A model generated the notes under the pieces. That model did not search any database. It saw only the letters and a list, made by a program, of their open reading frames with translations, and was not told where the DNA came from. A stretch of 64,000 nt of DNA from Synergistetes bacterium HGW-Synergistetes-1 (lineage in GTDB: Bacteria > Synergistota > Synergistia > Synergistales > Synergistaceae): contig PGXO01000001.1 of NCBI GenBank assembly GCA_002839185.1, positions 124,001 to 188,000 of the forward strand. The letters are read 5' to 3'. Of this stretch, positions 1 to 64,000 are shown piece by piece. The stretch's first letter is position 1, and each line of letters starts with the position of its first letter. The position numbers and the translations under genes are program-made.

Positions 1-149
1 GGCAAGTCTTTATGACAAGAGACCGGGGGTCTTATTTATCTGCCTAAAACTAGCTTTATGCTGCTGGAAATTTGTAATTCTTGATACTGTGAGTTAACAT
101 CTAGATAGTAAGCGAACCTATCCAAGATACATAATGGGGGGAAATATAA

Positions 150-797
150 ATGAATATAATTGCCTTCAATGGAAGCCCCAGAAAGAGCTGGAACACCGCC
201 ACGCTTTTAAACAAAGCCCTCGAGGGCGCGACTTCTGCGGGAGCAGAGACCGAACTGATCCATCTTTATGACTTGATCATCAGAGAAGAAAGAAAAGATG
301 ACTACCTGAGCGTCTATAGAGTCGTAAAGGCTGCATTCGGAGGCACGGAGTACACAAGCGGAGATGAACAGGATCTCGTGGTCAGACTCAGAGGCAGCAG
401 CTCTTTTTTACCGGAACTCTCCATTGTTGCTGAGTTTAACGGAGAGACCATAGGACACATAATGTTCACAGAGGCTGTGATCAGAGAAGGTGATAAAAAT
501 CATCAGACTTTGACCCTCGGCCCCGTCTCAGTATTGCCTGAATATCAGAAAAAGGGCATAGGAAGCAGGCTGATAGAGGAGGGGCATGATGCGGCCCGAC
601 GCCTTGGATACAGATCAGCCCTGCTTGTCGGCCATCCGGAATATTATCCCCGTTTCGGATACAGGCCAGCTGAAGTTTTTGGGATCAAGACCTACCTTGA
701 ACTCCCTTCTCGTGTCTTCATGGCTTGTGAACTGATCAAGAACGGCCTTGAAGGTGTCTCAGGAACAGTCAATTTTGCCCCTGAATTCAACCTGTGA
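150..797 (+). CDS. Chimeric protein: NADPH-dependent FMN reductase N-terminus fused to GNAT acetyltransferase
   Basis: Residues 1-42 match the first beta-alpha unit of an NADPH-dependent FMN reductase (flavodoxin-like fold), including the phosphate-loop motif NGSPRKSWNT at 7-16. From residue 43 the protein becomes a complete GNAT N-acetyltransferase, with the acetyl-CoA loop QKKGIGSRLI near residue 130. Neither family normally contains the other. The reductase lacks the rest of its flavin-binding domain, so only the acetyltransferase should be active; its substrate is unknown. A GGGGGGAAA-type ribosome-binding site precedes the ATG. Leu42 is encoded by TTG just before the GNAT part, so the acetyltransferase's own start may have been a TTG, but no binding site precedes it. 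The join looks like an in-frame deletion between two formerly separate genes (inference). Confidence 0.8.
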   Translation: MNIIAFNGSPRKSWNTATLLNKALEGATSAGAETELIHLYDLIIREERKDDYLSVYRVVKAAFGGTEYTSGDEQDLVVRLRGSSSFLPELSIVAEFNGETIGHIMFTEAVIREGDKNHQTLTLGPVSVLPEYQKKGIGSRLIEEGHDAARRLGYRSALLVGHPEYYPRFGYRPAEVFGIKTYLELPSRVFMACELIKNGLEGVSGTVNFAPEFNL

Positions 798-836
798 CCT
801 CTCTTTTATATTTTTCCTTTTTCTTTCCTCAGAGGC

Positions 837-849
837 GTGACATTGTCAC
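837..849. promoter_or_regulatory. Palindrome upstream of flavoprotein gene
   Basis: GTGAC-ATT-GTCAC is a perfect 5-bp inverted repeat 68 bp before the flavoprotein start. Its half-sites resemble those of the TGACATATGTCA palindromes at 2.8 kb but the spacing is one base shorter. It may be an operator; no factor can be assigned. Confidence 0.3.
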
Positions 850-917
850 AGACGTAAAACACCCTTGATGAAATAATGCGTCATAAGAAGTAATTTATCA
901 AAGGGGGAAATTTATAA

Positions 918-2291
918 ATGAAGAAGACAGATCTGCTGGTAATTGGCGGAAGCGCAGGCGGCATCCTGAGCGCAACTATGGCACGTAAGGCATACGGCGA
1001 TATCAACATCACAGTTATCAGGGATACAGACGCTGTAATGGTGCCCTGCGGTATCCCATACATTTACGGTACTCTTCACTGCACAAGCAAAAATGTCATC
1101 CCTGACAAGATGCTGGCAGACGCCAAAATCAACCTTGTAGTTGAGACAGTTGTGAAGATAGATAAGGACAACAAAACAGTAACCACAAAAAATAATGACA
1201 CGTACGGTTATAAGAAACTTGTTATCGCAACAGGCTCACTTCCCATCATCCCTACATTTATTCCTGGACATGAACTCGAAAATGTATTTCCGATTTACAA
1301 GAACCAGGATTATCTGAACACTATCCTGGAGAAGCTGGAGACAGTAGATAATGTTGCTGTTATCGGCGGCGGATTCATAGGAGTGGAGTTTGCTGAACAG
1401 ATAAGCATGACAGGTAAAAAGGTGACTTTAGTAGAAATGGCTGACGCATGTCTCTGGCAGGCCTTTGACAAGAGTTATACGGATGACATAGAGATGATGA
1501 TGAAGGAAAAAGGCATCAATGTCCTCACCAATACAAAAGTCAAAAAAATAATCGGTGATAAAAAGGCCGAAGCGATTGAACTTGATAACGGTGACAAGAT
1601 CCCTGTGGAACTAGTAATTCTTGGACTTGGGGTAAGACCAAACGGCCTGCTTGCGAAAGAAGCGGGGCTTGATGTCAACGCGAAGGGCGCGATCATCGTT
1701 GACCAGTACACCAGAACCAGCGACCCCGACATTTTTGCTGTAGGAGACTGTGCTGAGAAGAAGTGTTTCTTCACAAACAAGGATGTTCCAGTCCTTCTAG
1801 CTTCAACTGCGGCAATGGAAGCAAAGATCGCAGGAAGCAATGCATTCCAGCTCAGGCTTATCAGAGCCAACAAAGGTACGATCAGCGCGTTTTCTACGCA
1901 GATCTTCGGCAAGACATTCGCCGCTGCCGGATTGACAGAGGCGAGGGCCAGACAGGAAGGCTTTACGATCAATCTCGGAGAGTTCACGACAATGGACCGT
2001 CATCCCGGATCCCTCCCGGGAACAAGCACTATACAGATCAAACTTATCTTCTCCAAGTGCTCGGGAGTCATTCTCGGAGCTCAGATATCAGGCGGAGACA
2101 GTGTCGGCGAGATGATCAACATACTCAGCCTGGCGATACAGAAGGGACTAACTGCGACAGAACTCAACACTTTCCAGGTAGCGACGCATCCGCTTCTATC
2201 GGCATCGCCGATCGCATATCCTATCAACGCTGCCTCAATGAACGCCATCGCCCAGAACTGCAGACATCTAAACGAAGGCCTGGTAATCTAA
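918..2291 (+). CDS. FAD-dependent pyridine nucleotide-disulfide oxidoreductase (CoA-disulfide reductase / NADH oxidase type)
   Basis: This 457-residue protein belongs to the single-cysteine branch of the flavin disulfide reductases, which includes CoA-disulfide reductase, NADH oxidase and NADH peroxidase. The FAD-binding glycine motif IGGSAGG lies at 9-15 and the redox cysteine is Cys44 in PCGIPY. The NAD(P)-binding motif IGGGFIGVEFAE is near 150-160 and the second FAD motif AVGDC near 275. The C-terminal ~120 residues form the dimerisation domain. Members reduce CoA disulfide, polysulfide or O2/H2O2 in the cytoplasm using NAD(P)H; sequence alone does not decide which. An AAGGGGG ribosome-binding site precedes the ATG. 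The gene is probably monocistronic, with a terminator 35 bp downstream. Confidence 0.85.
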   Translation: MKKTDLLVIGGSAGGILSATMARKAYGDINITVIRDTDAVMVPCGIPYIYGTLHCTSKNVIPDKMLADAKINLVVETVVKIDKDNKTVTTKNNDTYGYKKLVIATGSLPIIPTFIPGHELENVFPIYKNQDYLNTILEKLETVDNVAVIGGGFIGVEFAEQISMTGKKVTLVEMADACLWQAFDKSYTDDIEMMMKEKGINVLTNTKVKKIIGDKKAEAIELDNGDKIPVELVILGLGVRPNGLLAKEAGLDVNAKGAIIVDQYTRTSDPDIFAVGDCAEKKCFFTNKDVPVLLASTAAMEAKIAGSNAFQLRLIRANKGTISAFSTQIFGKTFAAAGLTEARARQEGFTINLGEFTTMDRHPGSLPGTSTIQIKLIFSKCSGVILGAQISGGDSVGEMINILSLAIQKGLTATELNTFQVATHPLLSASPIAYPINAASMNAIAQNCRHLNEGLVI

Positions 2292-2325
2292 ATCGTTATA
2301 ACGATGTATCAATGATCCAGATCTA

Positions 2326-2356
2326 TGCAGCCCCGCACCCCAAGGCTGCATTTTTA
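2326..2356 (+). terminator. Intrinsic terminator after flavoprotein gene
   Basis: TGCAGCC (2326-2332) pairs with GGCTGCA (2344-2350) across an 11-nt loop and is followed by TTTTT. Confidence 0.65.
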
Positions 2357-2436
2357 AGCATTTTTAACATTCACAGGATTCAATATGATGTTACGATATT
2401 AAAATAAATGAATTAAGAAAAAGAGGAGATGACGAG

Positions 2437-2748
2437 ATGATCGAACAGGTATTCAAGATCGCGGGCGGCGACAGCAAAGTAGTTGAAAAGGTCATACAGG
2501 ACGAAAACGTACACTACATGCATATGATCTTCAACAAGAATGAGGGCGCTCCTGAACATTTTTCAAATTCAAACGTCTATATGACTGTTGTGAGAGGTAA
2601 TCTTTCAATAACATTAAATGAACAGGACATGCATGAATACCCTGCGTCAAGCGTACTGAAGATCCCCATGGGCATAAAGATGAACTTCAAGAACTTGCAT
2701 GACGAAACGTTGGAATTAATCGTCGTAAAGGCACCTGCTCCAAAATAG
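2437..2748 (+). CDS. Small cupin-domain protein
   Basis: A 103-residue single-domain protein with a cupin-like pattern: a PEHFSNSNVYMTVVRGNLSI stretch near residues 40-60 (first motif plus a glycine turn) and a PASSVLKIPMGI stretch near 70-80 (second motif). The metal-binding histidines of classical cupins are only partly kept (His41; no clear H-x-H pair), so it may be a sugar- or ligand-binding rather than a metal-dependent cupin. An AAGAGGAGA ribosome-binding site precedes the ATG. It sits alone between two terminators. The substrate is unknown. Confidence 0.65.
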   Translation: MIEQVFKIAGGDSKVVEKVIQDENVHYMHMIFNKNEGAPEHFSNSNVYMTVVRGNLSITLNEQDMHEYPASSVLKIPMGIKMNFKNLHDETLELIVVKAPAPK

Positions 2749-2774
2749 ATATCTTAAAAGTTACCATAATTATA

Positions 2775-2812
2775 AAAACGGGAAGACATCACCAGATGTC
2801 TTCCCGTTTTTA
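2775..2812 (+). terminator. Strong intrinsic terminator after cupin gene
   Basis: A perfect 16-bp stem (2775-2790 with 2795-2810) and a 4-nt loop (ACCA) end in a run of T. The A-run on the 5' side could make it bidirectional. Confidence 0.85.
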
Positions 2813-2833
2813 TATGAAATAATAAAACAGTTA

Positions 2834-2861
2834 TTGACATATGTCATAAACGCTATATAAT
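2834..2861 (+). promoter_or_regulatory. Sigma-70-type promoter of the ORP-like operon
   Basis: TTGACA (2834-2839) and TATAAT (2856-2861) are exact consensus hexamers separated by 16 bp. The -35 element overlaps the first of two palindromes, which suggests repression. Confidence 0.75.
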
Positions 2862-2884
2862 TAAGTAGTAAATGACATATGTCA
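2835..2884. promoter_or_regulatory. Paired palindromic operators TGACATATGTCA
   Basis: The perfect 12-bp palindrome TGACATATGTCA occurs at 2835-2846 and again at 2873-2884, with centres 38 bp apart. The first overlaps the -35 box; the second lies just after the predicted transcription start. TTAT/ATAA flanks make the pair itself a larger inverted repeat (2831-2846 with 2873-2888). The arrangement suggests a dimeric repressor. The DUF134 helix-turn-helix protein encoded as the second gene of the operon is the obvious local candidate (inference). Confidence 0.65.
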
Positions 2885-2904
2885 ATAACAAAAGAGGGAT
2901 GATC

Positions 2905-3168
2905 ATGCCAAGAGGAGACGGTACAGGCCCAACGGGACGCGGTCCTATGAGCGGAAGAGGTATGGGTTTTTGTGTCAGGACATTTGAAACAGGAGAGACC
3001 TCTTACATCGGAGGAGGCATAAGAAGGGGCTTCAGACGATGGTTTGGAAGAGGATGTGCAGTAATGAATGCATCTACTGAGAATAAAAAAGAATTTCTTG
3101 AAGACGAGAAGAATTTTCTGCAAAAACGCCTGGAATCACTTGAAAAAGAACTTGAAAAGATGAATTAG
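2905..3168 (+). CDS. DUF5320 family protein
   Basis: The N-terminus MPRGDGTGPTGRGPMSGRG is the hallmark of the DUF5320 family: a short Gly/Arg-rich head followed by a C-terminal coiled coil (here about residues 55-87, rich in Glu, Lys and Leu). These proteins are commonly encoded next to NifX/NifB-type and MinD Fe-S genes in anaerobes; their function is unknown. I chose ATG 2905 because AGAGGG lies 6 nt upstream; the in-frame ATG at 2899 would overlap that site. It is the first gene of the operon and follows the paired operators. A 15-bp hairpin separates it from the DUF134 gene. Confidence 0.8.
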   Translation: MPRGDGTGPTGRGPMSGRGMGFCVRTFETGETSYIGGGIRRGFRRWFGRGCAVMNASTENKKEFLEDEKNFLQKRLESLEKELEKMN

Positions 3169-3170
3169 AT

Positions 3171-3203
3171 GAACAGGGAAAGAATGTCATTCTTTCCCTG
3201 TTC
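3171..3203 (+). other. 15-bp intercistronic hairpin upstream of the DUF134 gene
   Basis: A perfect 15-bp stem (3171-3185 with 3189-3203) and 3-nt loop sit between the stop codon of the DUF5320 gene and the AAGGAGAGG ribosome-binding site at 3206. There is no T-run, so it is unlikely to be a standard terminator. It more likely marks RNA processing or stability, or differential expression within the operon. Confidence 0.6.
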
Positions 3204-3220
3204 AAAAAGGAGAGGCTCAT

Positions 3221-3574
3221 ATGCCAAGACCGGTGAAATGGAGAAAAGTCTGCTGTATGCCTGAAAGCAATCAGTTCGGACCGCTCAATATGGAGGCTGA
3301 GTCCAGGGAATCTGTAAACATGACTATCGATGAGTACGAGACCATAAGGCTTATCGACCTCGAACAGTTTACACAGGAAGAGTGTGCAGCACACATGAAC
3401 GTTGCAAGGACTACTGTGCAGGGGATCTACAACGAAGCCAGAAAAAAGCTGGCTGAGTCACTGGTAAACGGAAAGGTACTCTTTATCGAAGGAGGAGAGT
3501 ACAGGCTTTGTGACGGATCCGAAATCGAATGCGGACATCCGGGATGCCAAAGAAGGAAGCACGGCAATAATTGA
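3221..3574 (+). CDS. DUF134 (UPF0251) helix-turn-helix DNA-binding protein
   Basis: This 117-residue protein opens with [14 protein letters not shown], the signature of the DUF134/UPF0251 family. A sigma-70 region 4-like helix-turn-helix follows at about residues 39-80 ([29 protein letters not shown]). The C-terminus has a cysteine pair region (C-D-G-S-E-I-E-C and C-Q-R-R-K), and the N-terminus has Cys11-Cys12, which could bind metal or an Fe-S cluster. Family members are found with NifX/NifB and MinD genes and are thought to be regulators. Autoregulation through the TGACATATGTCA pair upstream is plausible but inferred. Confidence 0.8.
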
Positions 3575-3607
3575 TCTGATACTTTTTATGACAGGGAGTG
3601 GATCAAA

Positions 3608-4000
3608 ATTTATTCCGATAAAGTAATTGAACATCTGATGTCTCCTCAAAACGCAGGAAACATGCCTGATGCTGACGCAGAAGGAAGCGTAGGAGACCCC
3701 GAGTGCGGGGATACACTGACATTTTACCTCAAGATATCAGACGGCGTTATAAGCGATATCAGCTATCTGGTATTCGGCTGCTGCGCTGCAATAGCAACAT
3801 CGAGCGCGACATCAGTTCTTGCCAAAGGCAAAACGATCAAAGGGGCAATGAAGATAACAGAGGATGATGTCGTCAATGCACTTGACGGACTCCCTGAAAG
3901 CAAGGTCCACTGCTCGCTCCTTGGGGTCAGTGCCCTTCGGTGCGCCTTAAAAAACTACTGCAGCAAAAATAATATTGAACTGACGGAGGATACAAAATGA
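3608..4000 (+). CDS. IscU/NifU-like Fe-S scaffold protein
   Basis: An IscU-type scaffold with all three cluster-ligand cysteines: GDPECGD, FGCCAAIA and VHCSLL. The first ATG (3638) would remove a conserved N-terminal stretch; reading upstream in frame gives YSDKVIEHLMSPQNAG, which matches the usual start of this family. No ATG, GTG or TTG is available there, but ATT at 3608 lies about 8 nt after AGGGAG, so I propose an ATT start (130 residues). If the ATG at 3638 is used the protein is 120 residues. In this operon it probably assembles a cluster for the NifX-like and MinD partners. The stop overlaps the next start (ATGA). Confidence 0.8.
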   Translation: MYSDKVIEHLMSPQNAGNMPDADAEGSVGDPECGDTLTFYLKISDGVISDISYLVFGCCAAIATSSATSVLAKGKTIKGAMKITEDDVVNALDGLPESKVHCSLLGVSALRCALKNYCSKNNIELTEDTK

Positions 4001-4362
4001 AGATAGCGATCCCTGCAGATGACAAAAACATTGATTCTACAGTCTGTCAGTCTTTTGGCAGGACACCATATTTTCTTACCTACGACACAGAAACAGAGAC
4101 TGTTGAGTTTATTGACAATTCTGCTGCTTCCAGCCAGGGCGGGGCAGGAATAAAGGCTGCCCAGGCAATAGTAGACTCAAAAGTATCCGCAATCCTGACA
4201 CCCAGATGCGGTCAGAATGCTGCCGAAGTGCTTACCGCAGCCGGTATTTTGATTTATAAAACAGAAAGTTCATCTATAAAAGAAAGTATTGCCGCTTTCA
4301 AAGAAAAACGTCTTGGTCTGCTTCAGGAGATCCATGCCGGGTTTCACGGACATGGCGGTTAA
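3997..4362 (+). CDS. NifX/NifB-type dinitrogenase iron-molybdenum cofactor family protein (ORP-like)
   Basis: A 121-residue single-domain protein of the NifX/NifB/VnfX/MTH1175 superfamily. It has the typical start MKIAIPADDKNID and the conserved SFGRTPYFLTYD near residues 19-30. Members bind metal clusters; the Desulfovibrio orange protein (ORP), which carries a Mo-Cu cluster, belongs here. The nitrogenase genes themselves are absent from the window, so a role in nitrogen fixation is not indicated. Start and stop overlap both neighbours, showing tight translational coupling with the scaffold gene and the first MinD ATPase gene. Confidence 0.85.
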   Translation: MKIAIPADDKNIDSTVCQSFGRTPYFLTYDTETETVEFIDNSAASSQGGAGIKAAQAIVDSKVSAILTPRCGQNAAEVLTAAGILIYKTESSSIKESIAAFKEKRLGLLQEIHAGFHGHGG

Positions 4363-5236
4363 GAATTTAAAAATAGCAATATTAAGCGGCAAGGGCGGAA
4401 CAGGGAAAACACTGCTTTCTGTCAATCTGGCATCAGCTGCGATAGCTTCTGTATACGTTGACTGTGATGTAGAAGAACCAAACGGTCACCTTTTTTTCAA
4501 GCCTCAATGGAACATTGAAAAGGAGATATCTGTAAAGATCCCACAGGTCGACCCGCAGAAATGCAACGGATGTAAAAAATGTGTCGAATTCTGCAAGTTC
4601 AACGCATTAGCATACATAAACGAAAAACTGAAAATTTTTGATGATGTATGCCACTCCTGCGGAGGATGCCTGCTTGTATGTCCACAGGATGCTCTTACTG
4701 AAAGGAAAAAGGCCGTGGGAACACTTTCTGTCGGCGATTCAGAGGGAGTACACGTTCTCTCAGGAATGATGCAAACCGGAATAGCTTCGGGGATTCCAAT
4801 AATAAAGGAGCTCCTTTATCAATGCGGATCTTACAAAGATGATCGTCCAATATTCATAGACTGCCCTCCGGGAAGCGCCTGTATCGTTATGGAAAGCATA
4901 AAAGATGCAGACTACTGTCTTTTGGCTGCTGAACCTACTATATTCGGAAGACATAACCTTGAGATGGTCTGGTCTCTGGTCAAGCTTTTCAAAAAGCCGC
5001 ATTCTGTCGTTATCAACAAATGTGTTGATCAAAGTGACCCAACAGAGGAGTTCTGCAAGAAAAACGGAATAAAGATCCTGGATAAAATTCCTTTTGACGT
5101 TGAACTTGGCACACTTAACTCGAACGGGAAGATAGCAGCAAGAGAAAGCAAAAAATATCGGGATCTTTTCTCTTCCCTGCTTGAAAAAATCTACAGGGAG
5201 GTGTCTCATGAAGCAGCTGTTAATTCTGAGCGGTAA
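4334..5236 (+). CDS. MinD/Mrp-family ATPase with inserted 2x[4Fe-4S] ferredoxin domain (ORP complex type)
   Basis: The deviant Walker A motif SGKGGTGKT lies near residues 14-22, followed by the switch region DCDVEEPN. A ferredoxin insertion carries CNGCKKCVEFC and CHSCGGCLLVC (about 70-120), and the Walker B-like FIDCPPGS is near 175. This is the architecture of the MinD-type ATPases encoded with orange protein in Desulfovibrio. I chose ATG 4334 because AGGAG lies just upstream; ATG 4352 (MAVKNLKIAIL) is a good alternative without a clear binding site. The gene overlaps the NifX-like gene by 29 nt and is paired with a paralogue directly downstream, suggesting a heterodimer. Confidence 0.85.
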   Translation: MPGFTDMAVKNLKIAILSGKGGTGKTLLSVNLASAAIASVYVDCDVEEPNGHLFFKPQWNIEKEISVKIPQVDPQKCNGCKKCVEFCKFNALAYINEKLKIFDDVCHSCGGCLLVCPQDALTERKKAVGTLSVGDSEGVHVLSGMMQTGIASGIPIIKELLYQCGSYKDDRPIFIDCPPGSACIVMESIKDADYCLLAAEPTIFGRHNLEMVWSLVKLFKKPHSVVINKCVDQSDPTEEFCKKNGIKILDKIPFDVELGTLNSNGKIAARESKKYRDLFSSLLEKIYREVSHEAAVNSER

Positions 5237-6095
5237 GGGCGGCACAGGAAAAACAACTGTTGCCAGTGCTTTCATCAGGCTTTCAGAAGCCAAAGCATAC
5301 GCTGACTGTGATGTTGACGCACCTAACCTGCATCTGATAACGAAACATTCCAAAACACCATCAAGGAAAGACTATTATGGGATGCCAAAGGCAGAGATCG
5401 ATCCTGACATTTGCATAAACTGCGGCAAATGCATGGAGAACTGCAGATTTGACGCTATTAGAGTAAATGAAAGATCTCACTTTGTTGATGCCTTTGGATG
5501 TGAAGGATGCGGAGTATGCGAATTTGTTTGTCCTGTAAATGCAGTATCGCTTCATCCTTCTGTTGCGGGAGATCTTATGTTTTTTAAGGAAGGCCCTGTA
5601 ACATTTTCAACGGCCCAGCTGAAAATGGGAAGCGGAACAACGGGAATGCTTGTTTCACAAGTAAAGAAACAGATGAAAGAGGCTTCGGGGGATATTGAGC
5701 TGGCTATAGTAGACGGTTCTCCCGGCATAGGGTGCCCTGTAATAGCTTCTCTCAGTGGTGCTGATATGGTTTTGATAGTTGCAGAACCTTCTCTTTCTGG
5801 TATAAGCGACATGGAAAGGATAATCAAAACTGCCCGAATATTTGGGGTCATAATTGCAGTCTGTGTGAACAAATCTGACACAAACCCTGACAATGCAAAT
5901 AGGATAAAGGATTTCTGCAAACTTGGGGGGATACCTTATGCCGGCAGTATTCCTTTTGACTACATGGCGGTCAAGGCTGTTAACAAAGGAATGAGCATAG
6001 CTGACATCGATTGCCCTTCCGGAGCGGCAGTTAAGGAAGTGTTCAATAAGACAATGCTGTTGCTATTTGCTGAAGGGAGGCACTCACAAAAGTGA
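5208..6095 (+). CDS. MinD/Mrp-family ATPase with ferredoxin domain, second paralogue
   Basis: The start MKQLLILSGKGGTGKTT places the deviant Walker A at residues 8-16. DCDVDAPN follows near 34, then two [4Fe-4S] motifs (CINCGKCMENC and CEGCGVCEFVC) and VDGSPGIGCP as the Walker B region. ATG 5208 is preceded by GGGAGGTG at ideal spacing; the longer reading frame starting at 5181 is not needed. It overlaps the first paralogue by 29 nt. Together the two ATPases probably act in loading or ordering of a metal cluster, as proposed for the ORP complex (family knowledge; the function here is inferred). Confidence 0.87.
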   Translation: MKQLLILSGKGGTGKTTVASAFIRLSEAKAYADCDVDAPNLHLITKHSKTPSRKDYYGMPKAEIDPDICINCGKCMENCRFDAIRVNERSHFVDAFGCEGCGVCEFVCPVNAVSLHPSVAGDLMFFKEGPVTFSTAQLKMGSGTTGMLVSQVKKQMKEASGDIELAIVDGSPGIGCPVIASLSGADMVLIVAEPSLSGISDMERIIKTARIFGVIIAVCVNKSDTNPDNANRIKDFCKLGGIPYAGSIPFDYMAVKAVNKGMSIADIDCPSGAAVKEVFNKTMLLLFAEGRHSQK

Positions 6096-6922
6096 TAGTT
6101 ACGGTTCTTTCAGAAAACACATCAATTTCACCTGAAATAAAAAGTGAGCATGGATTGTCGATCCACGTTAAAACAAAGAGAGAGAGCATCCTCTTTGACA
6201 CCGGAGCCAGCTCGATCTTTATTGAGAATGCCGAGAAACTCGGTATAGACATACCATCGGTAGACAAAGTTATCCTTTCTCACGGACACTACGACCACGG
6301 AGGAGGGTTAGACCCTTTTCTTGAAGTGAATAAAAAAGCATTGGTATATTTAAATAAATTTGCCTTTGGAAATTACTGTTCAGTGAAGGAGGGAAAAGAA
6401 AAGTACATAGGACTTGATAAAAAACTGCTTCCACAGGAAAGGTTTGTATTTATTGACGGCGACGCAAAAATAGATGATGAACTTGAGATCTTTTCCGGTG
6501 TACGGCAGAAAATTTTGTCTCCTTCATGCAACTCTTCACTTTTTATGAAGGAAGAGGGAAATGAGAAATCAAGAGCTGACGAATTCAAACACGAACAGAA
6601 TCTCATCATCAGAGAAGAAGGCAACACTGTCCTCCTTTCAGGATGCGCTCACAGCGGTATCGTAAACATACTTGAGCATTATGTAGAAAAGTATGGAGAA
6701 CTGCCCACGCATGTTATAGGCGGATTCCATCTCTACAGCCATTCTTCGGGAAAAAGCGAAGATCCGATAACTGTCTTTGAAATAGGAAGGTATCTGCTGG
6801 ATTCAGCTGCAGAATATTACACGGGACACTGCACTGGGGACGAAGCTTACAATATCCTAAAAAGAACAATGGGGCAGATGCTCCACAAAATTTCCGCAGG
6901 AAGCGTATTTGAGGTAATTTGA
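6092..6922 (+). CDS. MBL-fold metallo-hydrolase (COG1237 type)
   Basis: A 276-residue metallo-beta-lactamase fold protein. The HxHxDH motif is SHGHYDHGGG (about residues 64-73); further metal ligands are in SGCAHSGI (about 187) and IGGFHL (about 208). The sequence resembles the group annotated as 7,8-dihydropterin-6-methyl-4-aminobenzene phosphate synthase-like, but the specific reaction cannot be assigned. The start is GTG, overlapping the previous stop (GTGA), with GGGAGG 11 nt upstream. MBL proteins of this type recur in ORP/MinD clusters, so it is probably part of the same module. Confidence 0.8.
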   Translation: MIVTVLSENTSISPEIKSEHGLSIHVKTKRESILFDTGASSIFIENAEKLGIDIPSVDKVILSHGHYDHGGGLDPFLEVNKKALVYLNKFAFGNYCSVKEGKEKYIGLDKKLLPQERFVFIDGDAKIDDELEIFSGVRQKILSPSCNSSLFMKEEGNEKSRADEFKHEQNLIIREEGNTVLLSGCAHSGIVNILEHYVEKYGELPTHVIGGFHLYSHSSGKSEDPITVFEIGRYLLDSAAEYYTGHCTGDEAYNILKRTMGQMLHKISAGSVFEVI

Positions 6923-6973
6923 CATACGGGATATCGTGTCCCGAAATTAGAAATTACGGAGGAATGAGTAATT

Positions 6974-7330
6974 ATGAAAATCGCAGTCGCAAGTGAAAAA
7001 GGTATGGTTACAGGTCATTTCGGACATTGTGAGAACTTTATGATATTCAACACTGAGAATGAAAAGATCATCGGCACAGAAACAGTTCCAAATCCGGGGC
7101 ACAAGCCCGGATTCCTCCCCAATTTCCTCAATGACATGGGAGTGAATGTGATCATCTCCGGCGGTATGGGCGGAGGAGCGATAGATATCTTCAACCAGCA
7201 CAACATAGAGGTAATAATTGGAGCGGCAGGATCTTCAGAAGAATCAGCCAAATCATATCTTGCGGGCGAACTTAAATCTACCGGGTCTGTCTGCCATGAG
7301 CATGCGCACCACGATGAATGCGGGAACTGA
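6974..7330 (+). CDS. NifX/NifB-type protein with His/Cys-rich tail
   Basis: A second NifX/NifB-superfamily protein (118 residues), opening MKIAVASEKGMVTGHFGHCENFMIF. HFGHC near 15-19 is a typical metal-ligand region, and GGMGGGAIDIFNQHNIEVIIGA is the family core. The last dozen residues (CHEHAHHDECGN) are rich in His and Cys and look like a metal-binding tail that the first paralogue (3997-4362) lacks. It has its own ribosome-binding site (CGGAGGAATG) after a 51-bp gap that contains a small hairpin, and is probably the last gene of the operon. Confidence 0.83.
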   Translation: MKIAVASEKGMVTGHFGHCENFMIFNTENEKIIGTETVPNPGHKPGFLPNFLNDMGVNVIISGGMGGGAIDIFNQHNIEVIIGAAGSSEESAKSYLAGELKSTGSVCHEHAHHDECGN

Positions 7331-7398
7331 GATATTAGTTTAAATTACCGAAAAACCGCTTGAAAGCGTAACAAATCAAACTATTATGGATCAACAGA

Positions 7399-7447
7399 AG
7401 CCAAGGATGGTCAAGGCTGTAAAGCTGCGATCTTCCTTGGCTGTTTT
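7399..7447 (+). terminator. Probable terminator of the ORP-like operon
   Basis: AGCCAAGGA (7399-7407) pairs with TCCTTGGCT (7434-7442) across a long, partly paired loop and is followed by GTTTTC. The rest of 7331-7682 is AT-rich and I see no further gene or element in it. Confidence 0.5.
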
Positions 7448-7682
7448 CATCATAATGAAAATCATATATTTTAAAAATAAATTTAGTTACAAAAAAGAAT
7501 GCTAATAATACTATATTCAATGCAATGCAGATAATGTAAAATTGATTGTCATTTCCGGGTTTTCTGAATATTCTTTTGCATGAGCACGAGACAGGTCAAC
7601 TAGCAACATCATGTTTTCAATATTTGTCAGTATTTTCATAATTAATATTTATCATATATTACCGAACATGGGGTGTTGTGCT

Positions 7683-10403
7683 GTGAGATTCCTGAATCGT
7701 AGTTCGATCAAGAGAAATATTATGACAATATACATTACGACGACACTGGTAACTTTTGCCATCGTATACTATGTCCTTTTCTCTAACTGGATCAGCACAG
7801 CAGACGGCATCCTTTCAACTATAGCAAAAGATATGAACCAAACTATATATGGGGAGTTCGAAGGATTCGTAAAACTTCCACAATACTTAAACGAAGTTAC
7901 AGAAAATCAGATCCGAAATGGTGTGTTGGATTTCGACGATGAAACGATCCGTGACAAATTTTTTGTCGGACTTCTAAGTGCACACGGCAGCACTCCCATT
8001 TACAGCATAAGCATCGGCACAGAGAAGGGTGAATATTACGGTGCTCGAAGAAACAAAGACAACAATGTCGAAATCATGAAAAACAACACCGATACCGGAG
8101 GAAAGTCCAGATACTACAAAGTCAGGGAGGATATGACGGCAGGGGAGCTTGTTGTTGAAACAGGGCGCTTCGATCCCCGCACGAGACCCTGGTATAAGGC
8201 CGCAAAGGAAAGCGGCAAGACATCCTTTTCTCCTCTCTACAAGCATTTTGTATTGGATGACCTAACTGTATCTGTCGGTACACCCGTATATGACAAAGAA
8301 GGCTCGCTTATTGGCGTTCTTGGCACACATATAACGCTTTCAAGGATGGACCAATATCTGAACGACATAGTTAAGCGAAACGGAGCATCTGCGGTCATAG
8401 TAGACAAAAATACAGGAGAACTCGTCGCAAATTCTCTGCAAATTCCCAATTTTAAAGTTGATGCCGACGGCTCGTTAAAAATGACCGGTATAAATGAAAT
8501 CAATAACAGCAGCATTATACGGGGCTATGAAAATTACCTGGCAAACAATGATGAAGATCATGTAGTCGTAAATGGAGAAAGCAGCCATATAAACATCTCT
8601 GAATTCAAAACGACCGGCGTAGACATGCTCCTGATAACATCCATTCCTGATGCAATACTTACCCGGGACATTTATGAGACTATCAGATTGACTATCATTT
8701 TCTCAACAATAATTATGCTGACCTTATCGTTCCTTTACATCAGCTATGTGGGTAACCTCCTTAAACCTCTGGAGAGCCTCAATCTCAGTGCGAAAAAATT
8801 AAATGACGGTAATTTTGACGAGAGAGCAAAAATATTCAGGGAAGACGAGATCGGAAAGCTTGCGGCGACTTTCAATATGCTGGCAGCTACGATCGGCAGC
8901 CATGTAGAAGACCTCGAAACAAAAGTAAAAGATAGGACTGAAGACCTCGAAGCGACCAATACTGTCCTCCAGGAAAACAGGGAACAGCTTAAACTGATAC
9001 TTGACTCCACTGCCGAAGGTATTTATGGAATGGATACTGAGGGACTATGCACCTTCTGCAACGAAAGTGCTCTCCGGATGCTCGGCTACAGCAGCCAGGA
9101 AGAGCTGCTGGGCAAAAACATGCATTTCCAGATACACCACACAAGACGGGATGGGACACCCTTTCCCCTCAGTGAATGTAAAATTATGGAGTCTTTTAAA
9201 AACGGTAGGGGAGTTTATGTAGATGACGAGATTTTCTGGCGCAAGGACGGCACTTTTTTTGATGTCAGATACTCTTCATATCCTCAGTATAGGGATGGCA
9301 AAATGGTTGGATCTGTAATTACGTTCATGGACAACACAGAACGCAAAAAAAACGAAGAACACATAAAATATCTGACTTATCACGATCCACTTACTAATAT
9401 AAACAACAGGCTTTTTTTTGAAGAGCAGATACCCGTTCTTGATACTGAAGATAACCTTCCGATATCCGTGATCTTCGGAGATCTCAACGGACTTAAACTG
9501 ACGAATGACATCTTTGGACATGCAGCCGGAGACAGATTGCTGACAGAAGCAGCAGCTGCATTTAAGAAGGCCTCCGGAAACGAAGGCCTTGCAGCAAGGA
9601 TCGGTGGCGACGAGTTCGCCCTTATTATGCCAAACACAGACGCTGACAGAGCAAAAGATGTAATTGAAGAGATCAGGAAGTCATTCTCAAACGAAAATTC
9701 AAACGATATTATCGGAAGCGTCTCCCTGGGAGCAAGCACAAAAACCTCCGCAGAAGAATCCATGCACGAAATGATCGAGATCGCAGAGAATCTTATGTAT
9801 AAAGATAAGACGATCAACAGAAATAAGAACAACAAGAATATGATCCGAAAGATCATAAACAACCTCCACAACAGGAGCCCGAGGGAAAAGAGACATTCAG
9901 AGAACGTTTCGGTACTGTGTGAAAAGATAGCAGAGGAGATGGGCCTTTCAAAGGCTCTGATAAAAAGACTCGGTGAAAACGGTTATTTCCACGATATAGG
10001 AAAAATCGTCCTTGAAGATGATATCCTTAACAAGCACAGGGACCTCACAGAGGAAGAGTACAGAAAAATGCAGCAGCATTCTGTAGTTGGATATCGCATA
10101 CTTAATCTTTTTGACGATACTATTGACCTGGCGGAAGGCGTCCTGAGCCACCATGAGCACTTGGACGGGACTGGTTATCCTAAAGGGATAAAAGGGGAGG
10201 AGATCCCTCTTTCAAGCCGGATAATCGCTGTTGCAGAAGCATACGATGCAATGACGAATGATAATTATGACAGGCGTAAAACAAATGACGAAGCTGTAGA
10301 GGAGATAATAAGACTCTCGGGAGTAAGGTTCGATAAAGATGCAGTCGAAGCATTTATTAAAATTTCTAAAAAACAAGATCAGGAGACGAAAACTGATCAA
10401 TAA
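7683..10403 (+). CDS. Membrane sensor with Cache, HAMP, PAS, GGDEF and HD-GYP domains
   Basis: The order is: membrane helix (about 15-33), extracytoplasmic Cache-type sensor (about 40-320, with the RPWYKAAKESGKTSFSP motif), second helix (about 335-357), HAMP, a short coiled coil, PAS (about 435-550), GGDEF and HD-GYP. The cyclase motif is intact (GGDEFA near 640), as are the phosphodiesterase residues HD (near 770) and HHEHLDGTGYP (near 823), so it could both make and break cyclic di-GMP. I chose GTG 7683 because GGGGTG lies 7 nt upstream and the first helix then has a normal N-terminus. ATG 7668 and the longer frame from 7611 are alternatives. The ligand is unknown. Confidence 0.85.
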   Translation: MRFLNRSSIKRNIMTIYITTTLVTFAIVYYVLFSNWISTADGILSTIAKDMNQTIYGEFEGFVKLPQYLNEVTENQIRNGVLDFDDETIRDKFFVGLLSAHGSTPIYSISIGTEKGEYYGARRNKDNNVEIMKNNTDTGGKSRYYKVREDMTAGELVVETGRFDPRTRPWYKAAKESGKTSFSPLYKHFVLDDLTVSVGTPVYDKEGSLIGVLGTHITLSRMDQYLNDIVKRNGASAVIVDKNTGELVANSLQIPNFKVDADGSLKMTGINEINNSSIIRGYENYLANNDEDHVVVNGESSHINISEFKTTGVDMLLITSIPDAILTRDIYETIRLTIIFSTIIMLTLSFLYISYVGNLLKPLESLNLSAKKLNDGNFDERAKIFREDEIGKLAATFNMLAATIGSHVEDLETKVKDRTEDLEATNTVLQENREQLKLILDSTAEGIYGMDTEGLCTFCNESALRMLGYSSQEELLGKNMHFQIHHTRRDGTPFPLSECKIMESFKNGRGVYVDDEIFWRKDGTFFDVRYSSYPQYRDGKMVGSVITFMDNTERKKNEEHIKYLTYHDPLTNINNRLFFEEQIPVLDTEDNLPISVIFGDLNGLKLTNDIFGHAAGDRLLTEAAAAFKKASGNEGLAARIGGDEFALIMPNTDADRAKDVIEEIRKSFSNENSNDIIGSVSLGASTKTSAEESMHEMIEIAENLMYKDKTINRNKNNKNMIRKIINNLHNRSPREKRHSENVSVLCEKIAEEMGLSKALIKRLGENGYFHDIGKIVLEDDILNKHRDLTEEEYRKMQQHSVVGYRILNLFDDTIDLAEGVLSHHEHLDGTGYPKGIKGEEIPLSSRIIAVAEAYDAMTNDNYDRRKTNDEAVEEIIRLSGVRFDKDAVEAFIKISKKQDQETKTDQ

Positions 10404-10441
10404 TATTAAGCCAAATTAAATCAGGCAGTCAGGATGGACCG

Positions 10442-11587
10442 ATGGGACGTTTCATGATATTTTTGCTTGTCAGCACCCTGTTGCTGATCATTATAAATAT
10501 ATATCTGAGCAGAAAGTATAAAAAGCTGGCGAAGAGTTATGAGGCAAACATACCTGAATATGCTGCAACACTGATCCTTTTTTCGGGGCTTTTGATATTC
10601 CTCTCTTCTCTGTTCTTTCAGGAGTGGATCTACCGGTACCGGTGGCTGACCTTGCCGGTCAGATACTTTTCCTCGTTTTATCTAGGCACTCTCATATACT
10701 CCTTTTTACTTTTTATCGCAGGGGATATTTTTGCATTCCTGGGCTGTTTTTATATACGGGACAAAAAAATAATAAAATTTTTTTCAAGGATATATGCCAA
10801 AGGCCTGATAGTCCCGATCGCGGCTGTCCTGATAACTTTTTATGCTTTTTACAACGCAGTCGACTACAAGGTCACATCCTACGAAATATCGATAAACAAG
10901 ACATCCTCCGTCCGCTCACTTGAAATCGTTATGGTATCAGACCTCCACGTAGGGACCTCCGTTACAAAAAAGCAGCTTGTGAAGATAAGTGAGATGGTAG
11001 AGGAATTGTCTCCTGATATATTTTTGATATGCGGGGACATTTTCGATCATGCCTCCTATGATGAGATAATGAGGTTCTCTGCAGAGACTCTTGGAAGCAT
11101 AAAGACTCCTTACGGGACTTATTTTGTAACCGGAAACCATGAGTACTACCTTGGAGACATCTCGAAGTTGCTGTCTTATTTTGAGGGTACAGAGATAAGG
11201 GTCCTCCAGGATGAGATGCTCTCCATAGAAGACATATACCTTGCCGGAAGAAAAGATATCAGAGAGGGCAACCGTGCTCCGCTTTCTCAGATATTGTACG
11301 GCGCAGATAAGTCTAGACCGATCATCGTCATGGACCACCAACCTAACGCGATCGATGAAGCCATTGAAAATCATGTTGATTTTCAGCTTTCCGGACACAC
11401 TCATAACGGACAATTATTTCCTTTCAACTATATCGCAGGCCTTGCGAACCACACCCATTACGGACTTCACGATGAAGGGGAGTTCAAGGCTGTAATAAGC
11501 TCAGGCGCGGGCACCTGGAAATACCCTATAAGGACGGGAAGCTCCTCAGAAATTGTAAGAATAAGACTCAATTTTTTAAAACGTTAA
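10442..11587 (+). CDS. Membrane-anchored calcineurin-like metallophosphoesterase (YkuE-like)
   Basis: Four predicted membrane helices fill the first ~135 residues. A calcineurin-type phosphoesterase domain follows, with motifs VSDLHVG (about 165), CGDIFDH (about 198), GNHEYY (about 230) and GHTHNGQLFPF (about 316) supplying the two-metal site. YkuE-like enzymes act on phosphate esters at or near the membrane, and some relatives cleave UDP-diacylglucosamine; the substrate here is undetermined. The gene follows the sensor gene by 38 bp on the same strand and may be co-transcribed. Confidence 0.8.
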   Translation: MGRFMIFLLVSTLLLIIINIYLSRKYKKLAKSYEANIPEYAATLILFSGLLIFLSSLFFQEWIYRYRWLTLPVRYFSSFYLGTLIYSFLLFIAGDIFAFLGCFYIRDKKIIKFFSRIYAKGLIVPIAAVLITFYAFYNAVDYKVTSYEISINKTSSVRSLEIVMVSDLHVGTSVTKKQLVKISEMVEELSPDIFLICGDIFDHASYDEIMRFSAETLGSIKTPYGTYFVTGNHEYYLGDISKLLSYFEGTEIRVLQDEMLSIEDIYLAGRKDIREGNRAPLSQILYGADKSRPIIVMDHQPNAIDEAIENHVDFQLSGHTHNGQLFPFNYIAGLANHTHYGLHDEGEFKAVISSGAGTWKYPIRTGSSSEIVRIRLNFLKR

Positions 11588-11643
11588 ACATTTCTGCGCT
11601 ATAATATATTCTGACTTTACTGTCGATCAAAAAGTCTTCCTAA

Positions 11644-11672
11644 TTAAGATCATCACTTTAACATGATATAAT
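11644..11672 (+). promoter_or_regulatory. Predicted promoter of RND efflux operon
   Basis: TTAAGA (11644-11649), a 17-bp spacer and TATAAT (11667-11672) lie 44 bp before the membrane-fusion gene. Confidence 0.45.
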
Positions 11673-11715
11673 TTTTCTGTAAAAAATATGTCTTTATAAG
11701 GAGTCGAGTCAGTTT

Positions 11716-13008
11716 ATGGAAAACGAAAAATACGAAGAAATAACTGAAGCTCCCGAAATCAAAGAAGAGGACAATTCTATGTCCCCGGACGCAGCTCTGC
11801 CCAAGAAAAACAATAACCTGATCTTTATTTTGATCATACTGCTCATCATAGCAGCCGGCGGGTTCTGGTTCTGGAAGAAAGAAGAGGCAAAAAAAGAGGC
11901 TGCTTCAAAAATAACAGAGGCGCCCCCTGTTGTAGTCAGCGATATGCTTGTTGAAGCTGGAGACTTCCCTGTGATATTTGAATACACCGGACAGACAAAA
12001 GGCTACAAAGAAGCCGAGGTAAGGGCTCAGGTGAACGGAGTCCTCAAAAGCAAAGAATATAAAGAAGGCCAGCCGGTAAAAGCTGGACAGGTCCTTTTCC
12101 GTATAGACCCAGCTCCCTACAGGGCAACTCTGAACAAAAACAACGCAAATCTGAAACAGGCACAAGTTCAAGCCAACCTTGCAAAAATTGAATTTGACAG
12201 GATCTCTTCGCTATATTCCAAAAACGCTGTTAGCAAGAATGACTTTGACAACGCAGATGCATCCCTCAAAGCCTCAAATGCGGCAGTTGATTCTGCCAGA
12301 GCCGCTGTCAGACAGTCGCAGATCGATCTTAACTGGACTGTTGTCAGAGCTCCTATTTCCGGTCTGAGCAGCAAGGAAGAACGCTCTGTCGGCAACCTGA
12401 TAACCCTTGATGCTCAAGGCAGCCTCCTTACGACTATCGTACAGGCAGATCCTGTCTATGTTGAATTTGCAGTTCCGGCCGATGAACACAGGACAAACGA
12501 AATGCTTAAATCCGCAGGACATCTGAAACTGTATCCTGAGGGGATCTCTGTAAAGGTCGCCCTTGGGGATGGTTCATATTACGACAAAAAAGGAAAGATC
12601 GACTTCCAGGATCAGTTTGTTGATCCTTCAACCGCTGACATAAGAGCACGGGCAGTTTTTAAGAACCCCGGAAACCAATTGTATCCGGGTCAGTTTGTAC
12701 GGGTCTATGTTTACGGAAGTTATATACACAATGTAATAAACATACCGCTGAGGTCAGTGCTGCAGACATCTTCCGGACCTATCGTTTATTTGCTGGATGA
12801 AACTAACGTCCCAGCAGTAAGGAACATTAAAATATTAAAGACGATCAAAAATACATGTCTGATACAGGAAGGGCTCGAAGACGGCGATAGGATAGTAGTC
12901 GACGGGGTCTCAAAAGTGCTTCCAGGAAAAGCAGTCAAAATAGCAGAAATACAGGAACAGAAAACTGCCTCGGAGGATAAGACCGAAGGCGACAACTCCA
13001 AGAACTGA
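11716..13008 (+). CDS. RND efflux periplasmic adaptor (membrane fusion protein)
   Basis: A 430-residue AcrA/MexA-type adaptor. An acidic cytoplasmic tail (~30 residues) precedes one membrane helix (about 36-53, LIFILIILLIIAAGGFWFW), so it is membrane-anchored rather than lipidated. The biotin-lipoyl halves (VRAQVNGVLKSKEYKEGQPVKAGQVLFRID and VVRAPISG) flank an alpha-hairpin at about 130-205, followed by beta-barrel and membrane-proximal domains. It bridges the inner-membrane pump and the outer-membrane channel encoded directly downstream. An AAGGAG ribosome-binding site precedes the ATG. Confidence 0.9.
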   Translation: MENEKYEEITEAPEIKEEDNSMSPDAALPKKNNNLIFILIILLIIAAGGFWFWKKEEAKKEAASKITEAPPVVVSDMLVEAGDFPVIFEYTGQTKGYKEAEVRAQVNGVLKSKEYKEGQPVKAGQVLFRIDPAPYRATLNKNNANLKQAQVQANLAKIEFDRISSLYSKNAVSKNDFDNADASLKASNAAVDSARAAVRQSQIDLNWTVVRAPISGLSSKEERSVGNLITLDAQGSLLTTIVQADPVYVEFAVPADEHRTNEMLKSAGHLKLYPEGISVKVALGDGSYYDKKGKIDFQDQFVDPSTADIRARAVFKNPGNQLYPGQFVRVYVYGSYIHNVINIPLRSVLQTSSGPIVYLLDETNVPAVRNIKILKTIKNTCLIQEGLEDGDRIVVDGVSKVLPGKAVKIAEIQEQKTASEDKTEGDNSKN

Positions 13009-13019
13009 GGCCCTGGCTA

Positions 13020-16000
13020 ATGTTCTCTGCTATCTTTATCAAAAGGCCAATATTAGCTACTGTCTGTTCGATCGTAATAATACTGCTTGGACTCGTATCA
13101 ATTCTTACGCTTCCCGTGGCCCAGTTCCCAGAACTTGTGCCGCCTGAAGTGACTGTGACTGCCAAGTATCCGGGAGCTACCCCTGAGGTCATTGCCCAGG
13201 TCGTAGCATCACCGCTTGAAAGTCAGATAAACGGCGTCGACAACATGATCTATATGAACTCTGTGAGCACCGGACAGGGCAGTATGACCCTGACAGTTAC
13301 ATTTGAACTTGGAACAGACCCGGACATGGCTACGATAAACGTAAACAACAGGGTACAGATGGCATCCTCATCTATACCGGAAGAGGTACGTAAATATGGC
13401 ATTGTTGTCCAAAAATCCTCTCCAAACCTCCTTCTGATAGCGACTCTGCTTTCTCCCGACGGACGTTATGACACCATATACATGAGCAACTACGCCCTTC
13501 TTAATGTTCTAGATGACCTGAAAAGGATCCCTGGAGTCAGTGACGCAGTCATCTATACTTCACAGGATTACGCTATGAGGATATGGATCAAACCGGACAA
13601 GCTTGCACAGCTTGGGATAACTCCTGCAGACATAGCAGCTGCGGTCAGCGACCAGAACAGCCAGTACGCACTTGGACGGTTCGGTGATCAACCTACAGAC
13701 TCAGATCTCGAAAAAACTTACATAATCACTACAAAAGGGCGCCTGACAACACCTGAGGAGTTTGAAGAAGTCATAATAAAAACAAACCCTGACGGTACCA
13801 CCATCTACCTTAAGGATGTTGCAAGGGTTGAACTTGGAGCCAAGACATACGGCTTTATCGGAAAACAGAACAGCATACCGGCAGTCCCGATAGGAATAAC
13901 TCTTGCTCCCGGAGCAAATGCCATCAAGGTCTGCGACCAGGTCAAAAGTCAGTTTGAAAAAGCAAGCAAACATTTTCCCGACGGCATTAAATACGACATA
14001 CCTTATGACACTACAACTTTTGTCAGGGTTTCTATCGAAGAAGTCGTAAAAACACTTTTTGAAGCTGTCCTGCTTGTCTTCCTCGTTGTCTTCCTCTTCC
14101 TTCAGAACTGGAGGGCAACGCTGATCCCGTGTTTGGCAGTACCTGTCTCGATAATCGGAACATTCGCCGGACTTAAGCTTTTTGGCTTTTCTATCAACAC
14201 ACTTACGCTCTTTGGTCTGGTTCTTGCGATAGGCATCGTTGTCGACGACGCGATCGTCGTGCTTGAAAACGTCGACAGACACATGGAAGAAGGGCTGCCC
14301 CCAAAAGAAGCCGCCTTCAAAGCAATGGAAGAAGTTACAGGACCAGTTGTTGCTATAGTACTGGTGCTTTCTTCGGTATTCATCCCGATTGCATTCCTGG
14401 GAGGGCTGACAGGTGAGCTTTACAAGCAGTTTGCAATAACCATTGCAACCTCTGTCATAATTTCAGGCTTTGTAGCACTGACCCTTACCCCTGCAATGTG
14501 CGCACTGATACTGAAACCCAAAAAAAAGAGGAAGGGGAGTTTCTTCCTCTTCCGATGGTTCAACTCATTTTTCGATTCAATGACAAACGCATATTCCGCA
14601 GGAGTAAGTTTTTTCCTCAAGCGAACAATAATCGTGGTCATACTCTTCGCCATATTATTAGCTGCCACTGTCAAAATAGCATCAGTCGTCCCGACATCCC
14701 TGGTACCTGACGAAGATCAGGGGATAATCATGTCGTCGATGTCGCTGCCTGATGGTTCTTCACTTAATATGTCCGAAAAGCTGACCAATAAATTAACAAG
14801 GATCACCCAGGGAATGGATCAGGTCAAGACTGCGTTGGTATTCACAGGATATAACCTCATCAACTCATCAAACCAGTCCAACTACGGAGCTGCATTTATC
14901 ACCCTTAAAGACTGGAAAGAGAGGGAGACCCCAGGCAAAGATTCATTTTCAACAGCCAGGGAACTTATGGGGAAAGCATGGTCCATACCTGAAGGACAGG
15001 TATTCGTATTCAATCCTCCGGCAATAATAGGCATGAGTACAACTGGCGGAATCGAGGCATACATCCAGAACAGGGGTTCAGACACGCTCGAGCAGATGGA
15101 CAAGGTACTTGCCAAATATATAGCAGCGACTGACGCCAGGAAAGAAATATCAAGCGTGACTACAACATTTTCGACAAAGGTCCCACAGTATTACGCCAAT
15201 TTGGACAGAAACCGCGCTAAAGCACTTGGGGTAAACCTGAACGATGTTTTTTCAACAATGGGAAGCATTTTCAGAAATTACTATGTAAACGATTTTGACA
15301 AAAGCGGACGTACCTTCCAGGTTCTGATTTCGGCTGAATCAAGCTACAGAAACCGCCCTGAGGACCTCCGGTATACTTACATACGCTCAAATACGGGAGA
15401 AATGATCCCGCTTCTCTCCTTGATAGACATACATTTGATAACAGGACCTGAGACGATGGAGAGGTTCAACGTATTCCCAGCTGCCAAAGTAACGGGAACT
15501 CCCTCTTCGGGCTTTACTTCCGGACAGGCTATAAAGGCGATGGAAGAAGCGGCCGGCGAATCACTTCCTGAGGATTACACCTTAGCCTGGACAGGATCGG
15601 CATATCAGGAAAAGCAGACCGGAACTGAAACCACGATAGCTTTTGCCCTTGGGATCATAATGGTATTCCTGATACTGGCTGCCCAGTACGAAAAATGGAG
15701 CCTTCCGCTTGCAGTCGTCCTGGCCGTTCCCTTCGCACTTTTTGGAGCTTTCCTTGCTGTAATGCTTAGGGGACTGTCCAACGACCTTTACTTCCAGGTC
15801 GCGCTTGTGACACTTATCGGACTTGCTGCAAAAAATGCAATACTAATAGTTGAATTTGCTATCATGCAACATGAAGGCGGTATGAGCATAGGAGAAGCTG
15901 CTGCATCTGCAGCTCATCTGAGGTTCCGTCCTATCGTAATGACATCCCTCGCCTTCATACTCGGATGTCTGCCGCTGGCATTGAGCGTAGGGGCAGGAGC

Positions 16001-16199
16001 TGCCAGCCGACATTCGATAGGAACGGGCATAGTCGGAGGAATGCTCGCAGCGACAGGCATAGCGATCTTCTTTGTACCCAGCTTTTTCTCTATGATAATG
16101 AGGCTTACTTCAAAAGAAGACAGCCCTCCCGGAAAAGATGACAACACCCTGTCGGAAGATGAAAAAGCAACTCTCTCTCCGACCAATGAAGGGGAGTGA
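13020..16199 (+). CDS. RND efflux pump inner-membrane transporter (HAE1/AcrB type)
   Basis: At 1059 residues it has the usual length of AcrB-type pumps, with 12 membrane helices and two large periplasmic loops. The proton-relay residues are present: the Asp pair in GIVVDDAIVVLENVDRHM (helix 4) and Lys in GLAAKNAILIVEF (helix 10). It probably exports hydrophobic or amphiphilic compounds by proton motive force; the substrates are unknown. It starts 11 bp after the adaptor gene and is followed within 5 bp by the channel gene, so all three are one operon. No local regulator gene is visible. Confidence 0.93.
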   Translation: MFSAIFIKRPILATVCSIVIILLGLVSILTLPVAQFPELVPPEVTVTAKYPGATPEVIAQVVASPLESQINGVDNMIYMNSVSTGQGSMTLTVTFELGTDPDMATINVNNRVQMASSSIPEEVRKYGIVVQKSSPNLLLIATLLSPDGRYDTIYMSNYALLNVLDDLKRIPGVSDAVIYTSQDYAMRIWIKPDKLAQLGITPADIAAAVSDQNSQYALGRFGDQPTDSDLEKTYIITTKGRLTTPEEFEEVIIKTNPDGTTIYLKDVARVELGAKTYGFIGKQNSIPAVPIGITLAPGANAIKVCDQVKSQFEKASKHFPDGIKYDIPYDTTTFVRVSIEEVVKTLFEAVLLVFLVVFLFLQNWRATLIPCLAVPVSIIGTFAGLKLFGFSINTLTLFGLVLAIGIVVDDAIVVLENVDRHMEEGLPPKEAAFKAMEEVTGPVVAIVLVLSSVFIPIAFLGGLTGELYKQFAITIATSVIISGFVALTLTPAMCALILKPKKKRKGSFFLFRWFNSFFDSMTNAYSAGVSFFLKRTIIVVILFAILLAATVKIASVVPTSLVPDEDQGIIMSSMSLPDGSSLNMSEKLTNKLTRITQGMDQVKTALVFTGYNLINSSNQSNYGAAFITLKDWKERETPGKDSFSTARELMGKAWSIPEGQVFVFNPPAIIGMSTTGGIEAYIQNRGSDTLEQMDKVLAKYIAATDARKEISSVTTTFSTKVPQYYANLDRNRAKALGVNLNDVFSTMGSIFRNYYVNDFDKSGRTFQVLISAESSYRNRPEDLRYTYIRSNTGEMIPLLSLIDIHLITGPETMERFNVFPAAKVTGTPSSGFTSGQAIKAMEEAAGESLPEDYTLAWTGSAYQEKQTGTETTIAFALGIIMVFLILAAQYEKWSLPLAVVLAVPFALFGAFLAVMLRGLSNDLYFQVALVTLIGLAAKNAILIVEFAIMQHEGGMSIGEAAASAAHLRFRPIVMTSLAFILGCLPLALSVGAGAASRHSIGTGIVGGMLAATGIAIFFVPSFFSMIMRLTSKEDSPPGKDDNTLSEDEKATLSPTNEGE

Positions 16200-16204
16200 A
16201 GTAA

Positions 16205-17701
16205 ATGACTGCCAGCGCACTGCTAGCTGCTCTTTTTGTAGGCTCTTTTTTCCATATCAACCTGGGACCGGAGGTAAAGGCTCCTGACCCCTACGATATT
16301 CCAACAGCCTACGTTATCACCCTCTCAAACGATGTCAGGAAGGAACAGACGATCGATGGAGTCAGACCTGACTACGCATGGTGGACTTCCTTCAACGAAC
16401 CTGTCCTTGAAAAATGCATCAACGAGGCATTCTCACAAAACAGGGATCTTGAATCCGCACTTGCAAGAGTACAACAAGCAAGGGCAGTTTTCAAAGAGAC
16501 AAGAGGCAATCAGAGACCCAACATAGGGGTCGAGATCGACACCACCCGTGCATACACAAAGGTAGGAACAACAGACACTCTTAACGAGCAAAACATATTA
16601 TACGGACTGGGCGCGGCAAACTACGAAGCTGATCTGTGGGGAAAACTCCAGAAGGCTACCAGAGCCGCAAAAGAAAGCATCCTTGCCAGTGAATCCGCCA
16701 AAAACACTGTCAGACTGGCACTGGCATCTCAAGTGGCAAAGACATATTTTTCACTCAGAGGCACCGACAAACAGCTGATAGTTGCCAGAGAGACGCTGGA
16801 GACCCAGAAAAAGACAATCGCACTCAATAAGATACTTTATGATAACGGCAAGATCAGCGAACTTGAACTTAGAAGGAGCGAATCTATCGCAGCATCTTCA
16901 GCAGTACAGGTCAGTCAGCTTGAGATAGCTCTTGGAAAATACGAAAACAGCTTGCTGGTCCTTATGGGCAGGGAACCTAAAGAGTTCATAACAAGAGATA
17001 TCCCCAGGGGGCTGACACTTGATGAACTGCCCGCGCCTCCCGATGTCCCGCTTGGTATACCTGCAGATATGCTTCGCTTCAGGCCCGATGTAAAAACGGC
17101 AGAACAGAATTACAGAACAGCACTCGCCAACATTGGATCGGCAAGAGCGGGACAATACCCAACCCTCTCATTTGACGGACTGATAGGCAATCCCGGCAGG
17201 GCAATTAATGATCCTTCTGACCTTTTCACGGGAGCTACAGGCTGGTCACTTGCTGCACAAGTCTTTGTGCCGATATTCAATGCAGGGAAACTCTCTGCAA
17301 GGGCAGCACAGGCAGAAGCCGCAGCACAGCAGGCATGGTCTGCTTATTACAAGACTGTCCAGACAGCCTTTGAAGAGACTATGAACTCCATCAATACACA
17401 GGCAAAAACCGAAGAGATACTTCTTCTTCTTGAAGAACAGCAGAAAGTTCAGAAGAGGGCGTATGAACTTGCGAATATACGCTACACCGATGGCATGGCA
17501 AGCCAGATAGATCTGCTGGACGCAGAGAGAGAACTTCTATCCGTTCAGCTTCAGCTTGAGAGCAGCAGGGCAGACAGACTAAATTCCATCGTCGACCTTT
17601 ATACAGCTCTTGGAAGCGGATGGGCATGGCGGGCTGCCAATGACCTCGAAAAACGCGATCTGCAAAAACCCTGGGTCAACAAGGAAAAGTTTTCAGAGTA
17701 G
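16205..17701 (+). CDS. TolC/NodT-family outer-membrane efflux channel
   Basis: A 498-residue outer-membrane factor with two repeated helical-hairpin halves (OEP domains, about 60-245 and 270-470). It has characteristic stretches NRDLESALARVQQARAVF and GNPGRAINDPSDLFTGA, and ANIRYTDGMASQIDLLDAER near the C-terminus. NodT-type channels usually carry a lipobox with Cys before a VGPDY-like sequence. Here the N-terminus is a hydrophobic signal-like segment followed by NLGPEVKAPDPY with no Cys, so it seems not to be lipidated. It completes the tripartite pump encoded by the two genes upstream. Confidence 0.9.
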   Translation: MTASALLAALFVGSFFHINLGPEVKAPDPYDIPTAYVITLSNDVRKEQTIDGVRPDYAWWTSFNEPVLEKCINEAFSQNRDLESALARVQQARAVFKETRGNQRPNIGVEIDTTRAYTKVGTTDTLNEQNILYGLGAANYEADLWGKLQKATRAAKESILASESAKNTVRLALASQVAKTYFSLRGTDKQLIVARETLETQKKTIALNKILYDNGKISELELRRSESIAASSAVQVSQLEIALGKYENSLLVLMGREPKEFITRDIPRGLTLDELPAPPDVPLGIPADMLRFRPDVKTAEQNYRTALANIGSARAGQYPTLSFDGLIGNPGRAINDPSDLFTGATGWSLAAQVFVPIFNAGKLSARAAQAEAAAQQAWSAYYKTVQTAFEETMNSINTQAKTEEILLLLEEQQKVQKRAYELANIRYTDGMASQIDLLDAERELLSVQLQLESSRADRLNSIVDLYTALGSGWAWRAANDLEKRDLQKPWVNKEKFSE

Positions 17702-17722
17702 TATTTATCTGAACCTGCCATG

Positions 17723-17751
17723 TTGCCAAATAAAAATGTGAAGGCTATAAT
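17723..17751 (+). promoter_or_regulatory. Promoter of tRNA-Gly
   Basis: TTGCCA (17723-17728), a 17-bp spacer and TATAAT (17746-17751) end 21 bp before the tRNA 5' end. Confidence 0.7.
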
Positions 17752-17772
17752 ATCCCTCGTTCACCAGACAAT

Positions 17773-17848
17773 GCGGACATAGCTCAGTTGGTAGAGCATC
17801 AGCTTCCCAAGCTGAGGGTCGCGGGTCCGAATCCCGTTGTCCGCTCCA
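17773..17848 (+). tRNA. tRNA-Gly, anticodon CCC
   Basis: A complete 76-nt cloverleaf with encoded CCA. The acceptor stem is GCGGACA with TGTCCGC; the D-arm has GG at the usual place; the anticodon loop TTCCCAA has CCC at 17806-17808, reading GGG. The T-loop reads TCCGAAT instead of TTCGAAT, so position 55, normally pseudouridine, is C. The T-stem closes with a G-U pair. Confidence 0.93.
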
Positions 17849-17856
17849 GAAATTAC

Positions 17857-17890
17857 GGATCTCCTGCTTTTGCCGGAGATCCTTTTTTTA
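17857..17890 (+). terminator. Terminator of tRNA-Gly
   Basis: GGATCTCC (17857-17864) pairs with GGAGATCC (17875-17882), followed by seven T. Confidence 0.85.
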
Positions 17891-17905
17891 TGTCAATATT
17901 ATAGT

Positions 17906-17932
17906 GTCCCTTAGCTTGGGAAGCTGATGCTC
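17906..17932 (-). repeat. Inverted near-copy of the tRNA-Gly anticodon arm
   Basis: Bases 17913-17932 are the exact reverse complement of 20 bases of the tRNA (17794-17813). Allowing two mismatches, the match extends to 27 bases (17906-17932). It lies 58 bp beyond the tRNA 3' end and after its terminator. Beyond it, up to the nitroreductase start at 18145, the sequence is AT-rich and shows no other element. Confidence 0.8.
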
Positions 17933-18144
17933 ATCCTGTTTTTATTGTTGCCTGGCCAGTATGTTACGTTTATCAATTGATTTTCTTGAAAAATAGCAGC
18001 TAATCTATTCCTATAATAGGTAGATTTACAAGTGTTTTAATTTTTTAACAATGATATATTTGTAATGTTGAATATAACAAATCATTGTCGGTTTTCATCC
18101 GGCAAAATACACATTATGCTAAAAATTATATTGGAGGGATACAC

Positions 18145-18747
18145 GTGGAAAAAAAGTTTTTTGAAGCTGTAAAAACAAGAAGGACACATTACGGGCTTAC
18201 TAAAGATAAGATCGTCAGCGAAGATAAGATACTGGAGATAGTGAGAGAGGCAGTGACTCATACGCCTTCAGCATTCAATTCACAGAGCGCAAGGGTAGTA
18301 GTTCTTTTTGACGCACAGAGCGACACGCTTTGGGAGATAGTTAAGGAGGAGCTGAAGAAGATCGTTCCGGAAGGAGCCTTCAAAAAAACAGAGGAAAAGG
18401 TAAACGGGTCATTCAAAAGCGGTTACGGTACGATCCTTTTCTTCGAGGACATGAAGGTCATCGAAGGGCTTCAGGAAAAATTCCCCACCTACAGTGACAA
18501 TTTCCCGATATGGTCAAATCAATCGGCGGGGATGCACCAGTTCGTAATATGGACAGCATTGTCCGCAGAGGGGCTGGGGGCATCGCTTCAGCATTACAAT
18601 CCGGTAATCGACAGCGCCGTAAAAAAAGAATGGAATATTCCTGAAAAATGGAAGTTGCTCGCACAGATGCCCTTCGGCAAACCGATCGACGAACCGGCAG
18701 AAAAGGAAGTAATGCCTCTTGATGAGAGAATAAAAATATACAGATAA
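18145..18747 (+). CDS. Nitroreductase family protein (Frm2/Hbn1-like)
   Basis: A 200-residue FMN-dependent nitroreductase-fold protein of the Frm2-like subgroup. The start is KKFFEAVKTRRTHYGL, with THTPSAFNSQSARVVVLF near 38-55 (FMN contacts) and EGLGASLQHYNP near 145-156. The start is GTG 18145, which has GGAGGG at good spacing; the longer frame from 18085 lacks one. Relatives reduce nitroaromatics or sense redox or lipid state; the role here is unknown. It stands alone between the tRNA and the trigger factor gene. Confidence 0.85.
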   Translation: MEKKFFEAVKTRRTHYGLTKDKIVSEDKILEIVREAVTHTPSAFNSQSARVVVLFDAQSDTLWEIVKEELKKIVPEGAFKKTEEKVNGSFKSGYGTILFFEDMKVIEGLQEKFPTYSDNFPIWSNQSAGMHQFVIWTALSAEGLGASLQHYNPVIDSAVKKEWNIPEKWKLLAQMPFGKPIDEPAEKEVMPLDERIKIYR

Positions 18748-18760
18748 AATCATTAACCAA

Positions 18761-18820
18761 CGTTCAGGATATTTATTGAACGCAATATAACACCTTCACT
18801 TTAACATGTGGAGGTGTTAT
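18761..18820. other. Two consecutive hairpins between nitroreductase and tig
   Basis: CGTTCA (18761-18766) pairs with TGAACG (18777-18782). ATAACACCTTCAC (18787-18799) pairs with GTGGAGGTGTTAT (18808-18820) with one G-U pair. Neither is followed by a T-run, so they may be transcript 3'-end or protein-binding structures rather than a standard terminator. Confidence 0.4.
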
Positions 18821-18851
18821 GCTGTTCAAAGGCATGCCGACCCTGATCCGG

Positions 18852-18880
18852 TTGTGCCATCTATCTCTCTGTGATAAAAT
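18852..18880 (+). promoter_or_regulatory. Predicted promoter of the tig-clpP region
   Basis: TTGTGC (18852-18857), a 17-bp spacer and TAAAAT (18875-18880) lie 48 bp before the TTG start of tig. Confidence 0.5.
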
Positions 18881-18927
18881 ATTACGGTTATTGTCAGCAA
18901 AAGGCAAACCGAAAGGGGAAGTATGAA

Positions 18928-20292
18928 TTGAAAACTGAAGTAGTTTCACAGGAAAAAAATATTATCGTCCTAAAGGCCGAATTCGACGCTGAACAGGTCA
19001 ATAAGGCTATAGATATGACGATAAAGGATCTTTCTAAGAAGACTAATATCAAAGGATTCCGTAAAGGGCACGTCCCGCGCAAGACGATCGAGCTTTATTT
19101 CGGCATGAAAGGCATTTGCGTCGAAACAACCGAAAAGATGGTGCCCGAAGCCATAGATAAAATGATCGAAGAATATGAACTCAGCCTGATAGCTGAACCT
19201 AAGCTTGAACCCGGTGATCTCAAGGAAGGTGAACCTTTCACCCTACAGGTAACTTTTGAAGTCACACCGGAAGTGACCCTTCCCGAAATAGATACGATCG
19301 AAGCTGAAAAGACTGTATATATACCGACAGAAGAAATGAGAGACGAGAACATCGCCCGCCTTCTCGAAGCTCACAGCGAGATCGTTCCTACATACGAGGA
19401 AAGGGAGATCACAAAGGAAGATTTTGTATCAGTAAAATATACATCCTCTGTGGTCGATCAGGACGGGAATGCCAGCCCTGTGGAAAACGACCAGAAAACT
19501 GAGATAGATCTCAGCCAGGAAAACATGAGGCCTGAGGTCGTAGATTCTATTATAGGCAAAAAACCCGGCGATACTTCTGCAGTCGAGTTCTCTGTGGAGG
19601 ATGACCCCCAGAACAAAGAGCTTGCCGGTAAAAAAATGCGCTACGAGATAGAGATACTTGGAATTATGAAAAAAGTAACCCCTGAGCTGACAGATGAAAA
19701 AGTCATAGAGATAACCAAGTCAAAACATAAGACAACAGATGAATTCAAAGAAGAGGTAATGTCACAGCTCAAAGCAGCTGCTGAACAGCACAGCCAGGAC
19801 AGCCTTAAGGATTCAGCAGTAGAGAAGCTTTGCGACCTTTCAGAGGTAGAGCTTCCCGATACACTTGTCGAAAGACAGAAACAGGCTATGAGAGCTGACC
19901 AGGCACAGAGAATCAAGAAGGACTCAGGCATGGAAATAGAAGAGTTCTTTGAAAAGAGCGGGATGGACAAAGAGGAATATGAAAAGGAACTTGATGAAGC
20001 TGCCAAGGTGGTTGTCAAAAGAGCACTTGTTCTTGAGGCACTCGCAGACGCCAACGATATTGAGTGGACTCCTGAAGAGCTGAACGCTGAAATACATCGT
20101 ATAGCCATCAGCTCGCGCATCGATCCGAAGAAACTCCATGATTACATCTATGATGACAGGGACAGACTTTTTGAAATGGCTGAAAAGATCCGCAACCGTA
20201 AGACGGTGGACTTCCTTATAACAAAGGTAAAAGTCAACGAAACAGAGGATGAGAATAAGTCCGAAGCGAAAGAAGATACTGAGAATAAATAA
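18928..20292 (+). CDS. tig: Trigger factor
   Basis: A ribosome-bound chaperone of 454 residues, usual for the family. The ribosome-binding domain carries the signature [10 protein letters not shown] near residues 43-52. The PPIase domain spans about 150-245 ([10 protein letters not shown] onward) and the long helical C-terminal domain follows, ending in an acidic tail. The start is TTG, with AAGGGG about 9 nt upstream; the frame upstream of it contains no better site. It is followed by clpP at 40 bp, the conserved tig-clpP-clpX order. Confidence 0.95.
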
Positions 20293-20332
20293 TTATTCCC
20301 AATCGAATAATATTAGAAAGGGAGCGTATAAA

Positions 20333-20917
20333 TTGTCACAATTAATACCGATGGTAGTGGAACAGACCGGTAGAGGTGAGCGTTCTTACGACATCTACAG
20401 CAGGCTCTTGAAGGACAGGATAATTTTCCTGGGTTCCGAGATCAATGATGATGTAGCAAACCTTGTTGTTGCTCAGCTTTTATTCCTTGAGAGCGAAGAC
20501 CCGGAGAAGGATGTTTTTATTTACATCAACAGCCCGGGAGGGGTTATCACATCAGGTCTGGCTATCTATGACACCATGCAGTACATCAAGCCTCAGGTAT
20601 CGACCATATGCACTGGCCTGGCCGCCAGTATGGGCGCGTTCCTCCTTGCCGCAGGCGCAGAAGGGAAAAGGATCGCTCTCCCGAACGCGAGGATAATGAT
20701 CCATCAGCCTACAGGAGGCGCAAAGGGACAGGCTTCGGATGTCAAGATACATGCTGAGGAGATTTTGTATACAAGAAAGAGGCTGAACGACCTGCTTTCA
20801 AAGCATACCAAACAGCCCCTGAAAGTGATAGATAAAGATACGGACAGGGATTTCTTCATGTCGGCGGAAGAAGCGCTGAAATACGGTATCGTCGATAAGA
20901 TAATCGAAAAACGGTGA
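20333..20917 (+). CDS. clpP: ATP-dependent Clp protease proteolytic subunit
   Basis: A 194-residue ClpP, the standard length. The catalytic triad is visible: Ser in [11 protein letters not shown] (about 97), His in IMIHQP (about 122) and Asp in [11 protein letters not shown] (about 171). The start is TTG, giving [19 protein letters not shown], and GGGAGC lies upstream. The longer frame beginning at 20249 overlaps tig and is rejected. The tetradecamer works with ClpX, encoded next. Confidence 0.96.
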
Positions 20918-21019
20918 CCGAAATAATCAATTTTTAGGGGATTCCGTCAGGGGTCCCCTGATTCTAATCTACACAGATGCTCTTTACTGAAGAGCGCAAT
21001 TTGATCGAGGTGCATTCGC

Positions 21020-22339
21020 TTGTACGACAAAAACCAAAATAAGGAAAACAATAACCGCAGAAAGCCCAGATGCTCATTCTGCGGCAAGAGTCAGGACGAG
21101 GTATCCAAACTGATAGCCGGTCCTGCCAATACATTTATATGCTCAGACTGCATCCAGCTCTGCAATGTCATACTGAGGGACGAAAAAGGGGCTCCTTCTT
21201 TCAAAGATAATGCAATGACCAAAGCAAAGCCCGATTACACTTCAGTCCCTGTTTTGGAAAAGCTGCCAAAACCAAAAGAGATCAAGGAATTTCTTGACCA
21301 GTATGTGATCGGCCAGGACCACGCCAAGAAGGTACTGTCTGTGGCTGTTTACAACCATTATCAGAGAATAACCAACATCTGTACTGAAGATGACGAAGTA
21401 GAGCTGCCTAAAAGTAATGTTCTTCTGGTCGGTCCGACAGGATGCGGTAAAACGTTGCTTGCTCAGACACTGGCCAAGATGCTCAATGTGCCATTTGCCA
21501 TGACCGATGCGACAACCCTTACTGAAGCCGGTTATGTCGGTGAGGACGTGGAAAACATACTGCTGAGGCTTCTGCAGGCGGCTGATTTTGACATTGATGC
21601 TGCACAGCGGGGGATCATTTACATCGACGAAATTGACAAAATATCACGAAAATCGGAATCAGTCTCTATTACTCGTGATGTCTCAGGCGAGGGAGTCCAG
21701 CAGGCCCTGCTTAAGATAATCGAGGGAACGGTCGCCAACATACCTCCTAAAGGCGGCCGCAAGCATCCAAGCCAGGAAATGATCCCGATGGACACGAGCA
21801 ACATCCTCTTCATATGCGGAGGCGCATTTGACGGACTGGAGAAGTTGATCGCCAAAAGGACAAGTGAAAAGTCACTGGGCTTTGGCGGCGACCTTACCAA
21901 AAATCTAAATAAAAATTCTTCTTATGAGCTATTAAAAAAGCTTCAGCCGGACGACCTTCGTTCCTATGGATTCATACCTGAATTTATTGGAAGACTGCCT
22001 GTGCTTGTGGCTCTCGAAGCCCTTACTGAAGAAGCCCTGATAAGGATCCTCCTTGAGCCCCGAAATGCCCCGCTAAAACAGTACAAGAAGCTCTTCTCCC
22101 TAGAAGGGATAGATCTGGTATTTACGGATGATGCTGTCCACACCATAGCGGAAAAAGGAGCAAAACTGAATACCGGCGCAAGGGGACTGAGGACCATCCT
22201 TGAATCCCTTATGCTCGATATGCAGTATGAATTACCAGACAAGTCATCCGGGATCAACATGCTTACTGTCACAAAAGATGTAGTAAACGGGCTGGAGAAA
22301 CCTGTTCAGTCCTCCAAAAATGAAAAAGAGGCTGTCTGA
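21020..22339 (+). CDS. clpX: ATP-dependent Clp protease ATP-binding subunit ClpX
   Basis: A 439-residue AAA+ unfoldase. The N-terminal zinc finger is CSFCGKSQ...CSDC (about 14-42), Walker A is GPTGCGKT (about 137), Walker B is IIYIDEIDK (about 200), and the GFGG ClpP-docking motif lies in LGFGGDL (about 292). The start is TTG with GAGGTG upstream. It recognises and unfolds tagged substrates for ClpP. The 102-bp gap after clpP contains an AGGGGA/TCCCCT inverted repeat (20936-20959) without a T-run. Confidence 0.96.
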
Positions 22340-22342
22340 TCC

Positions 22343-24658
22343 ATGCACATCCATCCTGTCGTCCCTGTAAGAGATATGGTAGTTTTCCCAGGGGTCATAG
22401 CTCCTCTCTTCGTGGGAAGACCACGTTCTGCGCGGGCGCTTGAAGAGGCGAATGCAAGGGGACACCTAGTTTTTATCACAGCTCAGAAAAATTCTATGAT
22501 AGATAACCCAGAACCTGATGACCTCAACACAACAGGAACACTCTGCAAGGTACTCCAGACTGTGCGCATGCCTGACGGCACCATAAAGGCTGTGCTTGAG
22601 GGAGGATGGAGGTGCAGGGCGGTACACTTTATATCAGGAGACAGTTTTCTTGAGGCAGAAATTGAGAAGATTCCTTCTACTAATACGGCCCACACAAACC
22701 AGGCAGAAGCTCTGCGCAGGGCAGTACTTTCTGAGTTTGAATCATACGTGAAACTGAACCTTAAGCTGCCTGACGAAGTGACCCATTCGGCAGAAAATAT
22801 TGGCGACATTGACCTGTTCGCTGATATCGTCGCATCTCACAGCCTTATTAAACATGAAGACAAACAAAGACTCCTGGAGACCCCAGACCTTATCGAGCGC
22901 CTCCGCATGCTGCTTGCTGTACTTATGAGGGAAAACGAATTCCTCAAAATGGAGCATGACATTCAGGAAAAGGTAAGAAATGAGATGGACAAGGGGCAGA
23001 AGCAGTACTACCTGAGAGAGCAGCTAAAGATTATCCAGCAGGAGCTGGGCGACGACAGCCCCCTTTCAGAGATTGAGGAGCTGCGGGCCAGGACAGAGAA
23101 GACCGAGATGCCGGATGAAGCCAGAGATAAAGTAATGCGTGAACTGGACCGGTATGCAAGGATGGCGCCCATTTCACCTGAAGCAACTGTCGCAAGGACA
23201 TATATAGAATGGCTTCTGGACATTCCATGGAACATCTGTTCCGAAGACCATCTCAATCTGAAAGATGCCCGCAAGGTACTGGAAGAAGACCATTACGGCC
23301 TCGAAGAGGTAAAGGAACGCATTCTTGAATTCCTGGCCGTGAGGAAGCTTGCAGCAGACAATATGAGGGCCCAGGTACTCTGCTTTGTCGGACCTCCCGG
23401 AGTCGGAAAAACCTCTCTGGGAAGATCCATTGCAAGGACGATGGGAAGAAAATTTGTAAACATGTCTCTCGGAGGAATGCGTGATGAAGCTGAGATACGC
23501 GGCCATAGAAGGACCTATGTCGGAGCTCTTCCCGGAAGGATAATACAGAAGATCAAAGCAGCTGGGACCAACAACCCCGTACTCCTGATGGACGAGATAG
23601 ACAAAATAGGCAATGATTTCAGGGGCGATCCTGCAGCAGCACTGCTTGAGGTACTCGACCCGGAACAGAACTGCAGTTTCACCGATAATTTTCTTGAGAT
23701 ATCCTTTGACCTGAGCAAGGTCATGTTCATAACAACTGCAAACAGCACAGGCACAATACCCAAGCCGCTGCTTGACAGGATGGAGATCATCCCTCTGCCC
23801 GGCTACGTTGCCGAGGAGAAGGTCAAGATCGCGAAAAAACACCTTCTGCCCAGGATTCTGAAGGAACACGGCCTTACAAAAAAGGATCTTACTATCCCCG
23901 ACGTTACCGTAAGGAATATCATAACTGCATACACAATGGAAGCAGGCGTAAGGAACCTTGACAGACAGCTTTCCAAGATAGCAAGGAAAGTAGCAGCAGA
24001 AATAGCAAATTCTTCGACCTCAGAAGAAAATAAAAAAACCATAAGCGTAACAAATGATCTTATGAAGAAAATGCTTGGTGCGCCAAAACTCCATACGACA
24101 AAGATACCAAAGGAAGATCCCCTGGGGACGGCTCTTGGCCTTGCCTGGACTGAATCAGGCGGTTCTGTCATCCTTATTGAATCAGCTGTTATGGAGGGCA
24201 ACGGAAACGTATCCTACACGGGAAACCTTGGAGATATTATGCAGGAATCTGCTCAGACAGCTCTTGCCTATTTGAGATCCAACGCTTCATCTTTCGGCCT
24301 TGAAAACTTTGACTGGAAGAAAAAAGACATCCATATACATGTCCCTGAAGGCGCAGTACCCAAAGACGGACCGTCCGCGGGCATAACACTTGCCCTTTCG
24401 CTCTGTTCCGCACTTACCGGCAGGAGAGTGGACGTCTCCTATGCGATGACCGGTGAGATGACTCTTCACGGAGACGTGCTGCCTATCGGTGGAATCAGAG
24501 AAAAAATGCTTGCCGCCAAGAGACTTGGCATTAAAAAGCTTATACTGCCCGAAGATAACAAATCAGATGTAGGGGAGCTTGGCGATTGGATCAAGACAGG
24601 CATGAAGATACATTACGTATCTAAGATAACCGGCGTTTTCCAACTGGCGCTGAAGTAA
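22343..24658 (+). CDS. lon: ATP-dependent protease La
   Basis: A 771-residue LonA protease. It has an N-terminal substrate-binding domain (about 1-205), AAA+ module with GPPGVGKT (about 352) and Walker B VLLMDEIDK (about 415), and a C-terminal protease domain with catalytic Ser in PKDGPSAGIT (about 675) and Lys in REKMLAAKRLG (about 718). It lies 3 bp after clpX in the same operon and is cytoplasmic. Protein quality control genes tig, clpP, clpX and lon are thus contiguous. Confidence 0.96.
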   Translation: MHIHPVVPVRDMVVFPGVIAPLFVGRPRSARALEEANARGHLVFITAQKNSMIDNPEPDDLNTTGTLCKVLQTVRMPDGTIKAVLEGGWRCRAVHFISGDSFLEAEIEKIPSTNTAHTNQAEALRRAVLSEFESYVKLNLKLPDEVTHSAENIGDIDLFADIVASHSLIKHEDKQRLLETPDLIERLRMLLAVLMRENEFLKMEHDIQEKVRNEMDKGQKQYYLREQLKIIQQELGDDSPLSEIEELRARTEKTEMPDEARDKVMRELDRYARMAPISPEATVARTYIEWLLDIPWNICSEDHLNLKDARKVLEEDHYGLEEVKERILEFLAVRKLAADNMRAQVLCFVGPPGVGKTSLGRSIARTMGRKFVNMSLGGMRDEAEIRGHRRTYVGALPGRIIQKIKAAGTNNPVLLMDEIDKIGNDFRGDPAAALLEVLDPEQNCSFTDNFLEISFDLSKVMFITTANSTGTIPKPLLDRMEIIPLPGYVAEEKVKIAKKHLLPRILKEHGLTKKDLTIPDVTVRNIITAYTMEAGVRNLDRQLSKIARKVAAEIANSSTSEENKKTISVTNDLMKKMLGAPKLHTTKIPKEDPLGTALGLAWTESGGSVILIESAVMEGNGNVSYTGNLGDIMQESAQTALAYLRSNASSFGLENFDWKKKDIHIHVPEGAVPKDGPSAGITLALSLCSALTGRRVDVSYAMTGEMTLHGDVLPIGGIREKMLAAKRLGIKKLILPEDNKSDVGELGDWIKTGMKIHYVSKITGVFQLALK

Positions 24659-24670
24659 GGGGAAAACGAA

Positions 24671-25303
24671 ATGACAGCCTGGAAATCAGAGCTTTACTGC
24701 ACTGCCTTTACCAAGGATCAGATACCTGCCCCTGAGAAGAATGAGATCGTTGTTGTCGGCCGTTCTAACGTTGGCAAGTCGACCCTTATAAATTCACTTC
24801 TTGAAAGAAAAATAGCCAAAGTAAGCTCTAAACCAGGAAAGACGAGAAGCATAAACTTTTACAAAGTCTCAGCCGGGGAAGACGATTTCACATTGGTCGA
24901 CATCCCGGGTTACGGTTATGCCGCCAGGGGGCTTGATGAACGCAGGACATGGTGGAGGCTCATAGAGGACTATTTCAATTCTGACAGGCCAATAAGCTAC
25001 GTCATACACCTTATGGATTTCAGGCACGGCCCGCTTGCCAATGACAACGAACTTACAGGCTGGCTGGATGGGATGGACATGCCAAGACTTGTTGTTTTCA
25101 CAAAAGGGGATAAAATATCTCCCGGGAAAAGAAAAGGCCTTTACCAGCAGTACATGCGGGCAGGCCTTGACTCGATACTGCCTCCCTTTATAACTTCAGG
25201 GACAAATGACAGAGAAATGCAAGCCCTCAGGGAAGGTATCAAAAATATCATCAAAGAGATCGCTAAAATGGACCTTGCAGCAGCAAAAAAAGCAAAAAAG
25301 TGA
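24671..25303 (+). CDS. engB: Ribosome biogenesis GTPase (YihA/YsxC)
   Basis: A 210-residue TrmE-Era-EngA-YihA-family GTPase. G1 is GRSNVGKST (about 30-38), G2 region SKPGKTRSINFY, G3 DIPGYGYA (about 78), G4 TKGD (about 141) and a G5-like TSGT (about 175). It assists late assembly of the 50S subunit. It follows lon by 12 bp; lon-engB linkage is common. Confidence 0.93.
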   Translation: MTAWKSELYCTAFTKDQIPAPEKNEIVVVGRSNVGKSTLINSLLERKIAKVSSKPGKTRSINFYKVSAGEDDFTLVDIPGYGYAARGLDERRTWWRLIEDYFNSDRPISYVIHLMDFRHGPLANDNELTGWLDGMDMPRLVVFTKGDKISPGKRKGLYQQYMRAGLDSILPPFITSGTNDREMQALREGIKNIIKEIAKMDLAAAKKAKK

Positions 25304-25399
25304 CCTGTATACCCGAGGATCCGGAACGGCCGGACCGTCGGGATGGGCAAATAGATCCGGATACAGCCACCAGGCGTATCCAACGAGGAGGAAGACCGG

Positions 25400-28066
25400 A
25401 TGGAATCCGAGAAAACCGTGTTAGGCAAAGGTTACGAACCAGCACCGATTGAAGACAAGTGGTACATGAGATGGGTAGAAGAGGGGCTCTTTAAAGCTGA
25501 CCCATCTTCTTCAAAACCGCATTACTCAATAGTTATCCCTCCTCCCAACGTAACTGGCTCCCTGCATGTAGGGCATGCACTGGACAACACGCTGCAGGAC
25601 ATTCTTTGCAGGACCAAAAGGATGCAGGGTTTCGAGGTGCTTTGGCTCCCTGGAACAGACCACGCCGGTATCGCTACTCAGAACGTAGTTGAACGCTCTC
25701 TTGCAGCGAAAGGTATATCACGCCACGATCTGGGGCGTGAGGAGTTCGTATCAAGGGTGTGGGAATGGAAAGAGGAGTACGGAAGCACGATAATCAACCA
25801 GCTGAAAAAACTCGGAGCTTCATGCGACTGGGACAGGGAACGTTTTACGATGGACGAAGGACTGTCCGTAGCTGTCCGAAAAATTTTTGTCGATCTTTAT
25901 AAAAAGGATCTCATCTACAGGGGAAAATATCTTATCAACTGGTGTCCGAGATGCCACACCGCACTCTCAGACCTCGAAGTCGAGCATGAGGACAAGGACG
26001 GCAAATTCTATGAGGTAGCTTACAAATTCGCAGACGGAGACGGATGCCTTAAGGTAATGACGACCCGACCCGAGACTATCCTCGGAGATACCGCAATAGC
26101 AATACATCCAAGGGATGAGAAGAACCGCCATCTTGTCGGTAAAAATGTGATCGTGCCGATCGTAGGCAGAGTGATCCCTGTGATCGAAGACAACATGGTC
26201 GACCCTGAGTTTGGATCAGGCTGTGTAAAGATCACCCCTGCCCACGACCCCAACGATTTCCTGGTCGGACAGAGGCATGGACTTGAACAGATACAAGTGA
26301 TCGACGACAACGGCATCATGTGCGGAGAAGAATCAGGCAGATATGCAGGCATGGACCGCTTCGAAGCAAGAAAGGCCATAGTTGAGGACCTCAAGAACGA
26401 CGGTTCCCTCATAGGGATAGAAGATATTAAACATTCTGTTGGCGAATGCTACCGCTGCCACACCGTTATCGAGCCATATCTTTCAGAACAGTGGTTCGTA
26501 AGGGCCAAGCCCCTTGCAGAGGCTGGAGTCGCCTCGGTCAAAGCCGGAAATATCCGTTTCGTGCCTGATCAGTGGACCAACGTCTATTATCAATGGATGG
26601 AAAACATCAGGGACTGGTGCATTTCAAGGCAGCTTTGGTGGGGACACAGGATCCCGGCATGGTACTGCGACAAGTGCGGCGAGATCATAGTTGAAACAGA
26701 GGAACCCAAATCATGCCCGAAGTGCGGCAATACCGAACTCAGGCAGGACGAGGACGTCCTTGATACATGGTTCTCCAGCGCCCTTTGGCCCTTCTCAACA
26801 ATGGGATGGCCGGAAGAGACCGATCTGCTTAAGAAGTTCTATCCGACATCAGTACTCGTAACAGGGTTCGACATCATTTTTTTCTGGGTGGCCAGGATGA
26901 TAATGTTCGGACTTGAGGGCATGAAGGGAGAAGTTCCCTTTCATGACGTATATATCCACGCCCTGGTCCGTGATGAAAAAGGACAGAAGATGAGCAAGTC
27001 CAAGGGCAATGTTATCGACCCTCTGACGATAGTCCGGGAATACGGTGCAGACGCACTGAGGTTCACGATCGCAGCGCTTACAGTACAGGGCCGTGACATA
27101 TTCCTCTCTACAGAAAGGATCGCAACCTACAGGCTCTTCATGAACAAGCTCTGGAACGCGAGCCGCTTTGCCTTGATGAACCTTGAGGACGCTGAGGCCG
27201 GAATGAAATGGAAGGACAATGAGCTCCGGCTGCACGACAAATGGATACTCAACAGAATATCACAGGTCTCAACTGAGATGACCCGACTCATTGACGGTTA
27301 TTTCTTCGGGGAATCCGCCAGACTCATGTATGATTTCGTCTGGGGTGAACTCTGCGACTGGTATCTGGAACTTTCCAAGCCCGCGCTCAGAGGGGAAGAG
27401 GGCGAGGCCAGGAGAAAGACGACCCAGGCTGTCCTGCTTGCTGTATTCGAAGACGTTCTGAAGCTTCTGCATCCTTACATACCATTTGTCACAGAAGAAC
27501 TGTGGCAGGCTTTCCCCTTCGGAAACGGGATAATCGAACGCACAGAATGGCCCGGTCCAAGGATCGAAAAGATAGATGAGGATGTCATTAACGAAATGGA
27601 TCTGGTACGCGAGGTCATAAGGTCTGTAAGGAATCTCAGGGCTGAAGCGCACATTGCTCCTCAGCAGGTGATCCCCAGGGCGGTCCTCTCTGTTCACAAC
27701 GACGAAAAATTGGTACTGATAAGATCGTCCGAATCTCAGATAACACTCCTCACCAAGGTCGAGAGGATAGAGATCATGGACAGGGAGGCGAAGAAACCGC
27801 AGAAGAGCCTTGCGTCCGTCCTCGACGACGTTCAGGTATATCTGCCCGTAGGAGACCTTCTTGACGTGGAAAAGGAGATCCAGCGCCTTAACAACGATCT
27901 TTCAAAGATCGAAAAGGACATCGAAAAGGGCTTGGCAAAACTTGCAAACCCGCAGTTCGTAGAGAGAGCGCCTGAAGAAGTCATATTGAAGGAAAAGGCC
28001 TCCCTTTCTGACAACGAGGCAAAGAGGGACAGGATCAGAGAAAACCTTTCAAGCCTTAACGACTGA
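25400..28066 (+). CDS. valS: Valyl-tRNA synthetase
   Basis: An 888-residue class I synthetase. The HIGH-type motif is PPNVTGSLHVGHAL (about 50-63), the editing domain spans about 195-345, KMSKS is in KGQKMSKSKGNVIDP (about 530), and a C-terminal coiled coil (about 820-888) is typical of ValRS. GAGGAGG precedes the ATG. The 96-bp leader shows no T-box motif. Confidence 0.96.
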   Translation: MESEKTVLGKGYEPAPIEDKWYMRWVEEGLFKADPSSSKPHYSIVIPPPNVTGSLHVGHALDNTLQDILCRTKRMQGFEVLWLPGTDHAGIATQNVVERSLAAKGISRHDLGREEFVSRVWEWKEEYGSTIINQLKKLGASCDWDRERFTMDEGLSVAVRKIFVDLYKKDLIYRGKYLINWCPRCHTALSDLEVEHEDKDGKFYEVAYKFADGDGCLKVMTTRPETILGDTAIAIHPRDEKNRHLVGKNVIVPIVGRVIPVIEDNMVDPEFGSGCVKITPAHDPNDFLVGQRHGLEQIQVIDDNGIMCGEESGRYAGMDRFEARKAIVEDLKNDGSLIGIEDIKHSVGECYRCHTVIEPYLSEQWFVRAKPLAEAGVASVKAGNIRFVPDQWTNVYYQWMENIRDWCISRQLWWGHRIPAWYCDKCGEIIVETEEPKSCPKCGNTELRQDEDVLDTWFSSALWPFSTMGWPEETDLLKKFYPTSVLVTGFDIIFFWVARMIMFGLEGMKGEVPFHDVYIHALVRDEKGQKMSKSKGNVIDPLTIVREYGADALRFTIAALTVQGRDIFLSTERIATYRLFMNKLWNASRFALMNLEDAEAGMKWKDNELRLHDKWILNRISQVSTEMTRLIDGYFFGESARLMYDFVWGELCDWYLELSKPALRGEEGEARRKTTQAVLLAVFEDVLKLLHPYIPFVTEELWQAFPFGNGIIERTEWPGPRIEKIDEDVINEMDLVREVIRSVRNLRAEAHIAPQQVIPRAVLSVHNDEKLVLIRSSESQITLLTKVERIEIMDREAKKPQKSLASVLDDVQVYLPVGDLLDVEKEIQRLNNDLSKIEKDIEKGLAKLANPQFVERAPEEVILKEKASLSDNEAKRDRIRENLSSLND

Positions 28067-28068
28067 TA

Positions 28069-29382
28069 ATGCATGACATTAAGAAATTCCAGGAAATAGA
28101 AAAGAGACTTCTGCATCTGGCAAGCCCGGGAATAAGACCCGGACTTGCCAGACTTTCACATCTTCTACTTCTACTCGGAAACCCCGAAAGAAAATTCAAG
28201 GCTGTCCATGTGGTAGGTACAAACGGCAAGGGCTCAACAGCTTCCACACTTTCTTCCATAATGAAAGAATCAGGATATAAGGCTGCCCTCTATACAAGCC
28301 CCCATCTCGTCTCCTTCGGTGAGAGGCTTAACATTGGCGGGGAAGAGGCGCTTCCCGAAATGTGGGAAAGAGCACTTGGAATAATTGAAAAGAAGATAGC
28401 ATCATCAGATCGTCTGAGATCTGACCCTCCCACATATTTTGAACTGATCACAGCAACTGCCTTCATGATAATTGCAGAAGAAGATGTCGACATAGCGGTC
28501 GTAGAAGCAGGGCTTGGAGGAAGGCTCGATGCTACAAATATACTCTCAGATGTCCTACTCACCCTTATAACCCCGATCGGCATAGACCATTCGGAATATC
28601 TTGGCAATTCACTCGCCTCTGTTGCGAAAGAAAAATTCGCAGTGATGAGACCGGGGATCCCGGCGATATTTTCCGGCGGAGAAGAAGATATAGAAAGTAT
28701 TTTTTTTGATACCGCATTTAAAAAGGGTACACCGGCACAGGTCCTCCGAAGGCTGTGCAGCTACGGGACCGTACAGGTCTCTTTCAAAGGTACGGATTTT
28801 TATGTTGAATCAGAGTGTCTGTGCGCCGATTACCACACCCCCCTGATCGGGACCCACCAGACAGAGAATGCCGCTCTCGCACTTGCAGGCGCGTGTGCAC
28901 TTAAATCCTCTTTAAAGTCAAGATTTGAAAATATAACCTTCCCTGCCCTTTATAACGGAGTCATTTCAGTAAAATGGCCTGGAAGATTCGAAATAATAAA
29001 AAAGGAGAGTCCGCTTCTGATCGTTGACGGAGCTCATAACCCTCACGCACTCATAAGGCTTGCTGAAAATACAGGGATCATATACGGCAGCGAAGTTTTC
29101 AACCTGGTGGTCGCGATGATGAAGGACAAGGACATCTCAGAAAGCCTTGATATAATAAAAAAAATGGGAACGACCCTCTACTGCACACAGGTACCCGGCA
29201 TGGACCGAAGCCTGTCTGCGAAAGACCTTTTGGTGATGGCTGAGAAAAAAGACATCACTTGTGCAGGTAAGTGGGAAGACCCGATATTGGCCGTTGAAAA
29301 GAGCTTGGATACGGGAAGGGACACTATCTGCTGCGGGAGCCTCTTTCTTAGCGGCTTCGTTAAGGAGCATTTTGATGACTAA
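28069..29382 (+). CDS. folC: Dihydrofolate synthase / folylpolyglutamate synthase
   Basis: A 437-residue Mur-ligase-fold enzyme. The P-loop is VVGTNGKGSTASTLSSI (about 45-60); GLGGRLDATNIL (about 148) and DGAHNPHA (about 320) are the conserved family motifs. It adds glutamate to folates, which supports the tetrahydrofolate-dependent steps of histidine breakdown encoded at 54-59 kb. It begins 2 bp after valS. Confidence 0.94.
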   Translation: MHDIKKFQEIEKRLLHLASPGIRPGLARLSHLLLLLGNPERKFKAVHVVGTNGKGSTASTLSSIMKESGYKAALYTSPHLVSFGERLNIGGEEALPEMWERALGIIEKKIASSDRLRSDPPTYFELITATAFMIIAEEDVDIAVVEAGLGGRLDATNILSDVLLTLITPIGIDHSEYLGNSLASVAKEKFAVMRPGIPAIFSGGEEDIESIFFDTAFKKGTPAQVLRRLCSYGTVQVSFKGTDFYVESECLCADYHTPLIGTHQTENAALALAGACALKSSLKSRFENITFPALYNGVISVKWPGRFEIIKKESPLLIVDGAHNPHALIRLAENTGIIYGSEVFNLVVAMMKDKDISESLDIIKKMGTTLYCTQVPGMDRSLSAKDLLVMAEKKDITCAGKWEDPILAVEKSLDTGRDTICCGSLFLSGFVKEHFDD

Positions 29383-30148
29383 CAGAGGATTTGAATGCAG
29401 GGATGAAAAGCGACAGAAGGAACTCAGGCTGATAATGCCGGAGGAACTGCAGTCTCAATTTTTCGCTACTATCTACTGCAGGGGAGAACTAATGGACGGC
29501 ACTGAAGGGGATCCTGAAAAAATATGGGCGGCTCTGTCCTCTAATTTTAATAATGTTCAGTTGGTTGCACCATACCAGGTACACGGGACTACCATAATTC
29601 CTTCATCTTCATCTTTTGCCCTGCCTCTCAGACCGGAAGCCGATGGAGTACTGATAGATACTTCATCAAATTCGATGGCAAGTCTCAGGTTCGCTGACTG
29701 CTGTCCTGTAGTCATTGCTGCCTACTCTCCGGAACCGTGGATGCTCCTTCTTCATTCCGGATTTATCGGTACAGCAAAGAACATCGTCGGCAGATCACTG
29801 GCCGGGCTTTCCGAAAACAAGCCCGGATGGAAGAGTGAAAGTATCCGGGCCTGGATAGGACCATGCATATGCAAAGACTGTTACTCAAGAAAAATGGAAG
29901 ATCCGTCCACACAAAATGCATTGACAGCCTTTTCTCCGGATAATTACTGTAAAAAAAACGGGGTAGTCTATTTTGACATTAAGGGCGAAATAAAAAGGCA
30001 GTTGATGCAATGCGGTCTGCCTTATGATAATATCTATGGGGCCGAAGGCTGTACATGCTGTAACAACGACTTTTATTATTCCTATCGTGCCGGTGATGAA
30101 AGAACAAGAATATTTCTTCTTGGTGGGAATACCACAAAACAGGCGTGA
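29375..30148 (+). CDS. pgeF: Multicopper polyphenol oxidase-like purine nucleoside phosphorylase (YfiH/PgeF family)
   Basis: A 257-residue YfiH-family protein. The conserved zinc-site histidine and cysteines are visible in YQVHGTT (about 66), RFADCCPVVIAA (about 107) and LLHSGFIGTAKNIV (about 127). Members have adenosine/inosine phosphorylase and deaminase activity, or edit misincorporated residues in peptidoglycan (PgeF); the older laccase label is doubtful. ATG 29375 has AAGGAG at good spacing and overlaps folC by 8 nt. Confidence 0.88.
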   Translation: MTNRGFECRDEKRQKELRLIMPEELQSQFFATIYCRGELMDGTEGDPEKIWAALSSNFNNVQLVAPYQVHGTTIIPSSSSFALPLRPEADGVLIDTSSNSMASLRFADCCPVVIAAYSPEPWMLLLHSGFIGTAKNIVGRSLAGLSENKPGWKSESIRAWIGPCICKDCYSRKMEDPSTQNALTAFSPDNYCKKNGVVYFDIKGEIKRQLMQCGLPYDNIYGAEGCTCCNNDFYYSYRAGDERTRIFLLGGNTTKQA

Positions 30149-30207
30149 TAGGTGAGAATTATTAAAGTTGCAGGAATCAATTACTCTCTACGTGAGGTGA
30201 ACATGGG

Positions 30208-31179
30208 ATGGACAACATAAAGGTCGGAGTTATCGGCGTTGGACATTTGGGCATGCATCATGCCAGAGTATATACAGAAATTCTTGGAGCCCAGCTTGTA
30301 GGGATAGTTGACATAAACGAAGAAAGGGCCCATTCAGTAGCTGACCCGCTCGGAGTTATTTCATACAGCAGCATAGAAACATTTATCAAACAGACCCATC
30401 CTGACGCTCTCAGCATAGTTGTTCCTACCAGCCACCACTTCGAAGTAGCAAAGATCGCGATGGAAAACGGTATACATGTTCTCATTGAAAAACCTGTCAC
30501 TTCAAGCGTTAATGAGGCAGAAAAGCTGCTTAACCTGGCGGTAAAAAAGGACCTTATACTACAGGTGGGGCACATCGAAAGATTCAACAGCGCGGTTCAG
30601 CATGTCAGGGAATTCATTAACGACCCCTATTTCATCCAGACCCACAGGATGGGGCCGTTCTCACCAAGGATCAGCGATGTTGGTGTTGTGCTTGACCTTA
30701 TGATACACGACGTTGATATCATTCTCTCCCTGATCAATTCTGAACTTGTCTCCATATCTGCTATCGGAAGATGCATCAGGACGGAACATGAGGATATCGC
30801 CTCGGCACAGCTTACTTTTGCAAACGGAGCCATGGCTCACATACTAGTCAGCCGCGTATCGGAAAAGAGGGTACGCCAGATGGAGATAACAGAGGCAGAG
30901 AGGTACATCACTGTAAATTATGAATCACAGGATATTTCTGTACAGCGCTGCGTGAGGCAGAGCGGCGGAAATCTTGTTGAGGTCATGGAACACCCTGTTT
31001 TCCCGAAAACAGAACCGCTCAAGATGGAACTGCAGCATTTCGTATCATGTGTCAGGGAAGGGCGCCAGCCCATGGTAGGCATCAAAGACGGCAAAAGGGC
31101 GCTCGAAGTATGTGTTGCGGTACTCAGGCAGATACATGAAGAAAAATCTGAAGCCGGCGCGCTGCTTTCAGCAATATAG
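30208..31179 (+). CDS. Gfo/Idh/MocA-family NAD(P)-dependent oxidoreductase
   Basis: A 323-residue protein with an N-terminal Rossmann domain (GVIGVGHLGMHHARVY, about 7-22) and the family's EKPVTSS motif (about 95-101, catalytic Lys). The C-terminal Gfo/Idh sheet domain includes HIERFN (about 122) and DLMIHDVDIILSL (about 165-177). Members oxidise sugars or cyclitols. Its closest look is to the group that includes UDP-GlcNAc 3-dehydrogenase (GnnA) of lipid A synthesis, but the partner aminotransferase is not in the window, so I leave it general. Confidence 0.85.
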   Translation: MDNIKVGVIGVGHLGMHHARVYTEILGAQLVGIVDINEERAHSVADPLGVISYSSIETFIKQTHPDALSIVVPTSHHFEVAKIAMENGIHVLIEKPVTSSVNEAEKLLNLAVKKDLILQVGHIERFNSAVQHVREFINDPYFIQTHRMGPFSPRISDVGVVLDLMIHDVDIILSLINSELVSISAIGRCIRTEHEDIASAQLTFANGAMAHILVSRVSEKRVRQMEITEAERYITVNYESQDISVQRCVRQSGGNLVEVMEHPVFPKTEPLKMELQHFVSCVREGRQPMVGIKDGKRALEVCVAVLRQIHEEKSEAGALLSAI

Positions 31180-31221
31180 ACAAATAACAAATGACATTCC
31201 GGCCGATAAGAGTTATTATCT

Positions 31222-31250
31222 AGAGAGGAGATAATCCTCTCTTTTTTTTT
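31222..31250 (+). terminator. Intrinsic terminator after the oxidoreductase gene
   Basis: AGAGAGGA (31222-31229) pairs with TCCTCTCT (31235-31242), loop GATAA, followed by eight T. Confidence 0.88.
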
Positions 31251-31285
31251 GAGGAATTATCGCTGATTGAAAGGATGTATCTGAT

Positions 31286-31519
31286 TTGATGGATTTTATC
31301 AAAAATATTCCACCTGTAAACCTCCAGGCACTGGTGGCTCTTGCTCTTTTTGGAGCATCCCTCCTTGTGGCCCGAATGGTCGTAAATATCCAGTCGGGGA
31401 AGTGGCCGGGAGGCCCTATGTTTGTATTGTACCTCAGGGTACTTCTGGGATTTCTTTTTGCAGGATCAATAGGCCTTGGTTTTTACTGTTTTGCAGGAAT
31501 AAACATTCTTTTTAAATAA
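31286..31519 (+). CDS. Small membrane protein of unknown function
   Basis: A 77-residue protein with two predicted membrane helices (about 13-31 and 46-73) separated by a short loop, NIQSGKWPGGPM. I do not recognise the family. AAGGA lies upstream of adjacent candidate starts TTG 31286 and ATG 31289. It follows a terminator and precedes meaB by 52 bp, so it may be co-transcribed with meaB; no functional link is evident. Confidence 0.6.
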   Translation: MMDFIKNIPPVNLQALVALALFGASLLVARMVVNIQSGKWPGGPMFVLYLRVLLGFLFAGSIGLGFYCFAGINILFK

Positions 31520-31571
31520 GCTCTGTAAAACGTAAGTTAAGTTTTTTATAAACAGTTAGGAGAGTTGATTT

Positions 31572-32507
31572 ATGGAAAAGTTTCTGAATAACGCGTTCAA
31601 AGGGGACCCAAGATCCATTGGCCGCCTAATAAGTCTTGTTGAGGCTGATACCCCTTCCGCAAAGGAAATAATGAAACAGATATATCCCCGGACAGGAAAA
31701 GCCAAGGTAATTGGCATTACAGGAAGTCCCGGCGCAGGCAAAAGCACTTTTGTAGACAGGCTGATTGAACAGTTCAAGGCTGACAACATGAAAGTGGGAG
31801 TAATAGCGATAGATCCGTCAAGCCCTTTTACAGGGGGGGCCATCCTCGGAGACAGGCTGCGTATGCAGAGCCATGCGCTTGACGAGGGTGTATTCATCAG
31901 AAGCATGGGATCCAGAGGACACCTTGGCGGAGTAAGCAGGTCAACACATGAGGCTGCCCTTATCCTAGATGCATGCGGCTTTGACGTCGTCCTTATCGAA
32001 ACAGTAGGAGTGGGACAGTCCGAGGTCGACATAATCAAAATAGCTGATACTGTAGTTCTTGTCCTTGTGCCCGGCATGGGTGACGATGTCCAGATTATGA
32101 AGGCCGGGATCATGGAGATAGCAGATACATTTGTCGTTAACAAGGCGGATAAGGAAGGGGCAGACAAGGTCGCTGCAGATGTTCAGGTAATGCTCAAGAT
32201 GCTGAAGGAAAAGGAATGGGTACCCCCGGTAACACTAGTGTCATCACAGAACAATACGGGAGTGGAAGAAGTTAAAAATACGCTTAACGACCACTGGAAC
32301 TATCTCCACACTTCCAGCGAAGGCAAAAAAAGACGCTTTATCCAGCTAGAGATGGAAGTCGAGGCCATACTAAGGGGAGAAATATCCCTTATGACTGAGA
32401 AAATATGGAAAAAACGCAAAGACACCGGGATACTGGAGGATCTGGCTTCCAGAAAGGCTGATCCATACACTCTCGCCGGGGAACTGATCTCACAGATCGT
32501 CAAATGA
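31572..32507 (+). CDS. meaB: MeaB/ArgK-family G-protein chaperone of methylmalonyl-CoA mutase
   Basis: A 311-residue SIMIBI-class GTPase. The P-loop is GSPGAGKSTFVDRL (about 51-64); DPSSPFTGGAILGDRLRM (about 82-99) contains the metal-binding and switch residues; ETVGVGQSE (about 141) and NKADKEGADK (about 190) are further nucleotide motifs. MeaB protects and reloads B12-dependent mutases. No mutase or epimerase gene is present here, so its client lies elsewhere in the genome. GGAGAG precedes the ATG. Confidence 0.92.
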   Translation: MEKFLNNAFKGDPRSIGRLISLVEADTPSAKEIMKQIYPRTGKAKVIGITGSPGAGKSTFVDRLIEQFKADNMKVGVIAIDPSSPFTGGAILGDRLRMQSHALDEGVFIRSMGSRGHLGGVSRSTHEAALILDACGFDVVLIETVGVGQSEVDIIKIADTVVLVLVPGMGDDVQIMKAGIMEIADTFVVNKADKEGADKVAADVQVMLKMLKEKEWVPPVTLVSSQNNTGVEEVKNTLNDHWNYLHTSSEGKKRRFIQLEMEVEAILRGEISLMTEKIWKKRKDTGILEDLASRKADPYTLAGELISQIVK

Positions 32508-32564
32508 TCAATTGCAGCAAAGCAATATAACATCTATCAAACCTTATTCTCGGGAGGATCATAT

Positions 32565-33680
32565 ATGAAAATTGCACTGGGAGCTGACCATGCGGGATAC
32601 GGACTTAAGGAAGAGATCAAGGAACACCTTACATCATCAGGACATGAGATCATTGACTGCGGGACCTCTTCGGGAGACCTCAGCGTCGATTATCCCGACT
32701 GCGGATTCAGGACTGCCGAAACAGTAGCCAGCCATAAGGCGGATCTCGGGATCCTTTTCTGTGGAACCGGGATCGGGATGAGCATAACCGCAAACAAAGT
32801 CGCAGGGATCAGGGCAGCTCTATGCCATGATCATTTCACAGCCGCGATGAGCCGCAGGCACAATAATGCAAACGTCCTGGCCATTGGAAGCAGGGTGACC
32901 GGATCAGGCCTTGCAAAAGAGATAGTCGATACTTGGCTTAACGAAGAGTTTGAAGGCGGAAGGCACGCTTTCCGGATAGACAAAATCACAGCCTTTGAGA
33001 GAGACCATGCCTCCGATAACGCTTCAGCAACATGTTCATCTAATTCAGCAGGAGGAAGAACAGTTGTTGTGGATCATCCCCTTGTAAGGCACAAACTTGG
33101 ACTCATGAGGGACAAGAACACGTCATCCAAGGATTTCAGGGATCTTGTCCAGGAAGTGGCAGGACTCATGGTATATGAGATAACGAGGCACCTCTCCCTT
33201 GAAGAGATAGAGATTGAAACTCCTGTTGCAAAGACAAGGGTATTCACACTTTCAGGCAAAAAGCTGGCCATTGTGCCGGTATTGAGGGCCGGACTTGGAA
33301 TGGTCGAAGGCATCCTTAAGCTTATACCTAATGCCAAAGTGGGGCATATTGGACTTTACAGAGATCCTGTAACTCTGATGCCTGTCGATTATTATTGCAA
33401 ACTGCCCAAAGACATTTCTGAAAGAGACATTTTCGTTGTAGATCCAATGCTTGCAACAGGCGGATCAGCAGCTGCAGCGGTAGCGCATATAAAGGGTTAC
33501 GGCGGTAAAAGGATCGCACTCGTTTCCCTGCTGTCTGCTCCTGAAGGAATTGCGAGATTCCATGAGGAACACCCGGATGTCGATATTTATACCGCAGCGG
33601 TCGACAGTCATCTGAACGATCACGGCTATATCGTGCCTGGACTTGGAGATGCAGGAGACAGACTTTTCGGTACAAAATAG
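32565..33680 (+). CDS. Fusion of ribose-5-phosphate isomerase B and uracil phosphoribosyltransferase
   Basis: Residues 1-145 form Rpi[14 protein letters not shown] (6-18), active-site [16 protein letters not shown] (about 66-81) and [12 protein letters not shown] (about 99-110). After a Ser/Asn/Ala-rich linker (about 148-163) comes a complete uracil phosphoribosyltransferase (about 164-371), with VLRAGLGM, the PRPP loop [12 protein letters not shown] (about 295-306) and the uracil-binding [13 protein letters not shown] at the C-terminus. RpiB supplies ribose 5-phosphate, the precursor of the PRPP used by Upp. In many Firmicutes rpiB, upp and wecB are adjacent separate genes, so the fusion may have come from that order. 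GGGAGG precedes the ATG. Confidence 0.93.
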
Positions 33681-33705
33681 ATGATGAGAAATTAGGACGG
33701 GTCCT

Positions 33706-34587
33706 GTGTTTTCAATATATCTCTTCACCCTGGTGACTTTTTTGTGGGGACTCATTGCAACACCTGTTTCTATTGGTCTTGCACAAAAATTCAGGCTCCT
33801 GGACATACCCGGCGGCAGAAAAAAACACAACAGCATCATGCCGCGCGGTGCGGGCATTGTGCTGTGGAGCGGTTACCTGCTTTGGGCGCTTTTCGTAGGC
33901 AACCCCGGGGTAGAAGTACCCTATATAGCTACCGGTGCGACAATAGTGTTCATAGTTGGCTACATGGATGACATGCACCCGCTGCCTCCTGTCATGAGAC
34001 TCTTTTTTCATTTGGCCGCGGCTGCGTGGGTTTCCTATGCTCTCCCTATTCCACTATGGCAGCGAATGTTGATTATTTTCTGGATAACGGGTACCACTAA
34101 CGCCTATAACCTCATAGACGGAATGGATGGCCTCTGTCTTACCATGACTCTTATAACCGCTCTTGTCGCAATATTTGCAGGAAACCCCGCTGTATGGATG
34201 CCGGTAGCAGGACTGGTATTCGGGGTGCTGCTATGGAATTTCCCGCAGCCGAGGACATTTCTGGGTGACGGAGGAAGTACCCTCTTAGGATATATATGTG
34301 CTTCACATCTTGCGTGGAGCATTTTCCCGGACCTCTTCGGAAAAGGATTTTTCAGCCTTGCGGCTGTACTCTTCTTTATTGGAGGGATACCTGTAATAGA
34401 TACTCTGGTCGCAATGACAAGGCGTCTTTTGACGAAAAAATCACCCTTTTCTCCTGACAGGGGACATGCTCACCACCGTCTTCTTGACAGCGGTTTTTCA
34501 AAACTGCAGACTCTGTCGATAATGGGAATCGCACATCTGGTACTGGTACTTATGGGACTGCACCTTCTTGGGACTAAATTATTTTAG
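33706..34587 (+). CDS. Undecaprenyl-phosphate sugar-1-phosphate transferase (WecA/TagO/MraY superfamily)
   Basis: A polytopic membrane protein of 293 residues, short for the family. The motifs are RKKHNSIMPRGAG (substrate region), the Asp pair in GYMDDMHPL (about 85-92), NAYNLIDGMDGL (about 131-142), FLGDGGSTLLG (about 185-195) and RGHAHHRLLD (about 246-255). It transfers a (probably N-acetylhexosamine) phosphate from a UDP-sugar to undecaprenyl phosphate, starting a surface polysaccharide. The start is GTG with AGGACGGG upstream. It is followed by wecB, which fits polysaccharide synthesis. Confidence 0.85.
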   Translation: MFSIYLFTLVTFLWGLIATPVSIGLAQKFRLLDIPGGRKKHNSIMPRGAGIVLWSGYLLWALFVGNPGVEVPYIATGATIVFIVGYMDDMHPLPPVMRLFFHLAAAAWVSYALPIPLWQRMLIIFWITGTTNAYNLIDGMDGLCLTMTLITALVAIFAGNPAVWMPVAGLVFGVLLWNFPQPRTFLGDGGSTLLGYICASHLAWSIFPDLFGKGFFSLAAVLFFIGGIPVIDTLVAMTRRLLTKKSPFSPDRGHAHHRLLDSGFSKLQTLSIMGIAHLVLVLMGLHLLGTKLF

Positions 34588-34660
34588 TATCGGTGCAAAT
34601 CTGTTAATATTGTAAACTTAACATAAGCAGGGGAAGAACTGATTTTAGGAGGATGTTTCT

Positions 34661-35794
34661 ATGAGCCGTAAAACTGTGGTCTGTGTGGTTGGGACCCGAC
34701 CCGAGGCTATAAAAATGGCGCCTGTTGTGCTAGCCCTGCGCAGCCAGGGTTATTTTGACGTAAAGATACTGGCTACGGGACAGCATTCTACGATGCTGGA
34801 CCAGGCTCTTGGCCATTTCAAACTAACAGCTGATGTAAACCTTCACATCATGAAGGAAAGACAGAGTCTGGACCATATTACTTCTTCAGTACTCACAGGA
34901 GCAGGAGAGTATTATGACAGTCTAGAGCCTGCCGCTGTTCTGGTACACGGTGATACTACAACTACATTCGCCGCCGCCCTTGCAGGTTTTTATAGGAAAA
35001 TACCCGTTGGGCACGTTGAAGCAGGACTCAGAAGCGGAAATATGCATCTCCCATTCCCTGAGGAAATGAACAGGGTACTGACTGACAGGATAACTACATG
35101 GGCATTCGCTCCTACTGAGCTTGCTAAAGAGAACCTTCTATGTGAGGGTACTCAGGAAGATATGATCCTTGTTACAGGCAACACTGTGATAGATGCTCTT
35201 TATTACACAGTAAAAAGCACATCGAAACCATTATGCCCTGAGCTCACAAGACTTCCAGAAGATGCTCCGTTCCTTCTCGTGACTGCACACAGAAGAGAGT
35301 CCTGGGGGGAGCCTCTTGAGGATATATGTTCTGCTCTTACGATGCTTCTGGACGCTCATCCTGAGCTTTGGATGGTCATCCCGATGCACAGGAACCCCTC
35401 TGTCAGGGAAACTATAAGAAAATATCTAGAGGATAGGGAAAAGGTAATACTCTGCGATCCGCTGGATTATCCGGACTTTGTATGGGCGATGAATGCTTCC
35501 ATGTTCATATTAAGCGACAGCGGGGGAGTACAGGAAGAGGCTTCCGCGATCAAAAAGCCTGTCCTGATCCTGAGGGACGTTACAGAACGCCCCGAGGCTG
35601 TTGAAAAAGGCAGCGGGGTCATTGTCGGAGTAGACAGGGAAAAGATATATTCCAACGCAATCGAACTTCTTGAAAATAAAGATCATTTCACGGAGATAGA
35701 AAATAAGTGCAGGTTCCAGCCATTCGGAGACGGAACAGCCTCATTAAAGATCGCTGATGCATTAAAGGAATATTTTGAAAAAGACCGCAAGTAA
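34661..35794 (+). CDS. wecB: UDP-N-acetylglucosamine 2-epimerase (non-hydrolysing)
   Basis: A 377-residue GT-B-fold epimerase converting UDP-GlcNAc to UDP-ManNAc. Motifs are GTRPEAIKMAPV (about 9-20), TGQHSTMLDQAL, VHGDTTTTFA (about 87-96), HVEAGLRSGNMHLPFPEE (about 113-130) and SDSGGVQEEA (about 285-294). AGGAGG precedes the ATG. Neighbours make lipid-linked sugars and peptidoglycan precursors. Confidence 0.93.
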   Translation: MSRKTVVCVVGTRPEAIKMAPVVLALRSQGYFDVKILATGQHSTMLDQALGHFKLTADVNLHIMKERQSLDHITSSVLTGAGEYYDSLEPAAVLVHGDTTTTFAAALAGFYRKIPVGHVEAGLRSGNMHLPFPEEMNRVLTDRITTWAFAPTELAKENLLCEGTQEDMILVTGNTVIDALYYTVKSTSKPLCPELTRLPEDAPFLLVTAHRRESWGEPLEDICSALTMLLDAHPELWMVIPMHRNPSVRETIRKYLEDREKVILCDPLDYPDFVWAMNASMFILSDSGGVQEEASAIKKPVLILRDVTERPEAVEKGSGVIVGVDREKIYSNAIELLENKDHFTEIENKCRFQPFGDGTASLKIADALKEYFEKDRK

Positions 35795-35838
35795 TTTTCT
35801 ATCAGTTTGGACTGGAGTGACTGTTGTTGGAGGATAAA

Positions 35839-37083
35839 ATGATCATCAGGGGGGGGACCCCTCTTTACGGTACGGTCGACGTGCAGGGAGCTAAGAATGC
35901 AGCCCTGCCGGTAATGGCTGCATCGATACTTCTGAAGGGAAAGAAACTGACCCTCAAAAAGGTCCCTGACCTCTATGATATTAATACCATGTCTGACCTG
36001 CTCAGGCATATTGGTATCACAGTAGAATTTAAAAATAATTTTATGACGATAGATGTCCCGGAAGAACTGAGTTGGGACGCTCCTTCTGAACTGGTCCGTA
36101 AGATGAGAGCATCCTCTCTGGTTTTGGGCCCGCTCCTTGCAAGATGCGGCAAGGCTATCCTTCCTTTGCCGGGAGGATGCGTCCTTGGAAGCCGGCCGAT
36201 AGATTTCCATCTTAAAGGGCTTGCAAAAATGGGAGCGGAGATAGACCTGAACCGTGGTTCTGTTTACGCCAGCGCCGGAAAACTCAAGGGAGAAAGGATA
36301 ACTCTGGACTACCCATCGGTAGGTGCAACTGAAAATCTTATGATGGCCGCTGCTCTGGCTCACGGAGTCACCTATATTGAAAATGCGGCCCAGGAACCTG
36401 AAATAATAAACCTGGCAGATGTGCTGAGACTTATGGGAATACCCGTCAAAGGAGACGGCACGCCGACGATTAGGATCACAGGCAGGCCGGAGGCCGGATC
36501 AGCCGAGGCTGAGATAATACCTGACAGAATAGAGGCCGCGACTTACCTCATAGCAGGGATAATTACAAAAGGGGCCGTGACTGTCAGAGGGATAGATTCA
36601 GGGCTCATTGACGCCATACTCCTTAAGCTTGAAGAGGCGGGGGCAACGATAGAGATCATGCTGGACGAGGTCACAGCCAAATGCAACGGCACTTTAACCG
36701 GAATACCTGTCAAGACCATGCCTTATCCGGGATTTCCGACAGATACACAGCCCCAGCTGATGGCCGCACTCGCCCTTGCTTCTGGAACGAGCGTAATACA
36801 TGAGAGCGTTTTTGACTCAAGACTTCTTCACATAAACGAATTCAAAAAAATGGGAGCCAAGATCGAACTTCAGGATTCGACTGCAATAGTCACAGGAGTA
36901 GGTAAACTTATCGGGACCGAGGTCCACGCATCCAACCTGAGGGCAGGTGCCGCGCTTATACTGATGGGTCTGGCGGCCGAAGGAGCGACTACCGTTCACG
37001 ACCTTTACCATGTATGGAGAGGCTATGAGGGTCTCGTTGATAAACTGAGATCCCTCGGAGCTGACATAGAGCTTATTGCCTAG
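35839..37083 (+). CDS. murA: UDP-N-acetylglucosamine 1-carboxyvinyltransferase
   Basis: A 414-residue EPSP-synthase-fold enzyme making the first committed peptidoglycan precursor. The KNAALP motif (about 18-23) and the fosfomycin-target Cys in PLPGGCVLGSRPID (about 115) are present, so this is a fosfomycin-sensitive type. ATG 35839 is chosen because GGAGGA lies just before it; a TTG at 35824 lies upstream of that site and is unlikely. It follows wecB by 44 bp. Confidence 0.94.
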   Translation: MIIRGGTPLYGTVDVQGAKNAALPVMAASILLKGKKLTLKKVPDLYDINTMSDLLRHIGITVEFKNNFMTIDVPEELSWDAPSELVRKMRASSLVLGPLLARCGKAILPLPGGCVLGSRPIDFHLKGLAKMGAEIDLNRGSVYASAGKLKGERITLDYPSVGATENLMMAAALAHGVTYIENAAQEPEIINLADVLRLMGIPVKGDGTPTIRITGRPEAGSAEAEIIPDRIEAATYLIAGIITKGAVTVRGIDSGLIDAILLKLEEAGATIEIMLDEVTAKCNGTLTGIPVKTMPYPGFPTDTQPQLMAALALASGTSVIHESVFDSRLLHINEFKKMGAKIELQDSTAIVTGVGKLIGTEVHASNLRAGAALILMGLAAEGATTVHDLYHVWRGYEGLVDKLRSLGADIELIA

Positions 37084-37102
37084 CTCTTGAGAGGGCGGTC
37101 AG

Positions 37103-37960
37103 ATGGAAGAGAGCAAGAATCAGCATAATAGAGAAGAGAAACTCCAACGGGTCACGACCTATGCTTTTGTGGGAGCTGCAGGGACAGGCAAGAGCCAGAG
37201 GGCACAGTCGGTAGCATCTATTGTTGATGCAGATTATATAATCGACGACGGACTTGTTATTTACAAGGGCAGCATAGTATGCGGCAAAAGCGCAAAATCC
37301 GAAAGGAACCAAATCAGCGCGATCAGGAGGGCCCTTTTTGAATTCGACGACCATCGCGATGAGGTCATGAATTTTTTTTCAAAAGCGGCTCCGTGCTCGC
37401 TTATGATAATCGCGACATCTGACGACATGGTGATGAGGATCATCAAAAAGCTGAAACTCCCTCTTCCTGAAAGGGTGATAAGGATAGAAGAAATTGCGGC
37501 GCCTGAAGAGATCAGCAAGGCCAGGAGAGAACGCTTCACTAAAGGAAAACACGTTATACCGGTCTCTCATGTCCTCGTAAGGAAGAATTTTGCAGGCAAG
37601 CTTGTCGGTCAGCTTAGGGTCTTCTGGAAATCTAAGGACAACCACGAGGGCGAGAAGACAATAGTAAGACCTCCCTTCAGTTTTTATGGGGAAGTCCACA
37701 TTGAACCTGAGGCCATAGAAGATCTTGTGACCTTCATAGCAGGAAGAACGGCACAGGTCGCAAGGGTCGTAGAAGTCAACGTCAGCCCGGAGAACGAAGA
37801 AAGCCTTTCCATTACGATAAAGATAGCTGCAAGCCTGGGTGAAAAGAACTTCGTCACGCTTGCCACGCTAGTCAAGGAGAGGACAGCTGTAAGCGTAAGG
37901 TATTTTACAGGGGTCAACGTAAAAAATGTCGATGTAATAATAACGGAGGTGCTTATCTGA
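37103..37960 (+). CDS. P-loop NTPase domain fused to Asp23/Gls24 domain
   Basis: The N-terminal ~170 residues have a Walker A GAAGTGKS (about 24-31) and DADYIIDDGLVIYKG, which reads as a nucleotide-binding fold; a clear Walker B is not obvious. The last ~100 residues (from FSFYGEVHIEPEAIEDLV) match the Asp23/Gls24 envelope-stress domain. The specific function is unknown. The gene lies between murA and a DNA glycosylase gene in a run of envelope and isoprenoid genes; its stop overlaps the next start (TGATGG). Asp23 proteins are usually small single-domain proteins, so the fusion is unusual. Confidence 0.75.
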   Translation: MEESKNQHNREEKLQRVTTYAFVGAAGTGKSQRAQSVASIVDADYIIDDGLVIYKGSIVCGKSAKSERNQISAIRRALFEFDDHRDEVMNFFSKAAPCSLMIIATSDDMVMRIIKKLKLPLPERVIRIEEIAAPEEISKARRERFTKGKHVIPVSHVLVRKNFAGKLVGQLRVFWKSKDNHEGEKTIVRPPFSFYGEVHIEPEAIEDLVTFIAGRTAQVARVVEVNVSPENEESLSITIKIAASLGEKNFVTLATLVKERTAVSVRYFTGVNVKNVDVIITEVLI

Positions 37961-38619
37961 TGGATGAGATAAAAAAAATTCCGGATCTCTCTGCCGAAGA
38001 AAAGGATAATGCACGGGGTATACTTTGGGAAAAGGCTAAGGCAGGCGCGCTCTCGTGCAATGGGTGCTCTCTGTCTGCAACAAGAACAAAAGTGGTCTTC
38101 GGTGACGGCAGCGAGCGCAGCAAGCTCCTGTTTATAGGCGAAGGCCCCGGCGCAGATGAAGACGAACAGGGGCTCCCTTTTGTAGGAAGGGCTGGCCAGC
38201 TTTTGACGCAAATACTTACAGCCGGCGGAATAGACAGGAAAGATGTCTACATAACCAACATAGTAAAATGCAGGCCGCCAGAAAACAGGATACCCACTCC
38301 CGAGGAAATGATAATTTGCGATCAGCATCTGCAGACACAGATAATGCTGATAGATCCCGAACTGATCATTCTGCTCGGCAACACTCCAACAAGATGGATA
38401 TTGAAGACCAACGAGGGAATAACAAAAATCAGGGGCAAATGGTTTGAATGGCGTGGAAAAGCTGTGATGCCGATGTTTCACCCAAGCTATCTCTTAAGGA
38501 ACGCATCTTCTAAAGAGGGAAGCCCCAAGCACCTTACATGGATCGACATACAGGAAGTAAAAAGATCGTGGGACATAGTCAGGGAGACCGGTAATTTAAG
38601 CCACATCAAATTCGGGTAG
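37960..38619 (+). CDS. Uracil-DNA glycosylase family 4 (Fe-S type)
   Basis: A 219-residue family 4 UDG. The catalytic motif GEGPGADEDEQGLPFVGRAG is at about 65-84 and the second motif is MFHPSYLL (about 172). Four candidate [4Fe-4S] cysteines are seen: CNGC (about 34-37), KCRPP (about 107) and ICDQHL (about 122). It removes uracil from DNA. Confidence 0.92.
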   Translation: MDEIKKIPDLSAEEKDNARGILWEKAKAGALSCNGCSLSATRTKVVFGDGSERSKLLFIGEGPGADEDEQGLPFVGRAGQLLTQILTAGGIDRKDVYITNIVKCRPPENRIPTPEEMIICDQHLQTQIMLIDPELIILLGNTPTRWILKTNEGITKIRGKWFEWRGKAVMPMFHPSYLLRNASSKEGSPKHLTWIDIQEVKRSWDIVRETGNLSHIKFG

Positions 38620-38625
38620 GATCAG

Positions 38626-39315
38626 ATGGAAGAGAACAGACTGAATCACATTGGAATAATCATGGACGGGAACCGCCGCTGGGCAAGATCCAGGGGGCTC
38701 CCTGCCATTCTGGGCCACAGAGAGGGCATAAAGGCTGTCGAAAGAACTCTCATCGCAGCAAAAGAACTTGGTATACCCTGTGTCTCACTATATGCCTTTT
38801 CCACAGAAAACTGGAAAAGACCAAAATCCGAAGTTCTTGGACTAATGGGATTGCTCAAGTACTACCTGAAGTTAAAACTTAAGGAGCTGAATCAAGAAAA
38901 CGCAAGGATCAGATTCGCAGGCAACATCTCAGCGCTTTCTGAGGATATTCAGGAAATACTTCTGGATGCCGAGCAAAAAACCAGGAACAACGATTCAATG
39001 CAGCTTGTTGTCTGCCTGAACTACGGCGGAAGGCAGGAGATACTCGACGCAGTGAACAAAATGATCGGGGATGGGGTATCGCTGCCGGTGACAGAAGACG
39101 TTTTCCGTCAGTACCTTTACCTGCCTGATCTTCCTGACCCTGACCTTCTCATCAGGACCAGCGGAGAGCTCAGGATGAGCAATTTCTGGCTATGGCAGGG
39201 CAGTTACAGCGAATATTATTTTACAGATAAATATTGGCCCGACTTCGGCAAGCCTGATCTGGAAATGGCAATAGCCGATTACTACAGGAGGGAAAGACGT
39301 TATGGCAAAGCCTGA
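38626..39315 (+). CDS. uppS: Undecaprenyl diphosphate synthase
   Basis: A 229-residue cis-prenyltransferase. The signature is GIIMDGNRRWARSRGLP (about 9-25); YAFSTENWKRP (about 60) and the C-terminal LLIRTSGELRMSNFWLWQ (about 172-189) are conserved. It makes the C55 lipid carrier used by the MraY-superfamily transferase encoded at 33.7 kb. It is the first gene of the uppS-cdsA-dxr-rseP-ispG run. Confidence 0.95.
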   Translation: MEENRLNHIGIIMDGNRRWARSRGLPAILGHREGIKAVERTLIAAKELGIPCVSLYAFSTENWKRPKSEVLGLMGLLKYYLKLKLKELNQENARIRFAGNISALSEDIQEILLDAEQKTRNNDSMQLVVCLNYGGRQEILDAVNKMIGDGVSLPVTEDVFRQYLYLPDLPDPDLLIRTSGELRMSNFWLWQGSYSEYYFTDKYWPDFGKPDLEMAIADYYRRERRYGKA

Positions 39316-40132
39316 TAATTTTCTGACATCTATACCGGATCTTCCTTTAAGAGCTTTCAGCAGCATCTTCATCGTACTTTTAATACTCGGAGGGATATTG
39401 AAAGGAGGGCATGTCTGGAATGCTCTTGTCTTCGTCGTGGCAATGATCTCTCTATGGGAGTTCTACAAACTATTATCCACGAAGCACGACATTTCACCAT
39501 GGCTCATCATGGTATCCGGAGCTTTCATCCTGATTGGAGCTTCCTCTGAAATGAGTCTTACAGCAATACTATGTTCCATTTCATCTATCGTCTTTGTAGC
39601 TCTTTTTCTTGAGATAGTTCGCCGTCAGGTAAGCGCCGAGAGTTTCGCACTTGAGAACATGGGGGCAACGATAGTCGGGATAGCATATGTCATCCTGCCA
39701 TGGTCCTTTATGATACTTATACGTTCCAGGGAGCTTGGATCTCTCTTTTTGATCACCCTCTTTTTCTGCACATGGAGCTGCGATGTTGCCGCTTATATTG
39801 TGGGAAGCCGCCTGGGAAGGAACCTTCTGTGTGAAAAAATCAGCCCCAAAAAAACATGGGAGGGATTTTTCGGAGGAACAGCCGCCAGTCTCCTGTGCGG
39901 AGGCCTGCTCGCTCTGATATTCTCATTTCCGCCCCTTCCGCTGCTGTTGATGGGACTCCTCTGCGGAGTTGCCGGACAGCTTGGCGACCTCGGAGAATCA
40001 GTACTTAAGAGAGAGGCAGGAGTCAAAGACACCGGATCGCTGATACCCGGACACGGAGGATTCTTAGACAGATTTGACAGCATCCTCGTGAACGGCACTC
40101 TCGCTTTCGTTATATTTGAACTCATAGGTTGA
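39302..40132 (+). CDS. cdsA: Phosphatidate cytidylyltransferase
   Basis: A 276-residue membrane protein with about eight helices. The CDP-diglyceride synthase signature is at about 205-265, including SPKKTWEGFFGG (about 180) and KDTGSLIPGHGGFLDRFDS (about 243-261). It makes CDP-diacylglycerol for phospholipids. It overlaps uppS by 14 nt. Confidence 0.94.
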   Translation: MAKPDNFLTSIPDLPLRAFSSIFIVLLILGGILKGGHVWNALVFVVAMISLWEFYKLLSTKHDISPWLIMVSGAFILIGASSEMSLTAILCSISSIVFVALFLEIVRRQVSAESFALENMGATIVGIAYVILPWSFMILIRSRELGSLFLITLFFCTWSCDVAAYIVGSRLGRNLLCEKISPKKTWEGFFGGTAASLLCGGLLALIFSFPPLPLLLMGLLCGVAGQLGDLGESVLKREAGVKDTGSLIPGHGGFLDRFDSILVNGTLAFVIFELIG

Positions 40133-40133
40133 T

Positions 40134-41306
40134 ATGGTGAGTCCTTTTCCAAAGATCAGATTAGCAGTAATTGGAGCTACTGGAAGTGTGGGCGGGGCAG
40201 TTTTAGATATTTGCAGAAGGTTCCCTGAACGCTTTGATGTTGTTGCTTTGGCAGCTCAAAGCAATCAGGGCAAACTTTTGGAACTTGCTTCGATTTATAA
40301 TGCTAAAAAGCTTTGCCTGACTAAACCTCTTTTAGGCAAATTCAAGACAGATGGCTTTGATTGCATGACCGGTGAAGATGCCCTTTGCGAGATAGCCTCA
40401 GACCCTGATGTTGACCATGTTGTATTCGCATCATCGGGCGTATCAGCCATAAAAGCACTTCAGACAGCACTGAAAGAAGACAAGGATGTATCCCTGGCAA
40501 ACAAGGAAAGCATCGTTGTCGCCGGTCCGTGGGTAATGCCGCTTGTAAAACGTAAAGATCAGCTGAGGCCGGTAGACAGCGAACACAGTGCCGTCTGGCA
40601 GTGTCTCAGGGAAGATCATAAGCATGAGATAGCAAAGATCTGGCTTACCGCATCAGGAGGCCCCTTCAGGGATCACTCAAAAGAAATGTTTGAAAGAGTC
40701 ACACTCGAAGAGACTCTCTCTCATCCCGTATGGAAAATGGGGCCCAAAATAACAGTGGACAGCGCGACATTGATGAACAAGGGAATCGAATGCATCGAAG
40801 CGATGCAGCTCTTCGGACTTCCTGCCAATAAGGTCAGCGCACTCATCCATCCAAAGTCACAGGTACACGGCGCTGTCCTTTTCATAGACGGAACAATGAA
40901 GATGCTTGTCTCTCAACCTGACATGCGCCTTCCTGCAGCAGCAGCGCTTGCATGGCCGGACAGACTGGACCTTGTCTCTTCCGGACTTGATTTTATTGAG
41001 CCTGAAAAATGGGATCTGCAGTTTAGGGAAATTGACGGTTCCCTTTTCCCATGTTTTAGTATAGCCTTCAAAGCAGGCGAGATGGGAGGAGCATATCCAT
41101 CTCTCCTTGTGGGAGCCGATGAAGCCGCAGTACAGGCTTTTCTGGAAAGGACCATACCATTCACGGCAATTTCACAGATAATTGAGGAGACTCTTGCCAA
41201 ATCGGTTTCGGCTTCCCCCGAAACTCTTGATGAAGCTATAGCCTTAGTAAGCACAGGCGAGAGGATCGCCAGGGAACTGTGTAAAAAATGGAGGCATCAC
41301 TTTTGA
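40134..41306 (+). CDS. dxr: 1-deoxy-D-xylulose 5-phosphate reductoisomerase
   Basis: A 390-residue MEP-pathway enzyme. NADPH-binding GATGSVGGAVLDI is at about 12-24; substrate motifs are NKESIVVAG (about 122), DSEHSAVWQCL (about 143) and the ASGGPFRDHS loop (about 172). The catalytic acidic residues lie in KMGPKITVDSATLMNKGIE. Start 2 bp after cdsA; it overlaps rseP by 19 nt. Confidence 0.95.
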   Translation: MVSPFPKIRLAVIGATGSVGGAVLDICRRFPERFDVVALAAQSNQGKLLELASIYNAKKLCLTKPLLGKFKTDGFDCMTGEDALCEIASDPDVDHVVFASSGVSAIKALQTALKEDKDVSLANKESIVVAGPWVMPLVKRKDQLRPVDSEHSAVWQCLREDHKHEIAKIWLTASGGPFRDHSKEMFERVTLEETLSHPVWKMGPKITVDSATLMNKGIECIEAMQLFGLPANKVSALIHPKSQVHGAVLFIDGTMKMLVSQPDMRLPAAAALAWPDRLDLVSSGLDFIEPEKWDLQFREIDGSLFPCFSIAFKAGEMGGAYPSLLVGADEAAVQAFLERTIPFTAISQIIEETLAKSVSASPETLDEAIALVSTGERIARELCKKWRHHF

Positions 41307-42349
41307 TAAGTATCATCTCTTTTCTAATTGTAATTTCTATCTGTGTGGTATCACACGAAGGCGGCCACTACCTCTCTGCCAAATGGAGAGATGTACTGAT
41401 CCATGAGTTTTCATTCGGTATGGGACCTGCTGTGTGGAGCAGGCAAAAGGGTGAGACCCTCTGGTCTGTCAGAGCTTTCCCCATAGGGGGGTTTGTCAGG
41501 CTAGAAGGGGAGGACGCATCAGAGGAAGCCCCTAAACCTGACGGTTATGACCCTTCGCGTTCGCTTTCTTCAAAAAAACCATGGGAAAGGCTTCTTGTGT
41601 TGGCTTCAGGAGCCTGTGTGAACCTGATATTGGCATGGCTCCTTACTGCCGCCCTGCTCACTGGTCACGGTGTGATGGATCTTGAAAGACCTCTGGTAGG
41701 GAAGATCATGGAAGGAACACCTGCCTACTCCGCCGGCATGGAGTCCGGAGATGTAATAAAATCTATAAATGGAAAAGAACTGAATAAATGGTCGGATATC
41801 AGGGAGACTATACAAAATAAGGATGTCATCGGCGATCATTTTCATGTCACCGTGGAGAGGGGAGAACAGACCCTCAATCTCGACATTGACATCCCTGTTG
41901 ACCCGGCTCACGGAGGACGTCTGCTCGGAGTACAACCCGGAAGGATAACTTATCCCGTTTACGTCGCGCTTCAAAAGAGCCTGGGCTATTCGTGGAACAT
42001 GGGGGTTGAGATACTCAGAGGTCTCTGGATGGTACTTACCAGAAAGGTCCAGTCTGACGTAGTCGGGCCTGTTGGCATAGCCGTAATGGCAGGTGACGCA
42101 CTTAAACAGGGAATATGGTCTTTCATTGCTTTCCTAGGCGTCATCAACCTCCATCTCGGTCTTCTAAACCTATTGCCTTTCCCGGCTCTTGACGGCGGAA
42201 GGATAATATTCATACTTGCAGAGATGATCACAGGAAGAAAGGTCCCTGAAAAATGGGAATCCCTGATCCATTACGGCGGATTTATAATACTCATCTCCCT
42301 TATAATCCTTGTAACAGGAAAAGACATTATCAGACTATTTATCAAATAA
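41288..42349 (+). CDS. rseP: Site-2 intramembrane metalloprotease
   Basis: A 353-residue S2P protease. The zinc motif HEGGHY (about 24-29) lies in the first helix, a single PDZ domain spans about 130-205, and the second active-site segment is LLNLLPFPALDGGRI (about 293-307, supplying the Asp ligand). RseP cleaves anti-sigma factors or signal-peptide remnants at the inner membrane. HExGH with Gly rather than Phe at the third position is a mild deviation. Confidence 0.92.
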   Translation: MEASLLISIISFLIVISICVVSHEGGHYLSAKWRDVLIHEFSFGMGPAVWSRQKGETLWSVRAFPIGGFVRLEGEDASEEAPKPDGYDPSRSLSSKKPWERLLVLASGACVNLILAWLLTAALLTGHGVMDLERPLVGKIMEGTPAYSAGMESGDVIKSINGKELNKWSDIRETIQNKDVIGDHFHVTVERGEQTLNLDIDIPVDPAHGGRLLGVQPGRITYPVYVALQKSLGYSWNMGVEILRGLWMVLTRKVQSDVVGPVGIAVMAGDALKQGIWSFIAFLGVINLHLGLLNLLPFPALDGGRIIFILAEMITGRKVPEKWESLIHYGGFIILISLIILVTGKDIIRLFIK

Positions 42350-42366
42350 ACTGGCGGGCGATAAAT

Positions 42367-43413
42367 ATGGGCAGCAGAAAAAGAGTTGAGATCAAAGGTC
42401 TGACTATTGGCGGCAACTCAACTGTACGAGTTGAAAGCATGATAAAAACTCCGCTTTCCAACATTGATGAGTGCGCCTTGGAGTGCGCTGCTCTGGCAAA
42501 TGAAGGATGCGAACTGGTAAGGGTGTCGCTTCCCGATCTTGCTTTGGCAGATAATATGAAATTACTCAATTCAATGTCGCCTGTTCCGATCATGGCAGAT
42601 ATCCATTTCAACCACAGGCTTGCTATTGCGGCATTGGAAGCAGGCTGTCCATCGATCCGCATTAACCCAGGGAATATGAGCGACAGGAAGGGCACAGAAG
42701 ATGTAATAAAGCTGGCCCAAAGTTTAGGTGCTGTAATACGCATAGGTGCAAACGGAGGTTCCGTAAGCAAAGCGCAGCTGGAACATACAAAGGGCGACAG
42801 GTCGGCGGCACTTGCCTTCGCAGTCGATGAACAGGTAAATATCCTAAGAGACTGCTCTTTTGAGGATATTATCATTTCTGCTAAATCCAGTTCAGTTGTT
42901 GAAACAGTAAGAGCAAACTTCCTCCTGTCACAAAAATATCCATATCCCATACACATTGGCATTACTGAGGCAGGAGCCGGAACTGCCGGTATCATAAAAG
43001 GAGCTGCCGGGATCTCAGTGATGCTTGCCCAGGGAATAGGGGACACCATCCGGGTAAGCCTGACTGGCCCCTCTGTCGAAGAAGTCAAGGTAGGCTACCA
43101 TATCCTTGGCTCTTTGGAGATAAGGGAACGCGGGTACAACCTGATAAGCTGCCCCACATGCGGACGCAAAAGAATCGACGTTGCAAAACTTGTGGAAGAG
43201 GTGACCGCCCTTTTGCCTAAAAACATTAAGGATGGAACAACGATAGCAGTCATGGGATGTGAGGTGAACGGACCAAGGGAGGCTGCATGTGCCGACCTTG
43301 GCATTGCTGGCACCCCTGATGGTTTTGTGATCTTCCGCAAGGGAAAGGCGATTTGCAACGATACTTCCGAGAACCTAAAAAAGCGACTTATCGAAGAGAT
43401 AAAGCGACTCTGA
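42367..43413 (+). CDS. ispG: 4-hydroxy-3-methylbut-2-enyl diphosphate synthase (flavodoxin/ferredoxin)
   Basis: A 348-residue [4Fe-4S] MEP-pathway enzyme. The cluster cysteines are in SCPTCGRK (about 260-267) and VMGCEVNGPREA (about 294-305). ATG 42367 matches the family's usual start (SRKRVEIKGLTIGG); the frame from 42253 overlapping rseP is not needed. With dxr and uppS it makes this a lipid-carrier synthesis operon. Confidence 0.95.
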   Translation: MGSRKRVEIKGLTIGGNSTVRVESMIKTPLSNIDECALECAALANEGCELVRVSLPDLALADNMKLLNSMSPVPIMADIHFNHRLAIAALEAGCPSIRINPGNMSDRKGTEDVIKLAQSLGAVIRIGANGGSVSKAQLEHTKGDRSAALAFAVDEQVNILRDCSFEDIIISAKSSSVVETVRANFLLSQKYPYPIHIGITEAGAGTAGIIKGAAGISVMLAQGIGDTIRVSLTGPSVEEVKVGYHILGSLEIRERGYNLISCPTCGRKRIDVAKLVEEVTALLPKNIKDGTTIAVMGCEVNGPREAACADLGIAGTPDGFVIFRKGKAICNDTSENLKKRLIEEIKRL

Positions 43414-43430
43414 TAGCCTTGTTGCAAAAT

Positions 43431-43541
43431 AACACATTATATCTTGAAAATTGAACTCTTAGGGGCTTTAAGTTGATTTTTATTTGTGATATAATTTTTT
43501 TATGGTTAGTACGTTAGGCCCTGCCATTCAATTTTTGCAAC
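43431..43541. repeat. 111-bp segment bounded by a 9-bp inverted repeat
   Basis: GTTGCAAAA (43431-43439) and TTTTGCAAC (43533-43541) bound an AT-rich segment between ispG and arcA. No target duplication is evident. It could be a small insertion remnant or chance. Confidence 0.3.
43487..43495 (+). promoter_or_regulatory. Extended -10 element upstream of arcA
   Basis: TGATATAAT is an exact extended -10 box; a weak -35 (TTTAAG, 43467-43472) lies 17 bp upstream. The arcA start is 136 bp further, leaving a long leader in which I find no clear riboswitch or terminator. Confidence 0.4.
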
Positions 43542-43631
43542 ATATATTAACCCATAACCCTGTTATTGCTGCTTTTTTTTAAGCCAAGCGTTGCTGAAGC
43601 TATTTTAAAAAATTTACCGGGGGGTGTAATT

Positions 43632-44870
43632 ATGTGCCAAGATAAACCATTTTGTGTTTTCTCCGAAACCGGGGCGCTCAAACAGGTAATGCTTCATAGG
43701 CCTGGAAATGAACTTAACCGACTTACCATCAATAACATGAGCGACCTTCTCTTCGACGATCTTATCTGGCTTGAGCAGGCTCAGCGCGAGCACGATGAAT
43801 TTGCCGACATACTCCGACGAGAGGGATGTGAAGTACTCTATTTCAACGAATGCCTCGCAAAAGTGCTTGAAGACAAAGAAGTTAGAGAATCATTGATCAA
43901 ATCAGTTTTTATGCTTGAGTGTCTGGACCGTCACCTTTCTGAAGGACTTGCTGAAGTATTTATGGATCTCCCCTCTATCGATCTTGCCTCACACCTCATA
44001 AGCGGTTACAGCAAAAAAGAAGCCTCTTCATTATTCAAATCATCATTAAGCCTCATATCTAAAGTTGAAAACGGAGGAGATTTCGTAATCCATCCGATCC
44101 CAAACCTTTATTTCCAGAGAGACCCGGCTATTACAGTAGGATGCAGCATCGTTATAGGCCAGATGACCTATGAAGTTCGCAGAAGAGAGCCTCTTTACTG
44201 GAAATATATTACAAATCACCATCCCCGGTTCAAAGGCATAAACATCCTCTTCGGAGATGCTCCGGATGAAATATGGCCGCACAAGGTCGAGGGGGGAGAT
44301 TTGCTGGTACTTTCTGACCGCGCCATGGCTATCGGTGTAAGCCAGAGAACTGCACCCACAACTGTACAGAGAATAGGGAAAAAGCTTGCACTGAACACCC
44401 ATATAAGAAAGATCTTTGCTTTTGAGATTCCTAGAGAGCGTTACTGCATGCATCTGGACACAGTATTCACAATGGTAGACAAAGATGCTTTCACAATATT
44501 CCCGACTGTCATCAAGGTACTCAAGGTCTGGGAGATGGACTATGACGATAACGGAACACTTCTCTCCATAAAGCAGGCACACAACTGGAAAGAAGCTATA
44601 GCAAAAGAACTCGGGTTCGATAAGATAAGAGTCATCGAGATGAAGGGGAAGGATCAGGCAGAGACAGACAGAGAGCAGTGGCATGACGGCTGCAACACAC
44701 TGGCAGTGGCACCGGGAAAGGTAGTCACTTACAACAGAAACCTAATGTCGAACAGACTTTTGAGAGAGAACGGCATAGAGGTCCTTGAGCTGAACGGTCC
44801 TGAACTCGGAAGAGGCAGAGGCGGTCCAAGATGCATGACCATGCCTCTGAACAGAGACCCAGTAGAATAG
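43632..44870 (+). CDS. arcA: Arginine deiminase
   Basis: A 412-residue enzyme hydrolysing arginine to citrulline and ammonia. Motifs are LYFQRDPAI (about 180), VEGGDLLVL (about 221), [11 protein letters not shown] (about 273, catalytic His) and the C-terminal [18 protein letters not shown] with the nucleophilic Cys (about 401). ATG 43632 follows GGGGGGTG and is the family-like start; the longer frame from 43566 is rejected. argF follows on the same strand; carbamate kinase and the antiporter are not in the window. Confidence 0.95.
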
Positions 44871-44941
44871 CTGATTTTTCTTAAGGCAATCGGAGTTATA
44901 TTTTCCGCTAATATTTAACTAAAATTCAAGGAGGAGTATCC

Positions 44942-45895
44942 ATGGCAATCAATCTTCGCAACAGACACCTGCTATCACTAAAGCACCACACCCCCCAGGA
45001 GATAGAATATCTTCTGGATCTCTCCGCTGATCTCAAAAATAAAAAACGAGCAGGGATCAAAGGCAACCTCATGGAAGGCAAGAACGTAGCCCTGATATTT
45101 GAGAAACCCTCGACCCGTACTCGCTGTGCATTTACTGTTGGGGCCATTGATGAAGGGGCACACCCGGAGTATCTTGGGAAAAATGACATACAGCTTGGTC
45201 ACAAGGAAGATGTTGCTGACACAGCAAGAGTCCTTGGACGCATGTTTGACGGAATAGAGTTCCGCGGATTCAGCCAGAAGGTCGTGGAAGACCTTGCCAA
45301 ATATTCTGGTGTTCCGGTATGGAACGGACTTACAGACGAATACCATCCCACACAGATACTGGCAGATTTCCTTACAGTTCGTGAGAATTTTGGCAAACTC
45401 AAAGGGATCAAATTTGTCTATGTCGGTGACGGACGCAATAATATGGCCAACTCACTGATGATAGGCGCTGCAAAGATGGGAATGCATTTCGTCATAGGTG
45501 CACCGAAATCACTCTTCCCTGATCCTGCACTGGTAGAGGAATGCAAAAAAATGGCAGAAGAGTGCGAGTCCGGAGCCACGATAGAGATAACTGACGACCC
45601 CAAGGCTGCAGTAAAGGACGCAGATGTAATCTACACCGATGTATGGGCATCCATGGGCGAAGAGGAAAAGCTTGCAGAGAGAAAGGCCATCCTGCAGCCT
45701 TACCAGGTAAACATGGACCTTATCAAGGCAACAGGCAATGACAATATGATTTTCCTGCACTGTCTGCCCGCCGTAAAAGGCTATGAGGTCACGGAAGAAG
45801 TCTTTGAATCCCGTTACGGAAGGCAGTTCGACGAAGCAGAGAACCGCATGCACACGATCAAGGCAGTAATGGTCGCAAGTATAGGTAATTTATAA
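44942..45895 (+). CDS. argF: Ornithine carbamoyltransferase (probably catabolic)
   Basis: A 317-residue carbamoyltransferase. The carbamoyl-phosphate motif is [11 protein letters not shown] (about 54-64), then [12 protein letters not shown] (about 133-144), DVWASMGEE, and [15 protein letters not shown] (about 275). Next to arcA it most likely runs in the phosphorolytic direction (citrulline to ornithine and carbamoyl phosphate), but sequence alone does not exclude biosynthesis. AAGGAGGAG precedes the ATG. Confidence 0.93.
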
Positions 45896-45919
45896 ATAAA
45901 TAATTTTTATCTCTCAATG

Positions 45920-45957
45920 AGCGGGGATCCGGAGAACTCCGGGTCTCCGCTTATTTC
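45920..45957 (+). terminator. Terminator after argF
   Basis: A 13-bp stem (45920-45932 with 45939-45951, two G-U pairs) and 6-nt loop are followed by TATTTCT. The T-run is weak but the stem is strong. Confidence 0.7.
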
Positions 45958-46052
45958 TGCCCTATTTGCATTTAGACCTTGATGCATACTTTATGTTAGA
46001 ATATATCGCGTCATAGTTCTCATTACATAAATACAAAGCGAGGCGTTGCCGC

Positions 46053-46805
46053 TTGTCTGTCTACAGGGATCCACAAAAAGTTACGGAATATCTTACAGAA
46101 TGGATAAAAGAGCATTTCAGAACAGCAGGTGCAAAAGGTGCAGTCCTTGGGATCAGCGGCGGGATAGATTCTGCTGTGCTGGCCGGTCTGCTCTGCCGTT
46201 CTCTTGGAAAAGAGAATGTTGTAGGCGTGATTATGCCATGCCACAGCCAGCCCGTTGATGAAGAATATGCTCTTGAACTTGCAGCTATATTTGGGATAAG
46301 GAAATACAAAGTTGACTTAACAAAGACCTATGATCAGATGATATCTTCCATAAAGGAAGAAGGGCTTGATCTGGGAACTCTCCCTTCTGCAAATATCAAA
46401 CCCCGGCTAAGGATGGCTACCCTTTACTCAATAGCTCAGCAAAACGGTTATCTTGTATGCGGCGGTGGGAACAGGGATGAGATAATGTACGGATATTTCA
46501 CAAAATACGGTGATTCAGGCGTTGATCTCCTGCCGATGTCTGACCTTCTGAAAGGGGAGGTTAGAGCCCTTGCACTGCATCTGGGGGTCCCTCCAAACAT
46601 AATCAAAAGGCCTCCGACTGCCGGCCTCTGGGCAGGGCAGACAGATGAATCAGAAATGGGGCTGACATACGAAGAACTGGACAATTATCTCGCCACAGGC
46701 GAAGCTGAAGATAGAGTGAAACAAAAGGTCGATAAAGCCATTGCAAGATCGGAACATAAAAGAAAATTTGCTCCAATGGCTTTGATACCAAAAAGTATTA
46801 AGTAA
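46053..46805 (+). CDS. nadE: Ammonia-dependent NAD(+) synthetase
   Basis: A 250-residue N-type ATP pyrophosphatase. The PP-loop is LGISGGIDSAVLAGLL (about 33-48), with GNRDEIMYGYFTKYGDSGVDL (about 138-158) and PTAGLWAGQTDESEMG (about 190). There is no glutaminase domain, so it uses free ammonia, which fits an ammonia-producing amino-acid fermenter. The start is TTG with GAGGCG upstream. Confidence 0.93.
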   Translation: MSVYRDPQKVTEYLTEWIKEHFRTAGAKGAVLGISGGIDSAVLAGLLCRSLGKENVVGVIMPCHSQPVDEEYALELAAIFGIRKYKVDLTKTYDQMISSIKEEGLDLGTLPSANIKPRLRMATLYSIAQQNGYLVCGGGNRDEIMYGYFTKYGDSGVDLLPMSDLLKGEVRALALHLGVPPNIIKRPPTAGLWAGQTDESEMGLTYEELDNYLATGEAEDRVKQKVDKAIARSEHKRKFAPMALIPKSIK

Positions 46806-46858
46806 ATAACTACTCTCTGATAGAGGTAGTCTAACTTGTAAATTATGAGGTGATTTTT

Positions 46859-47611
46859 TTGTCAGGACATTCAAAATGGGCAAATATCAAGCATCGTAAA
46901 GCCGCTCAGGATTCAAAGAAAGGGGTGGCTTTCCAGAAACTTGTTAAGAACGTCATCGCAGCAGCAAAGGCGGGCGGCGGTGACCCCAACGCAAATTTCA
47001 GACTTAAAGTTGCAATAGACAGAGCAAGAGCAGGCAACGTGCCTGTCGACAACATCGAAAGAGGGATCAAAAGGGGCACTGGTGAACTTGACGGCGCAAT
47101 ATTTGAAGAGATCCTTTACGAAGGATACGGGCCCAATGGAGTAGCAGTCATGGTACAAGCGTTAACAGACAACCGCAACAGAACAGCTCCGGAAATGCGT
47201 TCACTTTTTACGAAAACAGGCGGTTCAATAGGTGAACTTGGATGTGTCGCATGGAATTTTGACCGCAAAGGGATAATAGAGGTCACAGGAGAAGGCATCG
47301 ACGAAGAAGAGATAATGATGGCTGCGATCGAAGCCGGCGCTGATGACGTAACTTCGGAAGAGGACGGATATGAGATAACATGCGACCCTTCTGTCCTGTC
47401 AGGTGTTGCAGAAACACTAAAAAACTCAGGATACAAAATAGAATCGATTGAAGTTGAAATGGTGCCTCAAAATACCGTTTCTATAACAAACAAGGCTGAT
47501 GCAACCAAACTCCTTTCATTGGTTGAAAGATTCGAGGAACACGACGACGTTCAGGCTGTATACGCCAACTTCGACATACCGGACGAGATCCTTGCTGAGA
47601 TCGACGGCTGA
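46859..47611 (+). CDS. yebC: YebC/PmpR-family DNA-binding / translation protein
   Basis: A 250-residue YebC-family protein with the universal start SGHSKWANIKHRKAAQDSKKG and the GSIGELGCVAWNFDRKG segment (about 122-138). Known members act as transcriptional regulators or ease ribosome stalling. The start is TTG 46859 with GAGGTGA 5 nt upstream. It precedes ruvC, as in many bacteria. Confidence 0.94.
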   Translation: MSGHSKWANIKHRKAAQDSKKGVAFQKLVKNVIAAAKAGGGDPNANFRLKVAIDRARAGNVPVDNIERGIKRGTGELDGAIFEEILYEGYGPNGVAVMVQALTDNRNRTAPEMRSLFTKTGGSIGELGCVAWNFDRKGIIEVTGEGIDEEEIMMAAIEAGADDVTSEEDGYEITCDPSVLSGVAETLKNSGYKIESIEVEMVPQNTVSITNKADATKLLSLVERFEEHDDVQAVYANFDIPDEILAEIDG

Positions 47612-47630
47612 AAATACAAATAATAATGGT

Positions 47631-48128
47631 GTGAGAGCCCTGGGCATAGATCCGGGGCTCGGCACAATGGGATACGGAGTGGTTACCCAGTACGGTGACA
47701 GGCTTGTATGTGAAAGTTACGGAGTAGTGAGGACCCCATCCACGCTCTCCCTTACAAAAAGGCTTTCTTTGCTTTACGATGGACTGAAAGAAAAGGCGGG
47801 TGAGTATCCGCCCGATATAATAGCAGTGGAAAAACTTTTTTTCGGAAGGAATATCACGACTGCTGAAATGGTCTGGCAGGCAAGGGGAGTCATACTGCTT
47901 TTTGCAGCCCAGATGGGACTTGAGCCTTATGAGATAAAGCCTTCAGAAGTCAAGCTCGCTGTTTGCGGTTACGGCGCTGCAGAGAAGGGACAGGTGCAGG
48001 GTATGGTTGCAAACCTTCTCGGGCTGGAGAAAAACCCCACCCCCGATGACGCTGCGGATGCATTGGCGGTAGCTATTGCAGGACTTTCTATGTCATCATT
48101 CGACAGAAATATACTGAAGGGATACTGA
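47631..48128 (+). CDS. ruvC: Holliday junction endonuclease RuvC
   Basis: A 165-residue RuvC with catalytic acidic residues in ALGIDPGLGTMGYG (Asp7), AVEKLFFGRN (Glu about 66) and NPTPDDAADALAVA (Asp pair about 138-141). I chose GTG 47631 because it gives the family's usual start; it lacks a strong ribosome-binding site. An in-frame TTG at 47592 inside yebC is the alternative. Confidence 0.92.
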   Translation: MRALGIDPGLGTMGYGVVTQYGDRLVCESYGVVRTPSTLSLTKRLSLLYDGLKEKAGEYPPDIIAVEKLFFGRNITTAEMVWQARGVILLFAAQMGLEPYEIKPSEVKLAVCGYGAAEKGQVQGMVANLLGLEKNPTPDDAADALAVAIAGLSMSSFDRNILKGY

Positions 48129-48130
48129 AA

Positions 48131-48736
48131 ATGATCAATTCACTTCGAGGCAAAGTTATATCCATAGGTGATGAAAGCATAACACTTGAGGTCTCTGGAT
48201 TTGGCCTTGAGGTGTTCTCATCCAGGTCTCTCATGTCTCAGGCCTCTCTCTTAGAGGATCTTTTCTGCTTCGCCTACATGCAGGTAAGCGATGCTGGGAT
48301 AAATCTTTTCGGGTTTTCTGACGAGCGTGAGCGACTGCTCTTTCTGGAACTTCTCCAGGTCAAGACGGTAGGAGGCAAGCTTGCCGTAACGCTCCTGCGA
48401 CACCTCGATGCAGAACAGATCCTGCAGGCGATAGCATCGGGAAGCAGCGCAATGCTTACAGTTCCGGGTCTGGGTGCAAAGAGGGCAGAACGCATATGCT
48501 TCGAACTGAAAAATAAGATCTCGAAGAAATTCAGTGACATCAAAAGCTTTGGTGAACAGGGACAAAAAGATCACGTCTCGGACAGTTTCGTTATGGAAGC
48601 CCTCACAGGGCTAGGTTTCACCCAGGGAGAAGCAGTCCGCGCGATATCAAAGTCCAGGACCGAGGCAGGCCATGAAGCCTCATGGACAGAGGAAGCACTC
48701 CTTAAAGCCTCACTGAGCCTGCTTCGAAGGAACTGA
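48131..48736 (+). CDS. ruvA: Holliday junction helicase subunit RuvA
   Basis: A 201-residue RuvA with OB-fold domain I (about 1-62), the helix-hairpin-helix repeats LLQVKTVGGKLAVTLL and MLTVPGLGAKRAERI (about 72-125), and a C-terminal RuvB-binding UBA-like domain (about 152-200). It starts 2 bp after ruvC. Confidence 0.94.
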   Translation: MINSLRGKVISIGDESITLEVSGFGLEVFSSRSLMSQASLLEDLFCFAYMQVSDAGINLFGFSDERERLLFLELLQVKTVGGKLAVTLLRHLDAEQILQAIASGSSAMLTVPGLGAKRAERICFELKNKISKKFSDIKSFGEQGQKDHVSDSFVMEALTGLGFTQGEAVRAISKSRTEAGHEASWTEEALLKASLSLLRRN

Positions 48737-48759
48737 AAGAAAAATGATGAGGGCAAATT

Positions 48760-49824
48760 ATGATCGATAACAATGACAAACTCATAGAAAAAATAAAAAA
48801 TGATAAAGAGGATGAGGTCTTCACACTGCGCCCTCAGGCGCTTGATGAATTTATCGGACAGGGCGGACTGAAGGACAAACTTACCATCTTCATGACAGCA
48901 TCCCTCCAGCGAAGCGAGCCTCTTGACCACACGCTTTTTTACGGACCTCCAGGCCTTGGCAAGACGACTCTTGCAGGGATAATCGCGAAGGAAATGAAGG
49001 GCAACCTGCGCGTGACGACCGGACCCGCTCTTGAAAGGGCAGGGGACCTTGCTGCAATACTCTCCAACATCCAGCCCAACGATGTCCTCTTTATTGACGA
49101 AATACACAGGATGTCTGCTCACATTGAGGAGATACTCTATCCAGCAATGGAAGATTTTTCCCTTTCGATAATAGTGGGAAAGGGACCGCTCGCAAGAAGC
49201 ATACGGCTCTCTCTTCCAAAATTCACCCTTATTGGGGCAACAACAAGGCTTGGACTCCTGACTTCTCCTTTAAGGGCAAGATTCGGCATAGTTGAACAGC
49301 TTCACCTTTATTCGCCAGACGAGCTTACTTCTATAGTAAAACGCGGAGCAGATGTCCTTGGTGTAAATATATCTGATGAGGCAGCTGTCGAAATTGGACT
49401 TCGTTCACGTGGAACGCCTCGTGTTGCCCTGAGGCTCCTTAAAAGGGTGAGGGACGTCGCTGAAGTGAAGAAAGTGGCCATTGTGGAAAGGGAGCTTTCC
49501 AAGTTTGCACTGGACATGCTAGGCGTTGATTCAGAAGGACTTGATGAAGGCGACAGAAAGTTCCTAATGGCGCTGGTCGAACTTTTCGATGGCGGGCCGG
49601 TGGGACTTTCAACCCTTGCGGCGGCCCTGAACGAAGATACCCAGACGATCGAAGATATATACGAACCCTACCTGATACAGAAGGGACTCCTGGAGAGGAC
49701 CCCAAGAGGAAGAAAAGCGACCCGAAACACCTGGGATTATCTTGGGATACCCGTTTCTCCACATTTTGTTCAGTACCAGCAGATGCAGCTTTTGTCAGAG
49801 GAAGAGATTGAATGCAACAAATAG
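48760..49824 (+). CDS. ruvB: Holliday junction helicase subunit RuvB
   Basis: A 354-residue AAA+ motor. Walker A is [14 protein letters not shown] (about 65-78), Walker B is [11 protein letters not shown] (about 109-119), sensor [19 protein letters not shown] (about 155-172) contains the Arg finger, and a winged-helix DNA-binding domain is at the C-terminus. It drives branch migration with RuvA; all three Ruv genes are contiguous. Confidence 0.96.
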
Positions 49825-50036
49825 GCAAAATGCTTATTGCAGCAGGACTTGTCATAACTTTCGCAGGAATTGTCCTGTTGCTTGCAGGGCGTTTTAATCT
49901 GCCGTTCGGCAGCCTTCCGGGAGATATAACTTACCAGAAGAAAAACCTCACTGTATTTGCCCCATTTGGCACGATGCTTTTGATAAGCGTAATAATCACG
50001 ATAATCCTAAACATCTTTTCCAGGTGGAAGCATTGA
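49812..50036 (+). CDS. DUF2905 family small membrane protein
   Basis: A 74-residue protein with two membrane helices (about 7-27 and 50-68) and the family's [14 protein letters not shown] loop (about 32-45). DUF2905 genes commonly follow ruvB; the function is unknown. It overlaps ruvB by 13 nt and the SpoIID-domain gene by 4 nt. Confidence 0.85.
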
Positions 50037-51490
50037 AAAAACTGCCCATATTTTTAATTCTTATCATTTCTCTTTTTTTCCATCCCTCTGAGGCATATCC
50101 CGTGATAAAGGAAGTTTCTGTTCTCCTGGAAAAAAGCGCTTCAAGCGGATCACTTTCCGGGACAGGGATAAAATTCACCGACCCGGATGGGAAAGAGATC
50201 GTCCTTTCCGGAACTTTGACCATCCAAAAAAGAGCCAGCGGAGAAATATCTGTCGGAAGCAACACTTTCAGAATGCCTTTAAAGGCAGTCGCTGATTTCC
50301 CTATGGGGTATAACGGAAATGCTTATCACGGCTCCTTGATATTTAAAAATTCATCAAATGGATTCAAGGTATCCAACATTGTAGATATTGAACAATACCT
50401 TCGCGGCGTGATAAAGGCCGAAATGAGTCCCAAGTGGCACATCGAAGCGCTCAAAGCTCAGTGCATCCTTGCAAGGACCTTTGCTGTCCGTGCAGGAGGC
50501 AAACATGGAGAAGACGACCTCTGCGACGGATATCACTGCCAGGTTTACAAAGGCATATCAGGTGAAGACCGGATCGCTGACAGGGCGATCGAAGAGACTT
50601 CCGGGCTTATACTCAGATGGAATGGAAGCCCTGCCAGTGTCTATTACCATTCGGACAGCGGAGGGATGGTAACTTCTTCAGGCAACGTATGGGGAGGGGA
50701 TATCCCTTACCTCGAACCAAAGGCAGAGCCATTTGCTTATTCTGGCCCAAACACTATCTGGGAGATCAGCTTGCACATGTCCTTAATCGAGTCAAAACTT
50801 ATCGGTAATGGTATAAATATTGGAACTATACATTCTATCACACCTCTCAAAAGGGATGAATCCGGAAGGATACTGAAAATGGAGATCAAAGGCACAGGAG
50901 GAACCAAGGCCATTTCGGGCTATACATTCAGAAACCTTGTCGGAGCTGGCAAGATAAAAAGCACTCTGTTCGAATTTGGGGCCCGTTCACCTTACATAAA
51001 CGAGGAGCGCGGATCACTGCCTCTTTCACCGTTACCAAAGAAAAACATTAATAAGTCCTCAGCAGTGACAGTGACCGAAAAGATAGACCTATCCGAAATG
51101 CCTGAAGATGAGGAAGAGAAGCTGATCTGGCTCACCAAGAAAAGGGTCTTTACCACACTTGAGCTGATGGAGATCCTCTCAAAGCCCGATGATTACGACC
51201 TATTCATAGAAAAAGGAATAGCCAGAGCAGAGGGACGCCTTCCAATGCCAGAGCAACCCTCTGAAAGTACTGATGTGGATCTGGCTGAAACAACAGGGAT
51301 ACCCGAGATAAAATACTCTCCGGACCTTTCAATGGCTCCTGCCTCCGGTCAAAGCGTAACTATATTCGGAAGGGGCTCCGGACACGGGGTCGGCATGTCC
51401 CAGTGGGGGGCAAAAACTATGGCAGAAAAAGGCTGGACATTCGCACAGATACTCGAATATTATTTCCCCGGAACAACAATAGGACAGTGA
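50033..51490 (+). CDS. SpoIID/LytB-domain secreted protein (peptidoglycan-related)
   Basis: A signal peptide (about 1-22, [20 protein letters not shown]) leads into a SpoIID/LytB domain with VDIEQYLRGVIKAEMSPKWH (about 114-133), ARTFAVR and YHSDSGGMVTSS (about 203-214). The last conserved block, GRGSGHGVGMSQWGAKTMAEK, comes only at about 447-467 because of an insertion of ~120 residues. SpoIID is a glycan lyase acting on stripped peptidoglycan in sporulators; diderm non-sporulators carry LytB-like relatives. The start is TTG 50033, for which AGGTGG lies 6 nt upstream. Confidence 0.85.
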   Translation: MKKLPIFLILIISLFFHPSEAYPVIKEVSVLLEKSASSGSLSGTGIKFTDPDGKEIVLSGTLTIQKRASGEISVGSNTFRMPLKAVADFPMGYNGNAYHGSLIFKNSSNGFKVSNIVDIEQYLRGVIKAEMSPKWHIEALKAQCILARTFAVRAGGKHGEDDLCDGYHCQVYKGISGEDRIADRAIEETSGLILRWNGSPASVYYHSDSGGMVTSSGNVWGGDIPYLEPKAEPFAYSGPNTIWEISLHMSLIESKLIGNGINIGTIHSITPLKRDESGRILKMEIKGTGGTKAISGYTFRNLVGAGKIKSTLFEFGARSPYINEERGSLPLSPLPKKNINKSSAVTVTEKIDLSEMPEDEEEKLIWLTKKRVFTTLELMEILSKPDDYDLFIEKGIARAEGRLPMPEQPSESTDVDLAETTGIPEIKYSPDLSMAPASGQSVTIFGRGSGHGVGMSQWGAKTMAEKGWTFAQILEYYFPGTTIGQ

Positions 51491-51501
51491 GGAAGGATAT
51501 T

Positions 51502-52557
51502 TTGGACATTACCGTACCGGATTTTTCAAAGACTTCAACATTTGATTACTATCTTCCCAAAGAACTTATCGCACAGGACCCAGTAGAACCGAGAGATTCA
51601 TCAAGGCTGCTGGTCCTTCATAAAGATTCAGGGACAAGAGAACACAAAATATTCAGAGATATCAAGGATCATCTTAGAAAAGGTGACCTGCTTGTACTCA
51701 ACGATACAAGGGTGATTCCGGCACGTGTCCCGGGGATCAAAAAAAATAGCAAAGCGGAAGTGGAGATCTTTTTCCTCTCTCCGGCTGCTGAACCAAATAT
51801 GTGGACAGCTCTCGTAAGGCCAGGCAGAAAACTTAAAGAGGGAACACATGTCCAGCTGGGAGAGGACGTGGAGATAGTAGTAGGCGAAAGGCTTGAAGAC
51901 GGGGTAAGGAATGTTTATTTCGCCCCTTCTGCAGATCCTTTTGCGATCATACACAAATACGGCACGACGCCGCTTCCGCACTATATCACTGAGACTCATG
52001 CGGAGCCTGAGCGCTACCAGACCGTATATTCCAAACCTGAAAAGGAAAATTCCGTCGCTTCGCCCACAGCGGGGCTTCATTTCACGAAGGAACTCCTGAA
52101 AGAGATCAGGACAATGGGCGTAGATGAGGCTTTTGTTACGCTGCAGGTTGGACTGGGCACTTTCCGTCCTGTTAAAACAGAGAACTTATCTGAACATATA
52201 ATGCACAGTGAGCTATGCGAAATATCAAACATTACTGCCCGAAAAATTGCAGAAACAAAAATGAGCGGAGGCCGTGTGATCGCTGTAGGGACCACGGTCG
52301 TAAGGACTCTTGAATCCTTCGCCATGCACTACGGTGAAATCAGGCCGGGAATTCTTGACACAAGACTTTTTATCACACCCGGGTTCAACTTCAGGGTCAT
52401 CGATGCTCTGATAACGAATTATCATCTGCCGAAAAGCACGCTGCTTATGCTGGTTTCCGCTTTCGGCGGATATGACAGAATCATGGAGGCATACAACGAA
52501 GCTGTCGATCTTAAATACCGCTTCTTCTCGTTCGGGGACTCCATGTTCATCTGCTGA
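51502..52557 (+). CDS. queA: S-adenosylmethionine:tRNA ribosyltransferase-isomerase
   Basis: A 351-residue QueA. Motifs are FDYYLPKELIAQDPVEPRDSSR (about 12-33), NDTRVIPARVPG (about 65-76), SVASPTAGLHFT (about 185-196) and FGDSMFI at the C-terminus. It makes epoxyqueuosine in tRNA. The start is TTG 51502 with GAGGAAGGA upstream; the longer frame overlaps the SpoIID gene and is rejected. tgt is not in the window. Confidence 0.93.
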   Translation: MDITVPDFSKTSTFDYYLPKELIAQDPVEPRDSSRLLVLHKDSGTREHKIFRDIKDHLRKGDLLVLNDTRVIPARVPGIKKNSKAEVEIFFLSPAAEPNMWTALVRPGRKLKEGTHVQLGEDVEIVVGERLEDGVRNVYFAPSADPFAIIHKYGTTPLPHYITETHAEPERYQTVYSKPEKENSVASPTAGLHFTKELLKEIRTMGVDEAFVTLQVGLGTFRPVKTENLSEHIMHSELCEISNITARKIAETKMSGGRVIAVGTTVVRTLESFAMHYGEIRPGILDTRLFITPGFNFRVIDALITNYHLPKSTLLMLVSAFGGYDRIMEAYNEAVDLKYRFFSFGDSMFIC

Positions 52558-52573
52558 AGATTTATGAGAGGCT

Positions 52574-52591
52574 GCCGGAAATTATTCCGGC
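52574..52591. other. Hairpin downstream of queA
   Basis: GCCGGAA (52574-52580) pairs with TTCCGGC (52585-52591), loop ATTA, no T-run. Confidence 0.4.
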
Positions 52592-52693
52592 GGGATTCAA
52601 TTGCAAATCTGTTGGAAATCAATGGGGGATCAATAGTTAAATCAAAAAATAGGGACAGGGATCAAATTTTAAATGTTGGGTAAATAGGTGTAT

Positions 52694-52738
52694 AAAATAA
52701 TGAGTCGAGCCTATCTCAGGCCCAACTCATTATTTTTA
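52694..52738. terminator. hutI: Bidirectional terminator between queA and hutI
   Basis: AAAATAATGAGT (52694-52705) pairs with ACTCATTATTTT (52725-52736), with an inner GCC/GGC pairing. T-runs occur on both strands, which suits the convergent genes queA (+) and hutI (-). Confidence 0.75.
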
Positions 52739-52756
52739 TAATTTGACAGTTTTTTA

Positions 52757-54004
52757 TTAGGCTACGCGTTCGGACAGTTTGTGGACTTCAAGCACTGAGG
52801 TGCTTCCCGCATGATAGGCCAGCGTTGTTGGTGTCTCTCCGTCAAGGACAAGGAAATCTGCCTGTTTGCCGGGTTCAAGGCTTCCGACCTTATGCTGCCT
52901 GTTGACTGAGTATGCCGCATTCAGTGTTGAGGCGACAAGAGCTTCTTCTATAGTCATGTTCATATTCATTACACCCAGACCGAATATGAATGGCACCGAC
53001 TCACAGAAGCAGGATCCGGGGTTGCAGTCCGTAGCAAGTGCTACCGGGACATCCCAGTCTATCATTTCCCTGCCTCTGGCGTAGGGCTTTTTCAGGCTGT
53101 AGGCAGTCGCCGGAAGAAGTACCGCTATAGATCCGGCATGTCCCATAGCACGAAGGTTCTCTTCGCTTGCGGCAAGGAGGTGCTCTGCAGACCTTACTCC
53201 GAGTTCTGCAGCAAGTCCGGCTCCGCCCAGATCGTGGACTTCATCGGCGTGTATCTTCATTTCAAATCCCAAAGCCTTCGCCGCTTTGAGTATCTTCCTG
53301 CTCTGGTCTACAGAAAAAACGCCCTCTTCGCAGAATATGTCGCAGAACTCCGCTATTCCCTGATCTTTTACCTTTGGGAGCATCTCGTTGATTATGAGAT
53401 CAACAAAATCGTCAGGTCTTTCCTTGTATTCAGCAGGAACAGCATGTGCACCCATGAACGTCGGGATAACATCAAGCGGGGTCTCTCTTGATATCCTACT
53501 AATAACCGAGAGCATCTTCAACTCCAGTTCGAGGTCAAGTCCGTAACCGCTCTTGATCTCAACCGTTGTCGTACCTTTTGCAAGAGCTGACATGGCAAGT
53601 TTTTTTGTGTTACAGAAGAGCTCTTCTTCTGTAACGGATCTTACTGCCTTTACAGATGAAAGTATGCCGCCCCCGCGCTTGAGTATCTCGAGGTAGGGGA
53701 GTCCGTCCAGTCTCATCTTGAACTCGTCCTCGCGCCTCTTTGCGAAACAGAGATGAGTGTGCGGGTCTACAAATCCGGGTATCACACAGGCTCCTTCCAT
53801 GTCTCTCTCTTCATTGACAAAAGACGGGGAAGACAGCCCATTAAGTACTTCTTTTTCGTCTCCTATGGCCTCTATCAGGCCATTGACTGTAAGAATGGCT
53901 CCCCGGCTATACTCCTTTATCTTTCCCTGCTCTTTGCCCCTCAGAGGGTGTCCTGAATCAAGCGGGGTAAATACCCTTGCGTTCCTGTATAGTTTTACTG
54001 TCAT
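52757..54004 (-). CDS. hutI: Imidazolonepropionase
   Basis: A 415-residue amidohydrolase converting imidazolonepropionate to N-formimino-glutamate. The metal motif GFVDPHTHLCF is at about 75-85, with the metal/catalytic His in MKIHADEVHDLGGAG (about 248-262), SAEHLL (about 273) and ATDCNPGSC (about 327-335). Its start overlaps the ftcD stop by 4 nt. It is the last gene of the minus-strand hutH-ftcD-hutI operon. Confidence 0.95.
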   Translation of the reverse strand: MTVKLYRNARVFTPLDSGHPLRGKEQGKIKEYSRGAILTVNGLIEAIGDEKEVLNGLSSPSFVNEERDMEGACVIPGFVDPHTHLCFAKRREDEFKMRLDGLPYLEILKRGGGILSSVKAVRSVTEEELFCNTKKLAMSALAKGTTTVEIKSGYGLDLELELKMLSVISRISRETPLDVIPTFMGAHAVPAEYKERPDDFVDLIINEMLPKVKDQGIAEFCDIFCEEGVFSVDQSRKILKAAKALGFEMKIHADEVHDLGGAGLAAELGVRSAEHLLAASEENLRAMGHAGSIAVLLPATAYSLKKPYARGREMIDWDVPVALATDCNPGSCFCESVPFIFGLGVMNMNMTIEEALVASTLNAAYSVNRQHKVGSLEPGKQADFLVLDGETPTTLAYHAGSTSVLEVHKLSERVA

Positions 54005-54924
54005 TCCGCCCTCTCTCCCATCAGTTCAAGGAGCTGGAGCTCCAGCACCTGTGCGGGATCGAAGTCATTGATCTGCATGTAGTACGCAGCACTCTCAAGT
54101 ATGGCGTTTACAGGGATCATTCCGTATACCTCGGTCTCAATGACCTGTACGCCCCATCTTCTGGCTTCCATCCTTATCATTTCAAGCACCCTGTAGAGCG
54201 AGTTCTTTTCGTAATCTACAAGGTTCATGCTGACCTGGGTGATACCGCGTTCCTCAAGTGCAAGGCCTATGCCCTTTACGTGACAGAAACCGCCGGACGA
54301 TGCCCTTACTGTGTTTGCGATTTTTTTGGCAACATCCAGGTCAGTTGTGTCAAGGTTGACGTTGAACGCAACAAGGAACTTGCGGGCTCCAATGACTGTG
54401 GCTCCGGCCGTAGGGTGGAGTCCGGGTCCGCCCACATCAGGCATTCTTTCTTCTTTCGTTTTTGCCTCTTCCTTAAGGACTTCATACTGTCCCTTGCGGA
54501 TGACCTCCAGGCGTTTTCTTTCCGGTCGCCTGGCTGCATCTTCATAAAAGTAGACAGGGATCCCACATTCTTTGAAATAACGCTCCCCGAAATCGTGGGC
54601 AAGCTTTATGCACTCTTCCATTGATATCCCCTTTATTGGGGTAAAGGGTACAACGTCAATTGCTCCGATCCTTGGATGTCCACCCTGATGGGAGTTCATG
54701 TCGATATTTTCAAGTGCAGTCTTTGCGGCTTCTATCAGTGCGTCCTGAATGGGCGCAGGAGCTCCGACAAGGCTTATGACCAACCTGTTGTGGTCTTCGT
54801 CAGCGCGATGGTCGAGAAGGTAAACCCCTCTTTTATCCTTAAAACAATCAACTATTTTTTCAATGACTTCCGGGCGCCTTCCTTCACTGAAGTTCGGCAC
54901 ACATTCGATCAACTGCATTGCCAT
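54001..54924 (-). CDS. ftcD: Glutamate formimidoyltransferase
   Basis: A 307-residue protein containing the formiminotransferase N and C subdomains only; the cyclodeaminase is encoded separately at 58753-59382. Motifs are ECVPNFSEGR (about 7-16), DHRADEDHNRLV (about 38-49) and SHQGGHPRIGAIDVVPF (about 78-94). It moves the formimino group from formiminoglutamate to tetrahydrofolate, releasing glutamate. I chose the ATG at 54924 because GGGAGGA lies 6-7 nt upstream; the ATG two codons earlier is too close to it. Confidence 0.94.
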   Translation of the reverse strand: MAMQLIECVPNFSEGRRPEVIEKIVDCFKDKRGVYLLDHRADEDHNRLVISLVGAPAPIQDALIEAAKTALENIDMNSHQGGHPRIGAIDVVPFTPIKGISMEECIKLAHDFGERYFKECGIPVYFYEDAARRPERKRLEVIRKGQYEVLKEEAKTKEERMPDVGGPGLHPTAGATVIGARKFLVAFNVNLDTTDLDVAKKIANTVRASSGGFCHVKGIGLALEERGITQVSMNLVDYEKNSLYRVLEMIRMEARRWGVQVIETEVYGMIPVNAILESAAYYMQINDFDPAQVLELQLLELMGERAE

Positions 54925-54962
54925 ACTCATTCCTCCCTGTATTTGATAAAGTTTGATATTTT

Positions 54963-56495
54963 TTACTTCAGCTCGCCGATCTCTTTCTCGACTGCATCAA
55001 TTATAGTGCCATCAGTCACCAGTTCAAGAGATTTAAGCATAAGTGGCTGCATATACTGGTCCTTCGCGTAGAATGGGACTTCCCTGCGGAACGCCTTATA
55101 AGCAACAGATGTACCACGCCCCGGTTTCAGGGGAGCCCTGAAATCGATGCCCTGTGCAGCGTTCAGCATCTCTATTGAGATCACGCGTGTAGTGTTGTTC
55201 AATATTGTAAGTGCTTTTCTTGCGCTGTAGCCGCCCATTGAAACGTGGTCTTCCTGTCCAGCAGAGGTAGGGATGGAGTCCACACATGAAGGATGTGCCA
55301 GGACTTTATTTTCAGAAACTATTGCAGCAGCGGTATACTGAGGGATCATGAACCCACTGTTAAGTCCGCTCTCTGCAACAAGGAAAGGTGGAAGATCAGA
55401 CAGTTTGTGGTCTACCAGTCTTGCCACACGTCTCTCTGATATGTCAGCTATCTCAGCTACAGCAATGCCGAAGAAATCCATAGCCATGGCTATGGGCTGT
55501 CCATGGAAATTGCCTCCGCTGATCGCCTCTCCGTCCTGGTGGAAAATGATCGGGTTGTCGGTCACTGAATTGATCTCGATGTTTAATACGGTCTCAACAT
55601 ACGAAAGAGCGTCCCTGCTTGCCCCATGGACCTGGGGGAGGCAGCGCAGAGAGTAAGCGTCCTGCACTCTGTCCTTTTTGTATGTTTCGATTATCTCGCT
55701 GCCTTCGGTAAGCCTTCTCATGTTTTCTGCAACGATGCTCTGCCCGACCTGTGGACGCAGATCGTGTGTGCGTCTGTCAAAGGCGTATGGGACAGCGTGA
55801 AGGGCCTCCGCTGAGAGAGCTGAAGCAATGTCAGCATTCTTCATCAGTCTCTTTGCATCATAAAGGCAAAGAGTTCCTATGCCTGTCATGACAGTAGTAC
55901 CGTTGTTAAGGGCAAGTCCCTCTTTAGGCATCAGATCGACCGGCTTAAGCCCGTTAATGCTGAGCGCCTCAAGGGTCGGCATTTTTTTGCCTTTATAAAC
56001 GACGTCTCCAAGACCTATCAGTGTGATGGCAAGATGTGAAAGAGGGCAGAGGTCGCCGCTTGCTCCTACCGATCCCTGGCGCGGTATCACCGGATGGATG
56101 CCCATGTTGAGATAGTTGACAAGCTGGGTCAGAGTCTGAAGGCTAATACCCGAATATCCTCTTGTAAGTGTATTGATCCTGAGGAGCATTATTGCCCTGA
56201 CGTAATCTTCCGGAAGCGCTTCTCCAAAACCGCATGCATGGCTCATAAGCAGATTTTCCTGGAGCTGGCGGCTTTGGTCACGAGGAATGACCACGGATGC
56301 CAAGTCTCCGAAGCCTGTGGTCACGCCATAAACAACGCGTCCTTCGTTCACCCATTCCTTGACCGAATCAGCGCATTCTGATATAAGTTTTTCTGCCCCG
56401 GGGTCAAGCTCTACCTTGTAACCATTTCTTGCAACGTTGACAATATCGCTAATAGTAAGAGATTTTCCGTCTAAAACTACTGAATTTGAGTTCAT
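54963..56495 (-). CDS. hutH: Histidine ammonia-lyase
   Basis: A 510-residue aromatic amino-acid lyase deaminating histidine to urocanate. The MIO-forming Ala-Ser-Gly is in GSVGASGDLCPLSH (about 139-152); YGVTTGFGDLA (about 59-69) and the catalytic HGASRDALSYVE (about 290) are also conserved. AAGGGGG precedes the ATG. It is the first gene of the minus-strand operon, divergent from hutU. Confidence 0.95.
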   Translation of the reverse strand: MNSNSVVLDGKSLTISDIVNVARNGYKVELDPGAEKLISECADSVKEWVNEGRVVYGVTTGFGDLASVVIPRDQSRQLQENLLMSHACGFGEALPEDYVRAIMLLRINTLTRGYSGISLQTLTQLVNYLNMGIHPVIPRQGSVGASGDLCPLSHLAITLIGLGDVVYKGKKMPTLEALSINGLKPVDLMPKEGLALNNGTTVMTGIGTLCLYDAKRLMKNADIASALSAEALHAVPYAFDRRTHDLRPQVGQSIVAENMRRLTEGSEIIETYKKDRVQDAYSLRCLPQVHGASRDALSYVETVLNIEINSVTDNPIIFHQDGEAISGGNFHGQPIAMAMDFFGIAVAEIADISERRVARLVDHKLSDLPPFLVAESGLNSGFMIPQYTAAAIVSENKVLAHPSCVDSIPTSAGQEDHVSMGGYSARKALTILNNTTRVISIEMLNAAQGIDFRAPLKPGRGTSVAYKAFRREVPFYAKDQYMQPLMLKSLELVTDGTIIDAVEKEIGELK

Positions 56496-56647
56496 TACAA
56501 AATCCCCCTTTTTATTGTTTAGATGCTGATGTCCTGGTTCTGTGGTGCTATAATCATGGTATTAAGATGAATCATTTTACTGTTAGATATTTATCATATT
56601 TCACAGCTTTAATACTTTCCATTCCTAAATCTTTGCGTTACAATTAG

Positions 56648-56653
56648 TATAAT
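56648..56653 (+). promoter_or_regulatory. hutU: -10 box of the hutU promoter
   Basis: An exact TATAAT with no good -35 at 16-18 bp. The predicted start point falls inside the palindrome at 56656-56683. Confidence 0.45.
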
Positions 56654-56655
56654 CA

Positions 56656-56683
56656 GATATTTATCTTAGTCAAGATAAATATC
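56656..56683. promoter_or_regulatory. Palindromic operator in the hutH-hutU divergent region
   Basis: GATATTTATCTT (56656-56667) and AAGATAAATATC (56672-56683) form a perfect 12-bp inverted repeat with a 4-bp centre. A half-site, AGATATTTATC, recurs at 56585-56595, 70 bp upstream. It covers the likely hutU start point, suggesting a repressor or regulator of both hut operons; no regulator gene is adjacent. Confidence 0.6.
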
Positions 56684-56723
56684 ACATGATATTAGAAATC
56701 ATTATGAATGGAGTTGACCTAGC

Positions 56724-58739
56724 ATGTTTGATCCAAAAACAGGAAAAGCACTCGAGATCACACTGGACTTTCAGGAAGGTCTCCCGCCCAAAGCGGAATT
56801 CGAGCAGGGGATCAGAAGAGCTCCAAACAGGGGACAGGTACTGAACGATAAAGAAACGGTACTGGCTCTTAAAAATGCGCTTCGTTACATACCTGAAAAA
56901 TACCACAAAGAGATAGCTCCGGAATTTCTGCAGGAATATCGCGAGCACGGACGCATATATGGTTACCGTTTCAGGCCTCAGGGACGACTCTACGGCAAGC
57001 CGATCAATGAATACAGGGGCAAATGCACAGAAGGCAAGGCATTCCAGGTAATGATCGACAACAACCTGGACTTTGACGTAGCTCTCTATCCATACGAACT
57101 TGTAACATACGGAGAGACGGGACAGGTATGCCAGAACTGGATGCAGTACCGGCTGATAAAGAAATACCTTGAAATACTTACACCTGATCAGACTTTGGTC
57201 GTTCAGTCAGGACATCCTCTGGGCCTTTTTCGTTCCGATCCTGGGGCTCCGAGGGTAATACTGACTAACGGACTTATGGTAGGCATGTTTGACAACCCAA
57301 AAGATTTTACGAGGGCAGCAGCACTCGGAGTTGCGAATTACGGACAGATGACGGCAGGCGGATGGATGTACATAGGTCCTCAGGGAATCGTCCACGGAAC
57401 ATATAACACACTCCTCAACGCCGGCAGGAGCAAATTCCACCTTCCTGAAGGCAAAGGTCTCGCAGGACACCTTTTCGTATCTTCCGGACTTGGCGGAATG
57501 AGCGGAGCGCAGCCAAAAGCAGCAGAAATCGCTGGAGCTGCGTCGATCGTCGCTGAGGTTGACCCTTCCCGCATAGACACAAGGCACAGCCAGGGATGGG
57601 TCAGCAGGAGGACCAGGGATCTTCCTGAGGCCTTCAAATGGGCAAGGGAAGCAATGAATGAGGGCAAGCCACTTTCGATCGCATACGAGGGCAACATCGT
57701 CGACCTTCTGCAGTTCGCGCTGGACAATAATATCAACATAGAACTGCTTTCCGACCAGACATCATGCCACGCAGTATACGACGGCGGATACTGCCCGCAG
57801 GGCATTTCGTTCGAAGAGAGGACAAGACTGCTTACAGAAGACAAGGAAAAATTCTGCAGGCTCGTAGACAAGACTCTAAGGAAACATTATGAACTGATCA
57901 AGGCGCTGACAGAAAAAGGAACATATTTCTTTGACTACGGCAACTCCTTTATGAGGGCCGTCTTTGACGCGGGAGTCACCGAAATAGCCAAAAACGGAGT
58001 AGATACATATGAGGGGTTCGTCTTCCCCTCATATGTAGAAGACATTATGGGCCCGCTCCTTTTCGACTACGGCTACGGTCCCTTCCGCTGGTGCTGTCTG
58101 AGCCGCGATCCTGAAGACCTCAGGAAGACAGACAAAGCCGCTATGGACTGCATTGATCCCAGCCGCAGGTTCCAGGATCACGACAACTGGGCATGGATCA
58201 GGGACGCAGAAAAAAATAAACTCGTTGTTGGTACCCAGTGCAGGATACTGTATCAGGACGAAGAGGGCAGGGTGCGCATCGCACTTAAGTTCAACGAGAT
58301 GGTCCGTACGGGAGAGATAGGACCTGTAATGCTCGGAAGAGACCACCACGACGTATCCGGAACCGATTCACCCTACCGCGAAACTTCCAACATAAAAGAC
58401 GGAAGCAACATAATGGGCGAGATGGCCATACACTGCTTTGCGGGAAACTGCGCCAGGGGAATGAGCATGGTCGCACTGCATAACGGCGGAGGAGTAGGGA
58501 CAGGCAAATCCATAAACGGCGGCTTCGGCCTTGTGCTTGACGGAAGCGAGAGGGTAGACAGCATAATTAAAGCCTCTTTGAGCTGGGATGTTATCAGCGG
58601 AGTTGCCAGACGCGCATGGGCAAGGAACGAAAACGCGCTTTCAACAGTCGGAGAGTTCAACCGCAAGAGAAGCGACGGTCACATCACCGTTCCGTTTATA
58701 GCTGACGATGAATATCTGACAAAACTTGTAAAAGAATAG
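56724..58739 (+). CDS. hutU: Urocanate hydratase (long form)
   Basis: A 671-residue urocanase, close in length to the vertebrate-type enzyme and about 115 residues longer than the usual bacterial one (~555). The NAD+-binding region includes GLGGMSGAQPKAAEIAG (about 255-271); the conserved C-terminal block runs from GPVMLGRDHHDVSGTDSPYR to ALHNGGGVGTGKSINGG (about 533-600). It converts urocanate to imidazolonepropionate. GGAG lies ~10 nt upstream of the ATG. The cyclodeaminase gene follows 13 bp downstream. Confidence 0.93.
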   Translation: MFDPKTGKALEITLDFQEGLPPKAEFEQGIRRAPNRGQVLNDKETVLALKNALRYIPEKYHKEIAPEFLQEYREHGRIYGYRFRPQGRLYGKPINEYRGKCTEGKAFQVMIDNNLDFDVALYPYELVTYGETGQVCQNWMQYRLIKKYLEILTPDQTLVVQSGHPLGLFRSDPGAPRVILTNGLMVGMFDNPKDFTRAAALGVANYGQMTAGGWMYIGPQGIVHGTYNTLLNAGRSKFHLPEGKGLAGHLFVSSGLGGMSGAQPKAAEIAGAASIVAEVDPSRIDTRHSQGWVSRRTRDLPEAFKWAREAMNEGKPLSIAYEGNIVDLLQFALDNNINIELLSDQTSCHAVYDGGYCPQGISFEERTRLLTEDKEKFCRLVDKTLRKHYELIKALTEKGTYFFDYGNSFMRAVFDAGVTEIAKNGVDTYEGFVFPSYVEDIMGPLLFDYGYGPFRWCCLSRDPEDLRKTDKAAMDCIDPSRRFQDHDNWAWIRDAEKNKLVVGTQCRILYQDEEGRVRIALKFNEMVRTGEIGPVMLGRDHHDVSGTDSPYRETSNIKDGSNIMGEMAIHCFAGNCARGMSMVALHNGGGVGTGKSINGGFGLVLDGSERVDSIIKASLSWDVISGVARRAWARNENALSTVGEFNRKRSDGHITVPFIADDEYLTKLVKE

Positions 58740-58752
58740 AGGGGGGATATCT

Positions 58753-59382
58753 ATGAAATTTGAAAGAATGGAAATACGCGCGTTTCTCGACGAGCTTGCC
58801 TCGGATTCACCGGCACCCGGAGGAGGAAGCGTAGCAGCCCTTTGCGCCTCTCTTGGCTCTGCGCTTGTTTCAATGGTGTCCAACCTTACGATAGGCAAGG
58901 AAAAATACAAAGAGAGCTGGCAGCTGATGGAGGAAGTCGTCGGCAAGAGCGAGTCCCTGAGGTTCAAGTTCGTGGAACTGATGAACAGGGACACCGAATC
59001 CTTCAATACTTTCATGGCTGCAATGAAGATGCCTAAGGCAACAGAGGAAGAGAAGTGTATCCGCAAAAAAGCAATGGGAGAGGCTTCAAAACTTGCCACA
59101 GAGGTCCCTCTTCTTACTCTCGAAGCCTGCGTAGAAATGACTGAACTGGCTTATCTGGCAGCAAAAAACGGCAACACAAATACGATAAGCGATGCGGGAA
59201 GCGCTGCACTGATAGGAGAAGCTGCAGGAAAAGCCGCAGCTTACAATGTGAAAATAAATCTTCCCGGCGTAACTGACGAAACTTTTGCAGCGGATTTCAA
59301 AGCCCGTATGACAGAGGCCCTTCAGCAGCTAGGCATTAACGCAGACAAGACAACTGATATCCTTGACAAGGCACTGCAGTAA
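58753..59382 (+). CDS. Formiminotetrahydrofolate cyclodeaminase
   Basis: A 209-residue all-helical protein of the FTCD_C family. The start FLDELASDSPAPGGGSVAAL (about 10-29) is the signature glycine-rich folate-binding segment, and NTNTISDAGSAALIGEAA (about 141-158) is also conserved. It releases ammonia from 5-formimino-THF to give methenyl-THF, completing the hut pathway. GGGGGGA precedes the ATG. The formyltransferase half is a separate gene (54001-54924) on the other strand. Confidence 0.93.
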   Translation: MKFERMEIRAFLDELASDSPAPGGGSVAALCASLGSALVSMVSNLTIGKEKYKESWQLMEEVVGKSESLRFKFVELMNRDTESFNTFMAAMKMPKATEEEKCIRKKAMGEASKLATEVPLLTLEACVEMTELAYLAAKNGNTNTISDAGSAALIGEAAGKAAAYNVKINLPGVTDETFAADFKARMTEALQQLGINADKTTDILDKALQ

Positions 59383-59409
59383 TTTCGACCGGAACAACCA
59401 ATAATTATA

Positions 59410-59450
59410 GGGCTGCCCGGCCAAGACCGTGGCAGCCCTTTTCTTTTTCA
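59410..59450 (+). terminator. Terminator after the cyclodeaminase gene
   Basis: GGGCTGCC (59410-59417) pairs with GGCAGCCC (59431-59438), followed by TTTTCTTTTT. Confidence 0.85.
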
Positions 59451-59483
59451 GATCAAGAAAAAATATACTATCGCCGGATCTTT

Positions 59484-59909
59484 TTATCTGTTGATAAATA
59501 TTAACCCCGAAATACAGAGGATCATTCCAATGATGTTGTTCATCGTAAGGTTTTCCCTGTAGAAGAATACACCTATCAGTACCAGCGCGACTGCAAGACA
59601 TATATTGGCTACCAGTGATCCGATACTGATGTTCCATCCGACCTTGTACATCATTATGAATCCAAGCTCAAGACAGACTATTGCTGCGCCAAGCAGGATG
59701 CTGTTCCACCTTATCCCTCTTACGTCAATGGAAATATCCTTGAAGTGGCCGGTATAGAGATAGAGGCCCAGACAGACAGATGCTGCTATAAGGTATGTGA
59801 CAAGAAGCGAAAAATAAGGGTCCGCTCCGCCTGATAATGATTTTGAACAGATGTGATACAGAACATTTGAAAAAACGATAAATCCTATGGGCCAGTAGTA
59901 GTCCAGCAT
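59484..59909 (-). CDS. Half-size DMT-superfamily (EamA-like / small multidrug type) membrane protein
   Basis: A 141-residue protein with four predicted membrane helices (about 6-22, 32-52, 68-90 and 95-139). Its C-terminal half, AVALVLIGVFFYRENLTMNNIIGMILCISG, has the EamA pattern of a short acidic/Arg loop (YREN) before the last helix. Four-helix members work as dimers. The transported compound is unknown. GGGAGGA lies about 10 nt upstream of the start. Confidence 0.75.
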   Translation of the reverse strand: MLDYYWPIGFIVFSNVLYHICSKSLSGGADPYFSLLVTYLIAASVCLGLYLYTGHFKDISIDVRGIRWNSILLGAAIVCLELGFIMMYKVGWNISIGSLVANICLAVALVLIGVFFYRENLTMNNIIGMILCISGLIFINR

Positions 59910-60068
59910 TTTTCTCTTATCCTCCCCGGAAGATCCTTATCCTTCTCAGCCCGGTCAGAAAGTTTTGGACTCCCAGGCCGGGACCAGGATATCATAGATC
60001 AGACCCTTCCATTAAATCAACCGTGAAAAGAGCTATGCCTTTCAAAAAAATTACACTCAGTTTCACAA

Positions 60069-60117
60069 TAAAAAGGCAGGCGGGAGAATGGTTGATGTCT
60101 GCATTCCTCCCGCCTGC
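60069..60117 (-). terminator. serA: Terminator after serA
   Basis: On the minus strand GCAGGCGGGAG (60117-60107) pairs with CTCCCGCCTGC (60086-60076), followed by a T-rich stretch. The rest of 59910-60150 shows no other feature. Confidence 0.8.
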
Positions 60118-60150
60118 TGCCTACCGGTCTTTGATATTAATCAAGAAAAA

Positions 60151-61806
60151 TTACTCAGCCTCCGTAAAATCTATAAGGGTGAGCCAAAGCATGTCCCCGC
60201 TCTTTTCCAGTTTTTTTCTGATCGATTCGTCAATGTCGCTGTCTATCTCAAGCGCGCCAAGGGCAAGTCCGCTGTTGTCCTTTCTTCCAAGGGCAAAATT
60301 GGCAATGTTGATCTTGGACTCACCAAGTATATTTCCAATCTTTCCTATTACACCGGGCCTGTCGTGATTCTGGAAAAGTATGAGTTTGCCGTTGGGAACA
60401 AAGTCGAGCCAATATTCGTTTACCTTTACGATACGCATACGGCCCTCTTCAGTGATGGTACCAATAAGCGACACTTTGCACTTTTCGGCATCCAGTGTTA
60501 TCTCAACAGTATTTTTATATGTTTTAGGATCTCCAATGCTCTCTTCCACTGTCAGACCGCTGTCCTTGGCAAGGAGGGGAGCCAGCATGTATGAAACTTC
60601 GGGACCGCGGCTGACTTCAAAAAGGCCTTTAAGTACAGCGATGCTGTAAGCGCAAAGTCTGTTTGGCATTGGTTCATCCTCGCTGAACATATCTCCGCGC
60701 AGCATAATGTGGCAGCTCTGTACAGCACCGCACTCTGTTTCCGCAAGTTTGGCTCCCAGTATTCCCATTTTCCTTGAAAGCATTAGGAATGCTTTCTGGG
60801 CCTTGTTAAGCTTTTGCTCCAGAAAGGGGAGGTTTACGGCATGTTCGTACGGCTCTCCCCGCAGTGCAGCTATCATATTCTCTGCAGCGATCTTTGCCAC
60901 CTCTGTCTGTGCCTCTTCTGTACTGGCTCCAAGGTGCGGAGTTATAACGATCCTGTCCTCAATGTCTTTGGCAAGGAAGGGGTGACCTTCACACATAGGT
61001 TCCGCGGTATAAACGTCAAATGCTATCCCCGAAAGCCTTCCGTCCCTTACCGCATCTGCTGCGGCCTTTTCGTCAACTATACCGCCTCTTGCGCAGTTGA
61101 TGAGATATGCTCCCTTTTTGAATGCTTTCAGCATTTTTTCATCGATAAGATTCGTGGTATCAGATGTCAAAGGCATGTGGATCGTGACAACGTCAGCTAT
61201 TGAGAGCGCATCAGCAATATCTTCCCTCATTGGTATGCCCAGTGATTCGGCCTTCTTCTTCGGCGTGTAGGGATCGTATGCGATCACATCCATCCCAAAA
61301 GCGCGGCAGCGCTGGGCAACTGCGGCTCCTATCCTTCCAAGTCCGAGAACGAGGACCTTCTTTCCGCTGAGCTGATGGCCTGAGAATCTTTTTCTGTCCC
61401 ATTCACCGCTCCTGAGGGAACCAAATGCCTGCGGAACCTTTCTTACTAGACCCAACATAAGAGCCATTGTCAGCTCTGCTGCTGCAAGTGTGTTTCCGGT
61501 AGGTGCATTTATTACCACTACGCCTTTACGGCTCGCAACAGGAACGTTGACATTGTCCACCCCTACACCTGCACGGGCAACTACCTTCAATTTGACCGCG
61601 GCGTTCAGGGCCTCCTCGTCCATCTTTGTTCCGCTCCTTGTGAGAACAGCGTCCATTTCGGGCAGTTTTTTAAGAAGGTTTTCACGTGTCATGCCGACTT
61701 CTTCTATCAAATCAATGTCAGGAGCATCTCTGAGCATCTGAAGGCCGGCTTCACCGACAGTCTCCGCCACAAGTACCTTCCATTTTTTATTTTGAGCCAT
61801 GGTCAT
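60151..61806 (-). CDS. serA: D-3-phosphoglycerate dehydrogenase (long form with ACT domain)
   Basis: A 551-residue type I PGDH. The substrate domain carries RSGTKMDEEALNAA, the NAD-binding Rossmann motif is GLGRIGAAVAQR (about 155-166), with catalytic Arg in NCARGGIVDE (about 240), Glu in TAEP and His in TPHLGAS. An intervening allosteric domain and a C-terminal ACT domain follow (about 475-551), including HDRPGVIGKIGNILGE and NIANFALGRK, the usual serine-binding elements, so feedback inhibition by serine is likely. ATG 61806 has GGGAGGA at good spacing and shares one base with the preceding stop (TAATG). It makes 3-phosphohydroxypyruvate. Confidence 0.94.
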   Translation of the reverse strand: MTMAQNKKWKVLVAETVGEAGLQMLRDAPDIDLIEEVGMTRENLLKKLPEMDAVLTRSGTKMDEEALNAAVKLKVVARAGVGVDNVNVPVASRKGVVVINAPTGNTLAAAELTMALMLGLVRKVPQAFGSLRSGEWDRKRFSGHQLSGKKVLVLGLGRIGAAVAQRCRAFGMDVIAYDPYTPKKKAESLGIPMREDIADALSIADVVTIHMPLTSDTTNLIDEKMLKAFKKGAYLINCARGGIVDEKAAADAVRDGRLSGIAFDVYTAEPMCEGHPFLAKDIEDRIVITPHLGASTEEAQTEVAKIAAENMIAALRGEPYEHAVNLPFLEQKLNKAQKAFLMLSRKMGILGAKLAETECGAVQSCHIMLRGDMFSEDEPMPNRLCAYSIAVLKGLFEVSRGPEVSYMLAPLLAKDSGLTVEESIGDPKTYKNTVEITLDAEKCKVSLIGTITEEGRMRIVKVNEYWLDFVPNGKLILFQNHDRPGVIGKIGNILGESKINIANFALGRKDNSGLALGALEIDSDIDESIRKKLEKSGDMLWLTLIDFTEAE

Positions 61807-62951
61807 TAATCCTCCCTGTTCCAGATATTCCAGGCTTCTGCAAGGAAATCTTTTTTTAGAGTCTGTGCCATATCTGCAGCTCCGTAGAGTGATCCAAGGA
61901 TGATGCAGAGTTCTGGCCATCCCCAGTTGTTGTAGTGTGCGACCCTGATAAGTTCCCCTTTAAGCTTTCCCTGTCCGCCGGCTGTTTCAATCCCCATCGC
62001 GCGAAGTTTTTTACGAACCGCTTCCGTGTCACCTCCGGGATATTTGAAGGCGGTAACTCCAGGAGAGCGGGCCTCCGGGCATTTGACAAGAAGATCAAAT
62101 CCCATTGCTTCAAGTCCGGCAATAAGGGCGTCGGCGTATTTCCTTCTCGATTTGAACCAAACACCTGTACCTACCTCCAGTATCTCCTCCAGAGCTTCGT
62201 CGAGGGCATAGTAAAGTGACACAGGTGGTGTAAAGGGATTTGCCGGGGATTTTGCTTCCAAGTCTTTTTTGTGAAGCTTCAGATCGTAGCTGTAACTGGG
62301 GCATGTTTTTCCTTCAAGAGCATTCCAGGCTTTTTCTGAGAGCCAAACAAGCCCAAGTCCCGGAGGGGTAAGAAGTCCTTTCTGAGAGGCTGTTCCTATT
62401 GCGTCAATACCCCATTCCTGCGGAAAGCACTCCATAGCTCCAACCGAGCTGACTCCGTCAACAAGTATTAGAGGACGGTCCTTTTCAGGGATTGCTGCTA
62501 TTATTTCTTTGATCGGATTAACAACGCCTGTCGATGTCTCATTCTGAGTTATCATGAGAACTTTGCAGCCCGGATTGTTTTTAACTGCTTCAGCGGCAAT
62601 TGCCGGCATAACCGGGTCACCGAACTGCACATCAATATTGATGCCTTCAGCGCCTGTCCTCAATGCAATTTCACGAAACCTGTTACCAAAAACTCCGCAT
62701 GAGATCGAAATGAATTTATCGCCTTTTTCAAGAAAGTTGACCGCCATACACTCAAGAGCTCCTGTACCTGAGGATGGAAGTATTATTACCGGACCATCAC
62801 TTTTTAACAGTTCACGGAGATTCTTCTCGATTCGCGTAAAAAGCTCTGAAAAAGCAGGACACCTGTGTCCTATCAGCGGACGTGCACCCGCCCTCAGTAC
62901 TTCTGCCGGCAGTTCCACCGGACCGGGGGTCAGCAGATATTTCGTATTCAT
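61806..62951 (-). CDS. Class V aminotransferase (serine-pyruvate / alanine-glyoxylate type), probably in serine synthesis
   Basis: A 381-residue PLP enzyme. The start is LTPGPVELPAEVLRAG, the PLP-phosphate region is SSGTGALECMAVNF (about 60-73), Asp is in LVDGVSSVGAMECF (about 167) and the Schiff-base Lys is in ASQKGLLTPPGLGL (about 190). Coupling by one shared base to serA indicates that it acts as the phosphoserine or serine aminotransferase, as in lineages that lack classical SerC; the exact substrate is inferred. AAGGAGG lies 8 nt before the ATG. A serine-rich leader ORF and a terminator lie directly upstream. Confidence 0.88.
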   Translation of the reverse strand: MNTKYLLTPGPVELPAEVLRAGARPLIGHRCPAFSELFTRIEKNLRELLKSDGPVIILPSSGTGALECMAVNFLEKGDKFISISCGVFGNRFREIALRTGAEGINIDVQFGDPVMPAIAAEAVKNNPGCKVLMITQNETSTGVVNPIKEIIAAIPEKDRPLILVDGVSSVGAMECFPQEWGIDAIGTASQKGLLTPPGLGLVWLSEKAWNALEGKTCPSYSYDLKLHKKDLEAKSPANPFTPPVSLYYALDEALEEILEVGTGVWFKSRRKYADALIAGLEAMGFDLLVKCPEARSPGVTAFKYPGGDTEAVRKKLRAMGIETAGGQGKLKGELIRVAHYNNWGWPELCIILGSLYGAADMAQTLKKDFLAEAWNIWNRED

Positions 62952-62991
62952 TCATATTTCCTCCTTATTATGATGATCAAAATTTTGTAAC

Positions 62992-63023
62992 AAAAAAGGG
63001 ACCGGAAGAAATCCTCCGGTCCC
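62992..63023 (-). terminator. Attenuator terminator upstream of the serine-synthesis operon
   Basis: On the minus strand GGGACCGGA (63023-63015) pairs with TCCGGTCCC (63006-62998) across an 8-nt loop, followed by TTTTTT (62997-62992). It lies between the leader ORF stop (63051) and the aminotransferase start (62951), so transcripts that stop here never reach the operon. Confidence 0.88.
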
Positions 63024-63093
63024 TGAAACGCCTTGATGTTCTAGAAAATTTTAGTGATTTTCTCTATTCATCGGGTACACGTTTCGGGACCGG
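63016..63093 (-). promoter_or_regulatory. Antiterminator pairing in the serine leader
   Basis: The segment CCGGTCCCGAAACG (63093-63080, inside leader codons 32-37) is complementary over 14 bp, with one bulged A, to CGTTTCAGGGACCGG (63030-63016), which includes the 5' arm of the terminator. The two structures exclude each other. A weaker CGTTTC (63129-63124, codons 20-22) could pair with the GAAACG half as a protector. Confidence 0.75.
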
Positions 63094-63188
63094 CAAAGAC
63101 AACCAGAGCCGCCGCATGAGAAAGAAACGCCGGAAGAGAGAGATGATGACGAAATGCCTGAATAAGCAAAACATGCTGATCTTCTCAT
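63051..63188 (-). CDS. Serine-rich leader peptide of the serine-synthesis operon (putative attenuator)
   Basis: A 45-codon ORF with AAGGAG 8 nt before its ATG, not conserved with any family I recognise. The product has 12 Ser, 5 Gly and 4 Cys out of 45, dense in the middle (SGISSSSLSSGVSFSC at residues 10-25, with four consecutive Ser). Serine, and glycine and cysteine made from it, are the end products of the operon downstream. Ten Ser codons precede the antiterminator segment, so ribosomes stalled for lack of charged Ser-tRNA would leave that segment free. Its strong translation signals, coding bias and position are seen directly; the attenuation role is inferred. Confidence 0.8.
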   Translation of the reverse strand: MRRSACFAYSGISSSSLSSGVSFSCGGSGCLCRSRNVYPMNRENH

Positions 63189-63229
63189 TTTAAGCGCTCC
63201 TTTCCTGTGTCCCCGTTGAATGGTTAACA

Positions 63230-63258
63230 TATATACTCTCCTTTTGGTTAAATGTCAA
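63230..63258 (-). promoter_or_regulatory. Promoter of the serine leader and operon
   Basis: On the minus strand an exact -35 TTGACA (63258-63253), a 17-bp spacer and TATATA (63235-63230). The predicted start near 63223 gives a 35-nt untranslated leader before the leader ORF. Confidence 0.8.
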
Positions 63259-63290
63259 GCATTTCTTTAAGGCATGGTTGAACACAAAGG

Positions 63291-63396
63291 CGGGGAATTT
63301 GCAGCCTACGGCTGCGGTGAATTCGCGTCCTGCGGACGCTGGGGAATTTGCTCGCTTCGCATCGCGGAGAATTGCGGCCAAGGGCCGCGGAGTTTC
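63291..63396 (+). repeat. Array of four short hairpin repeats (forward orientation)
   Basis: Hairpin units at 63301-63315 (GCAGCC-TAC-GGCTGC), 63325-63339 (GCGTCC-TGC-GGACGC), 63350-63365 (degenerate) and 63374-63388 (GCGGCC-AAG-GGCCGC) recur every 24-25 bp. They are separated by GGGGAATTT-like spacers. The stems differ in sequence but keep length and pairing. Open frames through the array read GEFAAYGCGEFAS-like strings and are not genes. Confidence 0.85.
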
Positions 63397-63444
63397 AAAA
63401 TCACCGTCTTTCCCGAATGCTCCAATCGGGAACCCAGCAGCTTT

Positions 63445-63465
63445 GGATTTAGGTAGCATAAATCC
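63445..63465. other. Hairpin between the two repeat arrays
   Basis: GGATTTA (63445-63451) pairs with TAAATCC (63459-63465). The 148 bp between the arrays (63397-63544) holds no ORF I can support. Confidence 0.45.
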
Positions 63466-63544
63466 AGTCATAGCAAGAATATAATGACACTGGAACGCCG
63501 ATTGATGCACTCGGGGGAGACGATATAAAAGGCTTTCATTCCCC

Positions 63545-63613
63545 GCCGGATGGGTCTTCCGGCAAATTCCCCAGCGGCCGAAGGACGCGAATTCCCCGCA
63601 GCCCAGAGGCTGC
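63545..63613 (-). repeat. Array of three short hairpin repeats (opposite orientation)
   Basis: Units at 63545-63563 (GCCGGA...TCCGGC), 63574-63588 (GCGGCC-GAA-GGACGC, one mismatched pair) and 63598-63613 (GCAGCC...GGCTGC) are separated by AATTCCCC spacers. These spacers are the reverse complement of those in the array at 63291-63396, so the two arrays face each other. Confidence 0.8.
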
Positions 63614-63645
63614 AGTTCGGCCATTGTATCCCGGCAACTTCGCTA

Positions 63646-63674
63646 TTTAACCTTATCGCCATTAAAGGTATAAT
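63646..63674 (+). promoter_or_regulatory. Promoter of the MltG-like gene
   Basis: TTTAAC (63646-63651), a 17-bp spacer and TATAAT (63669-63674) lie 62 bp before the TTG start. Confidence 0.5.
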
Positions 63675-63735
63675 TCCTACGTGTGCCCGTCTGTCGAATA
63701 ATTGGGCAAACCGTGGAGAGTAAGGAGAGAATTTT

Positions 63736-64000
63736 TTGACGAACAGGACAAGAGATCTGATACCGTCTTTAACAGCTTTGATACTTTTCTGTTTCCTTTG
63801 CTTTGTTATTCCCGCAATATATCCTGACATGTTCGCCTACTCATCAAAAAAAATCGAAGTAACAATAACAGGAGGCATGTCTGCAGGGCAGGCCGCGAGG
63901 GCGCTGAAAGAGTCAGGCGTGGTTCGGGACGCAAATAAACTCGTCAAATGGATGATCAAACTTGAAATAGACAGGACACTCAGACCGGGAACATACCTTA
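63736..64000 (+). CDS. mltG: MltG/YceG-like endolytic transglycosylase, 5' part (runs off the window)
   Basis: The reading frame is open from TTG 63736 to the window end, with AAGGAGAG 7 nt before the start. The product begins with a cytoplasmic stub and one membrane helix (about 9-28). A LysM-like segment of the YceG family follows (IEVTITGGMSAGQAARALKE near residues 41-60, then LKESGVVRD and LRPGTYL). The catalytic domain lies beyond the window. MltG cuts nascent glycan strands at the membrane. The identification rests on about 88 residues. Confidence 0.75.
   Translation, partial: MTNRTRDLIPSLTALILFCFLCFVIPAIYPDMFAYSSKKIEVTITGGMSAGQAARALKESGVVRDANKLVKWMIKLEIDRTLRPGTYL

Follow-up and report, generated by a model that had tools for sequence, protein, structure and literature searches.

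An Asp23 protein with an N-terminal NTPase-like domain encoded in the murA-udg interval of Synergistota

Asp23 proteins are abundant and widespread, and in the excerpts of two reports consulted here their molecular job is described as unclear (PMC6954212, PMC5437119). A 64,000-nucleotide stretch of Synergistetes bacterium HGW-Synergistetes-1 DNA, called the window below, contains an open reading frame (here termed X) in which an Asp23 domain appears to follow a nucleotide-binding domain. Is this architecture genuine, how far does it extend among bacteria, and what might it do? An NTPase-like domain on an Asp23 protein would provide a handle for asking whether an Asp23 protein can be nucleotide-driven. 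We found no description of a fused P-loop/Asp23 form in the open-licence PMC literature, and X is a new fused variant of Asp23 that carries an NTPase-like domain.

Domain architecture of X

X is a coding gene. Its copies in seven congeneric genomes are 86-98% identical to the window copy, a relative in Synergistaceae bacterium UBA1037 lies at 92%, and dN/dS is 0-0.11 among the pairs for which dS is computable. The gene is part of a tight run: X begins at 37103, shortly after the end of murA at 37083, and its stop codon overlaps the start of udg by 1 nt within the sequence TGATG (Table 1). The original prediction placed X in a diderm, inside a run of cell-envelope and isoprenoid genes, and both descriptions hold: an Omp85 match fits a diderm host, and the run includes murA and uppS by Pfam and cdsA, dxr and rseP by reading. 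Elsewhere in the window, one open reading frame (32565-33680) encodes ribose-5-phosphate isomerase B (PF02502, residues 3-141) and uracil phosphoribosyltransferase (PF14681, residues 168-370) as a single fused protein, and matches of ~1.1 kb to this fusion, near the full length of the frame, are present in loci L056 and L057.

Table 1. Positions in the window of X, its parts and the neighboring genes.
Feature	Position	Strand	Basis or remark
murA, upstream neighbor of X	35824..37083	+	PF00275
X, two-domain protein (P-loop NTPase-like domain, linker, Asp23 domain)	37103..37960	+	ATG start, 285 aa
P-loop NTPase-like domain, residues 16-150	37148..37552	+	AlphaFold2 model; weak fold matches, mostly P-loop kinases/ATPases
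Walker A, G24-AAGTGK-S31	37172..37195	+	Conservation and model
D48-D49, end of strand 2, candidate Mg2+/catalytic acids	37244..37249	+	Both invariant in 78 sequences
S63-A64-K65, candidate phosphate/substrate contact	37289..37297	+	S63 and K65 invariant; A64 >=90%
Conserved linker, residues 151-199 (HVIPV-like start, IVRPPFS-like end)	37553..37699	+	Conservation, dN, model
Divergent Asp23 domain, residues 200-285, predicted helix-strand-strand-helix-strand	37700..37957	+	PF03780 in orthologues; NF033218; model
X stop codon, TGA	37958-37960	+	
udg, uracil-DNA glycosylase superfamily	37960..38619	+	PF03167, E 6.1e-39
uppS, undecaprenyl diphosphate synthase	38626..39315	+	PF01255
cdsA-like, CDP-diacylglycerol synthase	39302..40132	+	Named by reading; synteny
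dxr	40134..41306	+	Named by reading; synteny
rseP-like site-2 protease	41288..42349	+	Named by reading; synteny

When the window protein is searched by itself, Pfam returns sub-threshold matches only (ABC_tran at E 0.007; Asp23, PF03780, at E 0.011 and 16.6 bits, where the gathering cut-off is 28), and no whole-length model for X was found in Pfam or NCBIfam. From these matches alone the two-domain claim is weak, and it becomes strong once the family is included. At E <= 0.01, PF03780 recognizes 70 of the 78 family members, the best of them at 3.7e-14, and its gathering score is passed by at least 24 Synergistota orthologues of X in a six-frame search and by X in 14 of 29 spirochaete genomes. 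The union of a P-loop NTPase and an Asp23/Gls24 domain in one polypeptide, as originally predicted, is thus borne out by a conserved Walker A motif, a P-loop model and PF03780 matches in orthologues. We conclude that X almost certainly represents an old two-domain family, as judged from architecture and orthology.

An AlphaFold2 model of whole X, based on 78 sequences, has a mean pLDDT of 85.1, with confident N and C domains and values below 50 for residues 151-191. Because the C domain filled the matches listed in a VIA fold search with the whole model, the N domain was modelled and searched alone. Residues 1-152 are predicted to adopt a P-loop fold (pLDDT 92.8, pTM 0.86), and the GAAGTGKS segment, on whose placement the original prediction depended, lies within that fold between a predicted strand (residues 17-23) and a helix (residues 30-40). 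A GxxxxGK[ST] Walker A motif that is conserved in the 78 sequences and modelled in a strand-loop-helix setting is as expected for a P-loop NTPase. The PDB matches of the isolated N domain are mostly P-loop ATPases and kinases, yet none is strong (lowest E 0.02; highest Z 6.1 among the matches listed), and therefore no finer family was assigned to it. Matches of X to ABC transporter and AAA proteins rest mainly on the P-loop region and were not accepted as kinship.

Several residues of the N domain are invariant in the 78 sequences. Within the P-loop these are G24, G27, G29, K30 and S31, with T28 retained in at least 90%; beyond it, the pair D48-D49 after strand 2 and the residues S63 and K65 are joined by R144 and H150. 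No acid follows the strand at residues 98-104, where residues 104-106 read ATS, and this, like the weakness of the fold matches, counts against the nucleotide switch proposed below. The invariant pattern (GxxGTGKS, D48 D49, S63 K65, R144, H150) suggests a working active site, in which the acids might coordinate Mg2+ or act in catalysis and S63-A64-K65 might contact phosphate or substrate.

The linker between the two domains is under strong constraint, even though it is predicted to be disordered. In the 78 sequences it carries 2.94 bits per column over residues 151-163, 1.79 over 164-182 and 2.82 over 183-199, compared with 3.07 (residues 18-60) and 2.54 (61-150) for the NTPase and 1.76 for the Asp23 domain; across all phyla, then, the middle of the linker is conserved no better than the Asp23 domain. 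In comparisons of window X with eight relatives from the same family of genomes, pairs that all have the window sequence in common, dN is 0-0.07 for the linker, 0.01-0.21 for the NTPase and 0.005-0.26 for the Asp23 domain. The linker value is below that of the Asp23 domain in all eight pairs and below that of the NTPase in seven, the exception being L006 (0.034 versus 0.029); dS is saturated in many pairs, and dN/dS ratios were obtained for some pairs only. The amphipathic moment of residues 163-180 has a mean percentile of 0.74 relative to shuffles of the same residues, with a mean net charge of +2.8 (78 sequences). The amphipathic character of the linker is therefore weak, and this segment is a candidate for membrane binding.

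One spirochaete genome, represented by a contig of 1,139,633 bp, which is about the size of the T. pallidum genome, encodes a 268-aa X that consists of NTPase and linker (L212, 6083-6889). No Asp23 domain was found in any frame of the 13-kb locus. This form makes the NTPase and linker look like the core of the protein, to which the Asp23 domain is a part that can be lost. Both the slow evolution of the linker and the Asp23-less X of a T. pallidum-sized spirochaete genome are new here. V-type ATPase-like genes, named by reading, lie shortly downstream of X in this locus.

Distribution and descent

The original prediction treated the fusion as exceptional and the Asp23 domain as a Gram-positive feature, and on rarity it was wrong where on architecture it was right. 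X is present in 50 of 52 genomes of the same family, in 175 of 185 Synergistota genomes, and in all 115 of those with a completeness of 90% or more and a contamination of 5% or less. The fused form is the rule in Synergistota, and X is a core gene of the phylum. Among Clostridia, the class of Thermobrachium celere, full-length X occurs in 86 of 148 sampled genomes and is absent from 62, and in the spirochaete phylum X occurs in 29 of 120 sampled genomes (one copy being without the Asp23 part) and is absent from 91. A scan of one genome per species gave at least 144 relatives among candidate stretches, and the 80 that were kept come from Synergistota, Atribacterota, Spirochaetota, Bacillota (Clostridia and Negativicutes) and a few unplaced bins; two scans of viral contigs gave no relatives.

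A tree built from 77 named proteins has each of Synergistota, Spirochaetota and Bacillota on one side of a branch (94/87 for Bacillota, a modest support), with Atribacterota in two places and four rows that have no group. Such grouping by phylum fits an old and mainly vertical descent of the fusion. X is retained in spirochaete genomes of ~1 Mb. Given this retention and its place as a core gene of Synergistota, X is unlikely to be dispensable.

The Asp23 domain itself has a broad range, and the view of it as Gram-positive proved too narrow. PF03780 matches are present in 118 of 120 sampled Synergistota genomes, most of the best ones being short open reading frames other than X, and a passage of PMC5437119 also names Deinococcus/Thermus, Chlamydia, Thermotoga and Bacteroides/Fusobacterium as carriers of the family. 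The genome of the window has a second, single-domain Asp23 of 168 aa (PF03780 E 1.4e-22; L185, 5813-6319), a YqhY-like protein encoded in an efp-...-asp23-...-nusB-xseA run whose other members were named by reading. X is thus not a stand-in for an ordinary Asp23. By reading, the single-domain gene is followed in L185 by one for a 160-aa membrane-like protein and then by nusB. The search of the 29 X-bearing spirochaetes gave no Asp23 protein besides X, the PF03780 match (18 of 29 genomes) being X itself; PF03780 misses X in the other 11, so that a very divergent second Asp23 could be missed as well.

Gene context and possible roles

In Synergistota the gene order murA-X-udg-uppS-cdsA-dxr-rseP recurs. 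The udg gene lies downstream of X, on the same strand and within 250 bp, in 85 of 88 loci, the misses being L073 (a short contig), L081 and L083. The counts for murA (83), uppS (70) and cdsA (46) in these loci, some of which come from the same genome, are depressed by short loci. The 1-nt overlap of X and udg is found in all eight loci of the genus and the spacing varies elsewhere, where taking the udg start nearest to X favours overlaps. Both gapped loci that were read have a class I/II aminotransferase gene between murA and X (L043, 2881-3999; L047, 4836-6056), HisC-like by reading, with PF00155 tested for L043.

Other lineages have other neighbors. Many Clostridia have a Rex-like gene before X and ogg, for 8-oxoguanine glycosylase, after it; others have DUF6062, and in seven loci a cytidylate kinase/acyltransferase (cmk-plsC) cluster lies directly downstream. 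Spirochaetes have an RluC-like gene near X in 12 loci and a TPR protein in 14, and in a Borrelia-like locus a Mur ligase (murC by reading) adjoins X. A PHP protein is encoded near X in three loci of Negativicutes, and YebC-like genes are also among the lineage-dependent neighbors. Envelope or lipid genes are thus found beside X in three lineages, which counts for an envelope reading. Against a purely envelope one counts the equally real finding that X neighbors DNA glycosylase genes of different kinds in two phyla.

The explanation that we put forward, as a possible and still tentative one, is that X acts in the synthesis of envelope or lipid precursors as a factor switched by nucleotide and tethered through its Asp23 domain. 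The N domain would bind or hydrolyze ATP or GTP, and its nucleotide state would alter the packing of the linker against the NTPase, a partner or the membrane. The Asp23 domain might gather or place this switch, as a relative of the S. aureus Asp23 that AmaP holds at the membrane and that assembles into filaments both in vitro and when amaP is mutated (excerpt of PMC6954212, which also reports a role in envelope stress). The target of the switch would be the synthesis of envelope precursors or membrane lipids, as gene context suggests from murA, uppS, cdsA and dxr in Synergistota, cmk-plsC in some Clostridia and murC in Borrelia-like genomes. One component of this explanation, a nucleotide-driven switch or kinase-like activity, can be regarded as more likely than not.

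Several findings speak against an envelope role. No envelope neighbor is common to all lineages; many Clostridia have the Rex-like gene and ogg instead, and many spirochaetes the RluC-like and TPR genes. The most constant direct neighbor in Synergistota is udg, and the sampled Clostridia and spirochaetes include the 62 and 91 genomes without X. A bolder version of the switch proposal seems improbable to us. According to it, the linker (HVIPV...IVRPPFS) would be the working part, R189 of IVRP would reach as a finger into the active site of the neighboring subunit, and polymerization through Asp23 would turn the NTPase on; X would then be the first known of a class of Asp23 polymers, gated by nucleotide, that set the timing of envelope precursor supply in diderms and monoderms alike, and would be reduced to NTPase and linker in the T. 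pallidum-like genome.

Among the alternatives, an unlikely one is that X is a small-molecule or RNA kinase or transferase of the P-loop kinase group (adenylate-, gluconate- or polynucleotide-kinase-like, or akin to MiaA/IPT) that is localized by its Asp23 domain. The best structural matches, weak as they are, include Clp1 and adenylate, gluconate and polynucleotide kinases (Z up to 6.1), and the IPT model PF01745 recognizes 31 of the 78 N domains when the limit is E <= 0.1, the best at 1.8e-5, and 12 of the 78 whole proteins when it is E <= 0.01. Kinases of this kind have a catalytic or substrate acid where D48-D49 lie in X, after strand 2. Against this stand the absence of a lid domain, by reading of the predicted elements of the N-domain model, and an hhalign comparison with 21 MiaA proteins that covers 42 columns only (87%), where a control with 4 cytidylate kinases covers 25 (76%).

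The constancy of udg raises the rather unlikely alternative that X is a base-excision repair partner, an NTPase that serves or regulates DNA glycosylases and uses its Asp23 domain as an oligomerizing platform. Beyond udg itself, 39 of the 86 Clostridia genomes with X have the gene of another glycosylase, ogg (PF07934), no more than 4 kb downstream of X and on the same strand, and in 15 of them it is within 250 bp. It is present somewhere in 77 of the 86 and missing from nine, with both genes on one contig in 44. Co-occurrence is slight (77 of 86 versus 46 of 62 genomes; Fisher p 0.025) in a test that ignores kinship, and the pairings of X with glycosylases probably reflect few events per phylum, so the counts are not independent. 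In the one-genome-per-species scan the ogg-cluster gene appears in nine loci, all from Bacillota, and in no spirochaete locus among the neighbors that were identified. In favor of a repair role, the top Foldseek match of the whole model is Era, a protein with an RNA-binding KH domain as its second domain, yet the TM is 0.21. Against it, a Pfam search of X shows nothing of a DNA-binding kind, CDF domains are the best fit to the C domain, and udg in Synergistota is embedded in a longer envelope gene run.

It is also possible, though quite unlikely, that the neighbors are mere housekeeping operon mates and that X works in a different core process, for example in metabolism or in modifying RNA. 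The change of neighbors from lineage to lineage (RluC-like, Rex-like, PHP, YebC-like, DUF6062 and others) would accord with this, and the very stable gene order around X within Synergistota argues against it.

We consider it very improbable that X performs the job proposed for YqhY, the restraint of acetyl-CoA carboxylase, with nucleotide sensing added. The single-domain YqhY-like Asp23 of the same genome and the short open reading frames that make up most of the best PF03780 matches in Synergistota both weigh against such a job, and Borrelia-like genomes retain the whole of X. Borrelia is known to lack fatty acid synthesis, which counts in the same direction. On the other side are the X-bearing spirochaetes, in all 29 of which no other Asp23 protein was found, and the implication of YqhY, itself an Asp23 protein, in the control of B. 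subtilis acetyl-CoA carboxylase and lipid synthesis (excerpt of PMC5437119). Passages of two further reports describe C. difficile yqhY as essential (PMC12548448) and peptidoglycan-limited cells as not rescued by yqhY induction (PMC10128001). Finally, the notion that an assembly error or frameshift joined two genes, for which we found no support, is refuted by the same fusion in the 115 good Synergistota genomes, the 86 Clostridia genomes and 28 of the 120 spirochaete genomes.

Comparison with known systems

The N domain resembles P-loop kinases and ATPases (adenylate kinase, gluconate kinase, Clp1, polynucleotide kinase) in having its Walker A motif between strand 1 and helix 1, and differs from them in its lack of a family-level match and, by reading, in two extra strands (residues 51-54 and 57-61) and the missing lid. 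Kinship with the MiaA/isopentenyltransferase family suggested itself from the similar look of the stretch that follows the P-loop and from the isoprenoid genes nearby. By reading, X shares with MiaA/IPT the P-loop and a D...Y.....G.[ST].K-like stretch. We rejected this kinship at the family level, since the alignment with the 21 Synergistota MiaA sequences fades after its 42 columns, compared with the 25 of the control.

At the level of the whole protein, the best Foldseek match is Era (E 6.9e-6), which likewise has a P-loop domain followed by a small alpha/beta domain. The overall arrangement is, however, not common to the two proteins (TM 0.21, rmsd 17 A), and by reading neither window X nor the family consensus has the NKxD (G4) motif; an Era-like two-domain GTPase was accordingly rejected. 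The C domain has a fold like that of the cytosolic domain of CDF transporters (MamM/MamB; Z 12.6, rmsd 2.2 A over 79 residues). With 13% identity, a MamM model that matches one of the 78 members (2.7e-5) and no transporter part in X, this likeness is a statement about fold only.

Closer parallels come from the Asp23 system. The model for AmaP, the membrane anchor of Asp23 (NF033218), matches 55 of 78 family members at E <= 0.01 (best 5.7e-9), and in window X the match spans residues 196-278. It reaches 17.6 bits there against a cut-off of 55, and X has a P-loop domain in place of a transmembrane segment, none being seen by reading. The Asp23/Gls24 family proper (PF03780, formerly DUF322; Asp23, YqhY and YloU) was described in the original prediction as normally small and single-domain, a description that X, with 285 aa and an N-terminal P-loop domain, does not fit. 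Its likeness to that family, recognized via the orthologues, lies in the C-terminal 86 residues, and what distinguishes X is that this domain is placed behind a P-loop domain and a conserved linker.
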